Of a stretch of DNA of 37,703 bases, positions 1 to 37,703 are shown piece after piece. The notes beneath the pieces were generated by a model. That model ran no database searches. It was not told the DNA's origin and saw nothing but the letters and a program-made list of their open reading frames with translations. A program made the position numbers and the translations under genes. Numbering within the stretch: position 1 is the stretch's first letter; the number at the start of each line of letters is the position of its first letter. Source of the stretch: Candidatus Omnitrophota bacterium (lineage in GTDB: Bacteria; Omnitrophota; Gorgyraeia; Gygaellales; Profunditerraquicolaceae); contig JAMWCI010000006.1 of NCBI GenBank assembly GCA_023818655.1, positions 1 to 37,703 of the forward strand, read 5' to 3'.

Positions 1-138
1 GGTCTTCAAGGTCGGATGTTCTGCCGCGCCCTGCTCAATTTTTGTTATAGCGTTAAAGGAAAGCCCTGCCTTCTCTGCTAATTTCTGTTGAGTCCAGTTG
101 CGCTCTTTGCGCAGCTCTTTTAGTCTTTTGGAAAGCAT
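1..138 (-). CDS. XRE-family HTH transcriptional regulator (N-terminal part, runs off window)
   Basis: Only the first 46 codons are inside the window. The translation begins MLSKRLKELRKERNWTQQKL and continues through a typical helix-turn-helix of the HTH_3/Cro-C1 type (LRKERNWTQQKLAEKAG, then LSFNAITKIEQG). The ATG at 138-136 is preceded by a strong AAGGAGAA ribosome binding site (about 141-150), which fixes the start. A consensus -10 box lies just upstream. Many such proteins repress their own promoter or belong to phage or toxin-antitoxin modules, but the effector domain is outside the window, so no specific role can be given. It borders a mobile-element-like region, which suits an accessory regulator. 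Confidence 0.85.
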   Translation of the reverse strand, partial: MLSKRLKELRKERNWTQQKLAEKAGLSFNAITKIEQGAAEHPTLKT

Positions 139-170
139 TTTTCTCCTTGAGTAAATAATAAAGTTTTAGT

Positions 171-176
171 ATTATA
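171..176 (-). promoter_or_regulatory. -10 box of the XRE regulator
   Basis: On the minus strand this reads TATAAT, a perfect -10, about 33 nt upstream of the regulator's ATG. No good -35 hexamer is seen at the usual distance, so the promoter may be activator-dependent or weak. Confidence 0.5.
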
Positions 177-206
177 TCTTTAGTGCTCACCTTGAAATAC
201 TGAACG

Positions 207-240
207 TTTATTATTTTACCACAAAAAATAAAATAATAAA
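207..240. repeat. 12-bp perfect inverted repeat upstream of the XRE gene
   Basis: TTTATTATTTTA at 207-218 is repeated inverted as TAAAATAATAAA at 229-240 with a 10-nt spacer. It lies just upstream of the regulator's promoter. It could be an operator for the dimeric XRE protein or an AT-rich bidirectional terminator; the sequence cannot decide. Confidence 0.45.
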
Positions 241-339
241 CCCTTTTCCGCCCCCTGACATTTTTGATTTTTTGTTTTTCCTTTGACAAAAAGCAAATTT
301 TCACCCGCTACCTTAAAATTTGCCCATCGCCGTTTGAGA

Positions 340-545
340 GAGGTTTTTAGCGTGTATTAGGCGAGACAAGCGGACAAACCTCATCTTATAAACTTATTGA
401 TTTTGGACGTAAGTGGCTGGCGGTCGCCCGCACCCGACCGCCAGCCACAGCAAAGCCGCACACGCCTTAAAATTAGCAAGAAGCGAGCGGCCAAGCGAGC
501 GCCAATGCAAGCGAGAGACGGGAGCGCCCCCAGGCGCGGTGCAGT
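340..545. other. GC-rich non-coding block with a 14-bp hairpin and AAGCGAG repeats
   Basis: The gene-free stretch 139-591 includes this block, which is visibly richer in GC than its AT-rich surroundings. GTGGCTGGCGGTCG at 413-426 pairs perfectly with 435-448 around an 8-nt loop. Downstream, AAGCGAG recurs at 481-487, 493-499 and 509-515, followed by a short GC-rich inverted sequence near 523-540. No convincing reading frame or known RNA family was recognised. It could be a structured RNA, a terminator or a mobile-element end. Confidence 0.4.
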
Positions 546-591
546 TAATCATATTTATTGACAAAATGGGTTCGGAATTTTAAATATCTCG

Positions 592-759
592 ACCCCAGAT
601 TTTCATTTTGCATTTCAGCGAGAATCTTGAAGTCAGAAGTATAAGAAACTAAAAGGGTTTTATTGAACAACTTAAGGTTAGATACAGTCCTGAGCAAAAA
701 ATCACGCAGGGCTTCGAAATTTGCCTCGTCTGCGATGTAACTGGCTTAGTGAGCAAGAG
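592..759. repeat. Left arm of 168-bp inverted repeat
   Basis: This arm pairs with 1404-1571 in inverted orientation, with position p matching 2163-p. I count 4 mismatches in 168, all in the outer 45 bp; the inner ~120 bp are identical. On the minus strand the arm encodes the same recombinase C-terminal tail (…EANFEALRDFLLRTVSN…) as the right arm on the plus strand. The outer limit at 592 matches the point where the right arm enters the 3' end of tRNA-His. Confidence 0.9.
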
Positions 760-1570
760 ACGCAAACGTCCTCTCTCTTACAGTAACGTCCACCGTATAT
801 TGACTAATCCTTTCTATCTTAGCCTCTTTGAATATAAAGGCGAGATTTTCCAAGGTAAGCATCCACCTATAATAGAAAAAGATTTATTTGATAAGGTACA
901 AGAAATTTTAAAATTCAGAAGCAGGCCATCCTTAATTAAAAAACATTATTTTGTTTTTAGGGGGTTAATAAGTTGTGCTGAGCGCGGACGCCAAATTACA
1001 GCTGAAATTCAAAAGGGACATCGTTATTATCATTGTGGCAAAAAGCGTGATCTCTGTCCGCAGTCACGGGTTTTTATTAGAGAGGAAAATCTCGCCCAAC
1101 AGATCAAAGAGGCAATCTTAAAGGTTGCCTTGGATGATCGGGCTTTTTCCTATATGATGGATGAGTTAAACCGGGAAATAACTTTAGCTAACGCTGAGAA
1201 GGTTCATAACCGAGTATCCGCTGAAATTAAGAATCAGGAAATTGAGGAGCAGCTAAAACGCCTGCTTAATTTGTTAGTGCGTAGAGTTATTTCTGAAGAA
1301 GAATATAAGCGGGAAAAAGCCGAGTTTGTAAATAAGAAGTTCGATAATTTGGATGGGGATAACCCTGACTGGGACTGGCACAAACGGTTTAAAAACTTTC
1401 TAACTCTTGCTCACTAAGCCAGTTACATCGCAGACGAGGCAAATTTCGAAGCCCTGCGTGATTTTTTGCTCAGGACTGTATCTAACCTTAAGTTGTTCAA
1501 TAAAACCCTTTTAGTTTCTTATACTTCTGACTTCAAAATTCTCGCCGAAACGCAAAATGAAAATTTGGGG
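749..1570 (+). pseudogene. Large serine recombinase, C-terminal remnant
   Basis: The open frame 749-1417 (222 aa) starts at a GTG. It holds the middle and C-terminal parts of a large serine recombinase: the recombinase-domain motif PLSYSNVHRILTNPFY then YKGEIFQGKHPPII, a recombinase zinc-ribbon region with a weakened pattern (ISCAERGRQ … YYHCGKKRDLCPQS), and a coiled coil (about residues 150-195). The N-terminal catalytic resolvase domain (about 150 residues with the active serine) is absent. The frame stops at TAA 1415-1417, but the same frame continues as a recognisable family C-terminus (SYIADEANFEALRDFLL … SNLKLFNKTLLVSY) to the edge of tRNA-His. The gene is therefore doubly broken: beheaded, and interrupted by a stop. 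The first codons lie inside the left inverted-repeat arm. It is almost certainly not an active recombinase by itself. Confidence 0.85.
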
Positions 1571-1571
1571 T
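1404..1571. repeat. Right arm of 168-bp inverted repeat
   Basis: Inverted partner of 592-759. It contains the recombinase 3' end including the TAA stop, and its last six bases overlap the CCA-side end of tRNA-His (1566-1571). Confidence 0.9.
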
Positions 1572-1645
1572 GGGTGACGGGGATCGAACCCGCAAAACCT
1601 CTAGAGCCACAGTCTAGCGCTCTGACCAATTGAGCTACACCCACC
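1566..1645 (-). tRNA. tRNA-His (GTG anticodon)
   Basis: A complete cloverleaf on the minus strand. The acceptor is GTGGGTG paired with CACCCAC, with the extra 5' G (-1) opposite C73 that is diagnostic of tRNA-His. The anticodon stem CTAGA/TCTAG encloses loop CTGTGGC, giving anticodon GTG. The T arm contains GGGTTCGATCCCC. CCA is encoded. The 3' end abuts the recombinase remnant, as expected for a tRNA used as an integration site. Confidence 0.95.
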
Positions 1646-1651
1646 AGAAAT

Positions 1652-2113
1652 CTAACACCAATGAACGATACAATGGCAATTTCTACAAAGCCATTCTAAA
1701 TTTTCTATTTTATTATTTTTTCTATTACCGTCTTTATGGTGAACAGTCAGCACTCTTTTATCAGTAATCCCGCACTGATTACATTTTTGGGGTATCCCTG
1801 CCCTCTTCAATAAAGCGCGGTAAGCATTCTCCCCGGCAATCCAATTCGGAGCATTTACGCCACAGCGGACATTCTCGTTTTCCCAAGAACAATGACAAGA
1901 TACCGAACAAAAGAATTTTTTACTCTCTGAATTCCTGAAATCTCTAGGTGTTCGCCATATCTCTTTACCACAATAATCACATTTAACCCATCTGCCTTTT
2001 ATTTGGCCTTTGGTGCGGCATTTTATAGAACAAAACTTCCCCCATCCTTTATGCGCATAAAAAGGCTTAATATAAAATTCTTTGCCACAAATTAGACATC
2101 TCTTCTTAACCAC
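1652..2113 (-). CDS. HNH endonuclease-like zinc-finger protein
   Basis: 153 aa, GTG start. Two N-terminal treble-clef-like zinc knuckles (CLICGKEF…CSIKC at about residues 7-32; CDYCGKEIW…CSVSC at about 45-73) precede an HNH motif: CNQCGITD, then TVHHKDGNRKNN, then WLCRNCHCIVH. The paired CxxC, the HH dyad and the Asn-rich segment are the HNH nuclease core. This layout is known from homing-type and mobile HNH proteins. The stop codon lies 6 nt upstream of the 5' end of tRNA-His, on the same strand, so tRNA and nuclease may share a transcript. No partner gene for restriction or packaging is seen. Target and role are unknown; a selfish or element-associated nuclease is the likeliest reading. Confidence 0.8.
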   Translation of the reverse strand: MVKKRCLICGKEFYIKPFYAHKGWGKFCSIKCRTKGQIKGRWVKCDYCGKEIWRTPRDFRNSESKKFFCSVSCHCSWENENVRCGVNAPNWIAGENAYRALLKRAGIPQKCNQCGITDKRVLTVHHKDGNRKNNKIENLEWLCRNCHCIVHWC

Positions 2114-2342
2114 GACACCATTTTATCAAAGAGCGCCAAATATGTCAATATACTGAAATAGTCCACAACACGATGCTATAACTAATTAATTCATCCTCAC
2201 CATAGAGATTAATTATACTTGTTTCTTACAACTAGTAAAGACAGACTTAATGGTTTTCAACTTCCCATTATACAAAAGGTATTATGGACTGTCCTGTTTA
2301 AGCGTGATTAAGAAATCTGTATCCTGCTGATTGCTTCCTAGA

Positions 2343-2591
2343 CTAGTATTCAGAGAGAAGTTTTATTGTCTTGCTACCATCGATATCCATCCGTTGTTGC
2401 AATGTCTCCATCCGACGACGCGCTTTATACCAGGCAGCCTCGTTCTCTCTGGTGATATTCCACGCCTTCTGCTCATCCACAGCTTGCCAACGTAACTACT
2501 CAAGATGCCGGGATCCTCCGTATTTTATCTACCTTAATCTGCCCTCTGGAATTAAACTATCTAATTTCCTAAACAAAGATTCTTGTTGTAG
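2343..2591 (-). pseudogene. Decayed reading frame downstream of the AsmA-like gene
   Basis: On the minus strand a protein-like frame runs to a TAG at 2343-2345, with the clear segment LRWQAVDEQKAWNITRENEA followed by AWYKARRRMETLQQRMDIDG and SKTIKLLSEY. Upstream in the same frame are FRKLDSLIPEGRLR and IKYGGSRHLE, each ending at an in-frame TAG. The charged, Trp-rich composition looks coding, but two internal stops and the lack of a start argue for a pseudogene. I do not recognise the family. The segment 2114-2342 beside it shows nothing else I can support. Confidence 0.45.
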
Positions 2592-2606
2592 ACTACAGGA
2601 GAGAAT

Positions 2607-3830
2607 TCATTCCTCTTTTTTTATCGTTGCCTGTTGAGATTGGTTTTTAGGTATCCCCTCTATAGTTTTCTTAATTTCTTTGCTCACCGCCACCACGCCG
2701 TCAAAGACTGTCTTGGATACGAACGTGCCGCCCTCTATAAGCTTCTCCCACAACTTGGCAGGCAACAAAAAGACATCCTGCGGACTCATAACAATTTCGC
2801 CAGTCGCCTTGTTAAGTTTATCCTCAAACGCCATCTTGATATTGCCGAAACCGAACTCCGGCTTGTCCATTTTTGTTTTTATGGTAAAATCAAGTATAAT
2901 CTTGCCGTGATTCAAGGCGCGAAAGATATCCAAGACCGTATCTGCAATTTTTGCGGCCTTTTCCTGACTTTCTCCTTCCTTAAGGGGCCGGCGCACAATA
3001 TCCACTAGTTCAAGGTGACAATCTGCAGTCACGTTATTATCAATACCATGGATATTGCTGTTGAAATTAAGGCGCGCGCTCTGGATGCGCGCTTTATCCA
3101 GATCTACCCATTGGGAATAATACGGATAAAGAAAAATTCCGTCAATTCCGTTTATCTTCAGAGTAACCTCCATGTTTTTCTTGGAATAATTCAACCATCC
3201 ATCAACAGAAATTTCCCCTTCTTCTTTTCCTGTCTCCCAAGGTATCCTCGCTTTTAAATCAAAGCTGGTCACTGTAGAATAAGACAAAGGATAGAAATCG
3301 GTTAAGCGCAAATCTATATCCTTGATGGCAATCTTTAAACTCTGCGGAGCTACTGTCTGGTCGATAAAATTCATTCTACCATTTTTAATCCTCAGCTGCT
3401 TGATAATAAGATAAACCCCTCCCCGGGTTTTAGATACGCCTTTGGCCTCAGGCGCCAGAGGCGTTTGAACTGAATAAGAAATATTGTCTCTTCCGGGCGC
3501 ACTTACCGGTTGAGCAGACCTGATATATAAAAATTCCGGTTTATCCATAACAAGATTATTCAAAGCGACCTTGCCGAAGATAAGGTAGGGAACACTTACA
3601 GAAATATCCACTTTTTCTGCTTTCATCATATCCTCTATGACTAAATTTCTAAGACGCAGATTAAGTATGGGGGTAATACCAAAATAAGCGACGTTTACTT
3701 TCTTATGCGTAACCTCCTGAAGTTTTTTGACCAAGATGGGTCTGCTAATAACGGTAAGGACGAAGTAGAAACAAAAAATGGCAATTATGACGATAAGCAA
3801 TAAAATTATTATTCTTTTATTGATTTTCAT
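2607..3830 (-). CDS. AsmA/DUF748-like inner-membrane protein
   Basis: 407 aa with one N-terminal membrane segment (about residues 7-28, IIILLLIVIIAIFCFYFVL) and a long periplasmic part. It follows the AsmA/DUF748 pattern: a short stretch after the anchor (VNVAYFGITPILNLRLRNLV), repeated beta-strand segments with 'LNNLVMDKPEFLY' and 'LRIKNGRMNFID'-type repeats, and a lysine-rich tail. AsmA-like proteins form beta-taco folds; larger relatives bridge the envelope and move phospholipids, and smaller ones are linked to outer-membrane assembly. At this length a full bridge is unlikely. It starts close to tRNA-Arg and stands alone as a transcript. Family assignment is good; function is inferred. Confidence 0.7.
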   Translation of the reverse strand: MKINKRIIILLLIVIIAIFCFYFVLTVISRPILVKKLQEVTHKKVNVAYFGITPILNLRLRNLVIEDMMKAEKVDISVSVPYLIFGKVALNNLVMDKPEFLYIRSAQPVSAPGRDNISYSVQTPLAPEAKGVSKTRGGVYLIIKQLRIKNGRMNFIDQTVAPQSLKIAIKDIDLRLTDFYPLSYSTVTSFDLKARIPWETGKEEGEISVDGWLNYSKKNMEVTLKINGIDGIFLYPYYSQWVDLDKARIQSARLNFNSNIHGIDNNVTADCHLELVDIVRRPLKEGESQEKAAKIADTVLDIFRALNHGKIILDFTIKTKMDKPEFGFGNIKMAFEDKLNKATGEIVMSPQDVFLLPAKLWEKLIEGGTFVSKTVFDGVVAVSKEIKKTIEGIPKNQSQQATIKKEE

Positions 3831-3842
3831 TTTTTATTAATC

Positions 3843-3919
<77 letters not shown>

Positions 3920-4251
3920 ATTTATGTGATTAAGGATTACTCAATATTTTGAAGCAGGCTGCTAGTCTGCCGCCTCAATCATAATCAACTAACGGGAATT
4001 GCCCGTAGAGATATAGCTGTCCCTAATAAATGTGGGCTTTCCATAGTTAAATTAACTTTTATATGTAACAGAGACCATTGTTATAGCGCCTGCCTTTGTC
4101 TACGGCCTTCCCGCTGATTTTGTTATGAGAAAACAAAAAATGTCAGAGAGGAGAAAGCCAAATATCTCTTACTTCTTCACTGACCACATTTTTTGTGTTT
4201 TAATCGCAGCTATTATACGCTGCGACCATATTTGACTTGGTTGAGTTTTTA

Positions 4252-4287
4252 AAGAACACAAGAGGGGTTTACCCCTCTCTTGTTCTT
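4252..4287. other. Hairpin downstream of tRNA-Pro; rest of 3920-4310 empty
   Basis: AAGAACA…GAGGGG at 4252-4267 pairs with CCCCTCT…TGTTCTT at 4272-4287 with a small internal mismatch. It is 24 nt past the 3' end of tRNA-Pro and may be a processing or termination hairpin, although neither strand has the U-run of a standard intrinsic terminator. The rest of the 391-bp gap 3920-4310 shows no gene I can support. Confidence 0.4.
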
Positions 4288-4310
4288 CAGGAAATTCCCC
4301 AAGTTTAATC

Positions 4311-4388
4311 TGGTCGGGGCGGACAGACTTGAACTGTCGACCTCTTGGTCCCAAACCAAGCGCTCTAGCCAAACTGAGCCACGCCCCG
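4311..4388 (-). tRNA. tRNA-Pro (TGG anticodon)
   Basis: Cloverleaf on the minus strand: acceptor CGGGGCG/CGCCCCG (bacterial tRNA-Pro normally starts with C), A73, encoded CCA. Anticodon stem CTTGG/CCAAG with loop TTTGGGA gives TGG. T arm GACAG TTCAAGT CTGTC. Confidence 0.95.
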
Positions 4389-4464
4389 TAAATAATGTAT
4401 CCGTGGCGAAATCCGCTTAAGCTTTGTGGCGGATGAACACGCGCCGGATTAACTTTTAATTATA

Positions 4465-5079
4465 TCAACTACTTCTCTGCCGCTCAATATATTTCTGGAT
4501 AATCTTTTTTGCCTTCTTAAGGGCGCGGTAGCGGTGGCTCATCTTATGTTTTATCTTTTCGCCAAGCTGGGCAAATGTCTTTTTGTATCTTGGGATAACA
4601 AATAAGGGGTCATAACCAAAACCGCTAGTTCCCTTTTCTTGGAAACCAATCACCCCTGAACATCTGCCTTCTGTCACGCCTACCAAATCATTTTTATCCG
4701 CCAAGGCTACCGCGCAGACATAATAGGCCTTTCTTTTTCGCAGCGGCAGACCATCAAGCAGCTTGAGTAGTTTGAGGTTGTTCTGACGGTCGCTTTTATT
4801 CTTTCCGGAAAAACGCGAAGAATAAATCCCGGGCATTCCTCTGAGGGCATAAACGCATAAACCAGAATCCTCGCCCAGAGTGAATTTTCCGGTAAGACGC
4901 GCAACGGTCAAGGCCTTTTTTATAGCGTTTTCACGAAAACTCTTTCCGTTTTCTACGATACGCACCGGATGCGGATAATCCGCAAGAGAGGTTATATTGG
5001 GCTTAAATTCCTTAAGGATATCTTTTATCTCGGCTAATTTTTTCCTGTTCTTGGTGGCGACTACAATTTCCAGACTCAT
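4465..5079 (-). CDS. rdgB: XTP/dITP pyrophosphatase (RdgB/HAM1)
   Basis: 204 aa, the usual length for the family. It hydrolyses dITP, ITP and XTP to monophosphates, keeping deaminated purines out of nucleic acids. Family motifs are present: N-terminal [33 protein letters not shown] (catalytic Asp region), and [13 protein letters not shown] basic C-terminal tail ([19 protein letters not shown]) is slightly longer than in E. coli. The ATG overlaps the stop of rph by 4 bp, so the two are translationally coupled; rph-rdgB adjacency is common in bacteria. It is the last gene of the amiC-to-rdgB run. Confidence 0.96.
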
Positions 5080-5789
5080 ATGATGTCTTCAAGTAAAGTT
5101 CGCTGCAGACTAATCAAATCAAAGATGCCTTTTTTTGCCAAATCCAATAACTCCTCCATCTGTTTTTTGTTAAATGTCTGGCGTTCGGATGTACCCTGTA
5201 TCTCTATGAAATCTCCGCTGCCAGTCATTACAATATTCATATCCACATCCGCCTTAGAATCTTCTTCATAAGTAAGGTCCAGAAGCGGAATTCCGCTGAA
5301 TATACCGACACTCGTCGCCGCTACATAATCCTTAAGCGGAATCTCCCTCAACAAGCCGTCTTTCTTCAGTTTATTTAAGGCGTCGGCGAGGGCGATAAAA
5401 CTGCCTGTGATAGAAGCTGTGCGGGTGCCGCCGTCTGCCTGAATCACGTCGCAGTCTATCCATATCGCGCGTTCACCCAATAATTCCATTTTTGTTACGG
5501 CGCGCAAAGACCTGCCTATAAGCCGTTGTATTTCATATGTGCGGCCAGAATCTTTTCCGCGCTGGATGCGCTGAACGCAGGAACGCGGAAGCATCCCATA
5601 CTCTGCGGTTACCCAGCCTGTGCCTGTCCCTTTTAAAAAAGGTGGAACCGATTCTTCTACCGAAGCAGCACAGATTACCTTGGTGCTTCCCAGTTCAATA
5701 AGACAGGAACCCTCGGGATATTTTATATAATTGCGTGTAATGGTTACTTTCCTGAGTTCATCCGCCAACCGGCCATCGCTCCTAATCAT
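5076..5789 (-). CDS. rph: Ribonuclease PH
   Basis: About 237 aa. This phosphorolytic 3'-5' exoribonuclease trims tRNA 3' ends. Family signatures are RSDGR at the start, [32 protein letters not shown] (phosphate-binding Arg region), [20 protein letters not shown] and [19 protein letters not shown] (metal-binding acidic residues), plus QGTSE. The ATG at 5789 has a good GGGAG 8 nt upstream; a GTG two codons earlier is less likely. The start overlaps the end of the fumarase beta gene and the stop overlaps rdgB by 4 bp, so it is mid-operon. Confidence 0.97.
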
Positions 5790-6303
5790 ATACACTTCTC
5801 CCTTGAGAATCTACGCCCACAATTAATGGAAAATCTTTCACCTCTAATTTATAAACTGCCTCCGGACCTAATTCTTTATAGGCAATCGGCTCTGCCTTTA
5901 CTACATATTTTGAAAGCAAGGCGCCGCATCCGGCATAAGTCAAGAAATATACCGCTTTGTATTTCTTGATTTGCCGGCATACCTCTTTTGAACGCCTGCC
6001 TTTGCCAATCATACCCCTAAGACCTACCTTCAACAAAACCGGCGTAAATTCATCCATCCTGAAACTTGTGGTCGGGCCACAAGAGCCAATGACTTTACCT
6101 CTTGGCGTTGCGGTCGGACCGCAGTAATAGATAAACGCCCCTTTCAAATCTATGGGCAGAGAACTTCTTTTTTTAATCGCCTCTGCTAATCTCTTATGCG
6201 CCTGGTCTCTGGCAGTATAAACAATCCCGCTTAAGAGAACCTCATCGCCTGCTTTTAACCCTCCCAGTTGTTTTTCTATCAGTAGGGTGTTTATCCTTTT
6301 CAT
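5782..6303 (-). CDS. Class I fumarase (or tartrate dehydratase), beta subunit
   Basis: 173 aa, matching the small subunit of two-subunit class I fumarases. Visible motifs are [25 protein letters not shown] (substrate-binding), [14 protein letters not shown] and [10 protein letters not shown], followed by the swivelling-domain sequence [11 protein letters not shown]. With the alpha subunit it would interconvert fumarate and malate in the cytoplasm. Tartrate dehydratase is the main alternative and cannot be excluded by eye. The start is 3 bp after the alpha gene's stop, so the two are co-translated. Confidence 0.9.
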
Positions 6304-6306
6304 TTA

Positions 6307-7152
6307 TTAAATTATTCCTGTGGCGCTCCTTAAGGCATGACAACTTATATTTACCGCAACCGGAAGGCCTGCGATGTGCGTAGGATAAGTCTCAATATTT
6401 ACCCCAATAACAGTGCTCTTGCCGCCTAAACCCATCGGGCCGATATTCAACTTGTTAATCTCCGCCATTAATTCCTGCTCTAATTTTTTTATTGGGTTTG
6501 AAAGTTTGCGGAGTGGCGAGTTTGCGATTTTTTTCAGCAGGGCTTTTTTTGCCAAAAAGGTTGCATAATCTGCTGTGCCGCCTATTCCTACGCCTATTAT
6601 ATAAGGAGGACAGGCCTCTGGACCGGCCATTTTTACCGTCTCTATTATAAATTCCTTAATCGCGTTGATTTCAATAGTAGGATTAAACATCCTTAACCGC
6701 GACTTATTCTCGCAACCAAAGCCTTTAGGTAAAACTATGATTTTTAATTTATCGCCTCTGACTATGTCTATATGTATGACCGCAGGTCCATAAACTGGCT
6801 TGCCTCTAAGAAGGGGGTCTCTTACTACTGAACTACGCAGGCATCCCTTCTTATAGCCGTCTTCTATGCCCTTATTTACCGCCTTTTTTAAATCTCCTTT
6901 TATTATAACCTCTTGGCCTATCTCTATAAATACGCAAGGCATCCCCGTGTCCTGACAGATAGCTAAATTTTCTCTTCTGGCAATTGCGGAGTTATCCATA
7001 ATTGCGGCAAGGATATCCTTTGTCCTTTTTCCTTTCTCTCTTATATAAGCGGATTTTAACTGAGTGATGACATCACCTCTAAGGGTGAAATTCGCCTTCA
7101 AACAAAGCTGCGCCACCAAATCGCGTATCCAGGAAGCAGTTATCCTTCTCAT
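6307..7152 (-). CDS. Class I fumarase (or tartrate dehydratase), alpha subunit, 4Fe-4S
   Basis: About 281 aa from the ATG at 7152 (an earlier TTG is unlikely). This is the catalytic iron-sulfur subunit. The three cluster cysteines are in ICQDTGMPCVF, KGFGCENKS and AGPEACPPYIIGVGIGG; other family segments are GKPVYGPAVIH and IGPMGLGGKSTVIGV near the end. The split alpha/beta arrangement is typical of anaerobes and many uncultured lineages. The 4Fe-4S cluster of class I enzymes is oxygen-sensitive, which hints at anaerobic or microaerobic life. It sits 60 bp downstream of queF in the same direction, probably in the same transcript. Confidence 0.92.
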   Translation of the reverse strand: MRRITASWIRDLVAQLCLKANFTLRGDVITQLKSAYIREKGKRTKDILAAIMDNSAIARRENLAICQDTGMPCVFIEIGQEVIIKGDLKKAVNKGIEDGYKKGCLRSSVVRDPLLRGKPVYGPAVIHIDIVRGDKLKIIVLPKGFGCENKSRLRMFNPTIEINAIKEFIIETVKMAGPEACPPYIIGVGIGGTADYATFLAKKALLKKIANSPLRKLSNPIKKLEQELMAEINKLNIGPMGLGGKSTVIGVNIETYPTHIAGLPVAVNISCHALRSATGII

Positions 7153-7211
7153 ATTAGTTCTCAATCTTTAAAGAATCATACCTTTTCTTTCCCATCTTTC
7201 AATTCATTCTG

Positions 7212-7631
7212 CTATCTTTTGTATTCTCGGGTGACAGTGGTGGTAATTCCTCCGCGCGGATTAAATATTGCGGTAATCTTTATTCTGCGCGGCCTGCACG
7301 CCTTAACCAAATCCTCCAGCATCTTGTTGACTAAATGCTCGTGAAATATACCCACATTGCGGAAAAAGATGGTGTACATCTTGAGGGATTTCAACTCCAA
7401 GCAGTATTTTGCAGGCGAATACTCTATTTTTATCAGCGCAAAATCCGGCAGACCCGTCTTTGGACATATACAGGTAAATTCCGGTATCTCTATGGCAATA
7501 TCGTAGACCTTGTCTGGATACTGATTTCTCCAGACTTCTATGGCCGGCGTCTTTAGCGAACGGATATTTTCCTGTAAACCTTCGTAAGCATAACGCCCAT
7601 CGCTATCTGACTTTGTAACTTTGCGACGCAT
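7212..7631 (-). CDS. queF: NADPH-dependent 7-cyano-7-deazaguanine (preQ0) reductase QueF
   Basis: About 139 aa, the short unimodular QueF. It reduces preQ0 to preQ1 in queuosine synthesis. The catalytic Cys lies in EFTCICPKTGLPDFAL, and the NADPH/oligomer motif is LELKSLKMYTIFFRNVGIFHE. The start at 7631 is 7 nt after a GGGGAG; the ATG directly before it (7634) and one at 7646 are alternatives. It overlaps the queE stop (TGATG). This confirms that the locus makes preQ1 and does not stop at preQ0. Confidence 0.95.
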   Translation of the reverse strand: MRRKVTKSDSDGRYAYEGLQENIRSLKTPAIEVWRNQYPDKVYDIAIEIPEFTCICPKTGLPDFALIKIEYSPAKYCLELKSLKMYTIFFRNVGIFHEHLVNKMLEDLVKACRPRRIKITAIFNPRGGITTTVTREYKR

Positions 7632-8302
7632 CATTTTACTCCCCATACTTTATGCATCTGCGGTATAACTGAAACATTAAGGTTTTCGTTTCTGCATACG
7701 TATTCAAAAAAAGACACCTTCTCCCGCAACCCTACGGATTCTTCAAGACTATTCGACTGCAAGACAACACAAAGAGAATCTTTTACTCTCTTAATTATTT
7801 CTATAGCCCGGCGTAAATCCTGTTCTGTTGTAGAGTTACAGATGACCATCTTCACAAAAACATCTTTCTGCACCGCTATTTGGAGAAAACGTTCATGCAT
7901 CACCCATACCCCTTGCATCCCTGATGAGCTGGGCAGTTTTATATCCATAGCAACAATATCCGTTAGCGCAATTACATCGCTTAATGCTCGGGGAAGGGTT
8001 CCGTTTGTCTCAAGATAATTCTTCCAACCATTCCCTTTAGCCAGCGCCATTATCTCCTTTAGGAAATCACTTTGCAAAAGCGGTTCGCCGCCGGTAAATG
8101 AAATAGAGTGGTATTGACCGGGAAACTTCTCTATCTCTGCCCATAATTGCCGCGCTGTATATTCCTTAAAATAACGTAATTTGGTATCGCAGAATATACA
8201 ATTTAAGTTGCAGTTAAAAAAACGCACAAAAATCTGCCTCTGGCCCAGGTATGGACCCTCACCCTGAATGCTTGCAAAAACTTCTGCGATTTTTCCTCTC
8301 AT
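7631..8302 (-). CDS. queE: 7-carboxy-7-deazaguanine synthase QueE (radical SAM)
   Basis: 223 aa. This radical SAM enzyme converts 6-carboxytetrahydropterin to 7-carboxy-7-deazaguanine. The N-terminus has EVFASIQGEGPYLGQRQIF, then the cluster motif CNLNCIFC (Cx3Cx2C), and SFTGGEPLLQ for SAM binding. ETNGTLP is also typical. The start overlaps the queC stop as ATGA (8299-8302). All of queD, queC, queE and queF are contiguous and overlapping, so the products are likely made together. Confidence 0.95.
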   Translation of the reverse strand: MRGKIAEVFASIQGEGPYLGQRQIFVRFFNCNLNCIFCDTKLRYFKEYTARQLWAEIEKFPGQYHSISFTGGEPLLQSDFLKEIMALAKGNGWKNYLETNGTLPRALSDVIALTDIVAMDIKLPSSSGMQGVWVMHERFLQIAVQKDVFVKMVICNSTTEQDLRRAIEIIKRVKDSLCVVLQSNSLEESVGLREKVSFFEYVCRNENLNVSVIPQMHKVWGVK

Positions 8303-8961
8303 TGCAATGGGTCTTTTAACCCTGCCTCCTTAAACCCTTTGGCGCGAAAACGGCAACTCTGACACCTTGCGCAAGGACGCCTTCCCCCCTGATAGCATGA
8401 CCAGGTAAGGACAAAGGGCACACCTAAACGGTCTCCTAATTTGATGATTTCGGCTTTGTTTTTTTTAATTAAAGGGGTGTTTATTTTGATAGTGTTATTT
8501 CCAGTTCCTGTCTTTGTACCGCAGGAAATTACCTTTTTAAAAACCCGGAAAAATTCCGGGCGACAATCCGGATATCCGGAATAATCCTGTACGTGCGCTC
8601 CGATAAAAACCGTCTTTGCTCCGATTGTCTCCGCATAAGATATGGCAAAACTCAAAAAGATAATATTTCTTGCCGGCACATAAGTAGAAGGAATCGCCAT
8701 TGACGCTCTGTAGTTGCTGATCGGCAACCTTTTATGGCTATCCAAAAGACTTGAACCTTTCCACGGCAGACTAATCTTTAAGATTTTAAATGGGCAGTTT
8801 GCGCTTTTTGCGATGCGCTTTGCGCTTTGAATCTCGCGGCGGTGGCGTTGACCGTAATCAAAAATCAGACAGAAGCACTGATAACCCAAACTTCGGGCAA
8901 AATATAGGGTTACGGCGGAATCAAGGCCGCCCGACAATAAAACTACCGCTTTACTCCTCAT
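8299..8961 (-). CDS. queC: 7-cyano-7-deazaguanine synthase QueC
   Basis: 220 aa from the ATG at 8961. It makes preQ0 from 7-carboxy-7-deazaguanine, ammonia and ATP. The ATP-binding loop is VVLLSGGLDSAVTLYFA; FDYGQRHRRE follows, and the C-terminal zinc site is CYQGGRRPCARCQSCR. A longer open frame begins at 9051, but its first 30 codons only read the end of queD in another frame; the 8961 start gives the normal family N-terminus and an 11-bp overlap with queD. Confidence 0.95.
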   Translation of the reverse strand: MRSKAVVLLSGGLDSAVTLYFARSLGYQCFCLIFDYGQRHRREIQSAKRIAKSANCPFKILKISLPWKGSSLLDSHKRLPISNYRASMAIPSTYVPARNIIFLSFAISYAETIGAKTVFIGAHVQDYSGYPDCRPEFFRVFKKVISCGTKTGTGNNTIKINTPLIKKNKAEIIKLGDRLGVPFVLTWSCYQGGRRPCARCQSCRFRAKGFKEAGLKDPLQ

Positions 8962-9307
8962 AAATCGCACAACTTGCGCTATTCTCCCAGACCACCACCG
9001 ATTTAAGTTCAGGGATTTCTGGCTTGAGCGTAGAATAAATGTATTGCGCAATATTCTCGGAGGTAGGATTGACTTTCCGGAAACACGCTAACCTGTTCAG
9101 ATATTTATGGTCTAACTTCTCAAGACAGACATTGAGTTTCTTCTTGAGATATTTAAAATCAAGAAGCATCCCGGTCTTGTCAAGTTTGTCTCTGGATGCA
9201 ATAACCTCAACCTTCCAGTTATGGCCGTGCAACTCTTCGCACTTCCCTTTGTAGGCGCGTAGATTATGCGCAGCACTGAAAACAGATTCTACTTTGATAC
9301 TATACAT
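8951..9307 (-). CDS. queD: 6-carboxytetrahydropterin synthase QueD
   Basis: 118 aa. It converts dihydroneopterin triphosphate to 6-carboxytetrahydropterin. The zinc-binding histidines are in FSAAHNL and ELHGHNWKV, and the catalytic Cys is just before (KCEELHGHN). GMLLDFKYLKK and LDHKYLNRL are family segments, with PTSENIAQYIY near the C-terminus. The start overlaps the end of murI by 8 bp. GTP cyclohydrolase I (folE), which provides the substrate, is not in this window and must be elsewhere. Confidence 0.95.
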   Translation of the reverse strand: MYSIKVESVFSAAHNLRAYKGKCEELHGHNWKVEVIASRDKLDKTGMLLDFKYLKKKLNVCLEKLDHKYLNRLACFRKVNPTSENIAQYIYSTLKPEIPELKSVVVWENSASCAIYEE

Positions 9308-10094
9308 TATTTACCTTTTTTATATTTTTTACCGGTCGACCAAGGAATCTTTTTGCCAGCCCGCTAAACCATTCCGGATTATCGCTGACATAAAATCTGT
9401 GCTGCGGCCGGCCGTTCTTATTCAACAACCCTTCCTGGTCTAAGATTTTTTTTACTTCAATAGCCACCTGCTTCGCAGAATCAATCAAGGTTACTTCTTT
9501 TCCCATAATCCGACGGATTATTGGCTTTAAGAGGGGATAATGCGTGCAGCCTAAAATAAGCGTATCTACCTTTGCTTTCTTGAGCGGCTCAAGATATCTC
9601 CGCGCCACCTCTTCAACCACCCCGCCTTCAAGCCATCCTTCTTCAACAAGGGGAACAAACAACGGGCAGGCAACCGCGGTAATCTTTATCTCAGGGTCAA
9701 GCTGTCTTATCTCTGTCTCATAGGTGCGGCTTTTAATCGTGCCTTTTGTTCCGATTACGCCAATCCGTTTATTCCTGGTGGCATAAACCGCCTCCCTTGC
9801 TCCAGGGCTAATCACGCCCACCAGAGGAACCCGAAAATTCTTTTTCAGGACCGGAAGGGCGCAGCTGGAAGCGGTATTGCAAGCAACGCAAATGAGCTTA
9901 ACATTCTGTTTGAGCAAAAAAAGGATATTCTCAATAGTAAAACGGATTACCGTTTCTTTTGATTTTATGCCATAAGGCACGCGCGCGGTGTCCCCGAAAT
10001 ACACAATATCTTCATTGGGTAATTGCGCGATAAGCTCTCTGGTTACAGTAAGCCCGCCTACACCCGAATCAAAAACCCCTATTGCCTTTTTCAT
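9300..10094 (-). CDS. murI: Glutamate racemase MurI
   Basis: 264 aa, normal length. It makes D-glutamate for peptidoglycan. The two catalytic cysteines are in VACNTASSCAL and LGCTHYPLLKP; the N-terminus AIGVFDSGVGGLTVTREL and PNEDIVYFGDTARVPYG are diagnostic. It is sandwiched between the cell-wall amidase gene (4-bp ATGA overlap) and queD (8-bp overlap), so it appears to be transcribed with both. Confidence 0.97.
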   Translation of the reverse strand: MKKAIGVFDSGVGGLTVTRELIAQLPNEDIVYFGDTARVPYGIKSKETVIRFTIENILFLLKQNVKLICVACNTASSCALPVLKKNFRVPLVGVISPGAREAVYATRNKRIGVIGTKGTIKSRTYETEIRQLDPEIKITAVACPLFVPLVEEGWLEGGVVEEVARRYLEPLKKAKVDTLILGCTHYPLLKPIIRRIMGKEVTLIDSAKQVAIEVKKILDQEGLLNKNGRPQHRFYVSDNPEWFSGLAKRFLGRPVKNIKKVNNV

Positions 10095-11191
10095 CTTTTT
10101 CTGGCTATCGCCGTTAACTCGCAGTTCCGACTATAATCCTGTATCCCCGCCACAATTGTCTCAGAAATCCTTTCCCGAAAATAACTATTCCTGAGCATCC
10201 TTTCCTCGCTAAGATTGGATACAAAACCTACTTCAATCAATACCGCCGGCATACGCGCTCCCCTTAATACCTCAAACCTGGCTGCCTTAACCCCCAGAAC
10301 TTTTACCCCGTTTCTGTCCATCTTCCGACAAATAGAACGCGCTAATTCAATTGATTCTGCACGATTAGCAGTATAAATCATATCCCAAAGAATCGCCTTC
10401 AGGTCAAAGGAGTTGCTTGCAAAAGAAGCGCTGGCAAGACGCAAAGGGACATTTGTCGCCGCAGAAATTGCCCGGCGGGAATCGCTTACCGTAGAGGAAA
10501 CATAATATACCTCAAAACCGCTTAGACTGCGCACGCGGTTGGCGTTTGAGTGTATACTGATAAAAATGTCTGCTCCGGAATTATTAGCGATGGCTACTCT
10601 TTTCTCGAGAGAGACATAGATATCCGAAATCCGCGTCATAACCACTTCTATTCCTTTTTCCCGCAGTAATCTGGCCAGTCTCTTGGCAATATCTAAATTA
10701 ACATCCTTCTCGCGCAGGCCTGTCCTGCCAATCGCTCCGGCATCCTTTCCGCCGTGTCCGGCATCTATCACTACTTTCTTTATAGTGATAGACGGTAATG
10801 TTTGAGAGGATGGGGAATAAGCTTGGCTGAACAAAGAATCTATTGTTCTTTCCTTAAAGCTATAGGGGACAACCACCATTCCGTTATAGATATCCACTGG
10901 ACGCTCCAGGCGCCGCGCTGCGCCATCCACAAGAATCAAGGTATCCTGTATCCGCATATTTATATGATGGAGACCTTTTTGCAAAGTAACCGTTTGGGTA
11001 AAGATGTCATACTGCCAGTCTATGCCTCTTGAGTTACAGAGTTGAGCTAGAGAGATATAGGCAGCGCCGTGAAGGTTATAAGTGGAATAACCTGGCCTAG
11101 ATGGCACAGTAACACAACCGGTTAAAATAGCAGACAACAGGCAGCATATAACAGGCAGAAAAAAAATGAACAACGTTTTATTTTCCCGCAT
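10091..11191 (-). CDS. N-acetylmuramoyl-L-alanine amidase, lipoprotein (AmiC-like)
   Basis: About 366 aa from the ATG at 11191 (a TTG at 11215 is possible). A hydrophobic signal ends in a lipobox (AILTGC), so it is probably a lipoprotein. Residues about 40-115 resemble a copper-amine-oxidase N-terminal-like domain (HGAAYISLAQLCNSRGIDW, then VVVPYSF), often found before amidases. The Amidase_3 domain follows: VVIDAGHGGKDAGAIG (zinc His), EKDVNLDIAKRLA (zinc Glu), IFISIHSNAN (zinc His) and AVLIEVGFVSNLSEE (catalytic Glu). It cleaves the amide bond between MurNAc and the stem peptide. It heads the amiC-murI-que-fum-rph-rdgB run. Confidence 0.93.
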   Translation of the reverse strand: MRENKTLFIFFLPVICCLLSAILTGCVTVPSRPGYSTYNLHGAAYISLAQLCNSRGIDWQYDIFTQTVTLQKGLHHINMRIQDTLILVDGAARRLERPVDIYNGMVVVPYSFKERTIDSLFSQAYSPSSQTLPSITIKKVVIDAGHGGKDAGAIGRTGLREKDVNLDIAKRLARLLREKGIEVVMTRISDIYVSLEKRVAIANNSGADIFISIHSNANRVRSLSGFEVYYVSSTVSDSRRAISAATNVPLRLASASFASNSFDLKAILWDMIYTANRAESIELARSICRKMDRNGVKVLGVKAARFEVLRGARMPAVLIEVGFVSNLSEERMLRNSYFRERISETIVAGIQDYSRNCELTAIARKR

Positions 11192-11271
11192 TATTCCCAA
11201 ATCCTTATCTACCAAACACTACCCATCCTAAAACCAAAGGAGACATAGCAATAGGGAATGTTTCTATTCTT

Positions 11272-11374
11272 CAACGATTAGAAGTGACGATATATTTATT
11301 TTCTTGGATTGAAAAAATTAATTCTGACCCCATTTTGAAAATTAATTCTGACCCCATTTTGTGACCCCATTTTG
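11272..11374 (+). repeat. Dispersed repeat, copy A (with a partial internal triplication)
   Basis: This copy begins CAACGATTAGAAGTGACGAT and ends in AATTCTGACCCCATTTT, which is present twice in full (11320-11336, 11344-11360) and once in part (11362-11374). Copies B (13451-13511) and C (15605-15666) share the same order and orientation. The 493-bp gap 11192-11684 that contains it shows no other feature I can support. Confidence 0.7.
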
Positions 11375-11684
11375 TAATTTTTATGAAAGTAAAACAATAT
11401 TCATTTTTTAATTTATTCCTTTCTTACTAAATTATACTACAAAAATATCCTGCCGTTACTAAGAATTTCTTTTGAGGCCGTACAAATTTCCTCCTGTTTA
11501 TTTTCCTTATCAAAACTTTTAACTCTACAGGCGATATGGGGCTATTGTAAGCTAACGCCATGGTCAGGTATTTTTTGATAACAGCTTGACGAATGGCAAG
11601 TAATACAACATAGCCGCTTTTAAACTTATCCGGGATTAAGAGTTAGTGCAATCTATTTCCTTCAGAGATACAGGTATTCTCTGA

Positions 11685-12536
11685 TCAAGCAATGGCGGTT
11701 TCTTCTTGTCTGCGTAATTGGTCATAAACATACGCTGTGGCAATAGAAGTTAGGGGAATAGTAAATAATAACCCAACCAGAAAACAGAGGACCCCTCCCA
11801 AATTAATCAACAATGCCAATACCATAAACCAAGACAACTGCCAACGTGCGCCTTTTGTCAGAGCATAGCTTGCTTTAAGAGAGGCAAGAGGGCCCATATT
11901 TTTGTCAATAATAAAATATTGGTACATTGACAACATTATTATCAAAATAATACCCGGGATAATTAAGAGTATAAATCCTCCTATTATCGCTAATGTGTAA
12001 CAAATTGATGCCAAGATAAATGAAAAAAATAATCCGCCGTTTGAAAAAAGTTCAGAAACATTCGGTTTCTGGTCGCGCGAGCATAATAAGGTAATTTTCA
12101 CCCATCCAATATTCATAATTATAGCCACCACCCATAAACCAATGGTCAACAGATAAAAGATACCTTTTGAAAATGGCAAACGATACCTGTATTTATTTAG
12201 AAATCTAAAGACTTTATCCCGATCTGCCTCCAAATTTACAGGAAGAGTTAAATCCTGCGCGTTTTTGATATTTTTTAATTTTTCTTGTACATTTCCATAT
12301 TTGTCAATGCATCCTGTCTCTTGGAGATGTCTATAAAAATTACCGGCGTCCTTAAAGTTTCTATAAACGGATTCTTTTGATATAAAAGAAAAACCTGCCC
12401 CCTGCTGCAACATTATATTGATGATTTGAAATACAGCAGAAATGATAACGATACGTAAAATAACCCCCACATACTTTTTTGTCATCTTATAACCGTGAGA
12501 GAACGCCTCCCTTTTAGAAAAAACTTTTCCGCCCAT
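11685..12536 (-). CDS. Multi-pass membrane protein, DUF975/YciC-like
   Basis: 283 aa with about five to six hydrophobic segments. The second half has the signature of DUF975/UPF0259-type proteins: GGFILLIIPGIILIIMLSMY, then LASLKASYALTKGARWQL, then a final long hydrophobic pair ending LLFTIPLTSIATAYVYDQL. A soluble, charged insert (about residues 50-115) between the first and second membrane helices is larger than usual. The ATG has a good AAGGAGC site 7 nt upstream. Role unknown; relatives are often envelope or secretion-associated proteins. It appears monocistronic. Confidence 0.65.
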   Translation of the reverse strand: MGGKVFSKREAFSHGYKMTKKYVGVILRIVIISAVFQIINIMLQQGAGFSFISKESVYRNFKDAGNFYRHLQETGCIDKYGNVQEKLKNIKNAQDLTLPVNLEADRDKVFRFLNKYRYRLPFSKGIFYLLTIGLWVVAIIMNIGWVKITLLCSRDQKPNVSELFSNGGLFFSFILASICYTLAIIGGFILLIIPGIILIIMLSMYQYFIIDKNMGPLASLKASYALTKGARWQLSWFMVLALLINLGGVLCFLVGLLFTIPLTSIATAYVYDQLRRQEETAIA

Positions 12537-12677
12537 AGGATGCTCCTTTTTTAATAACGCCTAATGCGTTTTGCAATAATATCCCACCGGCTGCCAAAAA
12601 ATATTTATTTTAAAACTTCTTATTTATTTTATTATCCGGTGGCTGTAAGGATAAGATCGGGATTTTCCTCAGCGGCC

Positions 12678-13427
12678 TTACGCAACGTCAATCCTTTTTG
12701 CTGTCGGCTTGCTCTGCCAATAGGAACCGTGGCATTTAATCTGATTCATCCCGGTATTTACCTCAATCTCTTCAATATCAATATGTTTAAAAAATGGTTT
12801 GCAATATCTGGCAATGGCATCGTCTTTATCCAGAATGTTTACCCATCGTTTAATATTTGGTGGCAGTCTTAAATCAGAATCAACATGCCCCATAGAAGAT
12901 GTAAAAATCGGAATAGGCGAACCCAAAGAAATAAATGCCTTGACTGTAACCGATGCGTCCAATCTGTATTTCCTAAATCCAAAGATATAATCAAATGCAA
13001 TAACCGACCCTAAAGAATGAGCGACAATTATACATCCTTTCATCCCCTCTTTATGATATTCTTTAAATTTGTTGTCTACTCTCTCCAAGATATTCATTGC
13101 CCCGCTGTATTTATCCCCTTTATCTTTGACATAGTACAAAATCTGTATCACTACCGGGTCAATCCCAGGGGCTATTAAGTTGCACCAAAACGGTTTCTTT
13201 TTAGGACCAAATTCAAAAGTTAAGCATCTGTTTGTTAAATCTGTGGTGACATCCGCCCAAAGCAACTCTTTCTGCACTAAACCAGAGGTCTTTTCTTATA
13301 TTTCTTTTTGCTTATACCCCTTATTTTTGAGTATGTCTTTATAGTTCTTCAGGATTAAATTATAAAGCCCGCTGCTATAGCCGGTAACCTGTTGATTTAC
13401 ACCATGAATAAATATCAGCTCTGTCAT
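12678..13427 (-). pseudogene. Alpha/beta-hydrolase (lipase/esterase-like) interrupted by in-frame TAA
   Basis: The frame starts at ATG 13427 with MTELIFIHGVNQQVTGYSSG, the usual first strand and oxyanion HG of an alpha/beta-hydrolase. It meets TAA at codon 44 (13296-13298) and continues in the same frame without a shift (EKTSGLVQKELLWADVT…) to 12678. The nucleophile elbow is VAHSLGSVIAF (AxSxG form of GxSxG). Later come FISLGSPIPIF, an aspartate-rich WVNILDKDDAIARY and a possible catalytic His in KCHGSYW. The downstream part alone is open from a GTG at 13277 for 199 codons, but it would lack the first strand and oxyanion hole. Either this is a recent pseudogene, or the stop is a sequencing error or is read through. 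Substrate unknown. Confidence 0.7.
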
Positions 13428-13450
13428 TGCGTTGATTCATTTATATTTTT

Positions 13451-13511
13451 CAAAAATTACAAGTGACGATATCTCTGTTTCTTCTTAAAAAAATTAATTC
13501 TTACCCCAATT
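13451..13511 (+). repeat. Dispersed repeat, copy B
   Basis: CAAAAATTACAAGTGACGAT followed by ATCTCTGTTTCTTCTTAAAA and AATTCTTACCCCAATT. It is colinear with copies A and C and more diverged at its end. It ends 8 bp from the 3' end of tmRNA. Confidence 0.65.
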
Positions 13512-13518
13512 CCCAAAC

Positions 13519-13928
13519 TGGTGGAGGTGGGCGGAATCGCACCGCCGTCCTTAAACAATCGGATAAGAGCCGCTACATGCTTAGTTTATCTTTTCTGCTT
13601 AATCCTCGGTACTCCGGTAAACAGGATTGCCGAAGCCGCAGCCTTTTATCATCTCGTCTTCCGCCCAAAGGCAAAACGGAAAACCAGCCTGTTACCGGCT
13701 CAAACCAAGGCCACAGGCAAACCCTGGATTGAGGCCTTCCTGCTTAGTGAGGAAGGACTGCGAACGTCGGTACGCCCGCTGGGACCATTGCTGGTCTAAG
13801 CGAGTTTACCGAAGCAGACGTTAGTCTGTTTGCGTTTATTTTTTGCAAGGATTGTTAACGCGGCCAACCCTGCGTCCGCGGCATGCTGCTTTTACCCGGC
13901 TTATCTAAGTCGAGCCTAATTCACCCCC
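13519..13928 (-). ncRNA. ssrA: Transfer-messenger RNA (tmRNA)
   Basis: About 410 nt on the minus strand. The 5' end GGGGGTGA…GGCTCGAC and 3' end GCGATTCCGCCCACCTCCACCA form the tRNA-Ala-like acceptor and T arm (GGTGCGATTCC, encoded CCA). The middle has pseudoknot-rich GC helices and the region CCTTGCAAAAAATAAACGCA, which resembles the E. coli context just before the resume codon. The tag frame is unclear. A frame from GCA at 13846 gives AKNKRKQTNVCFGKLA and stops at TAG 13796-13798; the GCA at 13833, which aligns best with E. coli, opens a much longer frame. It lies directly downstream of smpB, its protein partner in ribosome rescue. Open frames overlapping this RNA are not genes. Confidence 0.93.
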
Positions 13929-13936
13929 CTGATTTT

Positions 13937-14395
13937 TTATTTTTTTATTCGGAATTTCATCGCCCGGCGCACCGCCAGATCTGCCTCCCGAATCTTTATA
14001 TCTTCCCTTTTGTCGTAAAGCTTCTTTCCTTTGGCAAGCGCCAGTTCTATTTTCACAAAACCCCTCGCGTTAAAATACGCCTTTAACGGCACAAGGGTCA
14101 GACCCTTCTGCGCCAGCTGCATTGAAAGTTTATTAATCTGCCTCTTATGTAAAAGCAGTTTACGCTGCCTAATGGGCTCAACATTTAAGTAACTAGCTTG
14201 CGTATAAGGAGTTATATTCGCGTTGTAAAGCAGGACCTCGCCCCCATCTATGCGCGCAAAGCTGTCATTGATATTGATTTTGCCTTCCCTTATAGACTTT
14301 ACTTCGCTGCCTTTTAATTCTATCCCGCATTCAATAGTTTCCAGAATATGGTAATCCCTGAATGCCTTGCGGTTAGTGGTAATAATTTTATTCAT
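13937..14395 (-). CDS. smpB: SsrA-binding protein SmpB
   Basis: 152 aa, standard length. It binds tmRNA and brings it to stalled ribosomes. Family segments: [75 protein letters not shown] and the basic tail [19 protein letters not shown]. The start overlaps the AEC transporter stop by 4 bp (coupled), and tmRNA begins 9 bp downstream of the stop, so transporter, smpB and ssrA may share a promoter at 15370-15398. Confidence 0.97.
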
Positions 14396-15348
14396 TTTAC
14401 CATATCAAGGGTAAAATATAAACTTAAAAATATGGGAATAGTAAAGATGCTTAAGATATGGCCAAAGAATACCCCTTGACTAATAAGCCAATCCTCTTTG
14501 CGGTAATGCTTTATTATTATAGATAAAGAAGTGGCCGGCGGCATAGCCAGCTGCATAACTATCAATAATCCTAATGGCCCGGATATTCCGAAGTAAAAAA
14601 CGGCAAAAAGCCCGACTAGCGGCATGATAACCAATTTTGCCAGACAGATAATAAGCATCTCTTTTCTGTCAATATGACCAAGGCAGATAGAGGCCAGATT
14701 ACCGCCAACGATAAACATGGCTAACGGCAAGGTGCAGTTGCCTATCATTTCTACAGGATTCAAGATAAACGCGGGAATGAATTTATGCCAACCGAAAAAT
14801 ATCAACAGCAGGCTTGTTAAACTCGCAATCACCGGCGGGCTAAAGAGACTAAATAACTCAAACTTTTTCCCTCCCTCATGCGCAAGAAGATATACCCCCC
14901 ATGACCAGATAATAAGATCAAAACCTAAAAGAAACAGAAAAATATATATAAACATCGTCTCTGCTGTCGTTTTTGGCAGCATGCTAGCTACGAGGGCCAA
15001 TGGAAGATACCCGGAGTTCTGAAAAGCTACCAGACTTAAAAATTGAACCCTGCTCTTAACCTCTTTGTCAAGCCAGAGAAACAGCCAACCTACGGCTAAG
15101 CCGACAATAGTAATAACAACGCTAACCAAGGGGAAAACCCACCATTTAGGATACAAGCTGAAGCTGAAGTTTTTCAGGAGTTGCGCAATAATTAGGCAAG
15201 GGAAAACCACTTCAATAACCATGCGGGTTAATGACCTTAACCCATCTTCACCGAGCAGGTTTCTACGCACCAGGAAATATCCCACCGCAGCCATAAGAAA
15301 AATCTGGCTTACTGCAAGGACTGTAATTTTAAAGGACTGAATGAACAT
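14392..15348 (-). CDS. AEC-family permease (auxin efflux carrier-like)
   Basis: 318 aa, about ten hydrophobic segments in two similar halves, as expected for AEC/Mem_trans proteins. Family-like motifs are [14 protein letters not shown] early on, [10 protein letters not shown] after the mid-region, [15 protein letters not shown] in the second half, and [15 protein letters not shown] near the end. Members carry organic acids such as malate or other small anions; the substrate cannot be read from the sequence. Its linkage to smpB through a 4-bp overlap is unusual in function but clear in sequence. RBS GAGGAG precedes the ATG. Confidence 0.88.
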
Positions 15349-15369
15349 TTGTTCTCCTCAAAAAATAGT

Positions 15370-15398
15370 ATTATAACAATAAAGAATTTATCTCGCAA
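15370..15398 (-). promoter_or_regulatory. Promoter of the AEC-smpB unit
   Basis: On the minus strand TTGCGA, 17-nt spacer, TATAAT. The -10 is perfect and the -35 is partial. The start site would be about 15-20 nt before the transporter ATG. Confidence 0.65.
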
Positions 15399-15449
15399 TT
15401 TTTATTTGGGCTGCATACGGATAATAATAAAGACAGAGGAAGGATAAAG

Positions 15450-15478
15450 TTGACAGGAGGCGAGCCATACGTTATACT
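15450..15478 (+). promoter_or_regulatory. Near-consensus sigma70 promoter of tRNA-Leu
   Basis: TTGACA at 15450-15455, exactly 17 nt, then TATACT at 15473-15478. The predicted start is about 3 nt before the mature tRNA 5' end. It is divergent from the AEC-smpB promoter. Confidence 0.85.
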
Positions 15479-15487
15479 TAGCCTTAT

Positions 15488-15573
15488 GCGGAAGTGGTGG
15501 AATGGCAGACACGCAGCGTTCAGGGCGCTGTGAGGATAACCTCATGAGGGTTCAACTCCCTCCTTCCGCACCA
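15488..15573 (+). tRNA. tRNA-Leu (CAG anticodon)
   Basis: The only tRNA on the plus strand here. Acceptor GCGGAAG/CTTCCGC, encoded CCA. Anticodon stem CAGCG/CGCTG with loop TTCAGGG gives CAG. The long variable arm (TGAGGATAACCTCA) marks a class II tRNA-Leu. Confidence 0.95.
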
Positions 15574-15604
15574 TAGTGTAGGGTTGAGCCAAAAGGCTAT
15601 TTTT

Positions 15605-15666
15605 CAAGGATTAGAAACAGCGATATCTTTATATTTCTTCTTAAAAAATAATTCTGACCCCATTTA
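15605..15666 (+). repeat. Dispersed repeat, copy C
   Basis: CAAGGATTAGAAACAGCGAT, then ATCTTTATATTTCTTCTTAA and AATTCTGACCCCATTT. Same orientation as copies A and B. It sits between tRNA-Leu and the 3' end of batE. Confidence 0.7.
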
Positions 15667-15676
15667 GTAATTTATC

Positions 15677-16453
15677 CTAAAAAATAGACAAGGCGCTCTT
15701 TTGTATCCAGCCGATTTTATTATCTTGACGCTTTATCTTATACCAATTATCTTTAGAAGAAATTATCTCTACCTTCGCCCCTTCGGAGAGAGTAAAATAG
15801 ACAGTGGCTTTATCCATTGGCTCAAACCTGGCATCGGCCTGCGCAACTACTACCACTCCTTCTTTATTCAAGATGGCAATCTTTTCTGTTAACCCTGTAA
15901 AACCTGCGATAAAAAATACTCCGATTGCCGCAGCGATAATCAATGCTTGTTTTTTAAACGGCCTAAACATAAAACCTGTTAAAATGGCGATAAGAATCAG
16001 TATATAAAGCGCGCTCAGCAAAACCGTCAAGCCATCAAGGGTAAATTTTCCAAAAAGATTATTTAAGACCCTAGATAAAAAACCTCTCTGAAGACTGACA
16101 TTTTGCCCCTTGATTAATGAACAGGCATATGCGTAATTAGACTCTAAGTCTCTATCCAACGGAATAAGTCTCTTGGACTTTTCATAATAAAATATAGCCA
16201 TGCCAAGCTGTCCTTTTTTAAAATAACAGTTGCCCAGATTATAGTAAAGGTTGCCGCTTTCCCATCCGGCACCAAGTATGCTTTCGTACTCCTTGATTGC
16301 CTCGTCGTAATTAACCTGTTCATAATAAACATTGGCGCGGTTAAAAGCGCTCGTTTGCTCAGTATTAAAAGCTAATCCTATCTTTAAAAAAGATAAGAAG
16401 AACATGGCGAATAAAATAAAGATATTATTAGCGCGTATCTTTTTGGTTTTCAT
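15677..16453 (-). CDS. batE: BatE-like protein: TPR plus C-terminal SH3 domain
   Basis: About 258 aa from the ATG at 16453 (an earlier TTG is unlikely). A signal or anchor segment comes first, then TPR units (AFNRANVYYEQVNYDEAIKE; GNLYYNLGNCYFKKGQLGMA; IFYYEKSKRLIPLDRDLESN), two membrane helices (about residues 130-185), and a bacterial SH3-like domain (ARFEPMDKATVYFTLSEGAK … WYKIKRQDNKIGWI). This order is typical of BatE in Bat (Bacteroides aerotolerance) operons. It starts 4 bp after batD. The exact biochemical role of Bat proteins is not settled; they are thought to act at the membrane with the MoxR ATPase. Confidence 0.85.
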   Translation of the reverse strand: MKTKKIRANNIFILFAMFFLSFLKIGLAFNTEQTSAFNRANVYYEQVNYDEAIKEYESILGAGWESGNLYYNLGNCYFKKGQLGMAIFYYEKSKRLIPLDRDLESNYAYACSLIKGQNVSLQRGFLSRVLNNLFGKFTLDGLTVLLSALYILILIAILTGFMFRPFKKQALIIAAAIGVFFIAGFTGLTEKIAILNKEGVVVVAQADARFEPMDKATVYFTLSEGAKVEIISSKDNWYKIKRQDNKIGWIQKSALSIF

Positions 16454-16457
16454 ATCG

Positions 16458-18353
16458 TTATATCTTTTGCCTCTCCAGATAAACAATAATCTCTTTTAAG
16501 TCCTGAAAGATTGCCTCCATTTGTTTCGGGTTAAATTGCCCGGGCGCGTATCTAGCCATATCGCAAGCCGTAAAAATCTTCTTTATTTTCTCCAAGGCCT
16601 CTTGGGCAATGCCTCTTTCTTTGGCTACCTCTTCAAAAGTATCCGCGGTTATGCCTCCTGCGGGCAGATGAAATCTATCCGCCAGATATTCTCTGATTGT
16701 CTTAAATACCGCATTGAAAAATGCCTCTGTCTTTTTCTCCCGCAACAACCTCTCAATTTCTTTTAAGCTCTTTTTTGCTTTTAGAGGGGCCTGCAACCTG
16801 CGCGCATAACGTTGGTCGCTGCTTAATCTTTGCTGCCTAAGATGAAGAATAAGCACACTCAAGAATATTATAAAGCTTAAAACCTGCAAACACCAGAAGC
16901 TCAAACTCTTATAAAGATAACGGCCGATTCTCCTGAATTGTCCGGGTGAGTTTTTCAGGTAAATTATATCCCTTCCCAACTCCTCCTTTTCTACGGCCTT
17001 GACCTGAGTCTGGGGCAGTTCTATTAATTTTGTCTGGCTCTCATCGACCTTAAATACTGTTATCGGGATAGGTTGGTGCGTTAAGGTTTCATATTGTCCG
17101 CTCTCAGTATTAAAAAAACTAAAACTTATCTGCGGGATATGGGTTATTTTCTCGGATTCAGGAATGATAACCTGCTCAAATATCTTTTCAGATTCATTCT
17201 GTTTAACCTGCGGGTCATAAACCTTAAAACCGTCTTTAGATTGCAACTTAGGCGATTTGACGCTATCAAAGTTCCCCTCTCCCCTTATGGTCATCTTCAG
17301 GGTAATAGGGTCTCCTGCCTTCACTTCTAGGGGCGTAGCTGTAACATTTAATTGGAAATCGCCCAACGCTCCATCAAAGCCTTCCGGCTTTCCCTCTTCT
17401 GGTAACGGTAAAACCGTAATCGGAAATTCCGCGGATTTTAATTCTAAAGGGTAAGCATCATACCTGCCAAAGAAGTTATCAAAGATATCGTCATTGAAGA
17501 ACCCACCGAAGAAGTCGTCGTCTAAATGAGTTCGTCTGCGCTGAGCTTGCCGGCGTACCACTAAATTACACTTTAATTTTGCCGGACCCAGGCTAAATTC
17601 GCCAGGTTTTATCGCGAACATGTCAGTGGTAAATTCAATCACATCATATAAAACTCCACCCAGTTCCTCGCGGTACTGCCTGGGTTGACCGAATTTTTCA
17701 ATGGAAAAATCATTTGTTTCTATTACCGGAAACTGAATATCGCGTACGCTCAGGCGGTTAATATAAAGTTTTATGGTTAAAGGAATGACTTCATTTAGGT
17801 ATACCTTTCTTTTAGCCGCGCTCAAAACTAAAAATATCCTATCCTTTAACTCTTCTGAGTTTATTTTTGTGGTAACATTTTCATCTAGGGATTGCTGGCG
17901 AGAATAAGACTGTCCTGCGGAAGAAGCGGAAACCACCTCTATGGTTATGGGCTTAGAGGTTAAGGTTTTACCTTGCATATCTACCGAAAACGGTCCTATG
18001 GTAAATATCCCTGTTTTTAAGGGGATTAAAGTATAAATATGGGTTATGGAACTGGTGACTACGCCATTTACTATGGAAACCATCGTTGAAGGCCCGACAT
18101 AGCGCATCTCAAAGCCTTCTATTTTATCTATGCCGGGAGGAGATACGTTTTGCGTGCCGTGAAAGGCAAGATTTAACTGAAACGCTTCACCCAGCGCTAT
18201 TTTATTGCGGTCAACCGTTGCCTCAAATTGAATATCGGAGGCATAACAAACCAACATAAAAGGTAAAATGCAAAACGCGAGAATAAAACTTAAAAGCTTA
18301 AACTTCTGCATTTTAACTCTGCGCTCCAGACCCTGCGCTCTCTGCTTACCCAT
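16458..18353 (-). CDS. batD: BatD-like protein (oxygen-tolerance family)
   Basis: About 631 aa. The ATG at 18353 has AAAGGA 8 nt upstream and overlaps the batC stop (TAATG); a second ATG at 18311 sits right before the signal peptide (LLSFILAFCILPFMLVCYA). The exported part contains repeated Ig-like BatD domains: IQFEATVDRNKIALGEAFQL, later VTATPLEVKAGDPITLKMTI, with 'GEGNFDSVKSPKL' typical of the family. An Arg-rich region (VVRRQAQRRRTHLDDDFFGG) is unusual. A late membrane helix (about residues 475-495) is followed by a cytoplasmic helical tail resembling that of the 21236-22204 protein (…REYLADRFHLPAGGITADTF versus HYLEDRFNIRAPEMTTEEF). Confidence 0.88.
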   Translation of the reverse strand: MGKQRAQGLERRVKMQKFKLLSFILAFCILPFMLVCYASDIQFEATVDRNKIALGEAFQLNLAFHGTQNVSPPGIDKIEGFEMRYVGPSTMVSIVNGVVTSSITHIYTLIPLKTGIFTIGPFSVDMQGKTLTSKPITIEVVSASSAGQSYSRQQSLDENVTTKINSEELKDRIFLVLSAAKRKVYLNEVIPLTIKLYINRLSVRDIQFPVIETNDFSIEKFGQPRQYREELGGVLYDVIEFTTDMFAIKPGEFSLGPAKLKCNLVVRRQAQRRRTHLDDDFFGGFFNDDIFDNFFGRYDAYPLELKSAEFPITVLPLPEEGKPEGFDGALGDFQLNVTATPLEVKAGDPITLKMTIRGEGNFDSVKSPKLQSKDGFKVYDPQVKQNESEKIFEQVIIPESEKITHIPQISFSFFNTESGQYETLTHQPIPITVFKVDESQTKLIELPQTQVKAVEKEELGRDIIYLKNSPGQFRRIGRYLYKSLSFWCLQVLSFIIFLSVLILHLRQQRLSSDQRYARRLQAPLKAKKSLKEIERLLREKKTEAFFNAVFKTIREYLADRFHLPAGGITADTFEEVAKERGIAQEALEKIKKIFTACDMARYAPGQFNPKQMEAIFQDLKEIIVYLERQKI

Positions 18354-19180
18354 TACCAATCCTTTAATATCTCTCTATCGTAGCCCATGGTGCGTCTATC
18401 CGTATAATCCGGGGCTACTTCATCTTGGCCGTAGCGCTCTAGAAGCGCTCGCGCCTCCTCTTCGGATAACTCCTTGTTCTTCTCTTCTTGTTCTGCTCCT
18501 TCGGCGGTAGCTGCTTCTTCCTCTTTCTGTTCTTGCTGCGATTGCCCTTCTTGACCTTCTTTTTCTTGTTGCTGTTCGTTTCTTTGAGCTGATTCCTCTT
18601 TTTCTTTACCAACAGGACAAGTTCCCTCCTTCTCTTCCTGCTGCTGTTTTTCTTCTTTTTGTTTATCTTGACTGGGTTGTTGTTTTAATTTATCTAGCAA
18701 AACCTTAAGTTCCCTTTCCACAAACTCATGGTTAAAACGCGCATCGGTATTCTTCTGGTCTAACTCCACTGCTCTCTTGTAATAATCCAGCGATTCACGC
18801 AAAAGCGCGACCGTCCCCGATAAATCCGTATTCTCTTTAAGTTTACCCAACTTATATTTACTATTCCCCAGATTGTATAAGGAATCTGCTTCGAGTTTCC
18901 TGTCTTCGCTGGTTAAAGCCTTAGTAAAAAACTCTATTGCCTTCTGATAGTCTTGTTTTTTATAGTATGCTGTCCCTATGTTGAAATTTACAACATCAGA
19001 ATCTGGCATGGCAACACTCGCGGCGTTATATCGTTGCAACGCTTCATCAAGTTTTCCCTGTCTATAGAGCCGATTTGCCTCTCTAACATTTCTCTTGGCA
19101 TCGCTGGCAGCAAGGCAGGTTGAATAACTAAACACAAAAGCCAAAAGGCAGATAAATATCGTCTCTAATCTTTCCCTCAT
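18353..19180 (-). CDS. batC: BatC-like TPR protein with Gln/Glu-rich tail
   Basis: 275 aa with a signal or anchor segment (IFICLLAFVFSYSTCLAAS). TPR units follow (ANRLYRQGKLDEALQRYNAA; FNIGTAYYKKQDYQKAIEFF; DSLYNLGNSKYKLGKLKEN). Residues about 175-240 are a low-complexity Gln/Glu/Lys tract, then the short C-terminus ALLERYGQDEVAPDY ending in KDW, as in other BatC proteins. ATGA overlaps with batB and a TAATG overlap with batD show tight coupling. Confidence 0.88.
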   Translation of the reverse strand: MRERLETIFICLLAFVFSYSTCLAASDAKRNVREANRLYRQGKLDEALQRYNAASVAMPDSDVVNFNIGTAYYKKQDYQKAIEFFTKALTSEDRKLEADSLYNLGNSKYKLGKLKENTDLSGTVALLRESLDYYKRAVELDQKNTDARFNHEFVERELKVLLDKLKQQPSQDKQKEEKQQQEEKEGTCPVGKEKEESAQRNEQQQEKEGQEGQSQQEQKEEEAATAEGAEQEEKNKELSEEEARALLERYGQDEVAPDYTDRRTMGYDREILKDW

Positions 19181-20184
19181 AACGTATTCTTCTTCCTATC
19201 ACTTAAAATAAACTCAATCGTCAAAAGAAAAAAGACTATAGTTAACGGTATCTGAAAACGCTCTTCATATTGTTTTGCCATTTTACTTTCCAGCTCTCTT
19301 TTCTCCATTTGCGAGAGCTTCTCTTTATAAATCAACTCCAACCCAAATTCTTTTGTGCTTGCGCGCACATAGCTTCCTCCTGTGGTCAGGGCTATTTTTT
19401 GCAGAGCGGCTTCATCAAGACGGCTCTTTACCACCGCTCCGCTTTTATCCTTTAAAAAGGCCTTGTTGCCATCCCTGTCAGTTACTGGTATAAGCTCTCC
19501 CTCCTTCGTGCCAATGCCAATACAAAATATTTTTATTCCTTCCTTCTGTGCCAACTCCGCAACTTTTACCGCATCCCCTTCATGGTCCTCGCCATCAGTA
19601 ATAATAATCAATACTTTATACTTCTTAAGTCCGCCTTCATAGCTTTCTAAAGCCTGCCGGATAGCGCTTGAGATGGAAGTTCCGCCTTTAGGAATAGTAT
19701 TTATATCAAGCGCATCTACCGATAAAAGAAACCCGCTATAATCTACGGTAAGCGGACATTGCAAAAAAGCGCTTCCAGCGAAAGCAATCAAGCCAATGCG
19801 GTCGCCTTTAAGATGTTTGACAAAATCTGCCAATGCCAGTTTTGTCCGCTCCAGGCGACTTGGCTTTATATCCTCTGCCAACATGCTCTTAGATACATCC
19901 ACTGCAACCAATATATCCAAACCTTTGCGTTTTATCTCCTGCCATTTAAAACCCCATTGCGGACGCATCAAAGAAAAAACTATCAGCGAGAAAACAATAA
20001 TAAGCAAAACCTGTTTTAATCTGTAGTTGCGGACATCAAAAGAGGCAAGTAGCGTAGCTAAAAGATTTTTGTCGGCAAATCTTTGCAGGGCCTTCTTTCT
20101 TCTTGAGCTTACCCAAAGAAAGAAACCTGTCAGCGCAATAATTAACCAGAAAAGTTGTGCTGCCTGTATATTGACGAATCTCAT
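19177..20184 (-). CDS. batB: BatB-like von Willebrand factor A membrane protein
   Basis: 335 aa. Two N-terminal membrane helices (about residues 8-25 and 55-75), a VWA domain and a C-terminal helix. The MIDAS metal site is visible as ILVAVDVSKSMLAEDI (DxSxS), a Thr in KGGTSISSAI and an Asp in IIITDGEDHEGDA. The KWQEIKRKGLDI segment before the VWA is typical of BatA/BatB. It is paired with batA 56 bp upstream and overlaps batC. Confidence 0.9.
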   Translation of the reverse strand: MRFVNIQAAQLFWLIIALTGFFLWVSSRRKKALQRFADKNLLATLLASFDVRNYRLKQVLLIIVFSLIVFSLMRPQWGFKWQEIKRKGLDILVAVDVSKSMLAEDIKPSRLERTKLALADFVKHLKGDRIGLIAFAGSAFLQCPLTVDYSGFLLSVDALDINTIPKGGTSISSAIRQALESYEGGLKKYKVLIIITDGEDHEGDAVKVAELAQKEGIKIFCIGIGTKEGELIPVTDRDGNKAFLKDKSGAVVKSRLDEAALQKIALTTGGSYVRASTKEFGLELIYKEKLSQMEKRELESKMAKQYEERFQIPLTIVFFLLTIEFILSDRKKNTL

Positions 20185-20240
20185 AGTTCTATTTGTTACG
20201 TTGGTTCACCATAAGTCATGAAGAAATCGAATGATCCCTC

Positions 20241-21239
20241 TTAAGGAATCTTGCGCAAAATTGTGTTTCTTAATATGACCTCCAGCAGCAAAAAAACCAT
20301 AGCGATACTTAAAAATACAGGAAATAATTCCTGGTACTCCATATATCCCTTTTCTTCAATAGGACTTTTTTCCATACGGTCAATCTCGGCATAGATTTCT
20401 TTTAACGATTTGGTGTCTGTGGCGCGGAAATACCTGCCTTCTGTTTTGGAGGCGATATTCATCAGGGTGTCTTCATCAATCTCTACCTTTACCGGCTGAT
20501 ACACGATATTCCCAAAGAAATCTTTCACTGGATATGGCGCCAGACCTTTGGTGCCTGCGCCGATGGTATACACTTTTACCTTTAAGGCCTTGGCTGCCTC
20601 CGCAGCCAAGGCAGGAGAAACCTTGCCCGCATTGTTTATCCCGTCGGTTAAAAGAATCACGATTTTGCTTTTTGCCTTGCTGTTTTCCAGCCGCTTAAGA
20701 CTAACAGACAACCCCGAACCAATGGCAGTCCCGTCTTCAATCATTCCGATTTTAATGCGCTTAAGATTCTCAAGCAGCCAGCCGTAATCAAGGGTTAAGG
20801 GACTTGCGGTATATGCCCTGGCAGCAAAAGCGACAATGCCAATACGGTCATTTTTTCTTCCCAGAATAAAGTTTTCCACCACATCCTTTACGACATCCAA
20901 GCGGTTTGCCCTCTTGCCACGCAGAGTGAAATCCTCTGCCAGCATACTAGTGGAAGTATCCAGACAGAGTATGATATCAATGCCCTCGGTCTGAATCTTT
21001 GATTCTTCAATAGGTAGGCGGAATCTTGCCAAGGCAAGAGCCAAAAACACAAACACCAAAAAACGCAAAACCCAGATATATCGGCTGCAAAAGTTTTTAA
21101 AGGTAAGACTACCTATGGCCAAAAACCTCTCTGAAGAAAAACGAATCCCCGGGGCTCTATTTTTACGTAGAGAATAATAAATAATTCCTGCGGCTACAGG
21201 AATCAGTAAAAAAAATGCGGGATTTTGAATAATAATCAT
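20241..21239 (-). CDS. batA: BatA-like von Willebrand factor A membrane protein
   Basis: 332 aa, same layout as batB: helices at about 10-25 and 55-75, a VWA domain with IILCLDTSTSMLAEDF (DxSxS), EDGTAIGSGLSVSL and VILLTDGINNAGKV, and a C-terminal helix (LFPVFLSIAMVFLLLEVIL). The start overlaps the upstream gene's stop as ATGA. BatA and BatB probably assemble in the membrane as a metal-dependent adhesion-type pair. Confidence 0.9.
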   Translation of the reverse strand: MIIIQNPAFFLLIPVAAGIIYYSLRKNRAPGIRFSSERFLAIGSLTFKNFCSRYIWVLRFLVFVFLALALARFRLPIEESKIQTEGIDIILCLDTSTSMLAEDFTLRGKRANRLDVVKDVVENFILGRKNDRIGIVAFAARAYTASPLTLDYGWLLENLKRIKIGMIEDGTAIGSGLSVSLKRLENSKAKSKIVILLTDGINNAGKVSPALAAEAAKALKVKVYTIGAGTKGLAPYPVKDFFGNIVYQPVKVEIDEDTLMNIASKTEGRYFRATDTKSLKEIYAEIDRMEKSPIEEKGYMEYQELFPVFLSIAMVFLLLEVILRNTILRKIP

Positions 21240-22204
21240 TTGCAGCCTAAATCTTCTTGTTTGGTCTGGTCAATCAGCTTTTTTGCCGAGGCAAAGGCTA
21301 AGCTCGCTTCTGTCTGAGCAGGTTGATACTTTGCAAATTTAACCAGGTCGCAATTGGTGAGAAAATCGCGCAACAAACTTTTATGTTCAACCGATAAACT
21401 ACCATCTTCTCTAACCTTAATGAGAAATTCTTCGGTAGTCATCTCAGGGGCGCGGATATTAAACCTGTCCTCAAGATAATGACGCACAATATCTGAAAGT
21501 TCTGTATAATAAGCCTTGGTTTGCCCATGGCGAAGGTAATCTTTTTTTTCTAATTCCGCCAAGGCTGCGTAAGCAATAATATGCGCAGGCGTATACGGAG
21601 TCTCAGATTCAAATTTCTTCTTCTTCAAAAAAATAAAACCAAAAACTCCTCCTAAAATTAAAACAAAAACCAACAGCCCCAAAACATAGAGCCATATCTT
21701 CTCCGCAAAATTCCTCGGGCCTCTTATATCGCGGATATCAGCCCGCTCTGATGCATTATCTAGCAGGCTTTTAACCTCTAACTTTACTTCATTTACGTTT
21801 AACTGACGCCAATCACTTTGTTCTTTAACGCGGTATTTGACTTCCGCGGCCGGAATTATGTGTTCGCCGCTAACATAGGTATCCAAAAGATACCACTGCT
21901 TAAAAACATTCTTTCCCAAGAGGCCTCTCTGCGACGAACCAAAGTCCTTAATTGAAAATCCGGATAAGTTTTCCGGCAAACCTTTGGGAAATTCAACCTC
22001 AATATCCTTTTTAGCCTTTACTGTAATTGTATAGGTGACTTTATCACCTATCTGTATTGAGGTTTTGTCCACCGCGGCATTCGCTTCAATCTCTGGATTT
22101 TTCTTTGCATTTTCTTGAGCTGCAAAAAGCAGACTACCATTTCTTAAAAATAAACTCGCGCAAAAAATAACGCCAATTAAATTAATTATTCTTTTTGGTC
22201 TCAT
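21236..22204 (-). CDS. Membrane protein with Ig-like and helical domains (DUF4381/BatD-like)
   Basis: About 322 aa from the ATG at 22204 (a TTG at 22222 is the alternative). A signal or anchor segment leads to a periplasmic Ig-like domain (ANAAVDKTSIQIGDKVTYTI) that recalls the BatD repeat. One membrane helix follows (about residues 172-195), then a cytoplasmic helical part (YAALAELEKKDYLRHGQTKA, HYLEDRFNIRAPEMTTEEFL). In many moxR operons a DUF4381 protein sits exactly here, between the DUF58 gene and batA. Function unknown. It may be a short BatD paralogue. Confidence 0.7.
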   Translation of the reverse strand: MRPKRIINLIGVIFCASLFLRNGSLLFAAQENAKKNPEIEANAAVDKTSIQIGDKVTYTITVKAKKDIEVEFPKGLPENLSGFSIKDFGSSQRGLLGKNVFKQWYLLDTYVSGEHIIPAAEVKYRVKEQSDWRQLNVNEVKLEVKSLLDNASERADIRDIRGPRNFAEKIWLYVLGLLVFVLILGGVFGFIFLKKKKFESETPYTPAHIIAYAALAELEKKDYLRHGQTKAYYTELSDIVRHYLEDRFNIRAPEMTTEEFLIKVREDGSLSVEHKSLLRDFLTNCDLVKFAKYQPAQTEASLAFASAKKLIDQTKQEDLGCK

Positions 22205-23387
22205 TCTTATCCACAGAGTCAAAAATCTCTACCTCTTCTTCTTCCAAGGCTTTCTTCAGCAGATCATCGACTATCTCCCGTTGCTTCTTCATCTTGTATT
22301 CGTATTCAACCTCTGGCTTGACCTCTTCAAAGCTCTTTTGACGTCTTTGCTTCTTCTCTAGAATGTAAAAAATATAAAATTTATCCTTTATCTTCAAAGG
22401 GTCGCTTATCTGGTCTTTTTCTTTAAGAAATAATCCGGCGATAATATCCTTTGCCTCGCCAATACCGGGAATGCTTGTGTCTGTTTCCCTAATGGTAACC
22501 TCCCTAGGGCTTCCCTCGTGCTTCTTGAGTTTTTGAATCATCTCATCTTTTTGTGATTCATTTTCAAAAATTAGATAACTTGCTTTTATCTGCGCTGGCT
22601 CTGTATAGTTATCTTTATTAGCTTCGTAATATAATTTGATATCCTCCGGGCTAATCTTATCCATCTTTGCCTGTATATGACTGGCCAAAAAACTTTCCAC
22701 TACAATTTGTTTTTTTAACTGCTCCAGCATCTTGCGAGTCTCTTCTTTTGTATCCAACCCCAAACGTTTTGCTTTTGTATAGAGAACTTCCTGCCCGACA
22801 TAGTTTCTAATGAACTCCCGTCTTCTTGCCGGTTCCTCCAAGGTCTTTCTCATCCACTGAGGGACATTCTTAATAGTATCGTCTATTTCTGCATCGGTTA
22901 TTTCTTTCTTTCCGATACGTGCGACCACCCTTCCTTTTGCCTGCTGCTCCTTGTCCAGAGAAGTTCGCGCCTCCAGCTCGTATTTAGCCTGACTGCTCAT
23001 TCCCAGATTTTCCAGGGCCTCTACAATCTTCTGGCTCATCTCTCCGGAAAACTCCGCTTTAGGCTCAAGCATCTCAGCCTTATAGAAACTCCTCAGCGCC
23101 TTCTCGTATTTATATAACTCCATATAAATACCGCCTAACTTATATAAAAGTTGGGCCGCTTCTTTTGATTCTATATTGCCAGATGCCAGATATTCCTCCA
23201 AAGCTTCCGCGGCCTCGTTCTTTAAGCCCTTGCTTAAAAGTTTATTCGCATAATCTATCTGGCTTGCGCTGGCGGAAAAAGAAACCTGCCCTGCAGGTTT
23301 TACTATCCGCACAGGTAAAGTTACCACCAAAAGTGTCAAAACCGCTAACATCAGAATAATAACCATAAAAAAGAAAACCTGACGCAT
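22182..23387 (-). CDS. TPR plus SurA/parvulin-like peptidyl-prolyl isomerase, membrane-anchored
   Basis: 401 aa. N-terminal anchor (about residues 4-27), TPR-like repeats (about 40-150; KLGGIYMELYKYEKALRSFY), a SurA N-terminal-type helical region (VVARIGKKEITDAEIDDTI … RREFIRNYVGQEVLYTKAKR) and a parvulin-like segment (about 260-345). The parvulin part is short: the usual GGDLG loop is replaced by DTSIPGIGEAKDII, so isomerase activity is doubtful and a chaperone role fits better. It directly follows the DUF58 stop, with a strong GGAGG site inside the DUF58 tail, and is an uncommon insertion in a Bat operon. Confidence 0.75.
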   Translation of the reverse strand: MRQVFFFMVIILMLAVLTLLVVTLPVRIVKPAGQVSFSASASQIDYANKLLSKGLKNEAAEALEEYLASGNIESKEAAQLLYKLGGIYMELYKYEKALRSFYKAEMLEPKAEFSGEMSQKIVEALENLGMSSQAKYELEARTSLDKEQQAKGRVVARIGKKEITDAEIDDTIKNVPQWMRKTLEEPARRREFIRNYVGQEVLYTKAKRLGLDTKEETRKMLEQLKKQIVVESFLASHIQAKMDKISPEDIKLYYEANKDNYTEPAQIKASYLIFENESQKDEMIQKLKKHEGSPREVTIRETDTSIPGIGEAKDIIAGLFLKEKDQISDPLKIKDKFYIFYILEKKQRRQKSFEEVKPEVEYEYKMKKQREIVDDLLKKALEEEEVEIFDSVDKNETKKNN

Positions 23388-24266
23388 TTAACGCAACCTC
23401 CTTTCCCGCATGCGGAAGAACTTAAACAATGTTCGGTTATAGGGAACATCCAATCGTATATCTACATTATCTACCCCTAATCTATTAAATATTTTTTTGC
23501 GTTCCTCTATTATCTTTAAGGCATTCTCCCGAAAATTTCTGCGCAAGGTTTCATTTGAGGTATCCAGTTCAAAAGTTTTTCCGGTTTCCGGGTCATCAAA
23601 TTGTACCATACCTATATCAGGCAAATCCAACTCTCTGGGGTCGGTTATGGTAATACTCACCGCATCGTGACGCTTATTGGCAATGGAGAGCGGTTTCTCA
23701 AAATCAATATCATAAAAATCGGAGATAATGAAAGTAACGGAACTTCTTTTGCATACTTTATTGAGATATTCCAATGCCTGAGGTATATCAGTTTTTTTCC
23801 CTTGCGGCTTAAAATACAAAACCTCTCTAATAATGCGCAGCACATGACTTATACCTTTCTTGGGCGGGATAAACTTCTCTATTCTATCTGTAAAGATAAT
23901 CAGCCCTACCTTGTCATTATTGCGGATTGCCGAGAACGCCAAAACCGAGCAAATCTCTGCGGCAATCTGCCTTTTTAATTTATTAATTGTGCCGAAATAG
24001 GAAGAGGCGGATAAATCCAGCAGCAACATCACTGTCAATTCTCTTTCTTCCATAAATTTTTTGACATAGGGCTGCCCCATGCGCGCGGTTACATTCCAGT
24101 CAATGGAACGGATTTCATCGCCTACCTGATACTGACGTACCTCGTCAAACTCCATACCCCTTCCCTTAAATACGCTCTGGTATTGTCCGGAAAACACATC
24201 CGTAACCATCCGCGAGGTAGTTATCTGAATCCGCCTAATCTGTTGTAAAATCTCTTTGGGAATCAT
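23388..24266 (-). CDS. DUF58 protein, MoxR partner
   Basis: 292 aa. Family signatures: GRGMEFDEVRQYQVGDEIRS, IDWNVTARMGQPYVKKF and a VWA-like domain (MLLLDLSASSYFG). Soluble, no membrane helix seen. DUF58 genes almost always follow a moxR ATPase gene; the ATPase probably remodels or loads DUF58/VWA partners. It abuts moxR with no gap (24266/24267). Confidence 0.93.
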   Translation of the reverse strand: MIPKEILQQIRRIQITTSRMVTDVFSGQYQSVFKGRGMEFDEVRQYQVGDEIRSIDWNVTARMGQPYVKKFMEERELTVMLLLDLSASSYFGTINKLKRQIAAEICSVLAFSAIRNNDKVGLIIFTDRIEKFIPPKKGISHVLRIIREVLYFKPQGKKTDIPQALEYLNKVCKRSSVTFIISDFYDIDFEKPLSIANKRHDAVSITITDPRELDLPDIGMVQFDDPETGKTFELDTSNETLRRNFRENALKIIEERKKIFNRLGVDNVDIRLDVPYNRTLFKFFRMRERRLR

Positions 24267-25259
24267 TTAAGGAACCTCGACCTCCTCAAATATCCTCTTA
24301 ATAATATCTTCAGCGGTTTTTTCCTCCGCCTCCGCTTCATAACTGACAATCACCCGGTGCCTTAAGATATCCGGACCGATAGACTTGACATCCTGCGGTG
24401 TAACATAGCCTCTACCCTGGATAAATGCATAAGCTTTTGCAGCCAGCGCCAGATAAATGCTGGCGCGGGGAGAAGCGCCGTATTGAATTAAATTTGTTAA
24501 GTCGCTTAACTTATATTTCTCCGGTTCTCTTGTAGCAAAAACAATATCCAGGATGTACTTCTCAAGCTTTTCATCCATATATATTTCATTAACTACTTTG
24601 CGGGCGCGCTTAATGTCTTCGGGACCAACTACAGGAGAAACTTTTATCTCTTTATCCGTAACGCTCATCTCTTTCAGGATTTTGCGCTCTTCCTCTTTAT
24701 TGGGGTAGGTGATGTTTATTTTAAGCATAAATCTGTCAACCTGCGCTTCGGGTAAAGGATATGTCCCTTCCTGTTCTATCGGGTTTTGTGTAGCCATTAC
24801 CAAAAATGGCTCATCTAACTTAAAGGTATTCTCTCCGATAGTAACCTGACGCTCCTGCATCGCCTCTAACAGCGCGCTCTGCACCTTGGCCGGGGCGCGG
24901 TTAATCTCGTCAGCTAAAATGATATTGGCAAATATAGGTCCTTTTTTAGTGGTAAAGGTGCCATCTTTGGGATTATAGACAAGCGTTCCAATAAGGTCGG
25001 CGGGAAGTAAATCCGGGGTAAACTGAATCCTCTGGAATTTGGTATTTATTGCCTGAGCAAGGGTTTTTACGGAAAGGGTCTTCGCCAAACCTGGAACGCC
25101 TTCCACAAGCATATGGCCATTAGCCAACAATCCAACCAAAAGGCGTTCAATCAAGTATTTCTGTCCGACAATAATCTTTTCTATCTCATGTTTAAGACTT
25201 ATGACAAAACTGCTCTCTTGTTTTACTTTTTCATTAATAACAGTAATTCCTGTATCCAT
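24267..25259 (-). CDS. moxR: MoxR-family AAA+ ATPase
   Basis: 330 aa. Walker A is EGVPGLAKTLSVKTL, Walker B is IILADEINRAPAKVQSALLE, sensor 1 is FLVMATQNPIEQEGTYPLPEA and the arginine-finger region is EAQVDRFMLKI. A C-terminal lid follows (GASPRASIYLALAAKAYA). MoxR proteins act as chaperone-like ATPases that mature VWA-domain partners, here probably BatA, BatB and DUF58. RBS AAAGGAGG is well placed. First gene of the nine-gene operon. Confidence 0.95.
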   Translation of the reverse strand: MDTGITVINEKVKQESSFVISLKHEIEKIIVGQKYLIERLLVGLLANGHMLVEGVPGLAKTLSVKTLAQAINTKFQRIQFTPDLLPADLIGTLVYNPKDGTFTTKKGPIFANIILADEINRAPAKVQSALLEAMQERQVTIGENTFKLDEPFLVMATQNPIEQEGTYPLPEAQVDRFMLKINITYPNKEEERKILKEMSVTDKEIKVSPVVGPEDIKRARKVVNEIYMDEKLEKYILDIVFATREPEKYKLSDLTNLIQYGASPRASIYLALAAKAYAFIQGRGYVTPQDVKSIGPDILRHRVIVSYEAEAEEKTAEDIIKRIFEEVEVP

Positions 25260-25346
25260 CGCCTACCTCCTTTGATTTCGTTTGCGGCACGATTTTAATT
25301 ATCCTCATTTTTTGATAAATTCACCGTATTCCTTTTTATGCACAGG

Positions 25347-25352
25347 ATTATA
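25347..25352 (-). promoter_or_regulatory. -10 box of the moxR-bat operon
   Basis: TATAAT on the minus strand, about 88 nt upstream of the moxR ATG and just after the htrA-hsp20 stop. No strong -35 is seen at 17 nt; the T-rich stretch upstream may help. Confidence 0.5.
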
Positions 25353-25377
25353 CCTCATAAAAAACTTTTTTCGATAA

Positions 25378-26655
25378 TTACCTCGCCTGCTTCTTTTTGA
25401 CGCGGATAATAATAACATCGTCTTTGACTTCTGAGGTTATGCTTTTTTCATCGGCGTCTGACGGCAGCAACATGCTCCTTAAAAAATAACCAAAGGTCTG
25501 CGAGCTCAAACGTCTGCCGGCGCCATTCTCCTGCAAACTATCCGCGTATTCTCCGCTTACGGTAATTGTGCCTCTATTTATCTCCACGTTAATTTTATCT
25601 TTGTTCAAATCGGAAATATTTATCTTGTAAATATATTCATCATCTGTTTCCTGCGTATCCAATTGAGCATCGTAGAAGATATCGCCTTTAAACATCCCCC
25701 TCTGGCTGCCCCAACGATTGAAGGCATCCTGCATCAATAAATTCATCTGTTTCTGCATGCGTTTAATTTCATCCCAGGAGTCCCGGTCCTGCTCATCCAA
25801 GGATGGAATAACGGGAGATGACTGGGAATGCGGAAAGATATTGGCCCTCTTGCGTTTCGTCTGAATATTTGCGTTCCGCTTATATTCTTCAATTAATTTT
25901 CGCACTTTCTCTACTGGAATCGCAAAACCTATATTCTGAGAATACTGCACTACTGCCAAATTTATCCCGATAAGCTCGCCATTTAAATTAAATAAAGCCC
26001 CTCCGCTGTTCCCGGGGTTAATAGGGGCATCGATCTGTAACAAGCTGTCGGCAATCAGTTCTCCATATGTAGAATACAGTTTCCTGTTTTTGCCGCTGAC
26101 GATGCCGGAGGTAACAGTATTTTCAAGGCCAAAGGGATTGCCAATGGCAACCACAGTCTCACCGAGCATAAGGTCTTTTGTTTGGCCCAATACGGCCTCA
26201 GTAAGCTCCTTAGGGGGCGTAATCTTAATAAGAGCCAAATCTTCTTCGGAATCTTCATACAACACCTTGCCCTTTGCCTGCATACCGTCGTTTAGAATAA
26301 CATAAATGGAATCAGCCATATTGACGACATGGGCATTGGTTACAATAAGCCCGCTTTTATCTATAATGACTCCCGAGCCTACGCTCTTTAGCTTCATAGC
26401 CTGCGTCATTCCGTGAAGCGAGAAGAACTGGTCAAACAGGGTATCCAAATCCCCTCCGTAATTGCCCCAAAGCGGATTCTGCCTAAGGAATAAAACCCTC
26501 TCTGTGCTGATATTCACTACCGCTGCGGATGAACCTTTAACAACTTTAACGACAGGGGTCTGGCGATTATTTATCTCCGAAGCGTAACTAATTTTCCAAA
26601 CGGCACTTAATACCAGTAAAACTACAGATGATTTCTTCAGCAGTTTCGCCAACAT
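25378..26655 (-). CDS. HtrA/Deg-type serine protease fused to an Hsp20 (alpha-crystallin) domain
   Basis: 425 aa. A signal peptide (about residues 1-25, cut near YAS) leads to a trypsin-like S1C protease (about 35-255). All three catalytic residues are present: His109 in IVTNAHVV, Asp139 in SEEDLALIKI and Ser217 in PGNSGGALF, with GNPFGLENTVTSGIVS before it. DegP/DegQ would next have PDZ domains. Here a linker with an amphipathic helix (about 290-316, WDEIKRMQKQMNLLMQDAF) leads to a small-heat-shock alpha-crystallin domain (about 325-423: YIYKINISDLNKDKINVEIN, GTITVSGEYAD, DVIIIRVKK). No PDZ motif is seen. The product should be a periplasmic protease that recruits misfolded substrates through a chaperone module. 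RBS AAGGAG is well placed; it starts 5 bp after plsC. Confidence 0.93.
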   Translation of the reverse strand: MLAKLLKKSSVVLLVLSAVWKISYASEINNRQTPVVKVVKGSSAAVVNISTERVLFLRQNPLWGNYGGDLDTLFDQFFSLHGMTQAMKLKSVGSGVIIDKSGLIVTNAHVVNMADSIYVILNDGMQAKGKVLYEDSEEDLALIKITPPKELTEAVLGQTKDLMLGETVVAIGNPFGLENTVTSGIVSGKNRKLYSTYGELIADSLLQIDAPINPGNSGGALFNLNGELIGINLAVVQYSQNIGFAIPVEKVRKLIEEYKRNANIQTKRKRANIFPHSQSSPVIPSLDEQDRDSWDEIKRMQKQMNLLMQDAFNRWGSQRGMFKGDIFYDAQLDTQETDDEYIYKINISDLNKDKINVEINRGTITVSGEYADSLQENGAGRRLSSQTFGYFLRSMLLPSDADEKSITSEVKDDVIIIRVKKKQAR

Positions 26656-26660
26656 AGCAA

Positions 26661-27317
26661 CTATCTCCTTTTTGGTATATATTTATTTCTTAGGGAGCTG
26701 TTCTTTAAGATTGCGATTCTATCTCTAATGTATTCGCTACCTAGCGCAATGTCATCTTTATAAACAGGATTGTAAACGCCATTAAGAAAGAATTTTTCTC
26801 TAATTATAACGCAAATTTTAGGCAATTTCAAAAAGTTATTCTCATAACCGGACACATTATAAACGTCATTTATATATAAAGGGATAATAGGGGGTTTGGA
26901 TTTAAGTCCAAGGTAAGCTGCGCCTGAAAGAAATGTATTTAATTTTCCATTTCTTGATAATCGTCCTTCTGAGAATACGCCTATAATCCGCTCTTGTTTT
27001 AAAAGACGCCTGGCCTCTTTCAGCGCTTCTTTATTGCTACCCTTACCCGGCTCTACCTTAAAAAAAGGGATTCGTTTAGCAAAAAAAGAGAAAGGTTTAA
27101 TACGAAAAACCCAAATTGCTACTAACCAATGTATTATACGGTTTGTGCAACAGGTAACTACGAAAGGATCAAGAAGACTCGTGTAATTGACGACTAATAT
27201 GGCAGGACATTGCGAAGGTATGTTTTCTTTTCCTTTTATCTCCAATCGGAAAACTATCTTTAATATTACAAAAAATAACCCTTGGGAAACATAGTAAACA
27301 CACTTGCCAATATCCAT
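26661..27317 (-). CDS. PlsC-like 1-acyl-glycerol-3-phosphate acyltransferase, atypical active site
   Basis: 218 aa, usual length. It has an N-terminal hydrophobic segment and the acyltransferase blocks: motif I VVNYTSLLDPFV, an intermediate FAKRIPFFKVEPGKGSN, motif III GVFSEGRLSRNG and motif IV PPIIPLYIND. The catalytic NHxxxxD is here N44-Y45-xxxx-D50: the essential His is Tyr (codon TAC, one change from CAC). In active PlsC enzymes this His removes the proton from the acceptor hydroxyl, so catalysis is in doubt. It may be a diverged acyltransferase with another role or a sequence error. It lies 10 bp downstream of a zinc-ribbon gene and just before the protease fusion. Confidence 0.75.
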   Translation of the reverse strand: MDIGKCVYYVSQGLFFVILKIVFRLEIKGKENIPSQCPAILVVNYTSLLDPFVVTCCTNRIIHWLVAIWVFRIKPFSFFAKRIPFFKVEPGKGSNKEALKEARRLLKQERIIGVFSEGRLSRNGKLNTFLSGAAYLGLKSKPPIIPLYINDVYNVSGYENNFLKLPKICVIIREKFFLNGVYNPVYKDDIALGSEYIRDRIAILKNSSLRNKYIPKRR

Positions 27318-27327
27318 TGTATTAAAT

Positions 27328-27522
27328 TTATCCGTATTTTATTCCGAGGGATGTTCGTTTTGTCTCTTTGCGACTGCCGACTGACTCATGGCATTGCACA
27401 CAGCGATAATCGTACAGCTCTCCGTCAGGCAATACCAAAAGCAGTGTTTCTTGCACTGGCATAGACCTGCCACAGTTGGCACAATACAGATGTGTGGCGG
27501 TCATTTTTTCAAATTGCCTCAT
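27328..27522 (-). CDS. Small zinc-ribbon protein
   Basis: 64 aa. The ATG at 27522 overlaps the upstream gene's TGA (ATGA), favouring it over a GTG at 27534. One clear zinc ribbon: YCANCGRSM … YRCVQCHESVG (two CxxC about 23 residues apart). No family recognised. It belongs to a run of four small genes between rpoZ and the acyltransferase. Confidence 0.65.
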   Translation of the reverse strand: MRQFEKMTATHLYCANCGRSMPVQETLLLVLPDGELYDYRCVQCHESVGSRKETKRTSLGIKYG

Positions 27523-28058
27523 TTCTTCCACCAATCCGCGTCATCCTCTTCTTCATTGTTAAATTCGCTAAAGTCCGAAGGCAAAATGATATTGAAATAA
27601 AGAAAAAGACATCCGGGGATATCGCCGATGCCTTTGAACTTTTTAAGATCCTTTAAATTTTTTGGAAGACTATCGCCAATCTCCGGCATATAATCTTTCA
27701 GCAGTGCCTGCATCTTGCGCAAAACCTCTTCTTGCAACTGGAGCCCTAACGGTAAAGTCGGCAATTTTTTACTGCACTTCCTGCAGTAGAATTTTATATC
27801 TCCGCATCGAATGCATTCTCCAACAAAGAATTCCTCTAATGTGAACTTCTGTTTGCATCCAACGCAATGCAGCTTCCTTTGACAAGCAGCGCAGATGCTT
27901 AGCGTCTTAAGAGACGCTGTCTTAAAAACTAACGGACTATCAGTAAAATATATCTTGCCACAAAATTTACATTCTAAGGGGAAGTCTGTGCCTGAGGGAA
28001 ACGTTTCTATTTTTTTACATATATATTTATGCCTTCTACATTTTGTCTCCTTGGTCAT
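27519..28058 (-). CDS. Cysteine-rich zinc-binding protein, unknown function
   Basis: 179 aa. The first 95 residues contain several CxxC pairs: ECKFCGKIYF, SICAACQRKLHCVGCKQKFT, GECIRCGDIKFYCRKCSKKL. This suggests three zinc ribbons. The second half is helical with an acidic end (EFNNEEEDDADWWKK). RBS TAGGAG 7 nt before the ATG. The C-terminal end overlaps the next gene. No known family recognised; RNA, ribosome or RNA-polymerase binding is possible given its neighbours. Confidence 0.65.
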   Translation of the reverse strand: MTKETKCRRHKYICKKIETFPSGTDFPLECKFCGKIYFTDSPLVFKTASLKTLSICAACQRKLHCVGCKQKFTLEEFFVGECIRCGDIKFYCRKCSKKLPTLPLGLQLQEEVLRKMQALLKDYMPEIGDSLPKNLKDLKKFKGIGDIPGCLFLYFNIILPSDFSEFNNEEEDDADWWKK

Positions 28059-28078
28059 AGGTGCACTCCTAACACTAA

Positions 28079-28231
28079 TTAAATTAATGTCTGTGCCTTA
28101 TCCCCTCCAATGTAGTATTTGCCGTAAAAATATTCTTTGGGGTCAAGTCCTTTCTCTAAAAGGTTAATCCGCCTGCGACGCCTCTTTAGTCTCTGCCTGA
28201 ATTTAATCTTTAATCTCTTTTTTGAACTCAT
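28079..28231 (-). CDS. Small, very basic protein (50 aa)
   Basis: 50 codons: MSSKKRLKIKFRQRLKRRRR, then INLLEKGLDPKEYFYGKYYI, then GGDKAQTLI. Start overlaps the preceding small gene's stop as ATGA, which supports real translation. The Lys/Arg-rich N-terminus suggests nucleic-acid or ribosome binding. No family recognised. Confidence 0.5.
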   Translation of the reverse strand: MSSKKRLKIKFRQRLKRRRRRINLLEKGLDPKEYFYGKYYIGGDKAQTLI

Positions 28232-28407
28232 ACCTTGTCCATTTCAAAAAGGTCCTGCCCGCACCAACGGCATCTCTTTTCTTCATCGCTGTAACCATCG
28301 GTCATAAGGCACTTGCGACAGCGATAATTGCCTTTTGAGCGTTTCAACACACCGTATTCCTTCTCTAGCGCCATAATATCTATGTTTTTGAGTATATTCT
28401 CATGCAT
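28228..28407 (-). CDS. Small zinc-ribbon protein (59 aa)
   Basis: 59 codons starting MHENILKNIDIMALEKEYGV, then a compact zinc ribbon CRKCLMTDGYSDEEKRCRWC (CxxC, 13 residues, CxxC). Six bp after rpoZ and overlapping the next gene by ATGA, so it is part of the operon. No family recognised. Confidence 0.6.
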   Translation of the reverse strand: MHENILKNIDIMALEKEYGVLKRSKGNYRCRKCLMTDGYSDEEKRCRWCGQDLFEMDKV

Positions 28408-28413
28408 GGTTAT

Positions 28414-28617
28414 TTATTTCTTACTTAATCTTACTTTTCCTTCAGCAATCTCAAGCAAAGCAACAGTAGATGACTTGACATTCGCCCCTACCTCAACCAG
28501 CTTGGGTTGTCCTTCAGAAATCTCTATTGCCCTCTTAGAAGCCAAATTTACCAGTTTATAAACAGAATTACTGCATTTATCCAAAAGTTTCTCTAAAGGC
28601 ACTTCTCTTGTCATCAT
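28414..28617 (-). CDS. rpoZ: RNA polymerase omega subunit
   Basis: 67 aa from the ATG at 28617. The sequence matches RpoZ: PLEKLLDKCSNSVYKLVNLA, SKRAIEISEGQPKLV and KSSTVALLEIAEGKVRL. A longer frame to 28656 only reads through a hairpin and is not used. Its place directly after groEL and before small zinc proteins is unusual; elsewhere rpoZ often follows gmk. Confidence 0.85.
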   Translation of the reverse strand: MMTREVPLEKLLDKCSNSVYKLVNLASKRAIEISEGQPKLVEVGANVKSSTVALLEIAEGKVRLSKK

Positions 28618-28640
28618 AGCTCTTACTATTTTGTAGCGAT

Positions 28641-28674
28641 AACGGGCTGCTGCCATTATTGGCAGCAGCCCGTT
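28641..28674 (-). terminator. 14-bp perfect hairpin between groEL and rpoZ
   Basis: AACGGGCTGCTGCC, loop ATTATT, GGCAGCAGCCCGTT. Very stable. On the minus strand it is not followed by a U-run, so it is either a weak terminator or an mRNA 3'-end stabiliser that sets the groEL-to-rpoZ ratio. Confidence 0.6.
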
Positions 28675-28694
28675 GGTTTTACTTTTGTCTCTCT

Positions 28695-30338
<1,644 letters not shown>

Positions 30339-30629
30339 TTAATCGGCAACGATAGCCAAGACATCGTCTTCTCTAATAATCAAATGCTCCTCATCATTTA
30401 ACTTTATTTCTGTTCCCGAATATTTGCCATAAAGGATTCTATCTCCAACCTTAACCTCTAACGGATGAATCTTGCCGTCTTCTAACACCTTACCCTTACC
30501 TACTGCTATTACCCTGCCCTCCTGCGGTCTTTCTTTGGCAGTATCTGGCAAGATAATTCCTCCCCTGGTTTTTTCTTCCGCCTCCAAAGGTTTAACCAAG
30601 ATTCTGTCTCCCAATGGTGTAATCTGCAT
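30339..30629 (-). CDS. groES: Co-chaperonin GroES (Hsp10)
   Basis: 96 aa from the ATG at 30629, preceded by GGAAAGGAGGAGG. Family hallmarks: [20 protein letters not shown], the mobile loop [19 protein letters not shown] and [18 protein letters not shown]. The frame stays open for 46 more codons upstream (to ATG 30767), where a second strong AAAGGAGGTGAT is found. That extension is highly basic and not part of the GroES fold; it could be a leader peptide or an extended isoform. Confidence 0.96.
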
Positions 30630-30887
30630 AGACGCCTCCTCCTTTCCTTGAATATCCCATTTGCTTACGCCTGATTTTATTTCCTGTTTCTGTTCAGGGT
30701 TTTTTTTATTTGGCATCTTCCTTCGCACCAAAGATTCCTTTTTGCCAACAACTTTTCTCTTCTTCATCTAAAAACAATATCACCTCCTTTGCGAATTAAG
30801 ATAACAAAATATTTTAATCTTATTTTCTTGCTCGGATTTTATGTTGCGGATTATTTATTTGTTGCGGATAATTCTGTATTTTCTCTC

Positions 30888-31565
30888 TTATAATACCTGA
30901 ATCTTTTTCCCTGATGCTTCTTTATCCACATAGACAGCTGTTTTGGCAATCTTAATAGTTAATACTCCATCCTTATAATCTGCGGTTATCTCATCCTCTT
31001 TTATATTCTCGGGCAGTGAAATAACCCTTGAAAAATGCCCATAGCTTCTTTCCTGTTTAAAAAACTTATCCGCCTTCTCTTCTTCAAGCACGGTTTCTCG
31101 TTCGCCAGAGACCTTAAGTATTTTGTTCTTGATTTCAACATTTATTTTATCCTTATTCATTCCAGGCAAATCCATTGTTATCGTATAATGCGTCTTGTCT
31201 TCCCTAATATCTATATCCGGCTCAAAGAAATTTTCTTCAGTAAAAGACAATAACCCCTGACTTCCCAGGTTTCTTTTTAGGTTCTCGGCAAATATCTTGT
31301 TAAAACGTTGATGCATTCGCCTCATTTCTTCAAATGGCTTAAATTTATCAACAAAGAAATCATCCCGTTGCCAGTCATCATTAAAAATCCTCTGAATAAA
31401 TCTTGTAATCGGCGATTTCCACAGACTTACCGAGGAGCCAACTTTCAGCGCGACATTTCCAAACTTATCTATACGTTTCTTTAGGATAATCAGATACGCC
31501 CCTTCAACCACTAAGCCGATACTCAATATTATTATCAAAACTATTAATATCTTCTGATTTTTCAT
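30888..31565 (-). CDS. Membrane-anchored Hsp20/alpha-crystallin protein
   Basis: 225 aa, much longer than a normal small heat-shock protein. An N-terminal hydrophobic segment (about residues 5-28, ILIVLIIILSIGLVVEGAYL) should anchor it in the membrane. An amphipathic helical region follows (FKPFEEMRRMHQRFNKIFAE), then the alpha-crystallin domain (about 112-215: YTITMDLPGMNKDKINVEIK, DGVLTIKIAKT). The identical segment NKDKINVEI and the similar preceding helix are shared with the HtrA-Hsp20 fusion at 25378-26655. It probably holds unfolding proteins at the membrane or periplasm. It lies 121 bp upstream of the groES region. Confidence 0.88.
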   Translation of the reverse strand: MKNQKILIVLIIILSIGLVVEGAYLIILKKRIDKFGNVALKVGSSVSLWKSPITRFIQRIFNDDWQRDDFFVDKFKPFEEMRRMHQRFNKIFAENLKRNLGSQGLLSFTEENFFEPDIDIREDKTHYTITMDLPGMNKDKINVEIKNKILKVSGERETVLEEEKADKFFKQERSYGHFSRVISLPENIKEDEITADYKDGVLTIKIAKTAVYVDKEASGKKIQVL

Positions 31566-31595
31566 CTTGTGATATTCACTTATGAATGCGGGTTG

Positions 31596-31631
31596 TTAAG
31601 CTGCGGCACTGAGCTTATGCCGCAGCCTTAA
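31596..31631 (-). terminator. Hairpin between soluble and membrane Hsp20 genes
   Basis: TTAAGCTGCGGC (31596-31607) pairs with GCCGCAGCCTTAA (31619-31631) with one bulge; loop 11 nt. No U-run on the minus strand. Possible attenuator or RNA-stability element between cistrons. Confidence 0.5.
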
Positions 31632-31651
31632 TTTTAAAGCCTATTCTCTGT

Positions 31652-32026
31652 TTAATCTTTAATTTCAATTCTTTTTGGCTGATCCTGACTGGACTTAACT
31701 AGTCTTACCCTTAATATACCGTTTTCATATTGAGCGTCGATTTTGTTCATGTCAATTTCTTCCCCGATTACAAAGGTCCTTGCATACTCCAGCGGACAGC
31801 GTTCTCTATGAATAACAGTATATCCTTTAGGCACGACTTCGTCTTGCTCCCTCGTCTTGCCTCTTATCGTTAATTCATTTCCTTTAAGCTCAAGCGCTAT
31901 ATCTTCTCTGGTTAAACCCGTCATCTCGGCTTCAAGAATGACTTCTTTATCGGTCTCCTGTATATTAACTAAAGGCTGTATAACCCTTGGCTCAAACCGC
32001 CTTGCCCTGTGTTTAACAAAGGTCAT
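31652..32026 (-). CDS. Hsp20-family small heat-shock protein
   Basis: 124 aa from the ATG at 32026, 8 nt after GGGGGAGG. Alpha-crystallin domain (KEVILEAEMTGLTREDIALE, ELTIRGKTREQD, NGILRVRLVKS). The N-terminal arm is short and basic (TFVKHRARRFEPRV). An ATP-independent holdase; it follows another hsp20 gene with a hairpin between them. Confidence 0.92.
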   Translation of the reverse strand: MTFVKHRARRFEPRVIQPLVNIQETDKEVILEAEMTGLTREDIALELKGNELTIRGKTREQDEVVPKGYTVIHRERCPLEYARTFVIGEEIDMNKIDAQYENGILRVRLVKSSQDQPKRIEIKD

Positions 32027-32048
32027 CTTCAACACCTCCCCCGCACCC

Positions 32049-32082
32049 TAAAGTAACGTCTCGAAAACGAGACGTTACTTTA
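32049..32082 (-). terminator. 15-bp perfect hairpin overlapping the stop of the first hsp20
   Basis: TAAAGTAACGTCTCG, loop AAAA, CGAGACGTTACTTTA; it includes the TAA stop of the 32075-32545 gene and ends just before the next gene's ribosome binding site. No U-run. Likely to tune expression between cistrons. Confidence 0.6.
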
Positions 32083-32545
32083 TGTCTATTTTAAGCTGTT
32101 TAGGCTTTGCTTCTTCTTTCTTGGGAAGCACCAATTCCAAAACGCCATTTTTGTAGGTGGCGTTTACCTTAGAAGCATCCACTTCCGCGGGAAGGCGAAT
32201 TGCCCTGTTGAAAGAACCGTAGAAACGCTCTGTCCTGACAAAGTCTTTCTCTTTTGTTTCTTTCTCTTGTTTCTTCTCTCCCTTTATTATCAAGATATCT
32301 TTATTAACAGAAACCTCTATTTCATCTTTTTTCATCCCAGGGATATCGGCCTTAACCATAACGTTGCCCTTGGAATCGTAGATATCTACAGCTGGGCTCC
32401 AAGCGCCTTCCAGCAAGCCTACATCACGGTCGCTCCACCTCAACAAAGAAGAGTCAAACAATCTGTTCATTTCATTCTGAATTGCCTCCAGGTCCCTAAA
32501 AGGATCCCACCACATTTCTCTTGGCCTCCAAGGTATAAGCGCCAT
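32075..32545 (-). CDS. Hsp20-family small heat-shock protein
   Basis: 156 aa from the ATG at 32545 (RBS GGGGGTG, 8 nt). Classic bacterial small heat-shock layout: N-terminal arm with PWRPREMWWDPFRDLEAIQN and MNRLFDSSLLRW, alpha-crystallin domain (NVMVKADIPGMKKDEIEVSV, FYGSFNRAIRLPAEVD, NGVLELVLPKKEEAKPK). First structural gene after the CIRCE-like promoter. Confidence 0.95.
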   Translation of the reverse strand: MALIPWRPREMWWDPFRDLEAIQNEMNRLFDSSLLRWSDRDVGLLEGAWSPAVDIYDSKGNVMVKADIPGMKKDEIEVSVNKDILIIKGEKKQEKETKEKDFVRTERFYGSFNRAIRLPAEVDASKVNATYKNGVLELVLPKKEEAKPKQLKIDIK

Positions 32546-32591
32546 AGTTAACACCCCCTTTCAAAATTATTTATTTTGTCCTCTCTTCAAT

Positions 32592-32651
32592 TTAACATTC
32601 ACAGCTGAAACTCATCTGTCTTCTCTTGCGTTTTTTTAACCGCCTCATCAT
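32592..32651 (-). CDS. Possible 19-codon leader ORF in the hsp20 5' UTR
   Basis: MMRRLKKRKRRQMSFSCEC, then TAA. It lies entirely in the leader between the CIRCE element and the first hsp20 start. Purine-rich AAAGAAAG precedes it. It could be a leader peptide, but it may be chance. Confidence 0.2.
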   Translation of the reverse strand: MMRRLKKRKRRQMSFSCEC

Positions 32652-32659
32652 CTTTCTTT

Positions 32660-32686
32660 TTAGCACTCTTTATATTGGAGTACCAA
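32660..32686. promoter_or_regulatory. CIRCE-like operator (HrcA site)
   Basis: Plus strand TTAGCACTC, 9-nt spacer, GAGTACCAA. The CIRCE consensus is TTAGCACTC-N9-GAGTGCTAA; the left half is perfect and the right half has 2 mismatches (16 of 18). It lies across the predicted transcription start of the hsp20 operon, the normal place for HrcA repression. Confidence 0.8.
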
Positions 32687-32698
32687 TGCCAAAGTAAA
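32669..32698 (-). promoter_or_regulatory. Promoter of the hsp20-groESL run
   Basis: On the minus strand TTTACT (32693-32698), 18-nt spacer, TATAAA (32669-32674). The start would fall near 32662 inside the CIRCE repeat, leaving a leader of about 115 nt. A vegetative-type promoter under a repressor is the standard CIRCE arrangement. Confidence 0.6.
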
Positions 32699-32703
32699 AA
32701 AAA

Positions 32704-32994
32704 TTAATCCTTTTTAAAGATTTTCTTCTCAATCTCTAATATAACTTTTAAACCATCCACCTTTACCTTCTTTTCTTTCATCAGGTACCAAATATGGCTC
32801 AATCTATCCAACTCACCCTTAGAATAAAGTCGCGATTTCCCTTTTTTTCTGGGTGGACGAACAATGTTCTCTTTATCAAGCTGCTTGAGCACCCAGACCG
32901 GTATGCCTAAAAGCCGGTGGATAACGCCGCTGGTATATACCGGCTCATTTATGTCAACATCAAAAACATCGCCGTATTTGACTTCTTTTTTCAT
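32704..32994 (-). CDS. hspR: MerR-family regulator, HspR-like heat-shock repressor
   Basis: 96 aa. A MerR-type winged helix-turn-helix: EPVYTSGVIHRLLGIPVWVL, QLDKENIVRPPRKKGKSRLY, SKGELDRLSHIWYLMKEKKV. The N-terminus NEPVYTSGVIHRLLGI is the pattern of HspR, which represses chaperone genes together with DnaK. It sits immediately upstream of, and in the same direction as, the hsp20 operon. No clear HAIR operator (CTTGAGT-N7-ACTCAAG) was found, although CTTGACAAAATTCGAG overlaps its own promoter. The ATG at 32994 has no ribosome binding site. Confidence 0.8.
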   Translation of the reverse strand: MKKEVKYGDVFDVDINEPVYTSGVIHRLLGIPVWVLKQLDKENIVRPPRKKGKSRLYSKGELDRLSHIWYLMKEKKVKVDGLKVILEIEKKIFKKD

Positions 32995-33002
32995 CACTTA
33001 AA

Positions 33003-33031
33003 TATATAACACATTTCTCGAATTTTGTCAA
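33003..33031 (-). promoter_or_regulatory. Promoter of hspR
   Basis: TTGACA (33026-33031), 17-nt spacer, TATATA (33003-33008). The start codon is only 8 nt past the -10, so the mRNA is predicted to be leaderless or nearly so. Confidence 0.75.
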
Positions 33032-33110
33032 GTGTTTTTCGTAAATTTTTTTTCGTTTTTCGTAATTATAAATTTAACATGCGCTAACAGCCATCGCAAC
33101 CATCCAAAAA

Positions 33111-34226
33111 TTAATCTGTCCTTGTTTTTTTCCATACAGAATAGCATCTCTCGTAAGCGGTGAAAGCTGGCTTTTTGGAAAAATCCCAGCGCACCAGACC
33201 AAAGTAATCCACGCCGTTACCCCAATGATTCTTGCAATCGCGGAAAAACGCCCAAAAAACTCTCTCAATGTATTTTTGCTCGGGCAATTTTGTGTAAACT
33301 TCTTTTAAAAATTGCGCCTGTTGGCGCTCGGTGGGATTCTCGCCCATCCACCACGCCGCTACTTCCCGATTGTTTACCCCGGGACAACCTATCTCCGTCA
33401 CCCAGATTTTCTTGTCGCTATCTCCGTTTCTGGACATAATCTTATAGGCAGTAGCAGTGGTAGCCAATACTGTTTTTACCGCGTTCTTATGCAAAGGCGT
33501 CTCAAAGATATGGATATTGAGTATATCAAAATAACCTTTTCCGCCATGGTCATAAAGATTATTGACACTAGCAATACCGTTGGCCAAACCTCCATTTAAA
33601 ATCTTGCAGTTAGGGTCTATCTTCTTTGCAGTCAGGTAAACTTCCCTTAAAAGTGCGCAGTAAGAACGCAGACCATCCTGATTTTTCCAGTAGATAGAAG
33701 AATCTGGCTCATTCCAGAGTTCCCAATATCTGACTCTGCCTTTGTAGCGTTCAATGACTTTGGAGACGTATCTTAAAAAAAAATTATTCTCTCGCGGAGG
33801 ACAATTCCACTTTCCGCAATCAGAGGCCCAATCCGTACTGTATTGGAGTATACCCAGTATCTTGATATCGGCAAGGGTCACTGTTTCCACAATGCGGTCG
33901 TATTTATCAAAAATAAACCGACCCTCCTGCGGTTCGATATCGCTCCATAAAAAATCCACTCTTACCCAGCCCACGCCTGCCTCTTTCATCAGTTTGACTG
34001 CTTTCGTAATCTCTTTTACCGAAGGATATTTATAATTATTCCAAGCGTGATTCCAATGTAAGAACTCCAGTACCCCAAAGGGATTATCGTCATTCTCATT
34101 ATTAACGGCAGCCAAGGTTTCCTCCATTTTCTCCTCCCGTATATCTGCCTGCGCAGAGAATACGCAAAAAATAGAAAAAACAAAAATCAGAATCAATAAA
34201 TGTTTTTTATCTGACACTCTCTTCAT
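33111..34226 (-). CDS. Secreted glycoside hydrolase (clan GH-A TIM barrel, GH39/GH5-like)
   Basis: 371 aa. Signal peptide (about residues 9-27, LLILIFVFSIFCVFSAQA). The barrel shows both catalytic glutamates of clan GH-A: acid/base Glu173 in YWELWNEPDSS and nucleophile Glu278 in IWVTEIGCP. Other supporting parts are GVGWVRVDFLWSDIEPQEG (strand 1-2 with Arg) and FDILNIHIFETP. The exact family and substrate (xylan, glucan or other beta-glycans) cannot be fixed by eye. The start overlaps the preceding maf-M48 gene by 20 bp, so translation may be coupled. Confidence 0.8.
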   Translation of the reverse strand: MKRVSDKKHLLILIFVFSIFCVFSAQADIREEKMEETLAAVNNENDDNPFGVLEFLHWNHAWNNYKYPSVKEITKAVKLMKEAGVGWVRVDFLWSDIEPQEGRFIFDKYDRIVETVTLADIKILGILQYSTDWASDCGKWNCPPRENNFFLRYVSKVIERYKGRVRYWELWNEPDSSIYWKNQDGLRSYCALLREVYLTAKKIDPNCKILNGGLANGIASVNNLYDHGGKGYFDILNIHIFETPLHKNAVKTVLATTATAYKIMSRNGDSDKKIWVTEIGCPGVNNREVAAWWMGENPTERQQAQFLKEVYTKLPEQKYIERVFWAFFRDCKNHWGNGVDYFGLVRWDFSKKPAFTAYERCYSVWKKTRTD

Positions 34227-35586
34227 GCGGCTGGTCTTCTATATTGACGTAATCTTCAAAACTCATCGTCTGGCCCAGTTCCTGTTTTACAATGCGAATC
34301 CTGTCCGGGACATAAGGATGAGTTTTGAAATATGATTTTGGCCGTAGCGGCTGACGCCGCTCAGTTTCCTGCAGCTTCTTAAGAAAACTAATCATTCCCG
34401 ACGAGTCGTAACCGGCAAGTCTTGCATAACGTGTTCCCAATTGGTCTGCTAAAAGTTCATCCTCACGAGAATACCCAAGCATCAGTTGCATAAATGCCGT
34501 ATCTATGGTCGCACCTACTTCTCCTGAACCAGACGCATAAGCAATGACTAAACGCAACAGAGAATAACCGTACATGCCCTGCAACTTTTTAATCGCGTGC
34601 CGCGCAACCACATGGCCTACCTCATGCCCTAAAACACAGGCCAGCTCGCTGTCATTGGCTATTTTATCTATCAGCCCGGTATTCACATATATAAAACCTC
34701 CGGGTAGAGAAAACGCATTTACCTCTTTATCCTCCAATACCTTAAATATATAATCTATCTCCTTTCTGTCGCAGACAGCAACAATTTTCTTTCCGATATC
34801 CCTGACCCGTTTCTGAACCAGAGGGTCATCTGCTAATTTGTATTGCTTTTCCACCTCTCTAGAGATAGCCTGACCCATGGCTACTTCTTTGTCCGTATTA
34901 TAATAATAAATTTCCTGCTCTCCGGTAACAATATTATATTCAGTGGAACAGCCGAATATAAACAAAGGACAGATGAAAAACAGCAGGAAAATAAATATCT
35001 TTACATCCAATCTCTTAAGTAAAAGACGCACTCTTCTCAAAGGCAATCCTACCACATTGTAGAAACAACCCTCAATACGTCGGATAAACAAAGCGCCTTT
35101 TCCCTGAATATCAAAGCTGCCCGCTTTATTTAAAGGATTAATCTGTCTAAGATAATTTTTTATTTCTTTATCGGTTAACTTATCCATATAGACTCTGGTT
35201 TTTTCACAATCCACTAATTCTATCTTTCTATCCTTATCCAACACGGCAACACCTGTATAGATATCTTGCGGTCCACCAGAAAGCTCTTTAAGCATATCTC
35301 TGGCCTCCTTCAGATTTCTGGGTTTGCCAAATATCTTATTGTTTTTTACGGTTATCGTATCTGCGGCAATCACCACTCCACTTTTTATCCTTGCGGCTAC
35401 GCCCCGCGCTTTCTGCATAGCATTAATCTTCACCAAACCTGCATAGCTGAGATTGTCAACGTCAATATTTTCCTCCTCTTTTATCCCCGCAGGCATAGCC
35501 TTAAACCTTAATCCCAATATTTTAAATATCTCTCTGCGCGCCCTTGACTCTGTGGCCAGATATATCTTTCTTTTCACGGTTTTCAT
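34207..35586 (-). CDS. Maf-like nucleotide pyrophosphatase fused to M48 lipoprotein metalloprotease
   Basis: 459 aa in one uninterrupted frame. Residues 1-190 form a complete Maf domain: IYLATESRARREIFKILGLR, VIAADTITVKNNKIFGKPRN, PQDIYTGVAVL and GSFDIQGKGALFIRRIEGCF, ending in YNVVGLPL. Maf proteins hydrolyse non-canonical nucleotides in the cytoplasm. At about 195-213 comes a basic-hydrophobic segment ending in a lipobox-like IFGC (Cys213), then a full M48 peptidase: zinc site HEVGH (321-325), third ligand Glu377 in EDELLAD, and SFSLPGGFIYV-type sequence before it. Such M48 lipoproteins act in outer-membrane quality control. A TTG at 35010 could start the protease separately but has no good ribosome binding site. 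Confidence 0.88.
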   Translation of the reverse strand: MKTVKRKIYLATESRARREIFKILGLRFKAMPAGIKEEENIDVDNLSYAGLVKINAMQKARGVAARIKSGVVIAADTITVKNNKIFGKPRNLKEARDMLKELSGGPQDIYTGVAVLDKDRKIELVDCEKTRVYMDKLTDKEIKNYLRQINPLNKAGSFDIQGKGALFIRRIEGCFYNVVGLPLRRVRLLLKRLDVKIFIFLLFFICPLFIFGCSTEYNIVTGEQEIYYYNTDKEVAMGQAISREVEKQYKLADDPLVQKRVRDIGKKIVAVCDRKEIDYIFKVLEDKEVNAFSLPGGFIYVNTGLIDKIANDSELACVLGHEVGHVVARHAIKKLQGMYGYSLLRLVIAYASGSGEVGATIDTAFMQLMLGYSREDELLADQLGTRYARLAGYDSSGMISFLKKLQETERRQPLRPKSYFKTHPYVPDRIRIVKQELGQTMSFEDYVNIEDQPHEESVR

Positions 35587-35625
35587 AAGATTGGTTTTTG
35601 CTTCTTCCGTACGCTATAGATACAA

Positions 35626-36864
35626 TTAAGATAATGCGGCACTTTCGCCGGCAAGATAACCGGTAGAGAATGCCGCCTGCAGATTAAAGCCTCCTGTATC
35701 CGCATCCACATCTATCATCTCACCGGCAAAATACAAACCTTTAACAATACGCGATTCCATGGTGCGCGGATTTATCTGGCTCAAAGATACGCCGCCCTGA
35801 GTCACCATCGCCTCCTCTAGGGGCGCAGTACGTTCAATATCCATGCGGAATCCCTTCAGCAGGTCGGCTAACCGTTGCCGTTCTTTGCGCGTAATATAAC
35901 TTGCCTTTTTTTCTGGGGCGATTTTTGCCAAAGAAATAAAAACATCAACTAATCTTGCCGGCAACAGTTCTTTTGTATTATTGCGCAGATTCTTCCGGGC
36001 ATATTCCCGGAACTGGCGATTAAGGCGCTCTAAAACTTCTTCCCTTGATAAAGCGGGTTTAAGGTCTATTTCTGCGTAAACCCGCCTTCTTTCATTAAGC
36101 CAAGTAGCGATCTTGCCACTTAAGGTAAGGACAAGCGGTCCAGATATACCTGCAGATGTAAACAACAACTCCCCTATTCCTGAAACTATCTCTTTCTTTC
36201 CGTCGCTGAACTTAATCCTGATATTCTTTAATGTCAGCCCTTCCAGGGGATATCTTTGTTTAGTTTCCAAAGGAACAAGGGCAGGCTGAAGCCTAACAAT
36301 AGTATGCCCAAGTCTTTCAGCTATCCTCATTCCCAGTCCGTCTGAACCAGTAAAACTATAAGAAGCTCCACCTGTGGCTAGAATAACCCTGTCACAACTT
36401 AAAGTCTTTCCGTCTTTAAACACGGTGCCTTTAACCCTATTACCCTCTAGAAGTATATCCACGACAATCCTGCCAAAGAGAATCTCTACCTTATTTTTTA
36501 ACAGCTCTCTTTTGAAAAATTTCACTACGGTTGCGGAATTATCGCTCGTTGGGAATACGCGGTTTTGTCTTTCTATCTTCAGCTTTAAACCGCTCTCTGC
36601 GCAAAAAGCCATCAATTCTACATTGAAGAATTTCTTAAAGGCATCCCTAAGGAATTGTCCGCCCGAAAAGAATCTTTCCAAAAACGCATCCAGCTGGCAG
36701 GCGTTGGTGATATTACAACGGCCTTTACCGCTCAAAAGGAGTTTTCTACCCAGAACCGGATTCCTTTCCACCAGCACAACCTCTTGAGCTAACATTGCCG
36801 CACGTATAGCAGCCATTATGCCTGCTGGACCAGCGCCTACAACTACTATCTTTTTTCTTTGCAC
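35626..36864 (-). CDS. HI0933/YhiN-family FAD-dependent oxidoreductase
   Basis: 412 aa, normal length. FAD-binding N-terminus KIVVVGAGPAGIMAAIRAAM, then VLGRKLLLSGKGRCNITNAC (family signature), ILATGGASYSFTGSDGLGM, VTQGGVSLSQINPRTMESR and C-terminal EMIDVDADTGGFNLQAAFST. The biochemical substrate of this family is unknown. It starts 9 bp after pyrE and is probably co-transcribed. Confidence 0.93.
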   Translation of the reverse strand: MQRKKIVVVGAGPAGIMAAIRAAMLAQEVVLVERNPVLGRKLLLSGKGRCNITNACQLDAFLERFFSGGQFLRDAFKKFFNVELMAFCAESGLKLKIERQNRVFPTSDNSATVVKFFKRELLKNKVEILFGRIVVDILLEGNRVKGTVFKDGKTLSCDRVILATGGASYSFTGSDGLGMRIAERLGHTIVRLQPALVPLETKQRYPLEGLTLKNIRIKFSDGKKEIVSGIGELLFTSAGISGPLVLTLSGKIATWLNERRRVYAEIDLKPALSREEVLERLNRQFREYARKNLRNNTKELLPARLVDVFISLAKIAPEKKASYITRKERQRLADLLKGFRMDIERTAPLEEAMVTQGGVSLSQINPRTMESRIVKGLYFAGEMIDVDADTGGFNLQAAFSTGYLAGESAALS

Positions 36865-36872
36865 AAGGATTA

Positions 36873-37433
36873 TTAAAGGCCGAAATCGGCTATTGTGAAT
36901 ATGGATTCTAGCCTGAGACCTACTTGATTTAAGTTCTTCCGCGCGCCTTCATTCCTGTCTACGACGACAATTGCCGAGTCCACAATCACGCCCAGATTGT
37001 TCAGAATTTCCTTAGACTCAATTAGGGCCTTGCCGGTGGTGGCTACATCATCAACAAGAATCACACGGCTTCCCTTGCGTAAACCAGGACCCTCTATCCT
37101 CTGCTTGGTGCCGTGTTCTTTGGGAGTCTTTCTTACAATAAATGCAGTGATGGGTATCTTTTTGATATAGCTGAGGATAACCAGCGCCCCGACAATAGGG
37201 TCTGCTCCAAGCGTTGGCCCCCCCACAGCGACAATGTCTCTTCCTTTAATCATCTCCAGGATTATGCTGGCAGTAAGATAAGCTCCTTCTGGGGTAAGTG
37301 TAATGATACGACCGTCCAGATAATAATTGCTCTCTCTGCCTGAAGAAAGAATAAATCTTCCCCTTTTCAGCGCTTCCTTTTTCAGAAGCTGGAATAATTT
37401 TTTCTTTAATTCGTTTATGTTTTGGTCTTGCAT
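36873..37433 (-). CDS. pyrE: Orotate phosphoribosyltransferase
   Basis: 186 aa. It makes OMP from orotate and PRPP in pyrimidine synthesis. Motifs: FILSSGRESNYYLDGR (substrate loop), DIVAVGGPTLGADPIVGAL, the flexible catalytic loop FIVRKTPKEHGTKQRI and the PRPP motif VILVDDVATTGKALIES. The ATG has no ribosome binding site and lies 10 nt from the -10 box. First gene of the pyrE, flavoprotein, Maf-M48, GH unit. Confidence 0.95.
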   Translation of the reverse strand: MQDQNINELKKKLFQLLKKEALKRGRFILSSGRESNYYLDGRIITLTPEGAYLTASIILEMIKGRDIVAVGGPTLGADPIVGALVILSYIKKIPITAFIVRKTPKEHGTKQRIEGPGLRKGSRVILVDDVATTGKALIESKEILNNLGVIVDSAIVVVDRNEGARKNLNQVGLRLESIFTIADFGL

Positions 37434-37443
37434 CGCTGGTTGT

Positions 37444-37472
37444 ATTTTACTATTCTAACAGTAGCCTGTCAA
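37444..37472 (-). promoter_or_regulatory. Promoter of pyrE
   Basis: TTGACA (37467-37472), 17-nt spacer, TAAAAT (37444-37449) on the minus strand. Predicted start near 37437, only about 4 nt before the ATG. Confidence 0.75.
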
Positions 37473-37566
37473 CACCCCATTAAATTTAGTTAAGCAAGCA
37501 ATATTTCGCACTTTTGTTTTAAACTATCTCTCTTAGGCTGTTTTATTGGTTTTAAGTTTATATGTT

Positions 37567-37703
37567 TTATAAGCCCAAAATCCAAAGGTTAAGGCCGCGT
37601 TCGTTTTTGAAGTAACCCTGTATTTTAATACGCCTGCGTATCTCCTCAAGGAAGCGCTCTAAGTGATTAGTGGTAGAAATCACGGAGCGCACCTCCTTTG
37701 GAA
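37567..37703 (-). mobile_element. IS256/Mutator-type transposase, C-terminal end (runs off window)
   Basis: The last 45 codons read KEVRSVISTTNHLERFLEEI, RRRIKIQGYFKNERGLNLWI, FGL, stop. The STTNHLERFLEEIRRR…GYFKNERG pattern is the end of IS256-family transposases (usually T-N-xLER-xNxEIRRR…FPN). The rest of the element lies beyond the window, so intactness cannot be judged. No terminal inverted repeat was identified in 37434-37566. Confidence 0.8.

Follow-up and report, generated by a model that had tools for sequence, protein, structure and literature searches.

The 37,703-nt stretch analysed here (the window) carries, close to its left end, what is almost certainly the decayed recombinase end of an element inserted by a large serine recombinase at the 3' end of a tRNA-His gene, in agreement with the decayed tRNA-targeting recombinase recognized in a preliminary description of this DNA. 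Intact relatives very probably share a layout of two arcs, a recombinase arc and a cargo arc, with one full attP staying beside the recombinase. There is equally little doubt that the whole recombinase arc is able to fold as one strand, through its arms and a series of nested helices that abut one another. As a whole, the data are best explained by a tRNA island with two arcs, a folding recombinase gene and, in the window, a deletion derived from that fold, a reading to which we assign a probability of about 0.7.

In the window, two inverted copies of 168 nt, at 592–759 (minus strand) and 1404–1571 (plus strand), are separated by a spacer of 644 nt and are 97.6% identical. Measured inward from the outer end, their four mismatches, previously described as lying near the outer ends, are 7, 21, 26 and 35 nt away, i.e., all within the outer 35 nt, which leaves an inner stretch of 133 nt without any difference. 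Apart from these two copies, the arm sequence is absent from its own genome (1.57 Mb, 147 contigs). A chance origin of the arms was rejected on the basis of 98% identity over 168 bp and conservation at 38 further loci. The right arm, which extends into the tRNA, was once the 3' end of the recombinase gene, and the left arm is the inverted copy of this right arm. ORF 749–1417 matches part of the Recombinase domain and, weakly, a zinc ribbon (Pfam). The loss of the catalytic domain, already proposed, was confirmed, as Pfam finds no Resolvase domain in this ORF; with PF07508 also partial, the window copy is a remnant. The surviving part (760–1414, plus strand) corresponds to the rest of the Recombinase domain, the zinc ribbon and a coiled-coil region, and is 66% identical to residues 191–486 of the recombinase of genome G029, in which PF00239, PF07508 and PF13408 (Resolvase, Recombinase, zinc ribbon) are all found. 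Besides, the TAA said to truncate the C-terminus (1415–1417, plus strand) replaces a CAA (Gln) of relatives and is thus a premature stop. Since the catalytic domain and the promoter are lost and the TAA cuts the rest, the window copy would be unable to move alone. The same missing domain makes inversion of the 644-bp centre, suggested earlier, unlikely in this dead copy; a flipped orientation was seen in other copies only.

The target gene, tRNA-His (GTG), lies at 1566–1644 on the minus strand and its 3' half constitutes the B half-site. Its last 6 nt (ACCCCA, 1566–1571, minus strand) form the right att core and are covered by the right arm, so that the outer limit of the repeat does coincide with the tRNA 3' end, as had been noticed. 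A left att core, ACCCCA, occurs at 592–597 on the plus strand, inverted relative to the right one. As the window opens with the first base of contig C15, just 591 nt are known outside the left arm. They include a cargo-side arm (413–591) made of a GC-rich hairpin (413–448) and a segment named X, which corresponds to the second inverted pair (IRb) in intact islands and has stretches of about 80% identity in L036, L023, L047 and other loci. A T-loop-like motif of the P' half-site, GTTCGGA, is located at 570–576 (plus strand), 25 nt from CCA as compared with 21 nt in the tRNA. Positions 449–595 are 92% identical to positions 819–964 of contig C47 of the same genome. Further out, the start of a Cro/C1-type helix-turn-helix (HTH) gene, cut by the contig end (1–138, minus strand; Pfam HTH_3, E 1.7e-11), represents the first cargo gene. 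On the other side, an HNH-type ORF with a TRASH-like segment (1652–2113, minus strand) starts just past the 5' end of tRNA-His; it is conserved beside tRNA-His in genomes G029 and G033, with 68–74% identity.

Relatives were gathered by searching the family, the order and the phylum, all sequences being metagenome assemblies. Inverted arms around the same serine recombinase, mostly intact, were found at 38 Omnitrophota loci besides the window. Hence, the comparison of the tRNA-His locus in relatives, put forward as a check in the preliminary description, identified the arms as a conserved part of the element. The arm pair consists of the recombinase's own 3' end, reaching about 6 nt into the tRNA, and of its inverted copy upstream of the start. 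Arm-bearing loci target tRNA-His, -Ser, -Ala, -Asp and -Pro, and one more lies 177 bp from a tRNA-Arg. The arm covers the last 6 nt of the tRNA at most tRNA-linked loci, and 8–10 nt for Ala and some Asp loci; as it takes in the tRNA 3' end, the att core is tRNA-specific. Arm lengths are mostly 90–162 bp, with shorter arms at L102 and L116 (33 and 36 bp) and a weak one (74%) at L058. Three full-length recombinases (L024, L036 and L023), which differ by about 20% from the window across the arm region, repeat their own 3' end upstream in inverted orientation, over 135–137 bp and with 99–100% identity. L024 and L036 sit at tRNA-His. At L023 (2156–2220), the recombinase arm adjoins a decayed tRNA-His-like sequence, and an intact tRNA-His lies 4 kb away.

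At 21 of 23 loci, the two arms were more alike than either was to the arms of any other locus (medians of 0.976 within and 0.46 between loci), which indicates that the arms of a locus evolve together. In the phylogenetic tree, the arm-bearing recombinases all fall into one supported clade (99/98). Its member scored as armless, L117, ends 63 bp upstream of its gene, and several other sequences also end before the arm. G083 was rejected as an armless exception, its arm region being a run of N, and L106, matched only up to residue 342, has the appearance of a broken copy. No arms were found around the sister recombinases located at tRNA-Gln, -His, -Glu, -Leu, -Asp and -Asn. Among phages and plasmids, only distant recombinases were recovered, below 60% identity throughout and at about 22–30% among the matches listed; viral contigs yielded two distant recombinases only (42% and 28%) and nothing for the Ser type.

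The X segment, outside the upstream arm, repeats the T-loop motif of the tRNA (GTTCRAW) at 25–26 nt from CCA instead of 21 nt in the tRNA itself (23 and 18 nt, respectively, for Ala). In X, the motif is thus displaced outward by 4–5 bp relative to the tRNA; it is weak or absent in X at L057, L058 and L075. In a Listeria phage integrase, the motif bound to the zinc domain lies 5 bp nearer the centre in attB than in attP (Rutherford 2013, PMC3783163). Because the T-loop motif is shifted in the same way, X plus arm looks like an attP and tRNA plus arm like an attL. A second copy of X occurs at the far end of the island, 12.4 kb away in G120 and 8.8 kb away in G033, and the second inverted pair also revealed the far ends of the G236 island and of two G222 islands. 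X and its hairpin-rich extension constitute this second pair, which surrounds the cargo and spans 330–470 bp: 468 bp with 99.6% identity in G120, about 420 bp (88%) in G033, about 330 bp (87%) in G236, and 469 and 374 bp in the two G222 islands. Where measured, the two inverted pairs overlap at the core only. As they meet at the att core, each island has an attL, a full attP and an attR. Five islands with both ends were obtained (4.7–12.5 kb), namely those of G120, G033 and G236 and the two of G222, and in all of them attL and attR are in direct orientation at the island ends. In G033, a terminator-like hairpin opens the sequence beyond attR and would directly follow tRNA-Ala in the empty site.

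According to this layout, the integrated order would be tRNA, core, [arm, recombinase, arm], core, [arm, cargo, arm], core, chromosome, the recombinase arc lying between inverted copies of one att half-arm and the cargo arc between copies of the other. The predicted excised circle would contain two identical attP in opposite orientation, either of which could be used for integration. The recombinase is presumably active and the circle presumably exists, and contig C47 points to the probable far end of the window's own island.

Several observations concern the cargo-side arms. Those of L081 (850–1316) and of the window (413–591) are full of GC-rich hairpins, and in G120 a folding energy of -182.7 kcal/mol is predicted for 468 nt. 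Pieces related to the hairpin-rich arm of the window are scattered in the same genome, on C47, C127 and C140. A search of the hairpin-rich region with Rfam at gathering scores returned no known RNA family. At L107 (G248:C2, 1462–3935), an arm-bearing recombinase is accompanied by a second inverted pair of 97 bp around about 0.7 kb only, and the nearest tRNA is 177 bp away.

With respect to orientation, the 3' end of the recombinase points toward the tRNA in about 38 assessable loci. Flipped copies were found in G064 at tRNA-Ser and in the window's own genome at tRNA-Asp; the latter (L043, 13710–14973, contig C123) is a further recombinase of this clade, truncated at the contig edge. At L025, the 3' end abuts X, which fits either a flip or a circle, and X-like flanks occur on both sides at L066. 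Two identical attP sites would lead one to expect equal orientations, and the data depart from that expectation: flips amount to about 3 of 41, with a probability of 5e-9 under equal orientations if loci were independent, which is not fully so. Both flip states are known from different genomes only, not from one locus within one population. The skew may result from selection or from a later bias, e.g., read-through from the tRNA promoter. Since the two-attP layout predicts equal orientations and the data break this prediction, a force acting on orientation can be sought.

The recombinase gene itself is self-complementary. Between the arms, 153 perfect inverted pairs of at least 14 bp were counted over 34 loci against 0.05 expected from a codon-order shuffle. 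For the coding sequence alone, 20 genes of the clade gave 92 pairs of at least 12 bp against 1.6 expected under synonymous shuffling that kept protein and codon use. The same shuffle revealed no clear excess in nine sister recombinases (1 pair, 0.5 expected), 15 cargo genes (4 pairs, 2.4 expected) and 12 chromosomal genes (0 pairs, 0.6 expected). Among pairs of at least 13 bp, none of 530 within-locus comparisons cross, whereas a third would be expected to do so at random. As the loci are related, none of these counts stands for independent events, but the excess is still present inside single genes. This nesting is well illustrated by L052, with helices P2 (198–211/1542–1555), P3 (229–250/841–862) and P4 (860–878/1523–1541): the arms, P2, P3 and P4 abut in a junction, P3 enclosing the catalytic half of the gene and P4 the rest. 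Similarly, four helices form a nearly gapless four-way junction in L071. The P4 motif is an inverted match of 17–19 bp with constant spacing in L024, L023, L025, L036, L052, L089 and L096. Helix sequences vary by subclade, and both strands of P4 changed in step in L057 and L058 relative to L024. Consensus folding gave internal helices with 93–94% Watson-Crick cells, and double changes exceeded those obtained with re-dealt partners (20 vs at most 14; 13 vs at most 10) as well as with slid partners.

From these nested pairs, we infer that a single-stranded DNA stage may occur. It is quite conceivable, at somewhat less than even odds, that the element passes through such a stage and that the inverted att copies then pair into one duplex attP. 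More tentatively still, these loci could be regarded as a class of islands in which the recombinase gene, folded as single-stranded DNA, also serves as a structural body, the paired att copies act as attP and codons are selected to keep the fold. Serine recombinases cut both strands, so that a folded single strand would be an awkward substrate, the cutting of which would cap chromosome ends. A literature search retrieved no description of such a layout or of a full-length foldable recombinase gene, with subscription journals thinly covered and this absence accordingly weak.

Another possible account, about which we are doubtful, is that of an ordinary double-stranded element whose inverted arms are two attP allowing insertion or flipping either way in the manner of the inverted FRT sites of the yeast 2-micron plasmid, gene conversion keeping the arms alike and pairing being a by-product, e.g., of template switching in replication-fork hairpins. 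Indeed, islands with attL and attR resemble normal serine-integrase products, flipped copies exist, concerted arms fit gene conversion and a wobble bias is absent. However, this account explains neither why self-complementarity is limited to the recombinase gene and spares cargo and sister genes nor the lack of any crossing pair, and equal attP sites predict the equal orientations that the data contradict.

It is improbable that the fold acts in RNA instead, the recombinase mRNA being silenced by a structure in which its 5' leader is paired with the middle and the end of the gene. This would explain the position of P3, and in several subclades the leader just upstream of the ribosome-binding site does pair with linker codons. 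RNA helices, however, tolerate G-U, whereas G.T and A.C mismatches are almost equally frequent in near-perfect helices (36 and 32) as well as in the arms (17 and 18); the wobble-pair test accordingly assigned no strand. These frequencies favour DNA rather than RNA as the folding strand, or homogenisation of the paired strands. Besides, the outermost stem stops at the att core and not at a transcript end.

Under the reading of a gene that folds as one strand, the truncated window copy can be explained as a product of the fold. Its 168-bp left arm consists of a normal 135-bp arm (592–726) followed by a 33-bp extension (727–759) that matches P2 and P4. This extension reproduces the opposite arm without a mismatch and is joined to the gene inside the P4 motif, where GGCTTAGTGAGCAAGAG (743–759, plus strand), assigned from the inverted motif of relatives, represents the 5' strand of helix P4 in the linker codons together with the deletion junction. 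Synthesis on the folded strand would have run past the end of the left arm and copied the opposite arm through the P2 and P4 strands; the nascent strand would then have rejoined the gene at P4, removing the promoter and the catalytic domain (the P3 branch) in one step. Such a one-step deletion agrees, at a defined junction, with the earlier idea of a fold-back event at GCAAGAG/CTCTTGC, a complementary motif that indeed accounts for the missing front half.

Could the joint at 759/760 instead be an assembly or amplification artefact, with the gene intact in the cell? The contig end is 592 bp away, the arms are long repeats, the joint has a match of 17–19 bp, and contigs of relatives often break or show runs of N at this place. 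Nevertheless, such a match is below the usual assembly word size, and the TAA testifies to independent decay. Moreover, no other part of the genome yielded the catalytic domain of this recombinase, the three Resolvase hits being on C66, C123 and C140. We consider an artefact quite improbable, and the case already made against an amplification chimera stands and has gained much strength. Finally, a meeting of two tRNA-targeting elements in opposite orientation, as first proposed to explain two inverted copies of one 3' end, is very unlikely, as single recombinase genes carry the same arms at 38 other loci and the left side has neither a second tRNA nor a second gene, even though tandem insertion seems to occur on C47, where the remnant of another recombinase 3' end comes after a P' arm.

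Island cargo mostly consists of restriction or other defence genes. Examples are an MjaI-like restriction enzyme with a methyltransferase and a small HTH gene (G222:C2), a BfiI-like restriction enzyme with a methyltransferase and an OLD-type ATPase (G120), type II methyltransferases (G033), and a type III restriction-modification system with a Dsr1-like protein (G029); the G222:C4 island encodes an ATP-grasp protein and others without clear role. Small HTH genes adjoin the cargo arm in L113 (70 aa) and L036 (73 aa). Given that the truncated HTH gene of the window occupies the same place, restriction-modification cargo, of which none is seen in the window, is likely there too. On C47, a copy of the window X segment (97% over 77 nt) precedes the apparent remnant of the second 3' end, suggesting an accumulation of elements at a single tRNA. 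In L037 (G033:C8, 4364–16659), several decaying hairpin-rich arms alternate with small cargo (toxin-antitoxin-like and restriction genes), as if islands were stacked at one tRNA-His.

These islands share with known large serine integrase islands at tRNA genes the common Resolvase, Recombinase and zinc-ribbon domains, the attL/attR ends and a motif displaced by 4–5 bp between attB and attP. They differ from them in that the recombinase gene is self-complementary and has a second complete, inverted attP beside it, and in their two nested inverted pairs. In phage CTXphi, which integrates as single-stranded DNA through XerCD, the site used arises by pairing of two inverted att sites (PMC3089051), and here too inverted, nearly identical att copies (arms and X pairs) are able to pair on one strand. 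In CTXphi, however, the tyrosine recombinases of the host exchange one strand pair and the sites are about 90 bp apart, whereas here a whole gene, itself folded, separates the sites and encodes a serine recombinase. Membership in the CTXphi type was rejected on the latter ground. As in the attC sites of integron cassettes, the site could form by single-strand folding and the cargo gained is of defence type; unlike integrons, in which IntI is a tyrosine recombinase, these islands have no attC and one recombinase each, and an integron was ruled out by the serine recombinase gene. An insertion sequence was rejected as well, the core being inverted at the ends of the recombinase unit, with a direct copy at the far end of the cargo. 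The circle of the yeast 2-micron plasmid is split into two arcs by FRT inverted repeats holding recombination sites. The two arcs of the islands are similarly set by inverted repeats with recombination sites; the yeast element differs in being an autonomous plasmid with a tyrosine recombinase and no tRNA integration.

Should the fold prove functional, the same stretch of DNA would hold both a protein message and a precise single-strand architecture, and defence islands of a large uncultured phylum would move by a route undescribed for serine recombinases. A truly folded body would make them a serine-recombinase counterpart of the CTXphi and integron sites, with the gene as a structural part. 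In addition, the clade provides natural candidate att pairs for several tRNA genes, of use to those working with serine integrases.

Elsewhere in the window, tandem short repeats of the AATTAATTCTGACCCCATTTTG type occur at 11321–11375. A tmRNA (13519–13928, minus strand) has an unusual predicted tag peptide of 29 residues with an LPH end, the frame of which may be misread.
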